A DNA stretch of 45,963 bases from Acholeplasmataceae bacterium (GTDB taxonomy: Bacteria; Bacillota_I; Bacilli_A; Acholeplasmatales; UBA5453). Every line of letters begins with the position of its first letter. Position 1 is the first letter of the stretch. The notes under the pieces were generated by a model. That model searched no databases and was not told the origin of the DNA. It saw only the letters and a list, made by a program, of their open reading frames with translations. A program made the translations under genes and the position numbers. Where the stretch lies: the NCBI GenBank assembly GCA_012837645.1, contig DUQU01000058.1, forward strand, positions 1 to 45,963, given 5' to 3'. Positions 1-45,963 of this stretch are shown piece by piece.

Positions 1-37
1 AATAAAATTTAAACTAACCAATTATTGTAAATCATTA

Positions 38-60
38 ATGTGGCAGTCGGATTTGAACTA
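38..60 (-). other. Possible tRNA 3'-end remnant (att-like)
   Basis: On the minus strand this reads AGTTCAAATCCGACTGCCAC. It resembles a tRNA T-loop (TTCAAAT) followed by the 3' T-stem and part of an acceptor arm. The sequence 5' of the loop (TATTTTTAG) cannot form the T-stem, so no complete tRNA is present and no normal CCA end follows. Integrases often use tRNA 3' ends as attachment sites, so this could be one copy of an att core. The match is short and could be chance. Confidence 0.22.
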
Positions 61-217
61 AAAATACAAAATGGGTTCCCAATGTTTCCCCTATTTACTC
101 AAACACGACATAAATTAACAAGTTAAGGTTTTAGGGCTTAAAAAGCCCATCCCATTACTGTTGACAATGGCTCCAATATAATGTGGAATAGGTGTTTAAA
201 AATACTATATTATATAT

Positions 218-245
218 AAAAAATGCCCCGAGCGGGCATTTTTTT
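218..245. terminator. Hairpin terminator
   Basis: A perfect 11-bp stem, AAAAAATGCCC at 218-228 and GGGCATTTTTT at 234-244, encloses the loop CGAGC. The A/T tracts on both sides would let it work in either direction. No gene upstream is visible in the window. Confidence 0.8.
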
Positions 246-340
246 ATAATTGATTTAGTGTTCCTGAAATTTGTGTGGATTTGTTTGGCCAATTAGTGTT
301 GAAAAAAAATCATCAAATATATTATTTAATAAGTTAACCT

Positions 341-368
341 TTGGTTATTTTTATCAAAATGGTAAAAT
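341..368 (+). promoter_or_regulatory. Promoter of the truncated DUF2075 gene
   Basis: TTGGTT at 341-346 and TAAAAT at 363-368 are separated by 16 bp. The -10 box is preceded by TGG, an extended -10. A GGAGG ribosome binding site at about 399-403 precedes the ATG at 411. Confidence 0.5.
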
Positions 369-410
369 ATAAATATACATTCAATATTATTTCGTTTTGG
401 AGGTTATTAT

Positions 411-1364
411 ATGATCGTATACTCTGGGCCTTTGTCTAAGTTTTTCGTTGATGTAGACAATGGTATTATTTCAGATATGGTATTAAAAGAATTTAAAGAG
501 AGAAACATTTCACATGGTAATTACTCTGAGGTTCGTTCTTGGGACAATTCATTACTACACATGAAAAATGTATTAGATATACCTGATTTTTCTAAAGATA
601 TTCATGTTGCAATAGAATATCAAATACCTGCAACCTCCAAACGGGTTGATTTTATTATTTCAGGTAAGAATGAAAGTAATGAAGACAACATCGTTATTGT
701 TGAACTTAAGCAGTGGGAAGAAGCAAGAAGAACAAGCCGGGAAGATATAGTTACAACCTTTTTAGCTGGTGCGATTCGCCCAGTAACTCACCCTTCCTAT
801 CAGGCTTACTCATATGCAAAAATGATTGAAAATTATAATGAGTATGTACAACAAGAAGACGTTAAGGTCCATCCTTGTTGTTTTTTACACAATTATAAAG
901 AAGAGTTTAGAGATGAGTTAGATAATTACTTATATAAAGACATTTTAGAAATATCACCGATGTATCTTAAAAGAGATGTCGTTAAACTTAGAAGTTTTAT
1001 AAAAAAATATATCTCAAAGTCAGATCATGGTAAGCTATTATACCAAATCGATCATGGTAAACTTAGACCCTCAAAGGCTTTACAAGATGCACTCTCATCC
1101 ATGATGCATGGCAATAAAGAGTTTTATATGATTGATGAGCAAAAGGTTGTTTTTTCAACGATTAAAAAATTGGTTGAAAATGCTATGAAAAATAATGATA
1201 AATACACAGTGATTGTAGAAGGTGGACCTGGGACAGGTAAAAGTGTTATCGCAATTAACTTGCTTGCTGAATTTAGAAGTTTGATGGTAAACTATGTTAC
1301 TAAAAATGCTGCACCAAGAGAAGTTTACTTCACTAAGTTAAGGCAAGGCAAGTTTAAAAGCTGA
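411..1364 (+). pseudogene. Truncated DUF2075 ATPase with N-terminal nuclease-like domain
   Basis: This is the N-terminal half of a DUF2075-type P-loop protein. Residues about 60-105 carry a PD-(D/E)XK-like pattern (D80, then E98-L-K100), as in restriction-type nuclease folds. A Walker A loop GGPGTGKS lies at 271-278, followed by the family-typical stretch KNAAPREVY. Intact relatives run to roughly 600 residues with Walker B and helicase-like motifs; here the frame stops at residue 317, just after GKFK. At that point the sequence changes to the 3' part of a cation-efflux gene in another frame. The promoter and ribosome binding site look intact, so a truncated protein may still be made. Family members are predicted nucleic-acid-acting ATPases, often in accessory or defence regions; the exact role is unknown. 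Confidence 0.75.
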
Positions 1365-1794
1365 TGCTTATAATCATTTAGGCGATATTTTAGCTAGTGG
1401 AGCTAGTTTCTTTGGTATCTTAATTACTATTTATACGAAATTTAAATATTTTGATTATCTCGCCTCAATAGTAATAGCGTTAATTATCTTTGTTAACGGT
1501 ATTAAGATTATTAAAGAATCAATTAGTTATTTAGTTGATGAATCCCCTAGCAAAACTTTTAATGATAAAGTAAGAAATTATATTCGTTCTATTGAAGGCG
1601 TTATTAATATTGATGATTATAAATCTCGCCTTCATGTTAATAAAGTTTATATCGATGTAGAAATTAGTGTTAAAAAAGATTTAAGTTTAATAAAAGCTCA
1701 TGAAATAGCTGAAGATGTTCACAAAAAAGTGGAAAAAGAATTTCCCACCGTAATTCATTGTATGGTCCATGTGAATCCTTGTTTGAAGGATTGA
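1354..1794 (+). pseudogene. 3' fragment of a cation diffusion facilitator (CDF) transporter
   Basis: Reading from 1354 in the frame +1 relative to the upstream gene gives about 146 residues with no start codon and a stop (TAA) at 1339-1341 just upstream. The first residues LKADAYNHLGDILASG match the fifth transmembrane segment of CDF (FieF/CzcD-like) zinc/iron exporters, including the metal-site HxxxD pattern. A further membrane segment and a cytoplasmic ZT-dimer domain ending in HCMVHVNP follow. The first four membrane segments and the start are missing. It lies directly against the broken DUF2075 gene, so both were probably cut by one deletion or recombination event. It is presumably non-functional. 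Confidence 0.8.
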
Positions 1795-1814
1795 TTAATG
1801 AAAAATATTAAACT

Positions 1815-2612
1815 TTAGATGGCTAGCCTTTTTTTCTTAAAGACAATAATTGCGCAAGAAAAAAAGATAGCACTAATAAAGCCATAAATAAAATAAAAAG
1901 GTAAAACATTAAAAGAGTTGTTGACTACAGAGACGGGGTTAATCCAACCAAAAGGGCTCAAGTATAAAACAACTTTTGTTTTTTCTTTTAAAAGGTTACC
2001 AATTAAATAAAGAAAAAGGAAGACAATTGCTGAAGTGGAAGAGAGCATTTTTGCGTTTTTGTGGTGAGAAAAAGAGACCGCTAAAAAAGTTGAAATCATC
2101 ATTACTGCAAGATTTAAGAAAAACATAATGCTCACTAAATTAAGTAAAGCAAGAATATTGAAACCTCCTTTAATAGTTAGCATGATAACTGAGATTGTAA
2201 AGATACTTACAAAGACTAATAAAAGCGCTCCAATTAAAAAACTAATTTGAGTAATTAAATATTTTTTTCTACTCAGTGGAAAAGATAATAAATAAGCTAA
2301 TGAAGTATCTTGAACTGGGGTGATAAATAGTGGAATAATTAAAATAAGTTGAAAGGCGATAATAAAAATAAAAAGAAGGCCTCCAAAAAAAGTTGTTGCG
2401 GTATATGATAAAGGGTTAGACATCGCCACTAAATCGATTCCAAAGAATGATAAAAAACCTTCCATTAACTGAAAAATATCTTGCGTGTTATCGATTTCTT
2501 GAGGATCGATCAGACTAATAATAACAGCTAAATAAAAGACGATTAAGATAATAAAAATAGTGATAAATTTGCTATGGCTTTTAAAGTTGTACTTTAAGAG
2601 TGTTTTATTCAT
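1815..2612 (-). CDS. ABC-2 type transporter permease
   Basis: This 265-residue membrane protein has about six hydrophobic segments (roughly 14-34, 70-95, 113-145, 148-175, 188-206 and 240-260), the plan of an ABC-2 export permease. Its start lies 4 bp after the ATPase gene, and the ribosome binding site AAGGAG is inside the last ATPase codons, so the two are translationally linked. The substrate cannot be told from sequence; similar pairs export lipids, peptides or antibiotics. The gene ends about 20 bp from the CDF fragment, and I see no terminator in the gap. Confidence 0.85.
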   Translation of the reverse strand: MNKTLLKYNFKSHSKFITIFIILIVFYLAVIISLIDPQEIDNTQDIFQLMEGFLSFFGIDLVAMSNPLSYTATTFFGGLLFIFIIAFQLILIIPLFITPVQDTSLAYLLSFPLSRKKYLITQISFLIGALLLVFVSIFTISVIMLTIKGGFNILALLNLVSIMFFLNLAVMMISTFLAVSFSHHKNAKMLSSTSAIVFLFLYLIGNLLKEKTKVVLYLSPFGWINPVSVVNNSFNVLPFYFIYGFISAIFFSCAIIVFKKKRLAI

Positions 2613-2616
2613 TTTT

Positions 2617-3486
2617 TTACTCCTTGTAAAGATTTAAAAATATTTCTTCTAAGTTTTGTTTTCGTTCTTCAAAACTGATTATTTTTAAAGTTGAAATTGC
2701 TTTTAGAAAGCCATCAATTTGATCGCCATAAACAAAGACTTCGACGCCAAAAGCACTTTTCTCACCAAGTGGATAGCCTAAATATTTTAATTTATCTTCC
2801 TCAGCGGTTTTAATGAGGAAACATTTTCTTTCTTGGCTTTTTAAAGTCTTTAAATTAGATTCTTGAACAATACGTCCTTTTTTAATAATTAATACCTTGT
2901 CGCAAGTCTTCTCAATTTCATCAAAAAGATGACTAGACATAAAAATAGTTTTACCTGCCTTTTTCTCTTCTAAGACTAATTCAATAAATTTATTTCTCAT
3001 CAGAGGATCTAAACCACTAGTGGGCTCATCTAATATTAAAAGTTTAGCATCATTCATAAAAGCAATTACTAATGCCAACTTTTGTTTTTCTCCTTTGCTT
3101 AAAGTTTTAACATCTCCGTTAACGTTTAATTGAAAATAATGCAACAATTTTTCCATTTTTTCACTTTCATGGCTATTTCGGAACTTTAGGGTGTAGGATA
3201 GTAATTGCTTTACCGTTAAGCCTTTTAAAAAAGAAATTTCTCCTGGCAGATAACCAACCACTTTCATTATTTGAGAAGCATCATTGAAAGCATTTAAGCC
3301 ATTGATGATTACTTCGCCAGAGTTAGCCTTTATAAAACCTAAAAGAGCTCTGATTGTAGTTGTTTTACCAGACCCATTGGGTCCTAAATAACCGACAACT
3401 TCACCTTTTTTAACATCAAATGAAAGATCAAATACGCCTTTTTTGTTAGGGTAGGTTAATGTCATATTAGATACATGAATCATCAT
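2617..3486 (-). CDS. ABC transporter ATP-binding protein
   Basis: This 289-residue ATPase shows Walker A (GPNGSGKTT) near residue 37, the signature LSKGEKQKL, Walker B LLILDEPTSGLDP, and an H-loop in MSSHLFDEIE. The roughly 75-residue C-terminal extension is typical of the BcrA/DrrA-like export group that partners ABC-2 permeases. The start has two ATGs in a row; GGAAG ahead of the first fits either. It is the first gene of a two-gene operon with the permease and is transcribed divergently from the lipoprotein gene at 3692. Confidence 0.92.
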   Translation of the reverse strand: MMIHVSNMTLTYPNKKGVFDLSFDVKKGEVVGYLGPNGSGKTTTIRALLGFIKANSGEVIINGLNAFNDASQIMKVVGYLPGEISFLKGLTVKQLLSYTLKFRNSHESEKMEKLLHYFQLNVNGDVKTLSKGEKQKLALVIAFMNDAKLLILDEPTSGLDPLMRNKFIELVLEEKKAGKTIFMSSHLFDEIEKTCDKVLIIKKGRIVQESNLKTLKSQERKCFLIKTAEEDKLKYLGYPLGEKSAFGVEVFVYGDQIDGFLKAISTLKIISFEERKQNLEEIFLNLYKE

Positions 3487-3655
3487 TTCACTTCCTTTTT
3501 AAGTAATTGCAATCTTTATTTCAAGTCATTAATTTTACTATAACACATCTTGTAACTGTTTTTTTATTTCTTTGAACTTTTATTATTAATTAAAGGAGTC
3601 TTTAAAGCAATTATCAACTATTATTTTATAATTATAATCATTAAAATAACCGTGA

Positions 3656-3661
3656 TATAAT
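3656..3661 (+). promoter_or_regulatory. -10 box of the repeat-lipoprotein gene
   Basis: TATAAT lies 31 bp before the ATG at 3692. The -35 region is weak (TATAAT-like at 3633-3638). The ribosome binding site AAAGGGGTG at 3677-3685 contains a GTG, which makes that GTG an unlikely start. Confidence 0.45.
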
Positions 3662-3691
3662 GAAATTAAGATATTAAAAGGGGTGATAGGG

Positions 3692-4711
3692 ATGAGAAGA
3701 GGAGTTTTAATAATAATTTTTTTGACAGTGTTATTATATTTAAACGGTTGCCAAACTAAACCTGAAGTTAAATTGCTTTATGCAACTTCCAATCAAGAAG
3801 ATAATTATCTTTCTGGAACTATTTCTTATCTTGACAACTATCAAGATTATTTAAAATCAAGTTATGATTTAAATATTAAGGAAGACTTCTTTACTAATAA
3901 TATTTTATATTTTTTAAGAGCTTATCTTCCTTTTTTAAATAGTAATGATTATCAAGTGAGCGAATATTATCAAGAAGAAAACAGTTTATATATCATTTGT
4001 AAATCAAGTTTTACTGAAAAGCAAGAAGATGCCTTAACTCTTTTTGTTTTTGGAATTTCTAAAGAGCTTTATCAAAAAGTTGATCAAGTAATTGCCCAAG
4101 ATGAAAAAGGATTAGTATTTAAAACTGAAGAAGTTACTATTAGCTTTGATTATGGTTATTCAAGTAGTCCAGATAGTGATGAGATAGTAGTTAAAAAAGG
4201 AACGATCCTAACAAAGCCATTCGCGCCTTTTCGAGAAGGATATCTTTTTTTGGGTTGGTACCAAAATGAAGAAGAGTATGATTTTAAAAGGGCAATTAAA
4301 GAAGATCTTTATTTGGTGGGAAGATGGCTTAAAAGTGAAAGTGGGGACGTTGAACTTTTATACTCTTCATCCTTTTCACTTCAAAAAAAACAAATTACTA
4401 CTTTTATTTTTGATTATGAAAGTTATTTAGAGACTAATTACGAACTCGGTTTAGAAGAAGATTTTTTTAACGACTATTTACTTTATTCTTACTACTTTAT
4501 AAATAACAATTTGGGCACTAATATTTATCGCCTTCATTCCTATGCCATCATTAACAATGATTTAATAATCCAATGCAGTACTAATAGAAAAATAATAGTG
4601 TTGCCGGCTTTTGGTCCCTATTTAATGGTCTTTAAAATTAAAAAGGTTTTTTATGAAAGTATCGATAATATTTTAATAAAAGGTTCTTATTTTGATTACT
4701 ATTTAAAATGA
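3692..4711 (+). CDS. Lipoprotein with Listeria-Bacteroides-type repeat and duplicated flanking domain
   Basis: I start the gene at ATG 3692 (339 residues). The upstream in-frame GTG at 3683 sits inside the Shine-Dalgarno sequence. A hydrophobic signal ends in the lipobox LNGC, so the protein is probably anchored to the outer face of the membrane. In the middle (about 160-210) is an InlB-B/Flg_new-like repeat with the hallmark GYLFLGWY. It is flanked by two copies of an otherwise unrecognised unit of about 90 residues: each starts (E)VxLLY, has a YL...YxLxxxxDFF core and ends with an I-I-x-C strand. Function is unknown; an adhesion or surface-binding role is a guess from the repeat type. Confidence 0.75.
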   Translation: MRRGVLIIIFLTVLLYLNGCQTKPEVKLLYATSNQEDNYLSGTISYLDNYQDYLKSSYDLNIKEDFFTNNILYFLRAYLPFLNSNDYQVSEYYQEENSLYIICKSSFTEKQEDALTLFVFGISKELYQKVDQVIAQDEKGLVFKTEEVTISFDYGYSSSPDSDEIVVKKGTILTKPFAPFREGYLFLGWYQNEEEYDFKRAIKEDLYLVGRWLKSESGDVELLYSSSFSLQKKQITTFIFDYESYLETNYELGLEEDFFNDYLLYSYYFINNNLGTNIYRLHSYAIINNDLIIQCSTNRKIIVLPAFGPYLMVFKIKKVFYESIDNILIKGSYFDYYLK

Positions 4712-4763
4712 TAATTTTAAGTAGAGATAGAGAAAACTTTGTTTTTTTAAACACAGATATTTT

Positions 4764-4792
4764 TTGACAATGATGTTAAAAACGTTTATCAT
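4764..4792 (+). promoter_or_regulatory. Strong promoter of the S9 peptidase gene with AAACGTTT site
   Basis: TTGACA (4764-4769) and TATCAT (4787-4792) are spaced by 17 bp. A palindromic AAACGTTT core at 4780-4787 overlaps the spacer and the first base of the -10 box. The 10-mer AAAACGTTTA is shared exactly with the malE-operon promoter at about 35478-35487. A LacI-family repressor there would block transcription. The same 10-mer also occurs inside polC, so it is not proof of regulation. Confidence 0.6.
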
Positions 4793-4809
4793 TATTAAGA
4801 GGTGGAAGG

Positions 4810-6783
4810 ATGGAAAAATTAAAGTTAAAAGACTTTTTAGATTATCGTTATTTAGGTAACTTAAAAGCAAATAAAGAAGAGACTTATTATGCTTATACCG
4901 TTAGCAAGGCTAATAGTGAAAACAATAATTATCAGCATCTTTTATATGTCAGTGATGGAGAAAAAACTCATAAGGCGGTTGCTTTAGGAAAATATCATAG
5001 TTTTTACTTTTTAAATGAGACCAATATTTTAGTTAGTTATGCTCAAACAAAAGAGGAAGAAGAAGCATTTAAAGAGATGAAAACTGTTTTTTACAATTAT
5101 GATATTAAAAGAAAAACCTTTGAGTATTACGATACTTTATATTTGCCGGTTAAAAACTTAACTGTCGTTAGTGAAGACAAATGGTTGATTGAGGCTTTTT
5201 TATCAAAAGAGAATCATTTATTATATGAGGATCCTGCTAATAGAAAAGAAATTGTAGAGATGTTAAAAAAGCAAGAGCTTTATGAAGAGATTGAAAGCAT
5301 CCCTTTTTATTTTGATGGTGGTAGTTTTATTAAAGAAGGAAATAATCAATTAATTGTTTATAATCCCCTTTTGAAATTATATGAAAGAGTTTTTCCCAAG
5401 GATTTTAATTTAAGGCAAGTTTATTATCACGAAGAAACTATGAAAGTATATTTATTAGGTAAGAAAAGAAGTGCGGTTTTAGACTTATATCAAAATTGTT
5501 ATCTTTATGATCTAAAAAATAATGAAACTTCTTTAGTTTATGAGAATAAAAATTTAAATATCGCTTCCTTTTTTCCGTTAAAAGAACAGTTTTATTTATT
5601 AGCAGCGCCTTTAGAAAAATACGGTATTAACGCTAATAATCATTTTTATTTAGTTACCGATAATAAGGCGGATTTAATAGTGGAATTTGGCTTTAGTACA
5701 TCTAATTCCATTGGTTCAGACGTGCGACTTTTTGGTGGTAGAAACAGTTTGATTAAAGATGATAAGTTATATTTTTTAAGCACTTATCAGGATCGCTCGA
5801 GATTATATTCATTTGATGGTAAAGTTCATCTCCTTTTTGATGAAAAAATCTCAATTGATAGTTTTTTATGGTTTCAAAAGGATTTGCTGGCAATTTCTTT
5901 ATACCAACAAAACCTGCAAGAAATATATAATTTAAACATAAACAAAAAGGAAATTAAAAAGCTAACCAACTACAATGAAGAGATCCTACTTAATAAATAC
6001 GTCGCTAAACCGCGTTATCATCAAGTTGATAATGAAGGTGTTTTAATTGATGGTTGGGTGTTACTCCCAAAAGATTATGATGAAAATAAGACTTATCCAG
6101 CAATTTTGGATATTCATGGTGGCCCTAAAACCATTTATAGCGCTGTTTTCTTTCATGAAATGCAAGTTTGGGTTAATTTAGGTTATATTGTTTATTATTG
6201 TAATCCTCGTGGGAGTGATTCATATGATGATAAATTCGCTGATATTAGAGGTAAATACGGTACTATTGATTACGAAGATATTACTGCTTTTTCTAATTTT
6301 GTTTTAAACAATTATGCTATTGACAAAGCTAATGTTGGCGTTACTGGAGGTTCTTATGGTGGCTTTATGACTAATTGGATTGTTGGTCATACTACTAAGT
6401 TTAAGGCTGCGGCGACACAAAGAAGTATCTCAAATTGGATTAGTTTTTATGGCACTAGTGATATTGGGTTTTATTTTCAAACCGATCAAACCGCATCTGA
6501 TCCCATCGATGATTTTAAGCGTGCTTGGCAGCAATCACCTTTAAAGTACGCCAAAAACATTAAAACGCCGTTATTATTTATTCACGCTGACGCGGATTAC
6601 CGTTGTCCAATTGAGCAAGCTTTACAACTTTATACGGTAGTTAAGAAAAACGGTGTTGATAGTAAACTCGTTTGGTTTAAAAATGAAAGTCATGGTCTTT
6701 CTAGAGGTGGGAAACCAACAGCGCGAATTAAAAGATTAACAGAGATTACAAATTGGTTTAATAATTATTTAAAGGGGGAATAA
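4810..6783 (+). CDS. S9-family prolyl oligopeptidase / acylaminoacyl-peptidase-like serine peptidase
   Basis: This 657-residue protein has an N-terminal beta-propeller-like half (to about residue 390) and a C-terminal alpha/beta-hydrolase half. The catalytic triad is visible: nucleophile S515 in GGSYGG, D596 in the HADADYRCP motif and H628 in ESHG. The oxyanion-side HGGP sequence lies near residue 437. There is no signal peptide, so it is probably cytoplasmic and hydrolyses short or N-blocked peptides, as the S9C group does. The length is normal for the family. It has its own strong promoter, and the MazG-like gene starts 2 bp after its stop, so the two are co-transcribed. Confidence 0.92.
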   Translation: MEKLKLKDFLDYRYLGNLKANKEETYYAYTVSKANSENNNYQHLLYVSDGEKTHKAVALGKYHSFYFLNETNILVSYAQTKEEEEAFKEMKTVFYNYDIKRKTFEYYDTLYLPVKNLTVVSEDKWLIEAFLSKENHLLYEDPANRKEIVEMLKKQELYEEIESIPFYFDGGSFIKEGNNQLIVYNPLLKLYERVFPKDFNLRQVYYHEETMKVYLLGKKRSAVLDLYQNCYLYDLKNNETSLVYENKNLNIASFFPLKEQFYLLAAPLEKYGINANNHFYLVTDNKADLIVEFGFSTSNSIGSDVRLFGGRNSLIKDDKLYFLSTYQDRSRLYSFDGKVHLLFDEKISIDSFLWFQKDLLAISLYQQNLQEIYNLNINKKEIKKLTNYNEEILLNKYVAKPRYHQVDNEGVLIDGWVLLPKDYDENKTYPAILDIHGGPKTIYSAVFFHEMQVWVNLGYIVYYCNPRGSDSYDDKFADIRGKYGTIDYEDITAFSNFVLNNYAIDKANVGVTGGSYGGFMTNWIVGHTTKFKAAATQRSISNWISFYGTSDIGFYFQTDQTASDPIDDFKRAWQQSPLKYAKNIKTPLLFIHADADYRCPIEQALQLYTVVKKNGVDSKLVWFKNESHGLSRGGKPTARIKRLTEITNWFNNYLKGE

Positions 6784-6785
6784 TT

Positions 6786-7112
6786 TTGAAAGAAATCATT
6801 AATGAAATTATCAATTTCAGGGATAAAAGAGCTTGGAAACAATTTCATACTCCAGCAAATTTGGCAAAATCGATTAGTATTGAAGCAGCGGAACTATTAG
6901 AAAACTTTCAATGGCAAGAAAAAGAGGTTAGTCTTTTAAATGTCGAAGAAGAGCTAGCGGATATTTTAATTTATGCCTTTACATTAGCGGATTATTATAA
7001 TTTTGATATTAAAACAATTATGTTAGGTAAAATAGCCAAAAACAAGCAAAAATATCCTGAAAAAGAAGTATATGGTAGTGCAGAAAAATATCAACAAAGG
7101 AAAAAGAAATGA
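6786..7112 (+). CDS. MazG-like nucleotide pyrophosphohydrolase
   Basis: This 108-residue all-alpha protein has the MazG/dCTP-pyrophosphatase-type metal-binding pattern: EAAELLE in one helix and EEELADILIY in the next. Family members hydrolyse (d)NTPs to monophosphate and pyrophosphate, often as house-cleaning enzymes. The start is TTG, supported by AAGGGGGAA 8 bp upstream; no ATG lies nearby in frame. It overlaps the next gene by ATGA, so translation is coupled. Confidence 0.85.
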   Translation: MKEIINEIINFRDKRAWKQFHTPANLAKSISIEAAELLENFQWQEKEVSLLNVEEELADILIYAFTLADYYNFDIKTIMLGKIAKNKQKYPEKEVYGSAEKYQQRKKK

Positions 7113-8032
7113 AAACGATTATTAAAAACAGAACTTTAATTGGTGAGGTTTTACTTTCTTTATTGTTAGTTAGTGCTTTAATTTGGAGCATTTTAATTCA
7201 AACCAAAACACTTGTCATAATTTTATTGAGCATCTTTTTTTTCCTTTTAACAATTAGTATTGTTTATAAGCATAAAAACAGCGTTTATGAAGAGAAGAAA
7301 CCGACTGTTAAACTCGCTTTTGATATGGGAGCTATTTTTATAAGCGGCTTAGTAGTTTACTTATTTGAAAATTATTTAAACATTAGTTATTTAATTATGG
7401 TTCCTGTTATCGGGCTAATAGGGTCACTACTATTTATTAGTTTTGAGAACGCTCTTTATTTAGGCTCTTTTTTAGGAATGACGTCGATTGATATCGGTTA
7501 TTTTTTTATCGTCCTTACGCTGGCTTCTTTAGCTTATTTTTTCTTTGAAGATGCTTATAGTGGTTTTGGTGGTAAACTGGGATCTAGCGCTTTTTTCTTT
7601 GGTTTAATAATTGCCTTTTTTATTAAGGGCGGAACGGTTGTAAATTATAATGATGTGGAGATTTATTTAGTTGTGATTGCAGCGGTAATCGCTACTTTGT
7701 TGACGACGGTTATCCAAAGAACTTATAATTTAAGTACTGTCTTAGTTAGTGCTTTTATAAGTTTAGTAGGGGCTGTTTTTTTGTTTATTCCTAAATTCGA
7801 TTATGGAGTTTTAATTGCTAGTGCTATTTTGGGGGCGTCTTTTGTGGGAATGACTTTAAAAGAACATTTGCACATTTTTTTAGTTTTTGCAGCGGCTCTG
7901 CTTTTTGCATTTTTGTTTGTTTTTATTCCTTTTAATGGCATTGGTGGACGGTTAGGTTTTACGGCTTTCTTAAGTGTGATGATTGTCATGGGAGTTAAAA
8001 ACAGTTTTTCGTTTGCTCAAAAAAAGAAATAG
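7109..8032 (+). CDS. Membrane protein with internal duplication, unknown function
   Basis: This 307-residue, highly hydrophobic protein has about ten predicted membrane segments. I do not recognise the family. It contains two related units. Around residues 112-175 the pattern is LGSFLGMT, then about 36 residues, then SGFGGKLGSSAF. Around 240-300 it is LGASFVGMT, then about 33 residues, then NGIGGRLGFTAF. A repeated GMT and G(F/I)GG(K/R)LG motif in two membrane units suggests a duplicated transporter or channel fold. The gene is translationally coupled to the MazG-like gene (ATGA overlap). Confidence 0.7.
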   Translation: MKTIIKNRTLIGEVLLSLLLVSALIWSILIQTKTLVIILLSIFFFLLTISIVYKHKNSVYEEKKPTVKLAFDMGAIFISGLVVYLFENYLNISYLIMVPVIGLIGSLLFISFENALYLGSFLGMTSIDIGYFFIVLTLASLAYFFFEDAYSGFGGKLGSSAFFFGLIIAFFIKGGTVVNYNDVEIYLVVIAAVIATLLTTVIQRTYNLSTVLVSAFISLVGAVFLFIPKFDYGVLIASAILGASFVGMTLKEHLHIFLVFAAALLFAFLFVFIPFNGIGGRLGFTAFLSVMIVMGVKNSFSFAQKKK

Positions 8033-8037
8033 TTTGA

Positions 8038-8043
8038 TATAAT
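8038..8043 (+). promoter_or_regulatory. -10 box of the sugar transporter gene
   Basis: TATAAT lies 31 bp before the ATG at 8074, just after the preceding stop. No good -35 at 17 bp is seen; TTGCTC at 8013-8018 is 19 bp away. Confidence 0.45.
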
Positions 8044-8073
8044 AGAATTAATATTGAAGAAAGAGGAAAAGAG

Positions 8074-9654
8074 ATGAAACTTAATACAAAAAAAATAATC
8101 TATGTTGGTTTTGCTTTTTTACTTATCCAAACTTTTTGGCAAGCTTATGATAATTTAATTGCTAAAATTTTAATCGATAAGTTCGGACTTAACCAAACAT
8201 GGAGTGGTTTTGTAATGGCTTTTGATAATATTTTGGCTTTGTTTATGTTGCCGCTTTTCGGATTATTATCTGATAAAACAACGACTAAAATTGGGAAAAG
8301 AACGCCTTATATTATTATCGGTACTTTAATTGCTTCCTTAGCTTTTGTGGGAATCGGTTTAATTGATAAAAAACAAACCGAGTTTGTTCATAATGAGACT
8401 AGCGTTGTTGCGGAGTATGAAAAAATTAAAGATCATGAGGATGTTGTTGCAGATTGGGAAGCCGTTGTTGCGGAGATGAAGGGCGACATTATAAATGAAA
8501 GTTCAAGTGATAAATCATCTTATAAGGAACAAATTAATGAAATCTTAACTGAATATACTGCTCAGAACAAAGAAAAACTAGATTTAGCAGAAGTCTATGA
8601 AGTTAAAGATTTATATAGTAATTACTTAAGTGCTCAAGTAAGAGAAAAAACACATAAAGACCCTAAAATGTTTATTGTTTTTATGTTGGTGCTCTTGGTC
8701 TCTTTGATTGCGATGAGCATTTATCGTTCTCCGGCAGTGGCTTTAATGCCTGATGTAGTTGTTAAACCATTAAGAAGTAAAGCTAATGCAATAATCAATT
8801 TAATGGGAGCTGTTGGGGGAGTACTCTTCTTAGTTTTATCGATGGCGATTGGAATTGATAAATACTCTTATTTAAATTATTTCTGGGGATTCGCTGCTGT
8901 GGCGATTATTATGATAGCTTCTTTAATTGTCTTTTTATTTAATGTTAATGAAGTCGAGTTGGTGACTTTAAGAAAACAAGAAGAGGAAGAATATGGCCTT
9001 TTAGAATTAGAAAAGGAGGAAGAAGAAGTTATTGGTAAAGAAACACTTTCTAGAGATAAAAAAGCTTCTTTATTATTAATTCTCTTTAGTGTATTATTCT
9101 GGTTTATGGGTTATAACGCCATTATTTCCAAACTTTCCGATTACGCTCCAAAAATGCTTAATATGGGCTTTTCATTAACGCTTTTAATCGCTAATGCAAC
9201 AGCCATTATCGGCTTTATTCCGATTGGGATTTTATCCTCTAAACTAGGACGTAAAAAAGTGATTATTTTTGGTATTATTTTATTAGTTCTTTGTTTTTCA
9301 TTTGTTCCACTTTTAAGTCAAAAAACTAATTATTTAATGTATTTAATTTTAGGTTTAACAGGAATCGCATGGGCTAGTATTAATGTTAATAGTTATCCGA
9401 TGGTAGTTGAACTTTCAACGGGCTCTAATGTTGGAAAATACACCGGTTATTATTATGCTTTTTCGATGGCTGCACAAATTATTACGCCAATTTTATCAGG
9501 CTTATTAATGGATAAGATTGGGAGAATAGTGCTCTTTCCATACGCGGCAGTGATGGTTGTTATTTCTTTAATTACTTTCCTTTTTGTCAAACATGGCGAT
9601 GTTAAACCGGAAGCTAAAGAGTCATTGTTAGAACATTTTGATGTCGAAGATTAG
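8074..9654 (+). CDS. MFS sugar transporter of the GPH/SLC45-like type with extracellular insert
   Basis: This 526-residue protein has 12 likely membrane segments. The loop after segment 2 reads GLLSDKTTTKIGKRTPY, the D...GKR.P signature of glycoside-pentoside-hexuronide (MelB-like) and SLC45-like symporters. The second half repeats it as SSKLGRKK. Unusually, about 95 hydrophilic, charged, helix-prone residues (about 107-205) sit between segments 3 and 4, which by MFS topology face outside. A second acidic stretch (about 300-325) marks the central loop. The substrate is probably a sugar or glycoside; the ion and specificity cannot be told. Confidence 0.85.
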   Translation: MKLNTKKIIYVGFAFLLIQTFWQAYDNLIAKILIDKFGLNQTWSGFVMAFDNILALFMLPLFGLLSDKTTTKIGKRTPYIIIGTLIASLAFVGIGLIDKKQTEFVHNETSVVAEYEKIKDHEDVVADWEAVVAEMKGDIINESSSDKSSYKEQINEILTEYTAQNKEKLDLAEVYEVKDLYSNYLSAQVREKTHKDPKMFIVFMLVLLVSLIAMSIYRSPAVALMPDVVVKPLRSKANAIINLMGAVGGVLFLVLSMAIGIDKYSYLNYFWGFAAVAIIMIASLIVFLFNVNEVELVTLRKQEEEEYGLLELEKEEEEVIGKETLSRDKKASLLLILFSVLFWFMGYNAIISKLSDYAPKMLNMGFSLTLLIANATAIIGFIPIGILSSKLGRKKVIIFGIILLVLCFSFVPLLSQKTNYLMYLILGLTGIAWASINVNSYPMVVELSTGSNVGKYTGYYYAFSMAAQIITPILSGLLMDKIGRIVLFPYAAVMVVISLITFLFVKHGDVKPEAKESLLEHFDVED

Positions 9655-9663
9655 TGTTTACTT

Positions 9664-9691
9664 TTGACAATGGTTTTACATAGTGTATAAT
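9664..9691 (+). promoter_or_regulatory. Promoter of acpP
   Basis: TTGACA (9664-9669) and TATAAT (9686-9691) are separated by 16 bp. The GTG at 9683 overlaps this -10 region, so it cannot be the start of the ACP gene. Confidence 0.75.
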
Positions 9692-9715
9692 AAGGTCATG
9701 AAAAAGGAGAGAGTT

Positions 9716-9946
9716 ATGGTTTTTGAAAAAATAAAAGAAATTATTGTCCAAGAACTGAAACTAAAAGTGGACAAAATAGAGAAAAGTTCCCGTTTACAAG
9801 AAGATTTGGGGGCTGATTCCTTAGATGCCGTCGAATTAATAATGAGCATCGAAGATGAATTTAATATTTCCATCAGTGATGATGAGGCAACAGATATTAA
9901 AACAATTGGTGAGTTAGTAGGATTTGTAGAAGATAAAATTAAATAA
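9716..9946 (+). CDS. acpP: Acyl carrier protein
   Basis: This 76-residue acidic protein has the phosphopantetheine attachment motif LGADSLDAVEL, with S35 as the modified serine. It carries acyl chains as thioesters in the cytoplasm for fatty-acid or phospholipid synthesis. I chose ATG 9716 because AAAAGGAGA lies 6-7 bp upstream; earlier in-frame starts lie in or next to the promoter. It is transcribed alone, between its own promoter and a hairpin terminator. Confidence 0.95.
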   Translation: MVFEKIKEIIVQELKLKVDKIEKSSRLQEDLGADSLDAVELIMSIEDEFNISISDDEATDIKTIGELVGFVEDKIK

Positions 9947-9968
9947 GGGTTCATTCCCTTATTTTTTT
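9941..9968 (+). terminator. Terminator of acpP
   Basis: A perfect 9-bp stem, AAATAAGGG (9941-9949) and CCCTTATTT (9956-9964), with loop TTCATT and a T-run to 9968. Confidence 0.85.
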
Positions 9969-9997
9969 CGGATTCTTTAAAAGATCCGTGATATAAT
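9969..9997 (+). promoter_or_regulatory. leuS promoter with overlapping near-palindrome
   Basis: TATAAT lies at 9992-9997. Immediately upstream, 9969-9988 forms a 20-bp imperfect palindrome with CGGAT and ATCCG ends around TTTAAA. It covers the -35 region. It could be an operator or only a dyad left from the acpP terminator region. Confidence 0.45.
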
Positions 9998-10020
9998 TGT
10001 TTTTAAAGAGGTGTTTTTAG

Positions 10021-12417
10021 ATGCAATATGATTTTAAAAAAATAGAAAAGAAATGGCAAAATTATTGGTTAGATAATAAGACTTTTAAAACTGAAAATAG
10101 TGATCTTAAACCAAAATATTATGTCTTAAATATGTTTCCTTATCCAAGTGCGGATGGACTTCATGTCGGTCATATTGAATCTTACACAGCAACCGACATT
10201 GTTTCTCGTTTTAAAAGAATGCAAGGTTACAATGTTTTACATCCTCAAGGTTGGGATGCTTTTGGCCTTCCAGCTGAACAATATGCCCTTCAAACCGGAA
10301 ATGATCCTAAAACATTTATTAATAAAAACATTTTAAATTTTAAAAGACAAATTATCGCTTCTGGAATGGGAATCGATTGGGAAAGGGAGATTAATACTTC
10401 CGATAGTAATTATTTTAAATGGACGCAATGGATTTTTATTAAGCTTTTTGAACATGGTTTAGCGGAAAGAAAAAAAGTAGAAGTTAATTTTTGTGAGGGT
10501 TTGGGTACTGTTTTAGCTAATGATGAAATTTTAATTAAAGATGGTCAAATGGTTTCTGAAAGAGGTCATTATCCAGTTGTTAAAAAGGAAATGTTACAGT
10601 GGGTTTTAAAAATCACTAAATATGCTGATCGTTTATTAGAAGATTTAAAATTAATTGATTGGCCTGAAAATATTAAAGAAATGCAAAAAAATTGGATTGG
10701 AAGAAGCGAAGGCACAAATGTGGTTTTTAAAGTTGTCGATAGTGAGTTAGAATTTGCTGTTTTCACGACTAGAATAGACACTATTTATGGTGCCACTTAT
10801 CTTGTTTTAGCTCCAGAACATCCTTTGGTTTTAGAAATAACAAGTGATGATGAACTAAAAGCAGTTCAACAATACATTAAAGTAACTAAGCAAAAATCAG
10901 AACTAGATAGACTTGATTTAAATAAAGATAAAACCGGTGTTTTTACTGGTGCTTTTGCTAATCATCCTTTAACTGGTGAAAAGCTTCCAATTTGGATTGC
11001 TGATTATGTTCTTTATTCTTACGGAACTGGAGCGGTAATGGCAGTTCCTAGTCATGATGAGAGAGACTTTGAATTCGCCCTTAAACATGGACTAGACTTC
11101 AAAAAGATTATCGATACTGAAGAAGAGTGCTATACCGGTGATGGTAATCATATTAATTCACCACTTATTAATGATCTTAATATTGAAGCAGCAACTATCT
11201 TTTTAAATAAATATTTAGAGGAACGTCAACTTGGTAAAAGAGAAGTTAGTTATCGGTTAAGAGATTGGATTTTTTCTCGCCAACGTTATTGGGGTGAGCC
11301 CTTTCCGGTTTTAATTAATGAGGATGAGATTGTGACATTACCACTTGAAGAATTACCACTTGAACTACCAGTAATGCATAATATTAAACCTTCAGGAACT
11401 GGAGAATCACCACTTGCCAACGCTAAGGAGTGGCTCTATGTGAGAAAAGGTGATAAGGTTTATCAAAGAGATACTAATACAATGCCTCAATTAGCTGGTT
11501 CTTCTTGGTATTATTTAGCTTACATTTTAAAGAGTTTTGATAAACTGACTCCTTTAAACTCGAAAACTGCTCAAGAAAATTTAAAAAAATGGCTTCCTGT
11601 TAATCTTTATATTGGCGGAGCCGAACATGCGGTAGGTCATTTATTATATGCCCGTTTTTGGCATAAGTTTTTATATGATTTAGAAATTGTGTCGACTAAA
11701 GAACCATTTTTAAAACTTGTCAATCAAGGAATGATTTTAGGAAGCGACAATGTTAAAATGAGTAAATCGAGAGGAAACGTTGTTAATCCTGATGATGTTA
11801 TTAAAGAGTACGGCGCTGATACTTTAAGATTATATGAAATGTTTATGGGACCTTTAACTCAAGATAAACCTTGGCAAACCGAAATGATCGAAGGCTCAAA
11901 AAGATTTTTAGAGCGAGTTTGGCGAATGTACTATATGCCCATTTTAGAAGAAGATAATCTCGATTATAGTTATCACTACACTGTTAAAAAAGTGACTGAG
12001 GATTATGAAAACTTATCTTTTAATACCGCTATCTCGCAAATGATGATTTTTGTTAATGATGTTTACAAAGAAAAGAAGATAAGCAAGTTACACGCGATTG
12101 GCTTTTTAAAATTATTAAATCCAATTTGCCCTCACATTACAGAAGAACTTTATCAAACTGTCTTTAATAAAAAAGGCACCATCGCTTATGAAGAGTGGCC
12201 TATCTATGATGAAGATAAGTTAAAAAAAGAAGAACTCACTATTGTCGTTCAAGTTAATGGTAAACTAAGAGATAAAATGGTTATTAGCACTACTTTGAGT
12301 GAAGAAGAGATTAAAGCTCAAGCACTGCAATTAAATAACGTTAAACCATACTTACAAGATAAAGAGTTGAAAAGAATTATCGTAGTTAAAAATAAATTAG
12401 TTAACATCGTTGTTTAA
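10021..12417 (+). CDS. leuS: Leucyl-tRNA synthetase
   Basis: This 798-residue class I synthetase charges tRNA-Leu. The HIGH-type motif lies at 39-51 ([13 protein letters not shown]) and KMSKS at 579-583. The CP1 editing domain lies between, with the [11 protein letters not shown] and AVPSHDERD motifs. The length is close to that of Bacillus LeuRS (about 804). AAAGAGGTG precedes the ATG. A tRNA-Leu(GAG) gene lies about 17 kb downstream. No T-box leader is visible: only about 24 bp separate the -10 box and the start. Confidence 0.97.
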
Positions 12418-12424
12418 AACTTAT

Positions 12425-12462
12425 AAGGCTGAACTCCTCATTCGGGAATTAAGCCTTTTTTT
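12425..12462. terminator. Convergent terminator between leuS and mnmM
   Basis: An imperfect hairpin has outer arms AAGGCT (12425-12430) and AGCCTT (12452-12457), followed by a T-run. It overlaps the last codons of the minus-strand mnmM gene and mainly serves leuS. Confidence 0.6.
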
Positions 12463-12988
12463 CAATAATAATTACTAAAGGTGCCGAAGGATTAGTTTTG
12501 TTTTCCTTTTTAATGATGTTAAAGTCTAAAGACAGAGTTTTAATGAATTCTTTTATTAAAATTGTTTCTTTTAAACCTTCATCATGACCAGGATAACACG
12601 TTATTACGATAAACATTCCTTTTTTAAGTTTAGTTAGCAATTTCTTTAAAGTAGCGATAGTATCAAAAGCGAGCGTAGTTATTTCCTTATCACCTTTAGG
12701 AAGATATCCTAAGTTAAAAACAACTCCTTTAAAGTCATTGATATAATTGAAAATATTAATAAAAGAGTCATGAATTAAACGGTAATTATCGCGGTTATTT
12801 TCTAATAGAAGTTTTTCAGTGTTTTTTAGCGCCAGTTTTTGAATATCAAAGCCATAAACAAAAGATGCTAATTTAGAAAGTAGTAAAGTATCATTACCAT
12901 TACCAATAGTAGCGTCGATAACAATATCATTTTTAGTAACGTTGTTAATCAAAAAATTTCTAACAAACTCACGCATCGGTTTCTTCAT
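12449..12988 (-). CDS. mnmM: tRNA 5-aminomethyl-2-thiouridine methyltransferase (YtqB/MnmM)
   Basis: This 179-residue class I SAM-dependent methyltransferase has the SAM-binding motif DATIGNGNDT and the family-specific NLGYLPKGDKEI stretch of the rRNA_methylase/YtqB family. Bacillus YtqB, renamed MnmM, makes the last methyl transfer to form mnm5s2U at the tRNA wobble position. I place the start at ATG 12988, with AAGGTGA 6-7 bp upstream, rather than the GTG at 12997 that lies inside that ribosome binding site. It overlaps the end of mnmL by 20 bp. The pairing with a YtqA-type radical SAM gene copies the Bacillus ytqAB order. Confidence 0.88.
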   Translation of the reverse strand: MKKPMREFVRNFLINNVTKNDIVIDATIGNGNDTLLLSKLASFVYGFDIQKLALKNTEKLLLENNRDNYRLIHDSFINIFNYINDFKGVVFNLGYLPKGDKEITTLAFDTIATLKKLLTKLKKGMFIVITCYPGHDEGLKETILIKEFIKTLSLDFNIIKKENKTNPSAPLVIIIEKKA

Positions 12989-13910
12989 ATAAATCACCTT
13001 GATAATAATTGTTTGCTCGCATTATTTTATCGATTTCATTAGCAACTACAAATTTCTTCAATGTCCATTTAGGGGCGATTAATAACTTTTTTGGAGCGTC
13101 CCCAGTAAGGCGGTGAATAATGATATCACTCCGTAAATTTCGAAGTTGTAAAACTACGGTTTCAACGTACTCTTCCAATGATAAAAGTGAGAAAGGTTTT
13201 TTTAAATAATCGTGACCCATTTTAGTTTTTTTCATAATGTGCAGCATATGAATTTTAAGACCGTCGATCGGCAAAGTATTGAGATGTTTAACAGTGGCCA
13301 CCATCATCGCTTTTGTTTCTAAAGGGAGACCATTAATAATATGAGCAACAACTTCAATATTCCTCGCTTTGAGATTTAAGACAGCTTCATCAAAACAAGC
13401 CAAACTATGAAGTCTATTAATTAATATTGAGGTTTTATCGTGAATAGTTTGTAAGCCTAATTCAACTTGAAGAGGGATCTTTTTATTTAATTCGTTTAAA
13501 TAATCTAAAACTTCTTTTGGTAAACAATCGGGTCGCGTTGCGATAGAAAGACCAATAATCTTTTTATCCAAAGTAAGTACTTCTTCGAAAAGTTTTTTTA
13601 ATTTAGATAAAGGCCCATGAGTGTTAGTATTAGCCTGAAAATAAGCGATATAATAACCTTCAGGCCATTTTTTTAACATCATCGTTTTAATTGTTTCAAA
13701 TTGTTCTTTTATAGGCAAATCTTTCGCTCCGGCAAAATCTCCGCTACCTAAAGAACTACAAAAAGTACAGCCTCCATAACCGACAGTACCATCTTTGTTT
13801 GGGCAAGTAAAATTACCATTTAAAGCAATTTTAAAAACTTTCGTTTGGTATTTAGATTTATAATACTCACTTAAAGTATTGTAATGTTTTAAAGTTGTAA
13901 AATAATTCAT
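12969..13910 (-). CDS. mnmL: Radical SAM protein, TIGR01212/YtqA (MnmL) family
   Basis: This 313-residue protein has an unusual cluster motif C36-x11-C48-x2-C51, characteristic of the YhcC/YtqA group of radical SAM enzymes. YtqA of Bacillus is linked genetically to converting cmnm5(s2)U towards nm5(s2)U in tRNA (MnmL), just before the MnmM methylation step. Conserved GGCTFCSS and GLQT sequences support the family. The ATG at 13910 has AAAGGGGTATC upstream. It is transcribed divergently from the DUF1189 gene and is the first gene of a two-gene operon. Assignment to this step rests on family and gene pairing. Confidence 0.85.
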   Translation of the reverse strand: MNYFTTLKHYNTLSEYYKSKYQTKVFKIALNGNFTCPNKDGTVGYGGCTFCSSLGSGDFAGAKDLPIKEQFETIKTMMLKKWPEGYYIAYFQANTNTHGPLSKLKKLFEEVLTLDKKIIGLSIATRPDCLPKEVLDYLNELNKKIPLQVELGLQTIHDKTSILINRLHSLACFDEAVLNLKARNIEVVAHIINGLPLETKAMMVATVKHLNTLPIDGLKIHMLHIMKKTKMGHDYLKKPFSLLSLEEYVETVVLQLRNLRSDIIIHRLTGDAPKKLLIAPKWTLKKFVVANEIDKIMRANNYYQGDLYEETDA

Positions 13911-13951
13911 TTTGATACCCCTTTTATCTTACCATAAAAAGTTAAATATGT

Positions 13952-13957
13952 TATAAT
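13952..13957 (+). promoter_or_regulatory. -10 box of the DUF1189-polC operon
   Basis: TATAAT lies 18 bp before the ATG at 13976. The ribosome binding site CAGAGG (13964-13969) lies close to the start, so the leader is very short. Confidence 0.5.
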
Positions 13958-13975
13958 AAGTTTCAGAGGTTAGAT

Positions 13976-14803
13976 ATGTTTAAAAGAATAAAAATTAGTC
14001 TTACAGAACCAAAACTTATTGGTCAATTTATCAAGGATAAGAAAAGAGTAATTTGGGGATATTTGCTCTTTTTATTATTAATAATAACCATTCCGATGCT
14101 TGTAAAAAGCTTTGTTAAAAAAGAAATTGATCCCCTTTTCAAAAAGGAATTAATTAAAGAATTTAAAAACAATGATAATGATTATAATGAGATAACTATT
14201 AGCGATTATAAACTAATATTTGAAGAAAAAAGAGCTCAAAAAGCGATTGATCCTTTTCACGCAATTAGCTTTAATAGCGCGCTTTCGTTAGATGATTTTA
14301 GCGGGAGTCTTTTGGATCAAAGACTTTATCACTATAACTTTAGTGAAGATGGAATTGAACTTTATTTAGGTCTTAATCTAATAAAAAAATATAGTTATCA
14401 AGAATTGGAACTAAAAGATTTCAACTTCAATTTACCAAGCAAAGAAGATGAAGATTCGATAGTTTCTGCTTTTAATGCAATCTATTTAGAAAACAAGGTT
14501 TACATTGAAAGTTTATTAGTAATCGGTTTTTATTTAAGTGAATTATTTTTACTATTATTCTTAATATTAATATCAACTTGGATCTATAAATATCAACGCC
14601 CTAAATTAAGATCCCGATACCGTTTTAATCTAACCGTTTATTCTTATACTATTTATCTTTTCTTTGTTTTATTAGGAGAACTATTTAGCATTCCCTTTCT
14701 TAAATTATTAGGTATTTTGTTAACTATTATTTATTTGAGAATGGCCTATAGACAATTAATAATAATTAGTCAAATTCAAATTAAGGAGGATGAAATTGAA
14801 TAA
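13976..14803 (+). CDS. DUF1189 family membrane protein
   Basis: This 275-residue protein has one membrane segment near the N terminus (about 30-48), an extracytoplasmic domain of about 130 residues, and three or four C-terminal membrane segments. The start FKRIKISLTEPKLIGQFIKD is typical of DUF1189, the family of Bacillus YvdJ, which lies in a maltodextrin cluster. Function is unknown. A second, divergent DUF1189-like protein lies in the glucan island at 31227. The gene overlaps the start region of polC, so the two are co-transcribed. Confidence 0.7.
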   Translation: MFKRIKISLTEPKLIGQFIKDKKRVIWGYLLFLLLIITIPMLVKSFVKKEIDPLFKKELIKEFKNNDNDYNEITISDYKLIFEEKRAQKAIDPFHAISFNSALSLDDFSGSLLDQRLYHYNFSEDGIELYLGLNLIKKYSYQELELKDFNFNLPSKEDEDSIVSAFNAIYLENKVYIESLLVIGFYLSELFLLLFLILISTWIYKYQRPKLRSRYRFNLTVYSYTIYLFFVLLGELFSIPFLKLLGILLTIIYLRMAYRQLIIISQIQIKEDEIE

Positions 14804-17800
14804 GTACCAACTCTTTTTAAAACAATCAAATTTTAAAGAAAATGCGCTTTTAACTTCAAAATTAAAAAACGTTTATGTCGACGAATTAAAAAAAAGCTGG
14901 CATTTTGAAATCATTTTTAAAGAAACACCTACTCCGAAAGGATTTGATGAATTTGTTAAACTTTTAAAACTTTATTTTACGATTAAAAATGTTGTTAATG
15001 AAATCGATTTTAGTTTTTATCATGAAAGTGAGGGTTGGCTCCAAAATGGCTTAGTTTATTATCATTGGATTTTAGAAAAACTGATTTTAAAAAGAAGTAG
15101 CTATTCGATTTGTAAAAACTTTAAAGTTGACTTAGAAAATGATACTTTTTATCTTGTTGTAGATAAAGAAACCGCTACTAACAAACAAATATTAACTAAT
15201 TTTAAAAAACAATTTAATTATTACGGACTAAATCCGAAAATAGCTTTTAGAGTTGATGAAACTTTGCAAACTAATCATGATAATTTAAAGCGTAAGAAAG
15301 CGAAAGCATTAACTGAAGTTTACGTCGTTCCTAAACCAACTAAAAAAAGAGCGGTAAAAACGACTTCTTATCGGGCGAGCATTAAAGCCAGCTCGGTAGT
15401 AGAAATTAAAGATATTCCTCATGATAATTATCAATTAGATAAACTTATGAATACTGAAAATAGCGCTGAATTTACTATTGAAGGAGTTGTAATTTCGAGT
15501 GAAATTAGGACTTTAACTAATGTTTCGCTTTTAATTATGACGGTTGCCGATAAAGAAGATGCGATTGTAGTAAAACAATTTTTAAATAATGAAAAACAAA
15601 TCGAAGATGCCAGCAATTATGAAGAAAATTATTTAGTAAGAGTGGTAGGGAGAGCTCAATTTGATAGTTATTTAACTGATGTTGTTTTAATGGCGCGACA
15701 AATTGAGTTGATTGAAAAGGTTTCTAAAACAGTGAGAAGAGATAGTGAAAAAGAAAAAAGAGTGGAGTTTCATCTTCATACTAAAATGAGTAACTTAGAT
15801 GGAGTTACTAGCTATCGCGATTATCTCGATAGAGCGTTAGAATGGGGCCATAAAGCGATTGCTTTTACTGATCACGATGGAGTTTATGCTTTTCCTGATA
15901 TTTATAAATATGCACGAGGAAAAGCGATTAAACCAATTTATGGTGTCGAACTTAATTTTGTTGATGAGACTGATTTTAAAATTGTTTTTAATGAAAAACC
16001 GCTTGATTTAAGAAGAGCAGAGTTTGTTGTTTTTGACATAGAAACGACCGATTTATCAGTTAAAAGAGGAAAAATAATTGAAATTTCTGCTTTAAAATTA
16101 GTAGGAATGACTGTTGCAGATCGTTTTACAACTTTTGTTAATCCCGAAGAAAAGCTAACAGATTTTACCACTTCTTTAACATCGATTACTGATGATGATT
16201 TGAAGAGTGCCCCTAAAATTGAAGAAGTATTGCCTCAGTTTATTGATTTTATCGGCGATGCTATTTTAGTAGCTCACAATGCTAGTTTTGATTTAAAACA
16301 TTTAAATGAAAATATGCGCACTTTAAAACTGGAAAAAACCTTTCCTGCTATCGATACCTTAAATATGGCTAAATATCATTATCCTGCTTTAAAAAGACAT
16401 AATTTAAAAGCGGTAAGTAAATATTTCAAGGTTGAACTTACTCGACATCATCGCGCTGAAAATGATAGTGAAGCGACAGCGGAAATATTTTTAAAAATGC
16501 TTCAAGACCGACTTAAAAAAGTGACTCACCTTGACCAATTAAATAAAGAAATCGATCTTAATGAGGCCCACAAGCATGTTTATGCCAAAAGAGTTATTTT
16601 AATTGCTAAAAATCAAGTGGGTTATAAAAATTTATTTAAAATAATTAGCGATAGTTTAACTGCTAGTTTTTCTGATATTCCTCGTTTAACGAGGAGAACC
16701 TTAGAAAAATATAGAGAAGGGATTTTAGTTGGTAGTGGTGGCTATGCTGGGATGGTTTTTGAGGCTGCTTTAAATGAAAGTGATCAAGATTTAAAGAAGG
16801 CCATGGCACTTTTTGATTATATTGAAGTACAACCCAAAGGTGCTTACCGACATTTGTTAGCGGGTTTAGGGGATGATGCCGAATTTAAATTAGAGTCAAT
16901 AATTAAAAACATTGTTTTAACCGCACAAGCTTTAGATAAGTTAGTAATTGCCAGTGGAGATGTCCATTATTTAGATAAAGAAGATCATATTTTTAGGGAA
17001 ATATATATTAACGCTAAAATGGTTGGCGGCGGTATTCATAATTTAGCTAATTATCAAGAAACGCCTTTAGTAAGCTTTTTAACAACCGATGAAATGATTA
17101 ATGAGTTTCTTTTTTTAGGTGAAAAAACAAGTCGGGAACTCGTTGTTAAAAATACCAATATTTTAAACAATCAAATTGAGAAGATTGAAGCTTTACCAAA
17201 CACTTTGTATACGCTTAGCGATGATGCATTTAAAGAAAATTTAAAAATTGTTTCTATTAAAGAAGAGGTAAATAAAATTGTTGAGGAAAATACTTTAAAG
17301 CGCTATGGCAAAAAGCCTCACTATTTAATTCAAAATAGAATTGAAAAAGAATTGACTAATATTATTGAAAATGAGTTCGCTCCAATCTATTATATTTCTC
17401 ATTTACTTACTAAAAAATCTTTAGAAGATGGTTATTTAGTTGGTTCCAGAGGTTCAGTTGGTTCTAGTTTAATTGCTAATTTAATGGATATAACAGAAGT
17501 GAACCCATTAAAGCCGCATTATTATTGTTTGAATTGTCATTTTATTTGTTTTCAAAATGAAGATAATAAAGAAATTAGTCCTGAAGAAGAAGCGCTCCAA
17601 GCCAATTTTAAAGCTGTTTTAAGTGGTTATGATTTAAAGCAAGAGTTTTGCCCGCATTGTGGTAATGAGTTGGAAAGGGATGGCCAAGATATTCCTTTTG
17701 AAACATTTTTAGGTTTCACTGGAGATAAAATTCCTGATATTGATTTGAACTTTAGTGGTGATTATCAAGCAACGGCTCATAACTATGTGAAAGAATTGCT

Positions 17801-19235
17801 AGGAGAAAGACAAGTCTTTAGAGCGGGAACGATTCAAACTGTTCAAGAAAGAAATGCCTATGGTTATGTAAAAGGTTACTTAGAAGAAAAAAATATTAAT
17901 AATGTCAGAAATGCTCAAATTCAAAGATTAGCGAAAGGGATAACCGACGTTAAAAGATCTACGGGTCAACATCCCGGCGGAATGGTTGTGGTGCCTTCTC
18001 ATAAGGAAATTTTCGATGTCACTCCGATTCAATATCCAGCAAATGATACAACCAGTGAATGGAAGACGACTCATTTTGATTATCATTCTTTTGAAGATAA
18101 TTTGTTAAAATTGGATCTTTTGGGTCATGATGATCCAACGATGATTAAATTTTTAATGGATTACGTTTTAGAAGAACCGGAGAAGTTTCCTTTTAAAGAT
18201 GCTAAAGATATTCCTTTAGATGATGAAAAAGTATATCAACTTTTTTATTCAACAGAGTCGATTAATTTAACGGAAAGTCAGCTTGAATCTAAAATTGCTT
18301 CTTTTGGAATTCCTGAGTTTGGAACTCCTTTTGTGAGGCAAATGATTTTAGAAACTAAACCGAAAAACTTCGCAGAACTAGTTAAGGTTTCGGGACTTTC
18401 TCATGGTACTAATGTTTGGGCTACCAATGCTCAAAACTTAATTAAAGGAGATTCTAGTTTTATTAAAATTCCTTTTAAAGATATTATTGGTTGTCGCGAT
18501 GATATTATGATTGATTTAATTAATTTTGGAATGGCGCCCTTTGTTGCTTTTGAAATTATGGAGTTTGTTAGAAGAGGGAAACCTTCTAGTGATAAAAAGA
18601 AATGGCAAGCATATAAAGAAGAAATGGAACGCAACAACGTCCCTGATTGGTATATTTGGTCATGCGGAAAAATAAAATATATGTTTCCGAAAGCTCACGC
18701 TGTTGCTTATGTGTTAATGGCGGTAAGAATTGCTTGGTTTAAAGTTCATCATCCTTTACTTTTTTATAGTGCCTTTTTTTCTAAAAGAGCGGTTCAGTTT
18801 GATCATGGTGTCATGGTGGCTGGTGCAAATGCGATTAGAAACCAAATTAAAGAATTAGAAAAGATACCTACTCATTTACAAAAGGTAAAAGATGTGGACT
18901 TACTAACAACCTTTTATGTTGCTTTTGAAATGACTAGAAGAGGATTCGTGTTTTTACCGGTTGATATTCATAAATCTAGGGCGACTATTTTCAAATTAGA
19001 AGATAAAGGATTGAGAATGCCATTTATTAGTATCGATGGTTTAGGTATTCAAGTAGCCTTACAAATCGAAGAAGAGCGTAATAAAAAAGAGTTTATTTCT
19101 TTAGAAGATATTAAAGAAAGAACAAGAATAAACAAAACAGTCTTTGAATATTTAGAAAAATGTGGTGCTTTTGGTGATTTGGAAGAAAAAACTGATATTT
19201 TTAGTCAAGGACTATTTGAAGATTCACTTATTTAA
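14790..19235 (+). CDS. polC: DNA polymerase III alpha subunit, Gram-positive type (PolC)
   Basis: This replicative polymerase of about 1480 residues contains, in order, an N-terminal domain, an OB fold (about 215-310), a PHP domain split by the exonuclease (first half HLHTKMSNLDG, near 330), and a DEDD 3'-5' proofreading exonuclease (VFDIETTDLS near 415). The polymerase core follows, with a CxxC...CPHC zinc site and the catalytic DIDLNFSGD. AAGGAGG ends directly before ATG 14790, so the TTG at 14796, 6 bp from the ribosome binding site, may be the true start (1479 residues). The domain order excludes the DnaE type. It overlaps the DUF1189 gene by 14 bp. Confidence 0.97.
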   Translation: MKLNKYQLFLKQSNFKENALLTSKLKNVYVDELKKSWHFEIIFKETPTPKGFDEFVKLLKLYFTIKNVVNEIDFSFYHESEGWLQNGLVYYHWILEKLILKRSSYSICKNFKVDLENDTFYLVVDKETATNKQILTNFKKQFNYYGLNPKIAFRVDETLQTNHDNLKRKKAKALTEVYVVPKPTKKRAVKTTSYRASIKASSVVEIKDIPHDNYQLDKLMNTENSAEFTIEGVVISSEIRTLTNVSLLIMTVADKEDAIVVKQFLNNEKQIEDASNYEENYLVRVVGRAQFDSYLTDVVLMARQIELIEKVSKTVRRDSEKEKRVEFHLHTKMSNLDGVTSYRDYLDRALEWGHKAIAFTDHDGVYAFPDIYKYARGKAIKPIYGVELNFVDETDFKIVFNEKPLDLRRAEFVVFDIETTDLSVKRGKIIEISALKLVGMTVADRFTTFVNPEEKLTDFTTSLTSITDDDLKSAPKIEEVLPQFIDFIGDAILVAHNASFDLKHLNENMRTLKLEKTFPAIDTLNMAKYHYPALKRHNLKAVSKYFKVELTRHHRAENDSEATAEIFLKMLQDRLKKVTHLDQLNKEIDLNEAHKHVYAKRVILIAKNQVGYKNLFKIISDSLTASFSDIPRLTRRTLEKYREGILVGSGGYAGMVFEAALNESDQDLKKAMALFDYIEVQPKGAYRHLLAGLGDDAEFKLESIIKNIVLTAQALDKLVIASGDVHYLDKEDHIFREIYINAKMVGGGIHNLANYQETPLVSFLTTDEMINEFLFLGEKTSRELVVKNTNILNNQIEKIEALPNTLYTLSDDAFKENLKIVSIKEEVNKIVEENTLKRYGKKPHYLIQNRIEKELTNIIENEFAPIYYISHLLTKKSLEDGYLVGSRGSVGSSLIANLMDITEVNPLKPHYYCLNCHFICFQNEDNKEISPEEEALQANFKAVLSGYDLKQEFCPHCGNELERDGQDIPFETFLGFTGDKIPDIDLNFSGDYQATAHNYVKELLGERQVFRAGTIQTVQERNAYGYVKGYLEEKNINNVRNAQIQRLAKGITDVKRSTGQHPGGMVVVPSHKEIFDVTPIQYPANDTTSEWKTTHFDYHSFEDNLLKLDLLGHDDPTMIKFLMDYVLEEPEKFPFKDAKDIPLDDEKVYQLFYSTESINLTESQLESKIASFGIPEFGTPFVRQMILETKPKNFAELVKVSGLSHGTNVWATNAQNLIKGDSSFIKIPFKDIIGCRDDIMIDLINFGMAPFVAFEIMEFVRRGKPSSDKKKWQAYKEEMERNNVPDWYIWSCGKIKYMFPKAHAVAYVLMAVRIAWFKVHHPLLFYSAFFSKRAVQFDHGVMVAGANAIRNQIKELEKIPTHLQKVKDVDLLTTFYVAFEMTRRGFVFLPVDIHKSRATIFKLEDKGLRMPFISIDGLGIQVALQIEEERNKKEFISLEDIKERTRINKTVFEYLEKCGAFGDLEEKTDIFSQGLFEDSLI

Positions 19236-19243
19236 GGTATAAT
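19216..19243 (+). promoter_or_regulatory. Promoter of the Bax-inhibitor-like gene
   Basis: TTGAAG (19216-19221) and TATAAT (19238-19243), 16-bp spacer, at the end of polC. AAGGAGG follows before the ATG at 19275. Confidence 0.65.
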
Positions 19244-19274
19244 AGATTTAGTTTTGTAGGAAGGAGGAAATCGA

Positions 19275-20027
19275 ATGAATTCAAATCCAATTTTTACTAA
19301 GTTAGCAAAACAACAAGAACAAGAAACAATTAGAATACAAGCTTCTTATAAAGGTGTTGTTATGAAAACAATATTGATGTTTGCGATTTTAGTCGTTTCT
19401 GCAATTACTAGTTTATTATTGGCAATTAAGTTTCCAACACTTTATTTAGTATTATTAATCGCATCGCTTATTATGGGTTTTGTTTCTGTCATGGTAGCGA
19501 GCACTTCGCCTCGTTTATCTCGACCTTTTAGTATCATTTACGCGGTTAGTGAAGGCTTTTTAGTGGGAGTAATATCAGTGATGTTCGCCGCTGCTTTTGA
19601 AGGTTTAAATATTATTGGCTTAGCTGTTATTATCACTCTAGGAATATTTGCTGGAATGTTGGTTTTATATATGACTAACTTAATTCAAGTAACTAGTAGA
19701 ATGAGAAAAGTTCTTTATGGAATTTCATTTGGAATTTTATTTTCCTTACTTTTTGTTGGCTTAGTGTCTATTTTTGATGGTGGCTCAACCTGGTATACGT
19801 TGTTTGGAAATCCTTATAGCCCTTTAGTGTTATTATTAACATTGCTATTTATTTTTTATGGAGCTTTTATGTTAGTGATTTCTTTTGATGATGCCAAGAG
19901 AATTGTTGAAGGCGGCGCTGATAAAAATTATGAATGGATGGTAGGTTTAGGCTTAGTAGTTTCAACCATTTATATTTATTTTCAAGTTTTAAGATTACTT
20001 GCAATTATTTTGTCGAGAAGAAAATAA
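19275..20027 (+). CDS. Bax inhibitor-1/YccA-family membrane protein
   Basis: This 250-residue protein has seven hydrophobic segments and starts with MNSNPIF, as in the Bax1-I (PF12811) branch of the BI-1/YccA (TMBIM) superfamily. The acidic pair in ISFDDAKRIVEGGADKNYEW, before the last segment, corresponds to the family's conserved C-terminal motif. A Bacillus relative (YetJ) is a pH-sensitive calcium leak channel; whether this one is too is inference. It has its own promoter, and the promoter for the pheST T-box lies in its last codons. Confidence 0.8.
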   Translation: MNSNPIFTKLAKQQEQETIRIQASYKGVVMKTILMFAILVVSAITSLLLAIKFPTLYLVLLIASLIMGFVSVMVASTSPRLSRPFSIIYAVSEGFLVGVISVMFAAAFEGLNIIGLAVIITLGIFAGMLVLYMTNLIQVTSRMRKVLYGISFGILFSLLFVGLVSIFDGGSTWYTLFGNPYSPLVLLLTLLFIFYGAFMLVISFDDAKRIVEGGADKNYEWMVGLGLVVSTIYIYFQVLRLLAIILSRRK

Positions 20028-20038
20028 TTAAATATTCT
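20010..20038 (+). promoter_or_regulatory. Promoter of the pheST T-box leader
   Basis: TTGTCG (20010-20015) and TATTCT (20033-20038) have an ideal 17-bp spacer. Transcription would begin just upstream of stem I of the T-box. Confidence 0.6.
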
Positions 20039-20040
20039 AA

Positions 20041-20250
20041 AAAAGAGATTAGTAAATAACATTTCAATTTCAAGAGAGACTAGTAATGGTGAAAGTAGTT
20101 ATTTGAAAGTTATTGAATTCACTCTTAAAGAAGACATTAATAGTGTCCGTTTGTTGCGTTAAAACAAATTGAGTGCTAGCTTTTTGCTAGAACTAAGGTG
20201 GTACCGCGGTTATTTCGCCCTTAGATTATTTTAGGGGCTTCTTTTATTTT
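20041..20250 (+). promoter_or_regulatory. T-box riboswitch, phenylalanine-specific
   Basis: Stem I forms from AAGAG (20043-20047) with CTCTT (20122-20126) and from AATAAC (20055-20060) with GTTATT (20109-20114). The specifier loop GAATTCA holds the Phe codon TTC at 20118-20120, opposite an AGTA loop-E element. The conserved T-box AAGGTGGTACCGCG lies at 20195-20208. The terminator is GCCCTTA (20217-20223) with TAGGGGC (20232-20238) and a T-rich tail. Uncharged tRNA-Phe should stabilise the antiterminator and turn on pheST. Confidence 0.95.
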
Positions 20251-20261
20251 AAGGGGGAATT

Positions 20262-21260
20262 ATGGAAGAAAAAGTAAAAAAGATTATTAAAGAAGCAGAA
20301 GAGAAAATCGCTCTCATTAAAGAAGTGATAGAAATTAATGAGTTAAAAAGTCGATTTTTAGGTAAAAAAAGTGAACTCTTTTCTTTAACAGCGCTTTTTA
20401 GAACTTTAGATTCTGAAAAGAAAAAAGAGTTAGGGATTTTAATTAATAAGACTAAAGCGAAAATAGAAGCTCTTATTGAAGTTAAAAGAGAAGAAATTTT
20501 AGCGCGAATTATGGCAGAAAAATTGGCGAAAGAAAGTCTTGATGTAACGCTTCCAGGTGTGATGTTTAATAGCGGTTCAAAGCATTTGTTAACTAAAGTT
20601 ATCGAAGATTTTGAAGACTTTTTCATCGGATTAGGTTACGAGATTAAAGATGGTCCAGAAGTAGAAAGCGATTATTATAATTTTGAAATGTTAAATTTAG
20701 ATAAAGATCATCCAGCTCGAAATATGCAGGATACGTTTTATGTCGATGTTAACCAATTGTTAAGAACTCATACTTCACCAGTTCAAGTTAGAACGATGGA
20801 AAAAGCAGAAGGAAAACCTATTCAAATTATTTGTCCAGGAAAAGTTTATCGTCGCGATGAAGATGATCAATACCATAGTCATCAATTTATGCAAATTGAA
20901 GGATTAGTTATTGGCGAGGGCATTAATATGACCCATTTGAAAGGGACTTTATTAGCAATTACCAAACATTTTTTTGGCGAGGATAAAGAAATTAGATTAA
21001 GGCCTTCTTACTTTCCTTTTACAGAGCCATCAGTTGAAGTTGATGTTTTTGATGGCGAAGGATATGTCGAACTATTAGGGGCGGGGATGGTTCATCCTAA
21101 GGTTTTACAAATGAGCGGTTATAATCCAGAGGTTGTAACTGGTTTTGCTTTTGGGATTGGCTTAGAAAGATTAGTGATGATTAAGTATGGCCTCGATGAT
21201 ATTAGACATCTTTATACTAATGATCTCCGTTTTTTAAATCAATTTAAGGGGGTAAAATAA
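20262..21260 (+). CDS. pheS: Phenylalanyl-tRNA synthetase alpha subunit
   Basis: This 332-residue class II catalytic subunit has an N-terminal coiled-coil region (about 1-85) and the core. The GPEVESDYYNFEMLNLD segment carries motif 1 features, and motif 3 is GFAFGIGLERLVMIKYG near the end. It forms an alpha2-beta2 enzyme with PheT. It is controlled by the T-box directly upstream; AAGGGGGAA precedes the ATG. Confidence 0.97.
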   Translation: MEEKVKKIIKEAEEKIALIKEVIEINELKSRFLGKKSELFSLTALFRTLDSEKKKELGILINKTKAKIEALIEVKREEILARIMAEKLAKESLDVTLPGVMFNSGSKHLLTKVIEDFEDFFIGLGYEIKDGPEVESDYYNFEMLNLDKDHPARNMQDTFYVDVNQLLRTHTSPVQVRTMEKAEGKPIQIICPGKVYRRDEDDQYHSHQFMQIEGLVIGEGINMTHLKGTLLAITKHFFGEDKEIRLRPSYFPFTEPSVEVDVFDGEGYVELLGAGMVHPKVLQMSGYNPEVVTGFAFGIGLERLVMIKYGLDDIRHLYTNDLRFLNQFKGVK

Positions 21261-23615
21261 ATGAAAATAGCAACCAATATGTTAAAAAGATTTGTTGGCG
21301 AAATAACTAATGAAAAACTTTATGACTTAACTAATCGCTATCTTACCGAAGTAGAATCATTAACCCCATTAGTTGATAGTGGTGAATTGGTAGTAGGTTT
21401 TGTTAAAGAAAGTGTTAAACATCCTAATAGTGACCACTTAAGCGTGTGTCAAGTTGATGTAAAAACTGCCGTTAAACAAATCGTTTGTGGAGCAAGCAAC
21501 GTTAAAGCCGGTCAATATGTGATAGTAGCTTTAGAAGGTGTTACGCTTCCTGGTGACTTTTTAATTAAAAAAGCAACCATTAGAGGAGTTGAATCTAACG
21601 GGATGATTTGCTCTCTGGAAGAGTTAGGATTTGAAGATAAAAATATTCCTGAGCAATTTAAAGGAGGAATTTATTACTTTGATCAAAAGCAAGAAATAGG
21701 TAGTAACGCCTTAAAAGCTCTTAATTTAGATCAAGCCAGTTTAGAAATTAGTATTACCCCTAATAGAACTGATCTTTTAAGTGTTTTAGGTTTTAGTTAT
21801 GATTTAGGAGCGGTTTTAAATAAAAAAATTAAATATCCTGAACCGGAAGTATTTGAAGCGAAAATAGAAAATCCTCTTAAAATAACAATTTTGGATCAAG
21901 GTTGTAAAAGATATTATGCTCGTTATTTAGATAATATTAAAATTGGTCCCTCACCTGCTTGGTTAAAGGCGGATTTAATCGCATCGGGAATTAGGCCGAT
22001 TAATAACATTGTCGATATTACTAATTATGTTTTATTAGAGTTAGGAACACCACTACATGCTTTTGATGCTAAAAAATTTGGAGGCGATGAGATAGTTGTA
22101 AAAAGCGCTCAAGACTTGTCAGAAGTAATTACTTTAGACGAAGAACGCCGAATCTTGAGAAAAGAAGATATTACTATTACTAATGGAAAAGAAGTTAAAG
22201 CTATCGGTGGTGTGATGGGGCTTTTAAATAGTGCAATTGATGAAAAAACAACTAGTATTATTTTAGAAGCGGCTTGGTTTGATGGAAAAAGAATAAAAGC
22301 AACTTCGGAAAGACTAAATTTAGTTAGTGATGCTAGTTATCGCTTTGAAAAAGGAGTTGACGAGTTAAGAGTTTTAACGGCCTTGAATCGGGCTGCTGAA
22401 CTGATGGTTGAGCTTACCGGAGCACGAGTATATAAAAACGTGGCTTTTAGTGGTGAGCCTTTCAAGAGACCTACTTTAATTAAACTAGAAAGTGAAAAGG
22501 TTAATCGATTATTAGGAATTAATTTAAGTGAAGAAGAGATTAAAGCGATTTTAAAAAGATTAAATATTATCGAAACAAAACCGCAACTTTTTTTAATACC
22601 AAGTTACCGAAAAGATCTTTTAATTGAAGTAGATTTAATTGAAGAAGTAGGAAGACTTTACGGTTACGATAAGTTACCAACAGCCCTCCCAAGTATTACA
22701 AATATAGGGAAAAGAAGTAAACAACAAACATTATTAAAAGAAATTCGCAATCACTTTGTCCATTTAGGATTAAATGAGGTAATTAATTATAGCTTGATGA
22801 AAACAACTGAAGTTCATCTTTTTAAAGCTTTAAAAAAAGCAACTATTTCTGTTTTACAACCGCTTTCTGAAGATAAAAAGACATTAAGGCAAAGTCTTAT
22901 TAATGGCCTCGTTAATAATGTTAAATATCATCAAGCACGCCAAATGGAAAAGGCTAGTTTTTTTGAAATAGGAAGAACCTATTACCAAGATGGAGAAGTT
23001 AATAATTTAGCGGTAATAATTACTGGTAACTTTATTAGCGGTCACTATTTGCCAACTGAAGTAAAAAGTGATTTCTTTGTATTAAAAGGTCTTTTAACAA
23101 CGTTAGCGGATTATTTAGAACTTACTTTTAGTTATCAAAAAACTACTAATATTGCTGGATTACACCCAGGCGTTACCGCGACAATACTTTTGGATGGTGA
23201 AGAAATAGGGGTTATCGGAGAAATTCATCCTAACGTTTTAAAAGATAGTTATGTTTTTGAAATTGACTTAGATAAAATCGCTGCGAAGATTGCTTTAAAA
23301 ACTGATTATCAACCGATTAGTAAATTTCCTTCTATTACTCGCGATGTTTCTTTAGTAATAAGTAACGATGTCTCTCATCAAGAAATAGCCGCACTTATCG
23401 AACAAACAGCGAGAAAAGATTTGATTGAGTTATTTTTATTTGATCGTTATAGTGCCGATAAATTTGGTGAAAATATGCAGTCGTTGGCTTATCGGTTAGT
23501 TTTTAACTCGAAAGCGAAAACTTTAGTAAAAGAAGATATCGATAAAATAATGAGAAGTATCCATATTCGTTTAGAAAGGGAATTAAAAGCACAAGTAAGA
23601 ACAAAAGAGGGTTAA
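21261..23615 (+). CDS. pheT: Phenylalanyl-tRNA synthetase beta subunit
   Basis: The 784 residues contain an EMAP-like tRNA-binding domain (about 40-150), the B3/B4 editing domain (about 205-380), the B5 domain (about 400-470) and a C-terminal anticodon-binding FDX-ACB domain (about 690-784, starting near FPSITRDVSLV). The ATG follows the pheS stop with no gap. A hairpin terminator directly follows the stop. Confidence 0.97.
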   Translation: MKIATNMLKRFVGEITNEKLYDLTNRYLTEVESLTPLVDSGELVVGFVKESVKHPNSDHLSVCQVDVKTAVKQIVCGASNVKAGQYVIVALEGVTLPGDFLIKKATIRGVESNGMICSLEELGFEDKNIPEQFKGGIYYFDQKQEIGSNALKALNLDQASLEISITPNRTDLLSVLGFSYDLGAVLNKKIKYPEPEVFEAKIENPLKITILDQGCKRYYARYLDNIKIGPSPAWLKADLIASGIRPINNIVDITNYVLLELGTPLHAFDAKKFGGDEIVVKSAQDLSEVITLDEERRILRKEDITITNGKEVKAIGGVMGLLNSAIDEKTTSIILEAAWFDGKRIKATSERLNLVSDASYRFEKGVDELRVLTALNRAAELMVELTGARVYKNVAFSGEPFKRPTLIKLESEKVNRLLGINLSEEEIKAILKRLNIIETKPQLFLIPSYRKDLLIEVDLIEEVGRLYGYDKLPTALPSITNIGKRSKQQTLLKEIRNHFVHLGLNEVINYSLMKTTEVHLFKALKKATISVLQPLSEDKKTLRQSLINGLVNNVKYHQARQMEKASFFEIGRTYYQDGEVNNLAVIITGNFISGHYLPTEVKSDFFVLKGLLTTLADYLELTFSYQKTTNIAGLHPGVTATILLDGEEIGVIGEIHPNVLKDSYVFEIDLDKIAAKIALKTDYQPISKFPSITRDVSLVISNDVSHQEIAALIEQTARKDLIELFLFDRYSADKFGENMQSLAYRLVFNSKAKTLVKEDIDKIMRSIHIRLERELKAQVRTKEG

Positions 23616-23626
23616 ACCTCTTTTTT
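23603..23626 (+). terminator. Terminator of pheST
   Basis: AAAAGAGG (23603-23610), loop GTTAAA and CCTCTTTT (23617-23624) form an 8-bp stem running into a T-run. It overlaps the last pheT codons. Confidence 0.85.
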
Positions 23627-23646
23627 ACTGAAACTTAAAAATAGTG

Positions 23647-23652
23647 TATAAT
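23647..23652 (+). promoter_or_regulatory. -10 box of the rlmN operon
   Basis: TATAAT, preceded by TG two bases earlier. It lies only 16 bp from the rlmN ATG, so the mRNA leader is about 10 bases. The -35 region is weak. Confidence 0.5.
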
Positions 23653-23667
23653 ATATTTGGTGATGTG

Positions 23668-24702
23668 ATGATAAATATTTATGATTTTACTTTTTCAAAA
23701 TTAGAAGAATACTTAGTTTTAAATAAGGAAAAAAAATACCGTGCAAGACAAATATTTGATTGGCTTTATCAAAAGCGTATTGATAATTATGAGGCGATGA
23801 CTAACTTAAATGAAAGCACGTTAAAACTTTTAAAGGAAAATACTTATTTTGGAACTTTAGAAAAGGTTTTAGTTTCCGAAAGTAGTGATGGAACGGTTAA
23901 ATACTTATTTAAGTTAAACGACGGGAAGTTAATAGAAACAGTTTTGATGAGTCATAATTATGGTTATTCAGTTTGTATAACAAGTCAAGTAGGCTGTAAT
24001 ATGGGATGTGAGTTTTGTGCATCCGGGCTTTTAAAGAAACAACGCAATTTAACTAGTGGTGAGATGTTACTACAAGTGTTGATGGTCGAAAAACTTTTTA
24101 AGAAGCGGATTAGTCATATTGTTATTATGGGAATTGGCGAGCCATTTGACAACTATTATCATGTCAGAGATTTTTTAACTAATGCAAATGACCATCGCGG
24201 TTTAGAAATTGGTGCGCGACATATGACAGTTTCAACATGCGGAATCGTTCCTAAGATAAAGGAATTCGCCTTAGAAAAAACACAAATTAATTTGGCAATT
24301 AGCTTGCACGCCCCAAATAATGAAATTAGAGATAAAATTATGCCTATTAATAAAGCATACCCAATTGAAGATTTAATAGAAAGCATTAAATATTATCACA
24401 GCAAATCCTCGCGAAGAATTACAATCGAATATATCTTATTAAAAGATTTTAATGATCAAAAAGAACACGCTTTAGAACTCGCAAAACTTTTAAAAGGCTT
24501 GAATGTCTATGTTAACTTAATTCCTTATAATGTTGTTTTGGAAAAACCATTTCAAAGAAGCGATAAAAAAACAATGGATGATTTTTTTAAAGTTTTAAAA
24601 GCAAACAATATTAACGCTACATTAAGGAAAGAACAAGGCCACGATATCGACGCCGCTTGTGGGCAATTAAGAAGTGGTTATAATAAAGGTGTGGTCCGTT
24701 GA
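23668..24702 (+). CDS. rlmN: Dual-specificity 23S rRNA/tRNA adenine-C2 methyltransferase
   Basis: This 344-residue radical SAM enzyme has the cluster motif C110-x3-C114-x2-C117 and the second mechanistic cysteine C331 in the C-terminal DIDAACGQLR. It makes m2A in 23S rRNA (A2503) and in some tRNAs. I chose ATG 23668 (GGTG 5 bp upstream); the in-frame GTG at 23644 overlaps the -10 box. Its stop overlaps the rsgA start, beginning an operon rlmN-rsgA-rpe-thiN. Confidence 0.95.
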   Translation: MINIYDFTFSKLEEYLVLNKEKKYRARQIFDWLYQKRIDNYEAMTNLNESTLKLLKENTYFGTLEKVLVSESSDGTVKYLFKLNDGKLIETVLMSHNYGYSVCITSQVGCNMGCEFCASGLLKKQRNLTSGEMLLQVLMVEKLFKKRISHIVIMGIGEPFDNYYHVRDFLTNANDHRGLEIGARHMTVSTCGIVPKIKEFALEKTQINLAISLHAPNNEIRDKIMPINKAYPIEDLIESIKYYHSKSSRRITIEYILLKDFNDQKEHALELAKLLKGLNVYVNLIPYNVVLEKPFQRSDKKTMDDFFKVLKANNINATLRKEQGHDIDAACGQLRSGYNKGVVR

Positions 24703-25646
24703 GAAAAGCAAGAATTTTAAAACTAATTGGCGGCTGGTATACGATTGAAGATTTAACCACGAAAGCAATTTATGATGCCAAAGCAAGCGGAAAGTTACGT
24801 TATATGCGCTTAGAAGAAGACTCTGCTTTCTTGGAACAGGTAACGAAGCGAGTAAAAAAAGAAATTCAAATAAAACAAGTCCCTCCTAAAGTTGGCGATA
24901 TCGTTTCTTATGATGATAGTGATATTAATAAACCTATTCAAGAAATCTTCCCGCGCAAAAACGAATTAAAAAGACCGGATATAGCAAATGTTGATCAAGC
25001 TTTATTATTGTTTTCTACAATAGAGCCTCATTTTAATTTTAATTTGTTGGATCAATTTTTGGTTTTAATTGAAAAAGCTGATATTAAGCCCTTAATTATC
25101 GTCACTAAAAAAGACTTAGTTTCCTTACAAGAATTAACAAAATTAAAAAACAAATTAAGTTATTATCAAAAAATTGGTTATCAACTATATTATGTTAATA
25201 GTAAAGAAAAAAGCGGTTTCGATGATTTAAAAAAAGTTTTTACAAACAAAGTAACAGTTTTAGCAGGACAAACAGGTGTCGGTAAATCAACTTTAATAAA
25301 TGCTTTGATGCCAGAATTAAATATTGAAACACAGGCAATTAGTCGAGCACTAGGCCGTGGCAAACATACAACGAGACATACCGAACTTTATCATTATTAT
25401 GGGGGATACGTAGCGGATACGCCAGGTTTTTCAAAATTAGATTTCAATATTTTTAACAAAGAGGAGTTAAAACAATATTTTATAGAATTTGAAAAATACA
25501 ATCATTTATGTCAATTTAAAAATAAATGTAATCACGTTTATGAACCAAATTGTAATGTCAAAAACAATCCTGAAATATTATTATCAAGAAGAGAAAATTA
25601 TCAAAAGTTTTTTAAAGAAATAGAATCTCAAAAGGAGCGATATTAA
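24699..25646 (+). CDS. rsgA: Ribosome small-subunit-dependent GTPase RsgA
   Basis: This 315-residue, circularly permuted GTPase has an N-terminal OB fold, then G4 (TKKD), G1 (GQTGVGKST at about 190-198) and G3 (DTPG). A C-terminal zinc site, C-x5-C-x-H-x5-C in HLCQFKNKCNHVYEPNC, follows. It acts late in 30S subunit maturation. The start is TTG 24699, 4 bp inside rlmN, supported by AAAGGTG 6-7 bp upstream. The prkC-prpC genes that precede it in Bacillus are absent here. Confidence 0.95.
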   Translation: MRKARILKLIGGWYTIEDLTTKAIYDAKASGKLRYMRLEEDSAFLEQVTKRVKKEIQIKQVPPKVGDIVSYDDSDINKPIQEIFPRKNELKRPDIANVDQALLLFSTIEPHFNFNLLDQFLVLIEKADIKPLIIVTKKDLVSLQELTKLKNKLSYYQKIGYQLYYVNSKEKSGFDDLKKVFTNKVTVLAGQTGVGKSTLINALMPELNIETQAISRALGRGKHTTRHTELYHYYGGYVADTPGFSKLDFNIFNKEELKQYFIEFEKYNHLCQFKNKCNHVYEPNCNVKNNPEILLSRRENYQKFFKEIESQKERY

Positions 25647-26275
25647 TGCAAGTAGCAACTTCAATATTAACAGCTAATTTTAATGAATTGGAAAAAGAAA
25701 TTAAAGCACTTGAAAACAGCGATTATCTTCATTTAGATGTTATGGATGGTCATTTCGTACCGAACATCTCTTTTGGATATCCAGTTTTAAAAAATCTCCC
25801 CAAAATAACGAAAGTGCCCTTAGATATTCATTTAATGGTTACTAACCCGTCAATTTTCATTGAAGATTTTATTAAACTGAAACCGGAATTTATCACTATT
25901 CATTTAGAAGCCAATAAACCGTTAGAAACAATTATGAAAATAAAAAACAACCAAATAAAAGCAGGAATTTCATTAAAGCCTAATACCCCAGTGGAAGCTT
26001 TAAAGCCATATTTAAATTTAGTGGATTTAATTTTAATTATGACGGTTGAGCCCGGTTTTGGAGGGCAATCATTCTTAAAAAAACAAGTCGCTAAAATTAA
26101 GCAATTAGATAAATTGCGAAATGAAAATAATTATCGCTATTTAATTGAAGTTGATGGTGGAGTTAATGATAAGACGATCAATTTTTTAAAAAATAGCGGC
26201 TGTGATATCGTTGTTAGTGGATCTTTTATTTTAAATCACGATAATAAAGCAGAAGCGATTCAGGCGCTGAAATGA
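25646..26275 (+). CDS. rpe: Ribulose-phosphate 3-epimerase
   Basis: This 209-residue TIM-barrel enzyme interconverts ribulose-5-P and xylulose-5-P in the pentose phosphate pathway. Motifs HLDVMDGHFVPN, IMTVEPGFGGQ and EVDGGVN are intact. The ATG shares one base with the rsgA stop; AAAGGAG precedes it. Confidence 0.96.
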   Translation: MQVATSILTANFNELEKEIKALENSDYLHLDVMDGHFVPNISFGYPVLKNLPKITKVPLDIHLMVTNPSIFIEDFIKLKPEFITIHLEANKPLETIMKIKNNQIKAGISLKPNTPVEALKPYLNLVDLILIMTVEPGFGGQSFLKKQVAKIKQLDKLRNENNYRYLIEVDGGVNDKTINFLKNSGCDIVVSGSFILNHDNKAEAIQALK

Positions 26276-26871
26276 AAATCGTAGTCGTTAGCCCCAAGGT
26301 TCCTTCTAAAATAAAAGAATTAATCAATTTAGAGGATAAAATAGTTTACGCTGTTGATGCAGCGGTGAGCGCTTTAATTAAGCAAGAAGTCAAAATTGAT
26401 CTCGCGATTGGCGATTTTGACTCGTTAAAAAACAAAGATTTATTAAAGGATTTAAAGACAGTTGTTTTAAATAAAGAAAAAGATTATTCAGATACTGCAT
26501 ACGCAATTAAAGAAGCTTATAAAAAAACGAATGACGTTATTTTGATTGGAGGACTTCACTCTAAAAGGATTGATCATTTGGCTGCCAATTTAATGTTGTT
26601 ATCTCAATATCCAACTTTAAAAATTATTGATAATAATAATATTATCGAGCGTTATGATACTGGAATTCACTATATTAAAAAAGAAAATTATAAATATATG
26701 TCTATCTTTCCGATAACAGACGCAATCATAGATATTGAAAACACATTTTATACACTAAAAAATAAAGATTTATACCGATTTAATACACTTGGTTTATCTA
26801 ACGTTATTATAAAAAAACAAGCAAAACTTACTATTCATAAAGGTGTTTTGCTTGTGATTAGGACAAAATAA
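26272..26871 (+). CDS. thiN: Thiamine pyrophosphokinase
   Basis: This 199-residue protein transfers pyrophosphate from ATP to thiamine to make the cofactor TPP. The catalytic-domain sequences AIGDFDS, KDYSDTAYA and GGLHSKRIDH are present, with a C-terminal beta-rich thiamine-binding domain. It overlaps rpe by ATGA. The order rsgA-rpe-thiN followed by rpmB is conserved in Firmicutes. Confidence 0.93.
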   Translation: MKIVVVSPKVPSKIKELINLEDKIVYAVDAAVSALIKQEVKIDLAIGDFDSLKNKDLLKDLKTVVLNKEKDYSDTAYAIKEAYKKTNDVILIGGLHSKRIDHLAANLMLLSQYPTLKIIDNNNIIERYDTGIHYIKKENYKYMSIFPITDAIIDIENTFYTLKNKDLYRFNTLGLSNVIIKKQAKLTIHKGVLLVIRTK

Positions 26872-26894
26872 AAAGGCAAATTACTGCCTTTTTT
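26871..26894. terminator. Bidirectional terminator between thiN and rpmB
   Basis: AAAAGGCA (26871-26878), loop AATTAC and TGCCTTTT (26885-26892) form a perfect 8-bp stem with A and T runs on both sides. It serves both converging genes. Confidence 0.85.
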
Positions 26895-26896
26895 AT

Positions 26897-27085
26897 TTAA
26901 GCTCGTTTAATGTTGCCTTTTTTTAAAGCTCTTGCGGATATTTTTACTCGTTTAACATCGCCATTCTCATCAATGATTCTTACTGTTTGTAAGTTGGCTT
27001 TCCATTGTCGACGAGAGGAATTGAGCGCGTGACTGCGCTTGTTTCCGAATTTTGTAGTTTTTCCTGTTAGATAACATTTAGCCAT
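26897..27085 (-). CDS. rpmB: 50S ribosomal protein L28
   Basis: This 62-residue basic protein starts [15 protein letters not shown], the usual bL28 N terminus, and continues through [15 protein letters not shown] and [21 protein letters not shown] precedes the ATG at 27085. Longer in-frame starts fall inside the promoter. It lies on the opposite strand to thiN and fakA, unlike the co-directional arrangement in Bacillus. Confidence 0.96.
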
Positions 27086-27111
27086 ATTTTCACTCCTTTT
27101 AAGACCATGTA

Positions 27112-27140
27112 ATATTAACATATTAAATTTTATATTGCAA
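27112..27140 (-). promoter_or_regulatory. Promoter of rpmB
   Basis: On the minus strand, TTGCAA (27140-27135) and TAATAT (27117-27112) are separated by 17 bp. The CAAGT-TAT-ACTTG dyad overlaps the -35 box. Confidence 0.6.
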
Positions 27141-27220
27141 GTTATACTTGTGATTATAGTTTAAAATTCAGTAAAATTGTGGTAAATTATGAGAAAAAAT
27201 GTTGTGGTGGTTTAATTTAT

Positions 27221-27283
27221 TTGCTTTTTAATTAAAAATAGTATAAGATAAACTTGAATTTGAGTTAACTTATAGTTAATCTC
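27221..27283 (+). promoter_or_regulatory. Probable fakA promoter with downstream dyad
   Basis: TTGCTT (27221-27226) and TAAGAT (27244-27249) have a 17-bp spacer. A 15-bp palindrome TTAACTTATAGTTAA follows at 27265-27279, near the expected transcript start, where a repressor could bind. Confidence 0.4.
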
Positions 27284-27407
27284 CATTAAATATCATCGTA
27301 GTATACAATTAAAACGGCATTTAAATGGCTTACTTGTGGGCCTCTTCAATAAAAAATTTAATCTATTCTTCAAATGCTCGTTTTTGCTTGCAAAGGAGAA
27401 AAAAAAT

Positions 27408-29081
27408 ATGGCTAAATCAATTAGCGGATCTTTATTTAAAAAAATGATTACAAACGGAGCAATTAATCTAAAAAATAATCATCAAGAAATTAATCACTTG
27501 AATGTTTTTCCTGTTCCTGATGGTGATACAGGCACTAATATGCAAATGACTATTATGGCGGGAGTAAAAGAGGTAACAAATTCTAAATCTAAATCTATTG
27601 TCGATGTTTCAAAAATTCTATCAAGAGGTTGCTTGATGGGTGCACGGGGAAATTCAGGTGTAATATTAAGTCAGTTTTTTAGAGGTTTATATGCTGAAAT
27701 TTCCACTATTAAAAACGGCAGCGCGACAATTGATGAATTTATTAATGCCTTAATCGGTGGCTATCAAATGGCTTATAAGGCTGTTATGACACCAGTTGAA
27801 GGTACTATTTTAACAGTCGTTAGAGAGGCAGCTGACGCCGTTCATGAACGGAAACATGAATTTAATACTATTGAAGAAGTTTTATCAGTTTATTTAGATG
27901 AAGCTCGTGTTAGTTTAGAAAATACTCCTGAATTATTACCCGTTTTAAAAGAAGCTGGTGTTGTTGATAGCGGAGGGGCAGGTTTTATTAGAATTATCGA
28001 AGGAATGCTTTGGGCTCTTCAAGGTGAAATGCTTCAAACAGAAGTTGAGCCAACTATTGTTGCTGATAAACAAGAATCATTTTTAGGTCATGGTATTGAA
28101 GAGGCTGATATTAAGTTTGCTTATTGTACTGAATTTATAGTTAAATTAACTGATCAAGAAAACTTTGATAAAAACTCTTTAAAAAATATTTTAGAAAATA
28201 TGGGTGACTCATTAGTAATTGTTCATGATGATGATCTTTTAAAAGTTCACGTTCACACTAATCAACCTGGAGTAGTTATTACTTTAGGTCAAAAATATGG
28301 TGAGCTTCAAACTATGAAAGTCGATAATATGAAACTCCAACATTCTGATATTGTAGAAACACTTTATCTCCACGAAGAAATGGAAGAGAAAATCGACTAT
28401 CAACCTATTAATGAGGTGAGAAAAGAGTTCGCAGTAATTTCTGTTTGCTTTGGTGAAGGAATTAAACAAGCTTTTAGTGAGTTAGGTGTCGATTATATTA
28501 TTGATGGCGGCCAAACTATGAATCCGCCTACTGAAGAATTTATTAAAGCGATTGAAGCTGTCAATGCTGAAAATGTAATTATTCTGCCTAACAACTCTAA
28601 TGTTATTTTAACAGCAGAACAAACTTTAGATATTTGCGAAAACGCCAACGTTAGAGTTTTAAAAACTAAATCGATTGCTCAAGGGTATGCAGCACTAATG
28701 GTTTTTGATACTAATCAATCATTGGATGATAATGTAGAAGCGATGAGCGATGTAATGAATGAAATTAAAACTGGTGAACTAACTTACGCTGTCAGAGACA
28801 CTAAAATAAATGGTTTTGAAATTAAAGTTGGTGATTTTATTGGAATTTCTAAAGGAGAAATTAAAGCTCACCATCAAAATCGTCTTGATGCAATTAAAAA
28901 CTTAGTAAAAGAAATGGTCGATGACTACTCTGAGATTGCAACGATATTTTATGGGATGGATGTTCCTGAAAATGAAGTAAATTTATTAAGAGATTATTTG
29001 TTAAAACTTAATAGTGATTTAGAAGTTGAGTTAGTTAATGGTAAACAAGAAATATATCATTATGTTGTATCTATTGAATAA
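27408..29081 (+). CDS. fakA: Fatty acid kinase ATP-binding subunit (DAK/YloV family)
   Basis: This 557-residue protein has an N-terminal DhaL-like nucleotide-binding domain, with VPDGDTGTNMQ (Mg-ATP site, about residues 38-50) and GARGNSGVILSQFFRG. A middle domain and a C-terminal DegV-like/FakB-contact region (about 350-557) follow. With FakB proteins it phosphorylates exogenous fatty acids for phospholipid synthesis. I chose ATG 27408 (MAKSISG...) because AAAGGAG lies 9 bp upstream; the open frame extends further but without such support. It sits beside rpmB, as in other Firmicutes. Confidence 0.93.
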   Translation: MAKSISGSLFKKMITNGAINLKNNHQEINHLNVFPVPDGDTGTNMQMTIMAGVKEVTNSKSKSIVDVSKILSRGCLMGARGNSGVILSQFFRGLYAEISTIKNGSATIDEFINALIGGYQMAYKAVMTPVEGTILTVVREAADAVHERKHEFNTIEEVLSVYLDEARVSLENTPELLPVLKEAGVVDSGGAGFIRIIEGMLWALQGEMLQTEVEPTIVADKQESFLGHGIEEADIKFAYCTEFIVKLTDQENFDKNSLKNILENMGDSLVIVHDDDLLKVHVHTNQPGVVITLGQKYGELQTMKVDNMKLQHSDIVETLYLHEEMEEKIDYQPINEVRKEFAVISVCFGEGIKQAFSELGVDYIIDGGQTMNPPTEEFIKAIEAVNAENVIILPNNSNVILTAEQTLDICENANVRVLKTKSIAQGYAALMVFDTNQSLDDNVEAMSDVMNEIKTGELTYAVRDTKINGFEIKVGDFIGISKGEIKAHHQNRLDAIKNLVKEMVDDYSEIATIFYGMDVPENEVNLLRDYLLKLNSDLEVELVNGKQEIYHYVVSIE

Positions 29082-29101
29082 TTATTAAATATTGTTATAA
29101 T
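29074..29101 (+). promoter_or_regulatory. Promoter of tRNA-Leu
   Basis: TTGAAT (29074-29079) and TATAAT (29096-29101), 16-bp spacer, beginning in the fakA stop region. The transcript would start within the fakA terminator hairpin. Confidence 0.55.
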
Positions 29102-29102
29102 T

Positions 29103-29128
29103 AAAGGGAACTAAGAGTCCCTTTTTTA
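29103..29128 (+). terminator. Terminator of fakA
   Basis: AAAGGGA (29103-29109) and TCCCTTT (29118-29124), loop ACTAAGAG, then a T-run. Confidence 0.8.
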
Positions 29129-29131
29129 TTT

Positions 29132-29217
29132 GCGGAGGTGGCGGAATGGTAGACGCGTATGTTTGAGGGGCATATAGCTTTTGGGCTGTGAGGGTTCAAG
29201 TCCCTTTCTCCGCACCA
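29132..29217 (+). tRNA. tRNA-Leu (GAG)
   Basis: The 86-base gene folds as a class II tRNA with acceptor GCGGAGG/TTCTCCGC, anticodon stem TATGT/GCATA and anticodon GAG at 29165-29167, which reads CUC and CUU. It has a long variable arm, T-arm GGGTTCAAGTCCC and an encoded CCA. It stands alone between fakA and the RDD gene. Confidence 0.96.
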
Positions 29218-29229
29218 AATAATGATAAA

Positions 29230-29252
29230 AAGGACTTTTATGTCCTTGTTTT
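29230..29252 (+). terminator. Probable terminator of tRNA-Leu
   Basis: AAGGAC (29230-29235), loop TTTTAT and GTCCTT (29242-29247), followed by GTTTTATTT. It overlaps the only ATG starts available to the RDD gene, so either this is not a terminator or the RDD gene starts further on. Confidence 0.5.
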
Positions 29253-29722
29253 ATTTAAGTGAGGTGGTTATAATCGTACCTAGATTTGAAAAAAGAGTGC
29301 GCGCATTCGCAATTGATACTTCAGGGATGATGCTCGCGATAATTTTAACTCTTTTTGTGTCTTCGCTTTTGCGCTTTATTATTTTATCGATAGTATTTTT
29401 ATTTATCTATATTGTTCCTTATTTTATTTCTTCAGGGCAGTCCTTTGGGAAAAGAATTCAAGGAATAAAAATTGTGAGAATGGATGATAAAAATGCCAAT
29501 GTTTTTATTGTTATTTCAAGGCAATTATTTATTTTATTAGCTTCGGTTTTATCTTTTGGAATTTATTTGATTTTCGGTTATTTTTTTATTACTGAAAAAG
29601 GAGTTAGCAGAACCATTCATGATTATATTTTTAAAACAAAAGTAATCGATTTAAAGGTGGAACCTAAAGGCAAAAACGATATCTTAGGAAAACCAGAATC
29701 GCTTAAAAAAAGAGGGTTATAA
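29240..29722 (+). CDS. RDD-family membrane protein (start uncertain)
   Basis: This protein of about 150-160 residues has three to four membrane segments and the RDD pattern: KRVRAFAIDTSGM in the first segment and SGQSFGKRIQGIKIV in the loop. RDD proteins are poorly characterised; some take part in ion or solute movement. The annotated start is ATG 29240 with AAAAAGGA upstream, but both lie in the tRNA terminator hairpin. A strong GAGGTGG at 29261-29267 points instead to a non-canonical start, ATC 29273 or ATA 29270, just before VPRFEKR. The stop directly abuts the amylase ATG, suggesting co-transcription. Confidence 0.72.
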   Translation: MSLFYLSEVVIIVPRFEKRVRAFAIDTSGMMLAIILTLFVSSLLRFIILSIVFLFIYIVPYFISSGQSFGKRIQGIKIVRMDDKNANVFIVISRQLFILLASVLSFGIYLIFGYFFITEKGVSRTIHDYIFKTKVIDLKVEPKGKNDILGKPESLKKRGL

Positions 29723-31240
29723 ATGAAAAAAATAATAAGTTTTATAATGTTGTTGTTAATTGGTTTTATTTTAATTGGCTGCGAAGAAAACGATGGTGAA
29801 AAATTAGCGGAATTGTTCCCTCAAAATGATATTTATTATAGCCTTTTTGTGCGTTCTTTTGCTGATAGTGATGGTGATGGTATTGGTGATTTAAATGGCG
29901 TAAGAGAAAATCTTGATTATTTAGTTGATTTAGGTATTACTGCAATTTGGCTTTTACCGATTAACCCTTCGCCAACTTATCATGGTTATGACGTTACTGA
30001 TTACAAGGCGATAAATCCTGATTATGGAACGATGGCTGATTTTGATAATTTAGTAAAAGAAGCAGAGGCTAAAGGAATTAAAATTATGCTCGATCTCGTA
30101 ATTAATCATACTTCTGATCAGCATCCTTGGTTTATGGAGGCGAAAAAAGGAGTTAACAATCCTTACCGAGATTATTATCTTTGGACTAGTGAAACCAAAG
30201 CTTATGAAACTTTCGTTGGCGGGATGGTCGATTTAAATTTAAATAATGAAAAAGTAGTCAGTGAAATAAAAGAAATTGTTGATTTTTATTTAGAAAAAGG
30301 TGTTTTAGGTTTTCGTTTGGATGCTGCTCAACATTTTTTTGATAATCCTGCTGAAACAGCGGTAACAATTAAAAACATTATCTTTCTAAATGATTTAAAT
30401 AGTTATGTCAAAGAAAAAGCTCCTAATAGTTTTATTGTTGGCGAAGTCTTTGTTAGTGATCCTTATGTAACGAGTCGTTATTTTGGTTCTCTCGATGCTG
30501 TTTTTAATTTTTATCTTCAACAAGCAATTGTCGATAAAGTAATTGTTGGTGGTAGTAGCTATTTATTTGTTAATAACTTATTGAGAAGTTATCAAGAAAT
30601 TCTTGCTTATGACCCCTATTTTGTAGATGCTCCTTTTATTTCTAATCATGATATGGACCGGATTGCATCTAAGGTTACCGATCTTGATAAACTTAAATTA
30701 GGAGTGAGAACTTTATTAACTCTTCCAGGAAGCCCTTTTATATATTATGGTGATGAAATCGGTCTTAAAGGAAAACGTTATGAAGGCGATAGAATTAATG
30801 GCAGAGTCGTTTATGATGAGTACCGCAGGCAACCTTTTTTATGGGGTGATGAAAGAGAAACAAGTTGGCTAGCTTCTGATGGTTCTAATCAAGATACTAA
30901 AAACATTAATATTCAAAAAGATGATCCTAATAGCTTGTATAATACTTACCGAGAATTTATTGAAATTAGAAAAAATAATATCGCTTTAATGTATGGTAAT
31001 ACTCTTTATGAGTATAAAGATAACACGAGCAAACTTCAAGGTTACGTGATTGTTTTAGATGAGGGAAAATACCAACAAGCAGTGTTAGTTTTACATAATT
31101 TAGGTGGAGAAGAAATCACCTTAGAGTTAAACTATAAAAAACTTATTTATGGTAATGGACTTAAAATCGGCCCTAAACAATCTGCTTTATATGAACTTGA
31201 TTTTAATGAGTTAGAAAACTACGTCAATGTTTTTAATTAG
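29723..31240 (+). CDS. Lipoprotein alpha-amylase (GH13)
   Basis: This 505-residue protein starts with a signal peptide and lipobox LIGC (C20), so it should be anchored outside the membrane. The GH13 (beta/alpha)8 barrel has nucleophile D200 in GFRLDAAQ, acid/base E241 in VGEVF and D310 in SNHDMD. The N-terminal DGDGIGDLNGV calcium-type loop is present. It should cut alpha-1,4 glucans or maltodextrins to shorter ones at the surface; an oligo-1,6-glucosidase-like specificity cannot be excluded. Its stop overlaps the DUF1189-like gene. Confidence 0.92.
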   Translation: MKKIISFIMLLLIGFILIGCEENDGEKLAELFPQNDIYYSLFVRSFADSDGDGIGDLNGVRENLDYLVDLGITAIWLLPINPSPTYHGYDVTDYKAINPDYGTMADFDNLVKEAEAKGIKIMLDLVINHTSDQHPWFMEAKKGVNNPYRDYYLWTSETKAYETFVGGMVDLNLNNEKVVSEIKEIVDFYLEKGVLGFRLDAAQHFFDNPAETAVTIKNIIFLNDLNSYVKEKAPNSFIVGEVFVSDPYVTSRYFGSLDAVFNFYLQQAIVDKVIVGGSSYLFVNNLLRSYQEILAYDPYFVDAPFISNHDMDRIASKVTDLDKLKLGVRTLLTLPGSPFIYYGDEIGLKGKRYEGDRINGRVVYDEYRRQPFLWGDERETSWLASDGSNQDTKNINIQKDDPNSLYNTYREFIEIRKNNIALMYGNTLYEYKDNTSKLQGYVIVLDEGKYQQAVLVLHNLGGEEITLELNYKKLIYGNGLKIGPKQSALYELDFNELENYVNVFN

Positions 31241-32042
31241 ATATCTTAAATATTCATTTGATTTTAAAAATATTTTAAAAAGAGGAGAAGAGCCTTTTTT
31301 TAAAGTAATTATCTATTTCTTAATCGTGATGTTAATCGCGACTTTTCCGCTTAGTTATTTGATCGTTACTAATGAGGGCACGCAACTTGATTTTATTTTA
31401 GAGGACATGAAAAAAACACCAATTGGATGGAACCTTCCTGCCAACGATGTTTATATTAAAAACAATCAATTGTTTTTTCCTGACCAAAAAGAGTATGTTA
31501 ATAGCCATGAAGGAATTGAATATGTTTTTAATTATCAGGGTGAAGACTATGATTTAACTATTAAGCAAGTATTATTAAAAAAGGATTACCTTGTTTATAT
31601 AGATGGGAAAGGAAGTTATTTAAAAAGCGATGGCTATCAAGGCTTTTTTCAAGATGAGTTTGATTTAAGTTTACTTATAAGAAGTAGTGGTGAAGAACGC
31701 CATGAATATTATTTGGATTTTGCCTATGGAGTAGAGAAATCTTTTCGTAAATATATTATTTTTTACGCGCTTTTAAGAAATCTCTTTACGACTATTTTTA
31801 TTAATAGCATCTTCGTAGTTTTAATGGCGCTTTTAATGCAAGTTTTTAGACTTGGTCATGCCAAATTTTTGACTGTTGTTAGTAGTATTAAAATAGTAAT
31901 GTTTGCCTCTTTATTACCGACGGTTTTGAGTTTTATTTTTGGACTTATCGTTCCTGGTTTCGCTCCAGTAGTATTTAATTTGGCTTTAGGTTTGGAAATA
32001 ATGATAGTAATGTTAATTTTTTCGCGGCGCCAAATTGCATAA
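31227..32042 (+). CDS. DUF1189-like membrane protein (maltodextrin-associated)
   Basis: This 271-residue protein has the same plan as the 13976 protein: an N-terminal segment (about 25-45), an extracytoplasmic beta-rich domain of about 130 residues, and three C-terminal membrane segments ending near the C terminus. DUF1189 includes YvdJ of the Bacillus maltodextrin cluster. It overlaps the amylase by 14 bp without a clear ribosome binding site of its own, so translation is probably coupled. The role is unknown; the neighbours suggest a link to glucan use. Confidence 0.65.
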   Translation: MFLIRYLKYSFDFKNILKRGEEPFFKVIIYFLIVMLIATFPLSYLIVTNEGTQLDFILEDMKKTPIGWNLPANDVYIKNNQLFFPDQKEYVNSHEGIEYVFNYQGEDYDLTIKQVLLKKDYLVYIDGKGSYLKSDGYQGFFQDEFDLSLLIRSSGEERHEYYLDFAYGVEKSFRKYIIFYALLRNLFTTIFINSIFVVLMALLMQVFRLGHAKFLTVVSSIKIVMFASLLPTVLSFIFGLIVPGFAPVVFNLALGLEIMIVMLIFSRRQIA

Positions 32043-32062
32043 AAAAAGGCTCTTTGCGAGCC
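32040..32062 (-). terminator. Terminator of the pulA operon
   Basis: AGGCTC (32046-32051), loop TTTGC and GAGCCT (32057-32062). On the minus strand the hairpin is followed by seven T, so it ends the pulA-lipoprotein transcript. No T-run is present on the plus strand. Confidence 0.75.
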
Positions 32063-32063
32063 T

Positions 32064-32441
32064 CTATGGTAATTGAATTAAATTTTCTTCTAACGATAAG
32101 CCAGGGTTGGTATCATCTTTGTTGATTATGAAAATGATTTTACCTAGACTAATTTCTGAAGAGCTTTCTAACATTGAAAAATTGATTTCCAGTTGATACT
32201 TTTGAAAGCCAATCTCAGCACTAATGCTATCATATATTTGTCTTGTAGTATCGTTAACTATTTCATTTAAATCACTTTCGTTAGTGATGTTTTTTTCAAT
32301 TAAAACATCATAACTATAAATGTTTAGAAAAGAGTCGTGGCTTTTGTTGGTAATATTGACATCAACAGTCTTACTCTTATCCCCGCAGCCAACTAATAAA
32401 ACGGTTATTAGTAATAGTGAATATAACAATATTTTTTTCAT
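32064..32441 (-). CDS. Small lipoprotein, unknown
   Basis: This 125-residue protein has a signal peptide and lipobox LVGC (C19). The rest is a small beta/alpha domain of about 100 residues that I do not recognise. It overlaps pulA by ATGA and has AGGAGG upstream, so it is made together with the pullulanase. A surface helper role in glucan use is inferred only from that coupling. Confidence 0.75.
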   Translation of the reverse strand: MKKILLYSLLLITVLLVGCGDKSKTVDVNITNKSHDSFLNIYSYDVLIEKNITNESDLNEIVNDTTRQIYDSISAEIGFQKYQLEINFSMLESSSEISLGKIIFIINKDDTNPGLSLEENLIQLP

Positions 32442-35368
32442 GATAAGCCTCCTAAATTAACACGATATTTATTTCCCTTAACATGTAGTGTATAAGTAAC
32501 TAAGTGCTTTTTGTTGTTAAGGTCTTTTATTAAAACTGTAATAGTATAATAACCGGGAACGTTAACATCATAATAATGAGAAGATGTTAAAGTGTAGCCT
32601 TCTTCATTATAAACATTAATATTTTTAAGGGGATTAAAACTTGCTCCTTTTTCAATTGTGATTTCATTTTTTAAAGTGGCGATTGTAATTTCTTTACTCA
32701 AGATTTTTTCTACTAAAATAGCTGTTGTATTGCGCGGTACATAAAAGCTGCCGCTAACTGTTTCTAAGCCCATTAAATCATAGTCTTCAAATGTTGTTAG
32801 TAAGTGATATTCTTTATCTAAATCAACATTTATTAAAGAACTATTGCTATTAGCATGATGAACAACAACCACATCGCCAACACTGCTGTTTCCTGTTATC
32901 TTAAAAGCGATACTATTGGCGCTATCTGAAGTTGTTAAGAAAGTTAAATTAGTTAAAATATCATTAGCATTATTAATTCTAAATTGTGGGTAAGTTTTTC
33001 TAATTGCAATTAAGGCTTTATAGTAATTAAAGACATTAAGGTAATCTATTTTTCGGTCCCACCTTAATTGGTTAACGGAATCAGGTGATTCATATGAGTT
33101 TTCATCATAACCGCTGGAAAGTGGTTTAGAACGCATAAACTCTACCCCAGCATGTAAAAAGGGAATTCCTTGAGATGTTAGTGTAATCGCGTTAGCTTGG
33201 ACGACTAAATCTTGAGCTTTTGTTGGTGTAACTCCCGTTAATCTCAGCTTATCAAAAAGGGTATTATTATCGTGTGCGGAAACGTAATTAATCGTTTTAT
33301 TAGGATCTAAGTGCCATTTTGTAATATTGATATTAGGGTAATTGACACCTCCAACAATTCCATATTTGATTTTATTGATGATGTCTTGCGATGTTTCACC
33401 TTGAACCCATCCGGGTTCATCTTTTTGAAAGACAGAACCTTTAACAGCGTCTCTAAAATCATCATTAAAGGCGCCAACTTCTGTTAAATTTTTAATGTTG
33501 TTTTTCCCAGCAGCGAGACTTTCAGGAAGTGGGGTGTCACCGCCATCCCAAGGTTCGCCGTAAATGATAATAGTAGGGTCGATTTTTTTAAGTTCTTCAC
33601 TAATTAGGTTCATCGTTTCGATATCATGAAGAGCCATTAAATCAAACCGGAAGCCAGAGAGGTTATACTCTTTAGCCCAAAACAAGACTGAATCTAGGAT
33701 GAACTTTTGCATCATCTTTCTTTCTGAAGCGGTTTCGTTTCCGGTCCCAGAGCCATTAGAAAAAGTTCCATTTTCATTTAAACGATGATAATAACCAGGG
33801 ACGATTAAATTAAAATTGGAGTCTCCAGAAGGGCCGGTATGATTATAAACAACATCCATAATAATTCTTAAATTATTTTCACTATAAGTTTGGACGACTT
33901 CTTTAAATTCTTTAATGCGGGTTTTTCCATCGAAGGGATTAGAAGAATAAGAACCTTCTAAAGTATTGAAATTATAAGGCATGTAACCCCAATTAAAAAT
34001 TTTATTATAGTAAGGGTTATGAAAGACTTCAACTTCATCAACGTAGCCAAAATCAAAAATTGGTAGTAATTGGACTGCATTAACCCCTAACTCTAAAATG
34101 TGATCAAAACCGGTTGTAACAGTTTCGCCTCTTTTAGTATAAGTAGTATTAGTTTCTTGAAGGCCTAAAAATTTACCTCTGTTTTCTTCATTACCTGTCC
34201 AAGATTGATGAGTTGTTAAATCGCGAACATGAAGTTCATAAACGATATAATCGGTTAAGTTGGTAATAGTATTAGGTCTGTTATTGTATTGCCAGTTTTT
34301 GGGGTTTAAACTCTTAAAATCAACGATCATTCCTCTTAATCCATTAGCCCCGGTAGAATATGCATAAGGGTCGACGACTTCAGAAACAAGATCTCCATTA
34401 GTAACGGTATATGTATAATATTTAAAGAGATAATCTTTACTTAAAGTAATCTCCCAAGCACCATTTTCAATTTTTTCTAAAGAATAACTTTCATAGGGGG
34501 TTAATTCATCATTTTTTTCGCCTAAATCATCATAATTAGGATGTCCTTGTTGATAAAGATTAAGCTCAACTTGAGAGCTAATCGGAGCCCAAAGACGAAA
34601 AGTTATTTCATCCTCTGAGATGATTACTCCCAAATCACCTTCATAAGTAAAACTATTTTCAAATAAAGGTGTGTCATATAAATTTTGAATGGAAATTGCC
34701 TTTTCTGAAACTTGCTCATCATCAAAATAAACCTTTAAGACGTAACTCTTTTTAATATCCACTTCTTGATAGCTAAAGTTAAAGTTTTTTGAAGTGTTTA
34801 TCCCCTCATAGACTTTATTACTATTTTCATAGAGTTCATATTTCTGAGCAGCCTTTGTGAGACTAACGATAATTTTATTAGATTTATCAAAGTGGGCTGA
34901 TAGTATTTTATCGCGGTAATCAGGACGATTATTATTTAAATCATCGTTATTTACCCCAATGTTGATATCTCCTTCAACAATGTAAGCGTGAATTTTGCCA
35001 TCGACAACATCAGCGTTACTAAAGTCAATGTAGCGGTCGATTCCCTCAAATTCTCTCATGCCACCCCAACCACTGCCTTTTTTAACAATAATACCAACAA
35101 CATCAGAAGAACTATAATATCCCTCGCTTAAATCAATAGTAAAACTGGCACCATATTCGTCTATTTCAGTACTTTCAAAAGGGTGTTCCTTACCTTCTAA
35201 CGAAGAAGGCTTATAAGGCCAAACCCAAGCATTAAAACCGCTATAATTGTCATCATAACGGAAATAATGGACGACTAATTTAGTTGCTTTTTCAGTCTCT
35301 GCTTTAATAAAAAAGAGAAAAAAGAATGTTAGTGGTAAGATCAAAATACTAAGAAACACTTTTTTCAT
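32438..35368 (-). CDS. pulA: Secreted type I pullulanase (CBM41-CBM48-GH13)
   Basis: This 976-residue protein has a signal peptide (cleavage near residues 22-25), a CBM41/PUD starch-binding domain (about 30-135), a linker domain (about 140-235) and CBM48 (about 245-340). The GH13 barrel contains MDVVYNHTG, nucleophile D576 in GFRFDL, E605 in YGEPWDGG and D700 in SAHDNNT, plus the type I pullulanase NWGYMPYNF motif. A C-terminal Ig-like domain (about 890-970) completes it. It cleaves alpha-1,6 branches in starch, pullulan or glycogen outside the cell. No lipobox or wall anchor is seen. It is transcribed divergently from the starch-binding/malEFG operon. Confidence 0.95.
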   Translation of the reverse strand: MKKVFLSILILPLTFFFLFFIKAETEKATKLVVHYFRYDDNYSGFNAWVWPYKPSSLEGKEHPFESTEIDEYGASFTIDLSEGYYSSSDVVGIIVKKGSGWGGMREFEGIDRYIDFSNADVVDGKIHAYIVEGDINIGVNNDDLNNNRPDYRDKILSAHFDKSNKIIVSLTKAAQKYELYENSNKVYEGINTSKNFNFSYQEVDIKKSYVLKVYFDDEQVSEKAISIQNLYDTPLFENSFTYEGDLGVIISEDEITFRLWAPISSQVELNLYQQGHPNYDDLGEKNDELTPYESYSLEKIENGAWEITLSKDYLFKYYTYTVTNGDLVSEVVDPYAYSTGANGLRGMIVDFKSLNPKNWQYNNRPNTITNLTDYIVYELHVRDLTTHQSWTGNEENRGKFLGLQETNTTYTKRGETVTTGFDHILELGVNAVQLLPIFDFGYVDEVEVFHNPYYNKIFNWGYMPYNFNTLEGSYSSNPFDGKTRIKEFKEVVQTYSENNLRIIMDVVYNHTGPSGDSNFNLIVPGYYHRLNENGTFSNGSGTGNETASERKMMQKFILDSVLFWAKEYNLSGFRFDLMALHDIETMNLISEELKKIDPTIIIYGEPWDGGDTPLPESLAAGKNNIKNLTEVGAFNDDFRDAVKGSVFQKDEPGWVQGETSQDIINKIKYGIVGGVNYPNINITKWHLDPNKTINYVSAHDNNTLFDKLRLTGVTPTKAQDLVVQANAITLTSQGIPFLHAGVEFMRSKPLSSGYDENSYESPDSVNQLRWDRKIDYLNVFNYYKALIAIRKTYPQFRINNANDILTNLTFLTTSDSANSIAFKITGNSSVGDVVVVHHANSNSSLINVDLDKEYHLLTTFEDYDLMGLETVSGSFYVPRNTTAILVEKILSKEITIATLKNEITIEKGASFNPLKNINVYNEEGYTLTSSHYYDVNVPGYYTITVLIKDLNNKKHLVTYTLHVKGNKYRVNLGGLS

Positions 35369-35548
35369 TAAAAATCCCTCCTCTTAATAATTTTTACTTT
35401 CAATGTTATTATACATTATTTTATAATAATGAGAGCGATTACAAACTAAAACCGATACCACATTATGATAATCACCGAAAACGTTTACAAGGTTTCAGAG
35501 CTATGATATAATCAAATTACATTATGGAATAGAAAAAGGAGGAAAAAA
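35369..35548. promoter_or_regulatory. Divergent control region of pulA and the malEFG operon
   Basis: On the plus side, TTTACA (35484-35489) and TATAAT (35507-35512) are spaced by 17 bp. The palindrome AAACGTTT at 35479-35486, a LacI/MalR-type core, overlaps the -35 box. A related sequence, GCGATTACAA (35435-35444 region), may be a second, weaker site on the pulA side. For pulA a minus-strand TATAAT is seen at 35413-35408. This layout fits joint repression of both operons. Confidence 0.65.
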
Positions 35549-37390
35549 ATGAGAAAAATTTTACTTGCCTTATTAGTGTTTGCCGTTGGATTTACTTTAA
35601 CAGCAACACTTTATGGTGATGAGCCTGTCGGAACAGGCGATGTAGTCGTTCATTTTCATAAATGGGATGAAGATTACGAAGGTATCGGTGCTCATGCTTG
35701 GGGTTCAACTGCCGCAGCAATGCCGGAACCAACTGGTCGAGATGAATTTGGTATTTATTTTGAATTTAAAGATGTAGCGGTTGGGGCGGAAGTAGGCTTT
35801 ATCGCTGTTTATTTTAATGGTGAGGAGCCAGATTGGGATAGAAAGTTAACAGGGGATGTTAATATTGATCCCTCTGCAGTTGTTAAAGATGAAGTTACTC
35901 ACGTTTACGTTTTTGAAGGCGCAGAAACTAAAGAAGACGTGCCAGCGCATTATATTGCTAAAAAAGATGTGTATAACTTGCTTTTAGTATATGTGGATCC
36001 GGCTAATAATTATGAAGAAAACTTAGGTGTTTATGCTTGGGGCGGTTGGGACTTTGAGCCTCAATGGGGCACACCGGAAAAAGTATTTACTAATGGTGGT
36101 TCTCATTCCGCAGTAGCTGTAATAAAAGCCGGGATGTTATATTCGGAAAGCCCAGGGGCAGGACTGCTTATTTATGCTGGCGATGACGATACTAAGAAAA
36201 CAGGTGATGTTAAGTTAGATGTTGCTTTGGGTGAAGACCCAGAACTTGGCGATGTTGGCTTCGCATATGTGGTCAATAAAGGAGATGGCTATACAGTTGG
36301 AGATAATGTTTTTTATGATGCTACTGATTTTGCTGAGGAGGCATTTAAATTTAAATTAATGCCAATGCAGCTTGATGAACAAACTAGAGAAATTAAAGGT
36401 ACTTATGCTAAAGATCCAAAAACAGTTATGGTTAATATTAGTTCCCCTATTAAATCACCTTATTTAGCCGCAAAAGACAAAGAAGCAGCGAGAGAAATCA
36501 TTAAGAGTTGGTTTACCGTGCATGAAATACTAGGAGAAAATGAATTTGGGCCTAAAATTCCAATTGAAGATGTTCACTTTGCGGAATCTGCAGAAACATT
36601 AATTAATTTCGTTTTAATTTTAGAGAATCCGCTTGACAATGCAAAGGAATACGAAGTAATTTTTGATTCGTCAATGGTATTAGATGAAGTTGTAGCGACT
36701 TTGGTTTTCAATGTGACATTAGATAAACCTTTAGAAGAAGGACAACAAATTAATATCCCTGGTGGATTAAGCGGATGGGACCCTGCTCATAAAGATTTCG
36801 TGATGGAAAAGGTTGATGATTTAAACTATATTTTTGAGTTTGAAATAACCCTTAAAGAAGGAGAAAATTATCGGACAGAATATAAATATGTTAATGATGG
36901 AACTTGGGATGGGGAAGAAAGATTGACAGAAAATCGTTATGTAATTGTTGGAAGAAATGACATAGTAGATGGAAAGGTTAATATTTATGATGAAATAACA
37001 TTCGATCCAGAAAAAGATGAAAACGAACCTAACCACTTTAATGAACCATATATATCTCCTAATTATTATTCAAACTTAGTTTTAGATTTAGATCGAGAAG
37101 CTCCAGAGATAGTCTTTATTTCTCCATCAGGAATAGTAGGTAAAGAAGAAGCAGAAAGAATTATTATTGTTCCTTGGGGTAAGAAGTTTAATATGAATTT
37201 ATTCCCACGGTATGAAGCCCTTGATGATCGGGATGGAGATATTACGAGAGCGGTTTTTGTACCTAAAGGAGAATTTTCAATATTAGACACATCAGAAGTA
37301 GGCGATTATGTAATTATGCTTGAAGTTGAAGATGCTTGGGGTAATGTCACGCAAGAGAAATTTACCTTCAGGGTTCAAAAAGGTAAATAG
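35549..37390 (+). CDS. Secreted non-catalytic multi-domain starch-binding protein
   Basis: This 613-residue protein has a signal peptide (about 1-24) but no lipobox or C-terminal anchor. Residues about 30-125 form a CBM41/PUD domain closely resembling that of pulA (VVVHFHKWDEDYEGIGAHAW). A second PUD-like domain spans about 140-265 (YNLLLVYVDPANNYEENLG). A CBM20/CBM48-like domain follows at about 385-490 (INIPGGLSGWDPAHKDF). The C terminus is an Ig-like DUF5011 domain (about 520-612). No glycosidase motifs are present. It is the first gene of the malEFG operon. The likely role is to hold starch or maltodextrin near the membrane, comparable in concept to SusE/SusF; this is inference. Confidence 0.75.
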   Translation: MRKILLALLVFAVGFTLTATLYGDEPVGTGDVVVHFHKWDEDYEGIGAHAWGSTAAAMPEPTGRDEFGIYFEFKDVAVGAEVGFIAVYFNGEEPDWDRKLTGDVNIDPSAVVKDEVTHVYVFEGAETKEDVPAHYIAKKDVYNLLLVYVDPANNYEENLGVYAWGGWDFEPQWGTPEKVFTNGGSHSAVAVIKAGMLYSESPGAGLLIYAGDDDTKKTGDVKLDVALGEDPELGDVGFAYVVNKGDGYTVGDNVFYDATDFAEEAFKFKLMPMQLDEQTREIKGTYAKDPKTVMVNISSPIKSPYLAAKDKEAAREIIKSWFTVHEILGENEFGPKIPIEDVHFAESAETLINFVLILENPLDNAKEYEVIFDSSMVLDEVVATLVFNVTLDKPLEEGQQINIPGGLSGWDPAHKDFVMEKVDDLNYIFEFEITLKEGENYRTEYKYVNDGTWDGEERLTENRYVIVGRNDIVDGKVNIYDEITFDPEKDENEPNHFNEPYISPNYYSNLVLDLDREAPEIVFISPSGIVGKEEAERIIIVPWGKKFNMNLFPRYEALDDRDGDITRAVFVPKGEFSILDTSEVGDYVIMLEVEDAWGNVTQEKFTFRVQKGK

Positions 37391-37403
37391 GAGGTAAAAG
37401 ACG

Positions 37404-38744
37404 ATGAAAAAATATTTAATACTTGTATTTACAATCTTATTAAGTTTTACTTTATTTGCTTGTGGGGATAAAACAGAAAACTTAGGTGAAGTGATTGATT
37501 TTAGTGAGACACATGGAAAGAAAACTGAATTAAGAGTTTGGTTAGATGATGAAAAAGGCGAATATATGGAAGCAATTATTAAAGAGTTTAATAAAATATA
37601 TCCAAATATTTATGTTAGGTTCCTTCATAAAGGTTCTGTTGAATCACGTGAACAATTAAAGACATTTGGACCTTCTGGTAATGGTGCCGATGTATTTCAA
37701 TTTCCGCATGACCATCTAGCACAAGCGATCTTAGAAGATTTAGTATTAGCTTTACCTAGCGATACAAAACAGAGAGTAGAAGCGAGATCACATGAACTAG
37801 GTGTTCAAATTGCTACTTTAAGTTATAATGAAGAAACACATTCTTTCGATCCCAATGATCCTAATGCAGTAGAATCATTGTATGCAGTTCCAATGTCAAT
37901 TGAGTCTGTAGGTTTATACTACAACAAAGATTTAGTTGAAACTCCAGCAGCGACTTATGAAGAATTATTTGCAGCTGCTGATATTTGGAATAATTCACCT
38001 TTTGGTGGAGATGAGAGTGGTAGAACAAATGCAGAAGCCAATAATTATTATTTAACGATTTCTAGTCATTGGGCTGATAGTTATTTTATGCAACACATTT
38101 ATTCTGCTTTTGGTTTTTATCCTTTTGGTGAAACATTAGATGATCCATCTGAGGTTGGTTTTGCTAATGCAGAGGAAGCGCTTGTATGGATGAGGGAAGA
38201 ATTAAAACCAAGAACAACCGGAAACGGTGATCATGAAAGTGTTGGCGGCGCTGGGTTTGAAGCTGGAGATGTTCCTTATATAATCGCAGGCCCATGGAAT
38301 AATGAAGCTTATAAAAATGCTGGTTTAAACTATGGAGTTGCACCACTACCGACTATAGACGGTAAAGAAACTAAATCATTTGCAGGAGCGATGATGGCCG
38401 CTGTTTATAAATATTCGAAGAATCAAGAAGCAGCGATTAAATTTGTTGAATTTTTAAGTTCTGATATTGCAATGCAACTTCAATATGACTATAAACAAAA
38501 ACTTCCAGCTTTAAAAGGAGAGTTATTAGTCAATATCGAAGGTGTTTTAGAAGATGAATTATTAATGGCGATGAGTAGACAATTAGAAACGTCAATTCCA
38601 ATGCCTACTATTCCTCAAGTTACCTATTATTGGGGACCAGGTGAAACAATGATTAAAGACACTTGGAATGGCGAAGAATTAATTTCAAAATTAGTTACTG
38701 ATGCTGAGCACTCATATCGCACGAATGTAGGATTAGGTCAATAG
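37404..38744 (+). CDS. malE: Maltodextrin-binding lipoprotein (MalE/MdxE-like)
   Basis: This 446-residue family 1 solute-binding protein has a lipobox FAC (C20). The pattern includes LRVWLDDEKGEYMEAIIKEF, the FPHDHL segment and the conserved VPMSIES and GAGFEAGDVPYIIAGPWN regions seen in maltose/maltodextrin binders. Anchored outside, it delivers maltodextrins to MalFG. It lies 13 bp after the starch-binding gene and has its own ribosome binding site, GGAGG. A strong hairpin separates it from malF. Confidence 0.92.
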   Translation: MKKYLILVFTILLSFTLFACGDKTENLGEVIDFSETHGKKTELRVWLDDEKGEYMEAIIKEFNKIYPNIYVRFLHKGSVESREQLKTFGPSGNGADVFQFPHDHLAQAILEDLVLALPSDTKQRVEARSHELGVQIATLSYNEETHSFDPNDPNAVESLYAVPMSIESVGLYYNKDLVETPAATYEELFAAADIWNNSPFGGDESGRTNAEANNYYLTISSHWADSYFMQHIYSAFGFYPFGETLDDPSEVGFANAEEALVWMREELKPRTTGNGDHESVGGAGFEAGDVPYIIAGPWNNEAYKNAGLNYGVAPLPTIDGKETKSFAGAMMAAVYKYSKNQEAAIKFVEFLSSDIAMQLQYDYKQKLPALKGELLVNIEGVLEDELLMAMSRQLETSIPMPTIPQVTYYWGPGETMIKDTWNGEELISKLVTDAEHSYRTNVGLGQ

Positions 38745-38753
38745 AAATAATGA

Positions 38754-38785
38754 GTAAGTGGCGGCAAATCTTTGCCGCCCTTGCT
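38754..38785 (+). repeat. Hairpin between malE and malF
   Basis: GGCGGCAAA (38760-38768) and TTTGCCGCC (38771-38779) are a perfect 9-bp inverted repeat, and outer arms AGTAAG/CTTGCT extend it. No T-run follows. It probably protects malE mRNA or lowers malF/malG levels, rather than ending transcription fully. Confidence 0.75.
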
Positions 38786-38807
38786 TCATATTAAGATGAG
38801 GAGAAAG

Positions 38808-41237
38808 ATGAAATTAAAAAGCATCTTAAAAGCTATTTTAAGTTTTTTTATTTGGGGGTTGGGGCAGCTTTTAAATAGACAATATTTAAAGGCGCTTTTC
38901 TTTTTTGCCGTTTTTGTATTATTTATTGGGATTGAATTAGGAACTAGTAAATACTTTTATAAAGAGGATTATGAGCATCAATTAGCTTATGAAAAAATCT
39001 CAGGTAATAATTTTGATGATGAATGGTATCATCATTTATTAGGCTATTACGTTAAACAATTTAGAGAAAATAATAAAACTTATCCCGCTTTTGAAGAGTA
39101 TTTAGTTTTAAATGATGTTAGCATTATTGAGATTGGTTCAGGAAGATTTACTTGGAGCGGTGAAGAAAATATTACTGAAGCTTCCTTTATTGAATGGTTA
39201 GCGAGCGATATTGAAAAAACTAGTCCAGAAACTTATACTAATATTATTACTGATGACGTTATAGAAAAAGATGAATTTTTAAATAATATTGTTGATTATA
39301 AACTTTTAAAAACTAAAGAAATAATTTACTATGACGAAGATAATGATATTTATTATTATGAAAATATCGGTCGTAGTATTGAAGAAGAAGAAAGAGAATA
39401 TATTGAAACGAATTTTTTTACTGAAAAAGAAAACCCTGCAATCATTAATAAGGTTACTGGTTTTTTAAAGTATGAAAAAAGTGGAGAAATATATCAGTAT
39501 AATGAAAAATATTATTTAAAAGTTAAAGTTAATGGTGACGACAAACTTGCCTTACTTAATTTGGATGTATTAAGCTTTATTGATTATCCAACTACACCGC
39601 CTTTGGCAGTTCAAAAGAACATTTATGGTCCACTTTATGGTAAAGGGGATGATTTTTTTGAGCATTATCGTCCTGGTTTGATTCATAATGGAGTACGCTT
39701 GCAATATAAAGAAACAGATTTTATGAAAATGTTTAGAACGGCGATGGTTACTACTTTTAACCTTCCTGGTAATGAATTTGACGGGACCGATTATACAAAA
39801 TTAATGATTAAAGTTTATTTCGGTTTAAATCCGGAAGTTAGAGAGGATTTTTTAGATGGTTATGATCATTTTTTCTATGATCGGGCTGGACTTTTTACTC
39901 GTGGCTATTGGGCAGTTTCAACCTTAGGTATAACCAAAAAGGTTGATTATCGTAGTTTTCATGCTCTTGATGATATTATGATTGGAACTGAAAAGGATGG
40001 AGTTAGTTCTTCATTAAAAGGATTAATTGCGATTTCTCCTAGCGTTCCTTTACAAGGTCATGTTTCCACGATGTTATTGTTAGAGGGATTAATTGGAGTA
40101 ATATTATCATTGTTTTTCTTTATCTTTTTATTTTGGTCGGTAAAAGATGCTTATGTAACATCAAATAGAAAAATTAAAAAAGAAGAAATAGAATCAGACC
40201 GTAAATATTTTAAAAATATTTGGGATAAAAGTTTTGAGTATATTGTTTTATCGCCAGCTTTATTTGTTTTAGCATTTATCTCTATTATGCCAATAGCCTT
40301 CGGTTTTATTATCGCTTTTACTAATATTAGTGGAAATGAATCGATGATGGATACTTTTGATTGGGTAGGGCTTAAAAACTTTGTTAAGATTTTTAATTTC
40401 GCTTCTGGTTTAGGCGATTCTTTTGGAAGAGCCTTTTGGAGAGTGTTGTCGTGGACGGTTGTTTGGGCGGTTTTTTCCACCTTTACGGTGTTTTTTGGTG
40501 GTTTTATTCAAGCTTTAATTTTAAATAGTGAAAAAGTTGTTTTTAGAAAATTATGGCGGACAATTTTAATTTTACCGTGGGCGATACCTGCTTTACTTTC
40601 ACAAATGGTATTTTCGGTAATGTTTAAAGAGAAGGGAGTTGTTAATCAACTTTTAAATTCAATTGGTATTTCTGATATTTTAAAAAATATTGGTATTTTA
40701 GGGAAGCCTTATCATTCGCTTTCTAAAGTGGCCCAATTCTTTTATTTAGGGCCAGAAAATATTCAGTGGTTTAGCAATCCTCATAATGCTACTTTTGTGA
40801 GAGCGACTTTGATTGTCGTTAATATTTGGTTGGGTTTTCCTTATTTTATGGCTTTGATGACTGGTGTTATGACAGCGATTGATAAAACGCTTTATGAAGC
40901 AGCGGATATTGATGGCGCGACTGGATTTCAAAAGATTACTAAAATTACGATGCCGTTAGTCCTTTACTCCACGGCACCGATTTTGATTATGACTTTTTCA
41001 GGTAACTTTAATAACTTTGGGGTGATCTATTTTATCACCGGGGGAGGGCCGAACACTGGTTCACCTCATCGAGGCTTTGCTGGTGATACTGATATTTTAA
41101 TATCGTGGATGTATAAACTAACGGTCGATTATAGTGTTTATAATATGGCTTCAGTTTTCTCGGTTTTAATCTTTTTCTTCGTCGGTTCAATAACGGCTTG
41201 GAATTTATCGAGAACAAGAGCTTTTCAGGAGGATTAA
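38808..41237 (+). CDS. malF: Maltodextrin ABC permease subunit MalF with large extracytoplasmic insert
   Basis: This 809-residue protein is much longer than usual MalF/MdxF proteins (about 430-515). After the first membrane region (about 8-45, with GLGQLLNRQYLKALFFF) comes a hydrophilic region of about 370 residues (48-418) that should lie outside. The permease core follows, with the EAA loop EAADIDGATG at about 697 that contacts the ATPase. E. coli MalF also has an outer P2 loop, but a smaller one. The ATG at 38808 with GAGGAG upstream is preferred over an earlier in-frame start at 38772 inside the hairpin. The downstream malG starts 2 bp after the stop. Confidence 0.9.
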   Translation: MKLKSILKAILSFFIWGLGQLLNRQYLKALFFFAVFVLFIGIELGTSKYFYKEDYEHQLAYEKISGNNFDDEWYHHLLGYYVKQFRENNKTYPAFEEYLVLNDVSIIEIGSGRFTWSGEENITEASFIEWLASDIEKTSPETYTNIITDDVIEKDEFLNNIVDYKLLKTKEIIYYDEDNDIYYYENIGRSIEEEEREYIETNFFTEKENPAIINKVTGFLKYEKSGEIYQYNEKYYLKVKVNGDDKLALLNLDVLSFIDYPTTPPLAVQKNIYGPLYGKGDDFFEHYRPGLIHNGVRLQYKETDFMKMFRTAMVTTFNLPGNEFDGTDYTKLMIKVYFGLNPEVREDFLDGYDHFFYDRAGLFTRGYWAVSTLGITKKVDYRSFHALDDIMIGTEKDGVSSSLKGLIAISPSVPLQGHVSTMLLLEGLIGVILSLFFFIFLFWSVKDAYVTSNRKIKKEEIESDRKYFKNIWDKSFEYIVLSPALFVLAFISIMPIAFGFIIAFTNISGNESMMDTFDWVGLKNFVKIFNFASGLGDSFGRAFWRVLSWTVVWAVFSTFTVFFGGFIQALILNSEKVVFRKLWRTILILPWAIPALLSQMVFSVMFKEKGVVNQLLNSIGISDILKNIGILGKPYHSLSKVAQFFYLGPENIQWFSNPHNATFVRATLIVVNIWLGFPYFMALMTGVMTAIDKTLYEAADIDGATGFQKITKITMPLVLYSTAPILIMTFSGNFNNFGVIYFITGGGPNTGSPHRGFAGDTDILISWMYKLTVDYSVYNMASVFSVLIFFFVGSITAWNLSRTRAFQED

Positions 41238-41239
41238 GA

Positions 41240-42625
41240 ATGGGATTATTAGCTTATTTTCTAATATTTTTAGCGCTTTTTATTGTCTTAGCAGTTTACT
41301 TTGTTAATGCTTTTATTTTAATGGATGTTTTAGAAAAAAAAGGCTATGAAAGCCATAAATATCGCCTAAAAGCTTTTATACCAATTTATGGCAACAAAGT
41401 TATTAAAAAACTTGATATTTTAAGCAAAGAAGTAAACGAATCGCATATTAACTATTTATATAAGCCTTATTATATTTACAGGAAAGCTTTAGTTGTAGTG
41501 TTGATTGAGTTTTTAGTGTTTTTACTGTTGATTCCGCTTTCGGTTATCTTTTATTTATCTTTTATTAATAATAAAATTTTAACAATGTTGATTAGTTTGT
41601 TAATTATTGTTGTTTATTTGGTTTATCAAGGTTCAGTAGCGGAATACGGTAGGAAAAAAGGTTATGAAGGGGTAAAATATGATTTAATGGCTTTGGTTCC
41701 TGTTGCTGGATTTTTCTATTTTAAAGCTAAAAAGCCTTTGAAGGAAACTTCTCGAGAAAGTTTAAAAAAGGTAATATCTTTAAAAAACATTTTAATGAGG
41801 TTTTTTATTAATGCTGAATTAACAATTATGGTTGTAATAGTTGTTTTACCAGTTTTATATATTTTTGGCATGGCTTTCTCTAATGTAAGAACGGATATTC
41901 CTAATACCTTGTGGCCTAAAAACCCTAACTTTCAAGCTTTTATCTTTTTAACAAAAGAAACTAACTTTTGGACTTGGTATCGTAATACCCTAGGGATTGC
42001 TGTTATTAATATGATTATTGGAACGATTATTATTACAGGAGCTTCCTATGTTTTTGCTCGTTATAGTTTTAAAGGTAAAAAAGCAGGGTTGTTAGCGATT
42101 TTAGTTTTACAAGCTTTTCCTTCTTTTATGGGTTTAATTGCGATGTATGTGTTGTTTTGGAAGTTTGGTTTATTAGGAAAGCCTCTGGCTCTTTCTATCT
42201 TATATATTGGTGGTAGTATTCCTGGTAATCTTTGGCTTATTAAAGGGTTTTTATCGCAAATACCTAAAGACTTAGATGAGTCAGCGATGATTGATGGGGC
42301 TTCTAAAGTAAAAATATTTACTTATATAATTTTACCGCTTGCCGTTCCAATTTTAACGTTTGTCGCGGTTTCGATGTTTATGGGTCCTTGGATGGATTAT
42401 ATGTTGCCGAGTTATTTATTAGATCATATGGTCGATGCGGGGGACGCTACTGATAGGTGGACTTTGGCTGTTGGTATTTATAAGTTTATTAATGATGCTA
42501 ATCATTTAAATTATTCAGCTTTTGCAGCGGCTTCATTAATTGTAGGAATACCGATTGCAGTTTTATATATGATTTTCCAAAAATACTTAATTGAAGGTAT
42601 TATGGCAGGTGCAACAAAAGGATAA
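41240..42625 (+). CDS. malG: Maltodextrin ABC permease subunit MalG with extra N-terminal membrane domain
   Basis: This 461-residue protein carries a typical MalG core of about 275 residues (from about 185), with EAA-type loop ESAMIDGASKVKIF. The first 185 residues are extra: about four membrane segments and two copies of a motif KKGYE-x2-KY-x-L-x-A-(I/V)-P-(I/V)-x-G, at about 33-52 and 138-157. I do not recognise this domain as a usual MalG part. The start is ATG 41240 after AGGAGG; the longer open frame overlaps malF without ribosome-binding support. No ATPase gene follows, so a shared MsmX/MalK ATPase elsewhere is expected. Confidence 0.9.
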   Translation: MGLLAYFLIFLALFIVLAVYFVNAFILMDVLEKKGYESHKYRLKAFIPIYGNKVIKKLDILSKEVNESHINYLYKPYYIYRKALVVVLIEFLVFLLLIPLSVIFYLSFINNKILTMLISLLIIVVYLVYQGSVAEYGRKKGYEGVKYDLMALVPVAGFFYFKAKKPLKETSRESLKKVISLKNILMRFFINAELTIMVVIVVLPVLYIFGMAFSNVRTDIPNTLWPKNPNFQAFIFLTKETNFWTWYRNTLGIAVINMIIGTIIITGASYVFARYSFKGKKAGLLAILVLQAFPSFMGLIAMYVLFWKFGLLGKPLALSILYIGGSIPGNLWLIKGFLSQIPKDLDESAMIDGASKVKIFTYIILPLAVPILTFVAVSMFMGPWMDYMLPSYLLDHMVDAGDATDRWTLAVGIYKFINDANHLNYSAFAAASLIVGIPIAVLYMIFQKYLIEGIMAGATKG

Positions 42626-42657
42626 AAAATAACCGCGGCTCATGGCTGCGGTTTTTT
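42624..42657. terminator. Bidirectional terminator between malG and the LacI-type gene
   Basis: AACCGC (42631-42636) and GCGGTT (42648-42653), with inner pairing and A/T runs on both sides, serve the two converging operons. Confidence 0.8.
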
Positions 42658-43624
42658 AATGTGAGGCTCTTAATACTAAGTTAACATCGATAACATCATG
42701 TAAGATTTCTAATTCAACACCTCTAATTAACTGATTAAGTTTTAAGAAACTTTGTTTTCCCATAAATTTAACTGATTGGTGGATAGAAGTTAGTTTAGGG
42801 GTAGTCCAATTGCAGAGAACAGAATCATCGTAACCGACTAAAGAAAGGTCTTTAGGAACGTCAATTTTTAGCTTTTTTAAAACATTTAAAGTCGCGAGAG
42901 CGAGAGTATCTGAAAAGCAAAAAATAGCATCAGTTTTATTATTAGTTATTAAAATTTGTTCGATTAAGTTTTCATCTGGAGAAAGAAGATCAAAATCAAA
43001 GATTTCAGCATAGAGATTCGCTTTCTTAATTACTTTTAAAAAGCCAATCGTTCTTTCTTCGGTGGTCAGTAAAAATGAAGGACCTCTGAAAACTATTAAG
43101 TTTTTTCTTTGTTGTTTTAAAAAAAGTTGAGCAGCAAGTTCTCCGCCTTTAATATTATTAGAAGTAATAGAAGGGATGTTTTCGTCTAAAATATGGTCAA
43201 CAGTAATAAGCGGTATTTTTAATTCTGCTAGTTTTTCATAATTGCTAAAATTAGAAGCGATAATGAGACCATCGATGTTGTATTGTTCAAAAAAGTGTAA
43301 ATATTCAATTTCTCGGTTAGGATCGTCATTAGTTTGGCAAAACAAAACTTTATATCCTGAAGCGAGTGCTTGAGATTCGATTCCTGCGATTAGTTCACCA
43401 TAAAAAGTAGCACCAACATGGGGGATAATGACACCAATTATTCTAGAAGAACCAGTAGTGAGGCTTCTTGCAAGTTGATTGGGGACGAATCCTAATTCAG
43501 CGATTACTTTTTCGACTACTTTTCTAGTTGATTCGTGGACGTATCCTTTATTGTTTATTACTCTTGAGACGGTTGAAACGGATACGTTTGCTTTTTTGGC
43601 AACATCTCTTATTGTTGGTTTCAT
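42656..43624 (-). CDS. LacI-family transcriptional regulator (MalR-like)
   Basis: This 322-residue protein has an N-terminal LacI helix-turn-helix (TIRDVAKKANVSVSTVSRVI), hinge helix ARSLTT and a periplasmic-binding-type effector domain (IIGVIIPHVGATFYGELIAG onwards). I start it at ATG 43624 (MKPTIRDV) with AAAGGAGC 7 bp upstream; the longer frame begins too close to the expected transcript start. Its place after malEFG makes it the likely regulator of the glucan genes, sensing maltose or maltodextrin. A CcpA role is less likely because CcpA-specific features cannot be confirmed. Confidence 0.9.
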   Translation of the reverse strand: MKPTIRDVAKKANVSVSTVSRVINNKGYVHESTRKVVEKVIAELGFVPNQLARSLTTGSSRIIGVIIPHVGATFYGELIAGIESQALASGYKVLFCQTNDDPNREIEYLHFFEQYNIDGLIIASNFSNYEKLAELKIPLITVDHILDENIPSITSNNIKGGELAAQLFLKQQRKNLIVFRGPSFLLTTEERTIGFLKVIKKANLYAEIFDFDLLSPDENLIEQILITNNKTDAIFCFSDTLALATLNVLKKLKIDVPKDLSLVGYDDSVLCNWTTPKLTSIHQSVKFMGKQSFLKLNQLIRGVELEILHDVIDVNLVLRASH

Positions 43625-43652
43625 AGTTTTAGCTCCTTTGGAATTCATGTTT

Positions 43653-43702
43653 ATTTTACCATGAATTATTTTATTTATAAAGTGTCTTAAAAAGCGTTTT
43701 AA
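43653..43702 (-). promoter_or_regulatory. Promoter and putative operator of the LacI-type gene
   Basis: On the minus strand TTTATA (43681-43676) and TAAAAT (43658-43653) are spaced by 17 bp, with an extended -10 (TGGTAAAAT). Just upstream, AAAAAGCGTTTTAA at 43689-43702 is a CG-centred operator-like sequence resembling cre/LacI sites, which would allow self-regulation. Confidence 0.55.
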
Positions 43703-43728
43703 ATTTAAAATAATTAAAGTAAACTAGT

Positions 43729-43743
43729 CCCGAGTTTGCCACC
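43729..43743 (+). repeat. Left inverted repeat of the IS
   Basis: CCCGAGTTTGCCACC, the exact reverse complement of 45846-45860. The next bases inward (GC) match the right end (AGC) only if one base is skipped. Confidence 0.9.
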
Positions 43744-43809
43744 GCTAATTTAAGTTATACCTAAAATTGAAGTCAAATATATATTTATATATATAAATGA
43801 CTTTTTTTA

Positions 43810-43838
43810 TTGCTATTGGATCATTTATGCGCTATAAT
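43810..43838 (+). promoter_or_regulatory. Transposase promoter
   Basis: TTGCTA (43810-43815) and TATAAT (43833-43838) with a 17-bp spacer. AAAGGAGA at 43863-43870 precedes the ATG. Confidence 0.7.
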
Positions 43839-43875
43839 AAATGTTGTAAGATACTAACAATAAAGGAGACGTTTT

Positions 43876-45705
43876 ATGTATATTGAAAATGCGATTAATA
43901 ATGGAACCCGCTATCTTAGATTAGTTGAAGGGTATAGAGGTCCTAATAAAGATGGAAAAATGGTTTCTAAAAAGAAAATTATTTATAATATTGGTCCTCT
44001 TTCTAGATTCGATGATGGTAAACCTAATTACCTACTTAGACTAAGAGAGTCTTTTAGAAATGGTAATCCTTTAATTAAAGAACTCGCTAAATATTGTGAG
44101 TCAAAACCTATTTATGAAAAATATGATATTGAGTTTTCCGAAAACGACCCTTTTTGTATTGGTGAACCTAAAATATATTCTCATATTTTAATCGAGCGGA
44201 TATTAGAGGAGTTAGGTTTAATTACTTTTTTTAGGCAATATAAACAATTTACTAATATTAAATTTGATTTAACAGGTTTTTTTAGATTATTAGTTTACGG
44301 AAGAATTCTTAATCCCCAGTCTAAGATTGCTACTGTTTATCAAAACGATAACTATTATAACCCCATCTTAAAAGAGAGGTTTTATAAGTTTAATGTTTAT
44401 GATACTCTAGATTTTATTAATAATCATCATTTTCAAATAGTTAATAAAATCCATAATCAAATGACATCTTCCTTTGGAAGAACTACTAATACTATTTTTT
44501 ATGACTGCACTAACTTGTTTTTTCATATTGATGAACCTGATGATGACCTAGAAATAGATGATAAACTTGTCAAAGGTGTAAGGAAAAATGGCGTTAGTAA
44601 AGAAGATCGTAAACTTCCTTTAATTCAAATGGGGTTATTTATCGATGAACAAGGCGTACCTATCGCTATTGAAACTTTTCCTGGTAACACACTAGATCAT
44701 TTAACCGTTATTAATTCGCTTAATAATCAAATCGATAACTTAGAACTTAAAAGATTTATTTTTGTTGGCGATAGGGGAATGTATAACGGTAAAAATGCTC
44801 ACTATTTAGCTAATAAAAATCATGGTTATATTATGGCTAAAAGTATTAATAAATCTAATGCTAAAGAAAAAGAATGGATTTATGATAATAATGATTATAT
44901 TAGCCTTAATCCTAATTTTAAATATAAATCTAAAGTTGTTAAAAGGGCTGTTACTGGTTGTAATGGTGAAAAGGTTAAAATTGTTGAAAAAAATGTTGTT
45001 TACTGGTCCTTAAAATTCTACCAACGTCAAGTAAAAGAAAATCAGTCTTTTTTAGCTTTTATTGAAAAGTTAAAAGAAAATCCTACTTCTTTTAAAATAT
45101 CTAAAACTGAATCTAAAAACATTAAAAAACTTCTTAAAGATGAGTTTTTAAATAATTTAACCGGTGAAATAATTGATTCAAAAGATTTATTGCCAATGAT
45201 TGATGAAGATAAAGTTAATAAGTATGTTAAATCTTTTGGTTATTATCAACTAGTTACTTCAGAAGTTGAAATGGATGATTTAGAAATAATTGAAACTTAT
45301 AAAGGCTTATCTAAAATTGAAAATCAATTTAGAATCTTAAAGGGTAACTTAGATGCTAGACCACTTTTTGTTAGAACCGAAGAACACATGAGAGCTCACC
45401 TACTTATTTGTATGATTGCGCTTGTTGTTATGAGGATTATTCAAAATAAAGTGCTTGATTATAAAGTCAAAAATGGCTTTAAATCAGAAAGAAGTTGGCA
45501 AATGGGAATAAATGGTGAAAGACTACAAAGGGCTTTAAATGATTGGACGATTGACGCTATTAGTGATGAATATTATAGATTTAATAATATTAATAAAAAA
45601 GATTTAAAACTTATCTTAGATGCTTTTGATATTGAAATACCCGTCAAATTATATAAAAAAGGTGAACTAAGATCCTTAAAATCAAAAATTAAAATTATAA
45701 CATAG
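43876..45705 (+). CDS. DDE transposase, IS1634 family
   Basis: This 609-residue transposase belongs to the IS1634 group of the IS4 superfamily. The N-terminal RYLRLVEGYR and KIIYNIGPLSRF are typical. The catalytic acids are visible: first D in TIFYDCTNLFF, second D in FVGDRGMYN and E in YKGLSKIENQFRILK, which also fits the Y-(2)R-(3)E-(6)K signature region apart from K replacing R. The frame is uninterrupted, so the element may be active. It lies divergently from the LacI-type gene. Confidence 0.93.
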   Translation: MYIENAINNGTRYLRLVEGYRGPNKDGKMVSKKKIIYNIGPLSRFDDGKPNYLLRLRESFRNGNPLIKELAKYCESKPIYEKYDIEFSENDPFCIGEPKIYSHILIERILEELGLITFFRQYKQFTNIKFDLTGFFRLLVYGRILNPQSKIATVYQNDNYYNPILKERFYKFNVYDTLDFINNHHFQIVNKIHNQMTSSFGRTTNTIFYDCTNLFFHIDEPDDDLEIDDKLVKGVRKNGVSKEDRKLPLIQMGLFIDEQGVPIAIETFPGNTLDHLTVINSLNNQIDNLELKRFIFVGDRGMYNGKNAHYLANKNHGYIMAKSINKSNAKEKEWIYDNNDYISLNPNFKYKSKVVKRAVTGCNGEKVKIVEKNVVYWSLKFYQRQVKENQSFLAFIEKLKENPTSFKISKTESKNIKKLLKDEFLNNLTGEIIDSKDLLPMIDEDKVNKYVKSFGYYQLVTSEVEMDDLEIIETYKGLSKIENQFRILKGNLDARPLFVRTEEHMRAHLLICMIALVVMRIIQNKVLDYKVKNGFKSERSWQMGINGERLQRALNDWTIDAISDEYYRFNNINKKDLKLILDAFDIEIPVKLYKKGELRSLKSKIKIIT

Positions 45706-45757
45706 TCACATATTGTAGTCACATAATTATAAACCATATTTTTACACCTAAATTAAT

Positions 45758-45807
45758 AAAAAGACATCAAAACTCTTATAAACGGCTTGTTTTGGTGCCT
45801 TTTTTTG
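45758..45807 (+). terminator. Terminator inside the IS
   Basis: A 16-base imperfect stem (45758-45773 with 45789-45804; one A-C mismatch, one G-T pair) is followed by a T-run. It ends transposase transcription about 40 bp before the right repeat. Confidence 0.7.
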
Positions 45808-45845
45808 TTGTTATTGTATATTTTGTTAAGTTGTTAATGAAAGCA

Positions 45846-45860
45846 GGTGGCAAACTCGGG
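45846..45860 (-). repeat. Right inverted repeat of the IS
   Basis: GGTGGCAAACTCGGG, a perfect 15-base match to the left end in inverse orientation. The 103 bp beyond it hold no gene that I can see. Confidence 0.9.
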
Positions 45861-45963
45861 TTATATCACAGGAAGGGTAGTTTTAATAATCGCTATTTTA
45901 ACTAATACTATCATATTTAGAACGCAATTTATAATTTTTATGATTTCATTTGAAAAAGAATCT

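Follow-up and report, generated by a model that had tools for sequence, protein, structure and literature searches.

A predicted alpha-glucan-binding protein without an enzyme domain at the head of a maltodextrin importer operon in wall-less bacteria

Dedicated proteins that capture starch without cutting it are known from Bacteroides, as SusE and SusF of the outer membrane, and from Ruminococcus bromii, as part of the amylosome. Could a bacterium with no wall and a single membrane have one too, and what would keep it at the cell? The window, by which we mean the whole 45,963-nucleotide stretch of DNA analysed here (contig DUQU01000058.1, Acholeplasmataceae assembly GCA_012837645.1), belongs to just such a wall-less, single-membrane lineage and raises the question through one gene (Table 1). 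We call its predicted product the CBM protein. Our answer, to which we give a probability of roughly 0.65, is that the CBM protein is a surface glucan-capture partner of the MalEFG importer; its binding of glucan, its part in uptake, its retention at the cell and its docking are what we infer. If true, such a protein, built on CBM41 and linked to an ABC importer, would be a simple single-membrane model for coupling substrate capture to import. The arrangement spans wall-less bacteria, the culturable Acholeplasma laidlawii among them.

On this reading the CBM protein would be exported by way of its signal peptide. Its tandem CBM41s would bind alpha-glucans of the starch or glycogen type, with an X25/CBM20-like module adding to this in some species, and the substrate would be kept beside the divergently encoded pullulanase and the co-expressed MalE-MalFG importer. 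A C-terminal TM segment would have fixed the ancestral protein to the membrane and would later have been lost in the Acholeplasmatales lineage. Retention there would most likely be non-covalent, perhaps by docking of the Ig-like domain near MalE/MalFG; failing that, the protein would be released.

Table 1. Features of the locus, in positions of the window.
Feature	Position	Strand	Remarks
Small lipoprotein	32064..32441	-	overlaps pulA end; proposed pulA partner
pulA, divergent	32438..35368	-	CBM41 + CBM48 + GH13; Ig-like tail in place of TM
LacI/cre-type palindromic sites	35430..35489 (at 35430, 35447, 35476)	.	in divergent promoter
Extended -10 promoter, TTTACA-17-TATAAT	35484..35512	+	top promoter-like match in region; 11/12 positions, with TG
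CBM protein (non-catalytic, alpha-glucan-binding), predicted	35549..37390	+	613 aa; modules, orthologs, AlphaFold
Signal peptide of CBM protein	35549..35629	+	no lipobox Cys; lowest conservation of all segments (34%)
CBM41/PUD module 1	35636..35929	+	aa 30-127; Pfam PF03714
CBM41/PUD module 2, divergent	35975..36232	+	aa 143-228; ortholog segments and structure match
Beta-rich module	36335..36682	+	aa 263-378; AlphaFold secondary structure; no Pfam match
X25/CBM20-like module	36692..36964	+	aa 382-472; sub-threshold
C-terminal Ig-like domain	37073..37381	+	aa 509-611; top conservation (63%)
malE, maltodextrin-binding lipoprotein	37404..38744	+	domain searches
malF	38772..41237	+	roughly 390-aa extracytoplasmic loop
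malG	41198..42625	+	extended at N-terminus
Terminator-like hairpin ending CBM-malEFG	42631..42653	+	3' of malG

Modules of the CBM protein

The open reading frame starts with ATG, has AGGAGG just 5' of it and is no chance ORF, full-length orthologs with 43-51% identity being found in several genera. A sequence-only reading of the window had proposed two PUD/CBM41-like domains, a CBM20/48-like domain and an Ig-like domain. The first CBM41 stands well above the Pfam cut-off (PUD, PF03714, residues 32-127, 1.5e-13, 51.9 bits against 25). The second is sub-threshold in the window protein, at 16.3 bits against the same cut-off; its orthologous segments match PUD in 7 of 12 cases (best 2.1e-4), and the AlphaFold model matches structures of CBM41 tandems. 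The CBM20/48-like domain likewise falls below the curated cut-off in the window protein, where X25 scores 20.1 bits and would need 27. Its orthologous segments match X25_BaPul_like in 9 of 13 cases (best 4.4e-4) and CBM_20 in 3 of 13 (best 5.5e-5). Shorter orthologs, of ~480-515 aa, lack this module. Profile searches with module 2 and with the X25-like module against PDB sequences returned no starch-binding match. The Ig-like domain matches Bact_surface_Ig-like at residues 539-603 (9.2e-5), under the gathering score, and is matched in 15 of 19 orthologs. To this list we add the beta-rich module at residues 263-378, for which searches with the window protein and with orthologs gave no Pfam family.

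The AlphaFold model (mean pLDDT 82, pTM 0.59) is confident for both CBM41s, the module that follows them and most of the C-terminal domain, and poor between residues 380 and 500, the X25/CBM20-like module having a pLDDT of roughly 52-80. Its best PDB matches are SpuA (2ya1, 8e-10), the streptococcal tandem CBM41s 2j43 and 2j44, the Thermotoga CBM41 2j71 and other pullulanases. Kept in both CBM41s are the platform Trp and the basic and acidic residues (W51 and K99; the W164/W165 region, K216 and D220) that would, by comparison with the Thermotoga CBM41 structure, be ligand contacts. CBM41-1 has His49 at the position of a second Trp in many CBM41s, and this may lower its affinity.

What the protein does not contain is an enzyme: Pfam gave no glycosidase family, GH13 included, and NCBIfam no match of any kind. 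Model and domain searches thus agree with the earlier reading that a protein of carbohydrate-binding fold, here CBM41, has no glycosidase catalytic domain. The architecture varies among relatives. The 726-aa version of A. granularum (L080, 10001-12181) carries an aBig_2 Ig domain as an insertion, as well as a CBM20-like module within the middle module. In two of the other families reached by a class-wide search, the protein has two pairs of CBM41 and a doubled length of about 800-830 aa.

Gene order, co-occurrence and regulation

How closely does the CBM protein keep company with the importer? Our set comprised 61 genomes, the window's own and 60 relatives of the same order. The CBM protein found matches in 22 of them, a count that includes one false relative, G001, which we rejected as an ortholog: the match is a lipoprotein (L088, 83-1270) that resembles the window's X25/CBM20-like module at its N-terminus only and continues into an unrelated, possibly esterase-like region. 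A divergent copy of the CBM gene in G008 was located by position. Close MalE (E <= 1e-40) occurs in 23 of the 61 genomes, and 22 of these 23 have the CBM gene; in the remaining one, G011, the contig ends at malE. The CBM gene never occurs without MalE in the 61 genomes.

The gene map bears out the position first proposed, ahead of malE and divergent from a CBM41 pullulanase. Divergent pulA followed by CBM-malE-malF-malG recurs in the loci of 20 relatives; G002 is without pulA, and a few loci are cut by contig ends. The order is also found in named loci of A. laidlawii, A. oculi, A. granularum, A. equifetale, Haploplasma modicum and Peloplasma aerotolerans and in many MAGs, so that the suggestion to look for it in Acholeplasma-like genomes was borne out across Acholeplasmatales and beyond. 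In some Acholeplasma species, pulA and the CBM gene are separated by an RDD-DUF1189 gene pair. A class-wide search traced the arrangement into other families, and an Izemoplasmatales MAG (L084) shows it as well. Divergent pulA adjoins CBM-malEFG in nearly every locus; it was not found at L043 and L083 and is co-directional at L133. Genome contigs scanned with an alignment yielded 35 loci, and with a single protein none. Two loci of the window's own family, L050 (G009) and L086 (G008), hold a mal operon that has diverged from the others (MalE 30-35% identical) and encodes a TM-anchored CBM protein, a pattern which suggests that horizontal transfer replaced the operon there.

The pullulanase and the CBM protein share a divergent promoter region of 180 bp. 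LacI/cre-type sites occur in all 23 divergent promoters checked, at 11.9 per kb against 0.53 per kb in the remaining locus sequence, a density that speaks for joint control of pulA and CBM-malEFG. A candidate regulator acting at these sites is encoded at 42656-43648 by a gene of the LacI family; beside that gene, close to the contig end, lies a DDE transposase gene (43876-45705). The gap between malE and malF (38750-38790) holds a strong hairpin (-24.1 kcal/mol, z -6.4), which perhaps sets malE expression above that of malF. Both the linkage to malEFG and the shared operator sites are conserved, as befits a protein that works as an accessory of the mal operon.

The tandem CBM41s of SpuA bind glycogen, and the model's structural match to SpuA invites a different story: an adhesin that attaches to glycogen of a host or to starch of plants and has no part in feeding, or else a decayed pullulanase that has shed its catalytic domain. 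We hold this to be the least probable of the alternatives, since the gene is found in free-living, environmental and commensal lineages and always in the mal operon, its product is intact and conserved class-wide, and a separate, intact pullulanase adjoins it.

Likeness to known systems

The proposal of a single-membrane counterpart to SusE/SusF gains from the non-catalytic glucan-binding architecture, from the linkage to malEFG and a pullulanase, and from the X25 module type, which is that of SusE and SusF (PMC9112005). Like them, the CBM protein is a non-catalytic multi-module protein, predicted to bind starch and encoded with an importer, X25 being shared at a sub-threshold level. Unlike them, it belongs to a single-membrane cell and has no lipobox Cys, whereas SusE and SusF are outer-membrane lipoproteins; it has at most one weak X25-like module, with CBM41 as the main type, where theirs are tandem X25; and its neighbours are the malEFG ABC importer and pulA, not the TonB-dependent SusCD. 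Sas20 of the R. bromii amylosome is also an exported starch-binder without an enzyme domain from a Gram-positive-related lineage, but it joins its scaffold through a dockerin, and Pfam finds neither dockerin nor cohesin in the CBM protein. Sas20 has two starch-binding domains, of which one is X25-type, and no CBM41. The best reading is that the CBM protein would work like SusE/SusF or Sas20 yet belong to neither.

SpuA and other CBM41 pullulanases share the tandem N-terminal CBM41 and give the best fold match, but the CBM protein is without their GH13, and the pullulanase here is the adjacent pulA. The importer itself has homologs of MalE, MalF and MalG of E. coli MalEFGK2, and the MalF core matches E. 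coli MalF; what differs is the extra CBM protein heading the operon, the enlarged MalF and MalG, and a MalE that is a lipoprotein. Environmental Tenericutes have pulA widely and probably take up sugars by ABC-type transport, according to the portion of PMC7301438 drawn on here, which does not mention the CBM protein. Our literature search, of incomplete coverage, returned no paper describing it, and the main text of A. laidlawii vesicle proteome papers mentions neither maltose, starch nor pullulanase.

How the CBM protein may stay at the cell

The first reading saw no anchor, and we agree: the signal peptide of the window protein is without a lipobox Cys, and there is no C-terminal TM segment. 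The same holds for the Acholeplasmatales clade, in which TM is absent from 41 of 41 non-duplicate readable C-termini, all ending at or just past the Ig-like domain. Outside the clade, 19 of 19 operon-borne relatives end in a hydrophobic segment and a basic tail, a count that takes in G008 and G009, of the window's family but with the divergent operon version. Membrane association of the family thereby gains support. The simplest history would be an anchored ancestor and one loss of TM, if the root lies among the anchored outgroups (as drawn, it is the midpoint).

A freely diffusible secreted protein, coating or loosening starch or glycogen in the medium together with a released pullulanase and never attached to the cell, would explain the absence of TM and lipobox in those 41 orthologs; most of them have a signal peptide that looks cleavable, and signal peptidase I is encoded. 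We nonetheless think this rather unlikely, given the strict one-to-one linkage to the importer, the TM-anchored orthologs at the same operon position elsewhere, and a pullulanase that, in the same lineage, appears to retain a lipoprotein partner. An uncleaved signal peptide, one of the anchors first suggested, is improbable. The signal peptide of the window protein (..LTATLYG/DEP) indeed offers no good A-x-A site and is among the 8 of 37 without such a motif, but 29 of the 37 ortholog signal peptides have an A-x-A-like one, signal peptidase I is present, and this segment is conserved least, at 34% against 48% for the CBM41s and 63% for the Ig domain in the ortholog alignment.

The small lipoprotein beside pulA was the other suggestion. 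Lipoproteins of this family (loci L031-L082) lie directly 3' of pulA, only where pulA is without a TM tail. In 34 non-duplicate loci pulA has an Ig-like tail and is followed within a few bases by an ORF that encodes a lipoprotein (roughly 110-190 aa); in 17, pulA has a TM end and no lipoprotein after it; there are no mixed cases. This tally omits L053, where pulA is cut, and L140, where the pullulanases bear their own lipobox at the N-terminus and malE is not adjacent, and its counts are not independent: the evidence is three coupled changes on the MalF tree, along which the tail state of pulA switches three times. Two switches fall inside Acholeplasmatales, in G036 (L041/L072) and in L061; each has a TM-tailed pulA, no lipoprotein and a CBM protein that is tail-less still. 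The lipoprotein is therefore best read as the partner of pulA, and putatively as its membrane anchor. That it holds the CBM protein is very improbable, even though it is confined to the lineage whose CBM protein is without TM, because its presence tracks the pulA tail exactly. This coupling of TM-tail loss in the pullulanase with gain of a downstream lipoprotein makes replacement of a membrane anchor directly testable.

For the CBM protein as capture partner of the importer, non-covalent retention leaves docking to MalE, MalF or MalG as a possible route. Conservation of the Ig domain would be compatible with its touching another protein close to the membrane. We had considered that this domain is conserved because TM was lost, an idea weakened by the TM-anchored relatives, in which it is again best conserved (59% against about 47%); conservation is thus no specific mark of docking after TM loss. 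The MalF model has convincing PDB matches for its core alone (E. coli MalF 4ki0, 3fh6) and no clear fold match for the ~390-aa extracytoplasmic region, so it supports no docking claim. The start of malF is more likely at ~38808, as ortholog alignment favours, than at the listed TTG, which is probably too early. More tentatively, the CBM protein may form a permanent part of the maltodextrin ABC importer at the cell surface, with CBM41 arms that hold the polymer and an Ig-like domain docked on MalE/MalFG; Acholeplasmatales would then have swapped TM for protein-protein anchoring, pulA by the lipoprotein and the CBM protein by the importer.

At loci L123-L132 the CBM protein and pulA both end in Cys-containing TM tails finishing in Arg/Lys. 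A few tails weakly resemble MYXO-CTERM and GVDTG-CTERM sorting signals, below cut-off, and a sorting system in these wall-less lineages is possible.
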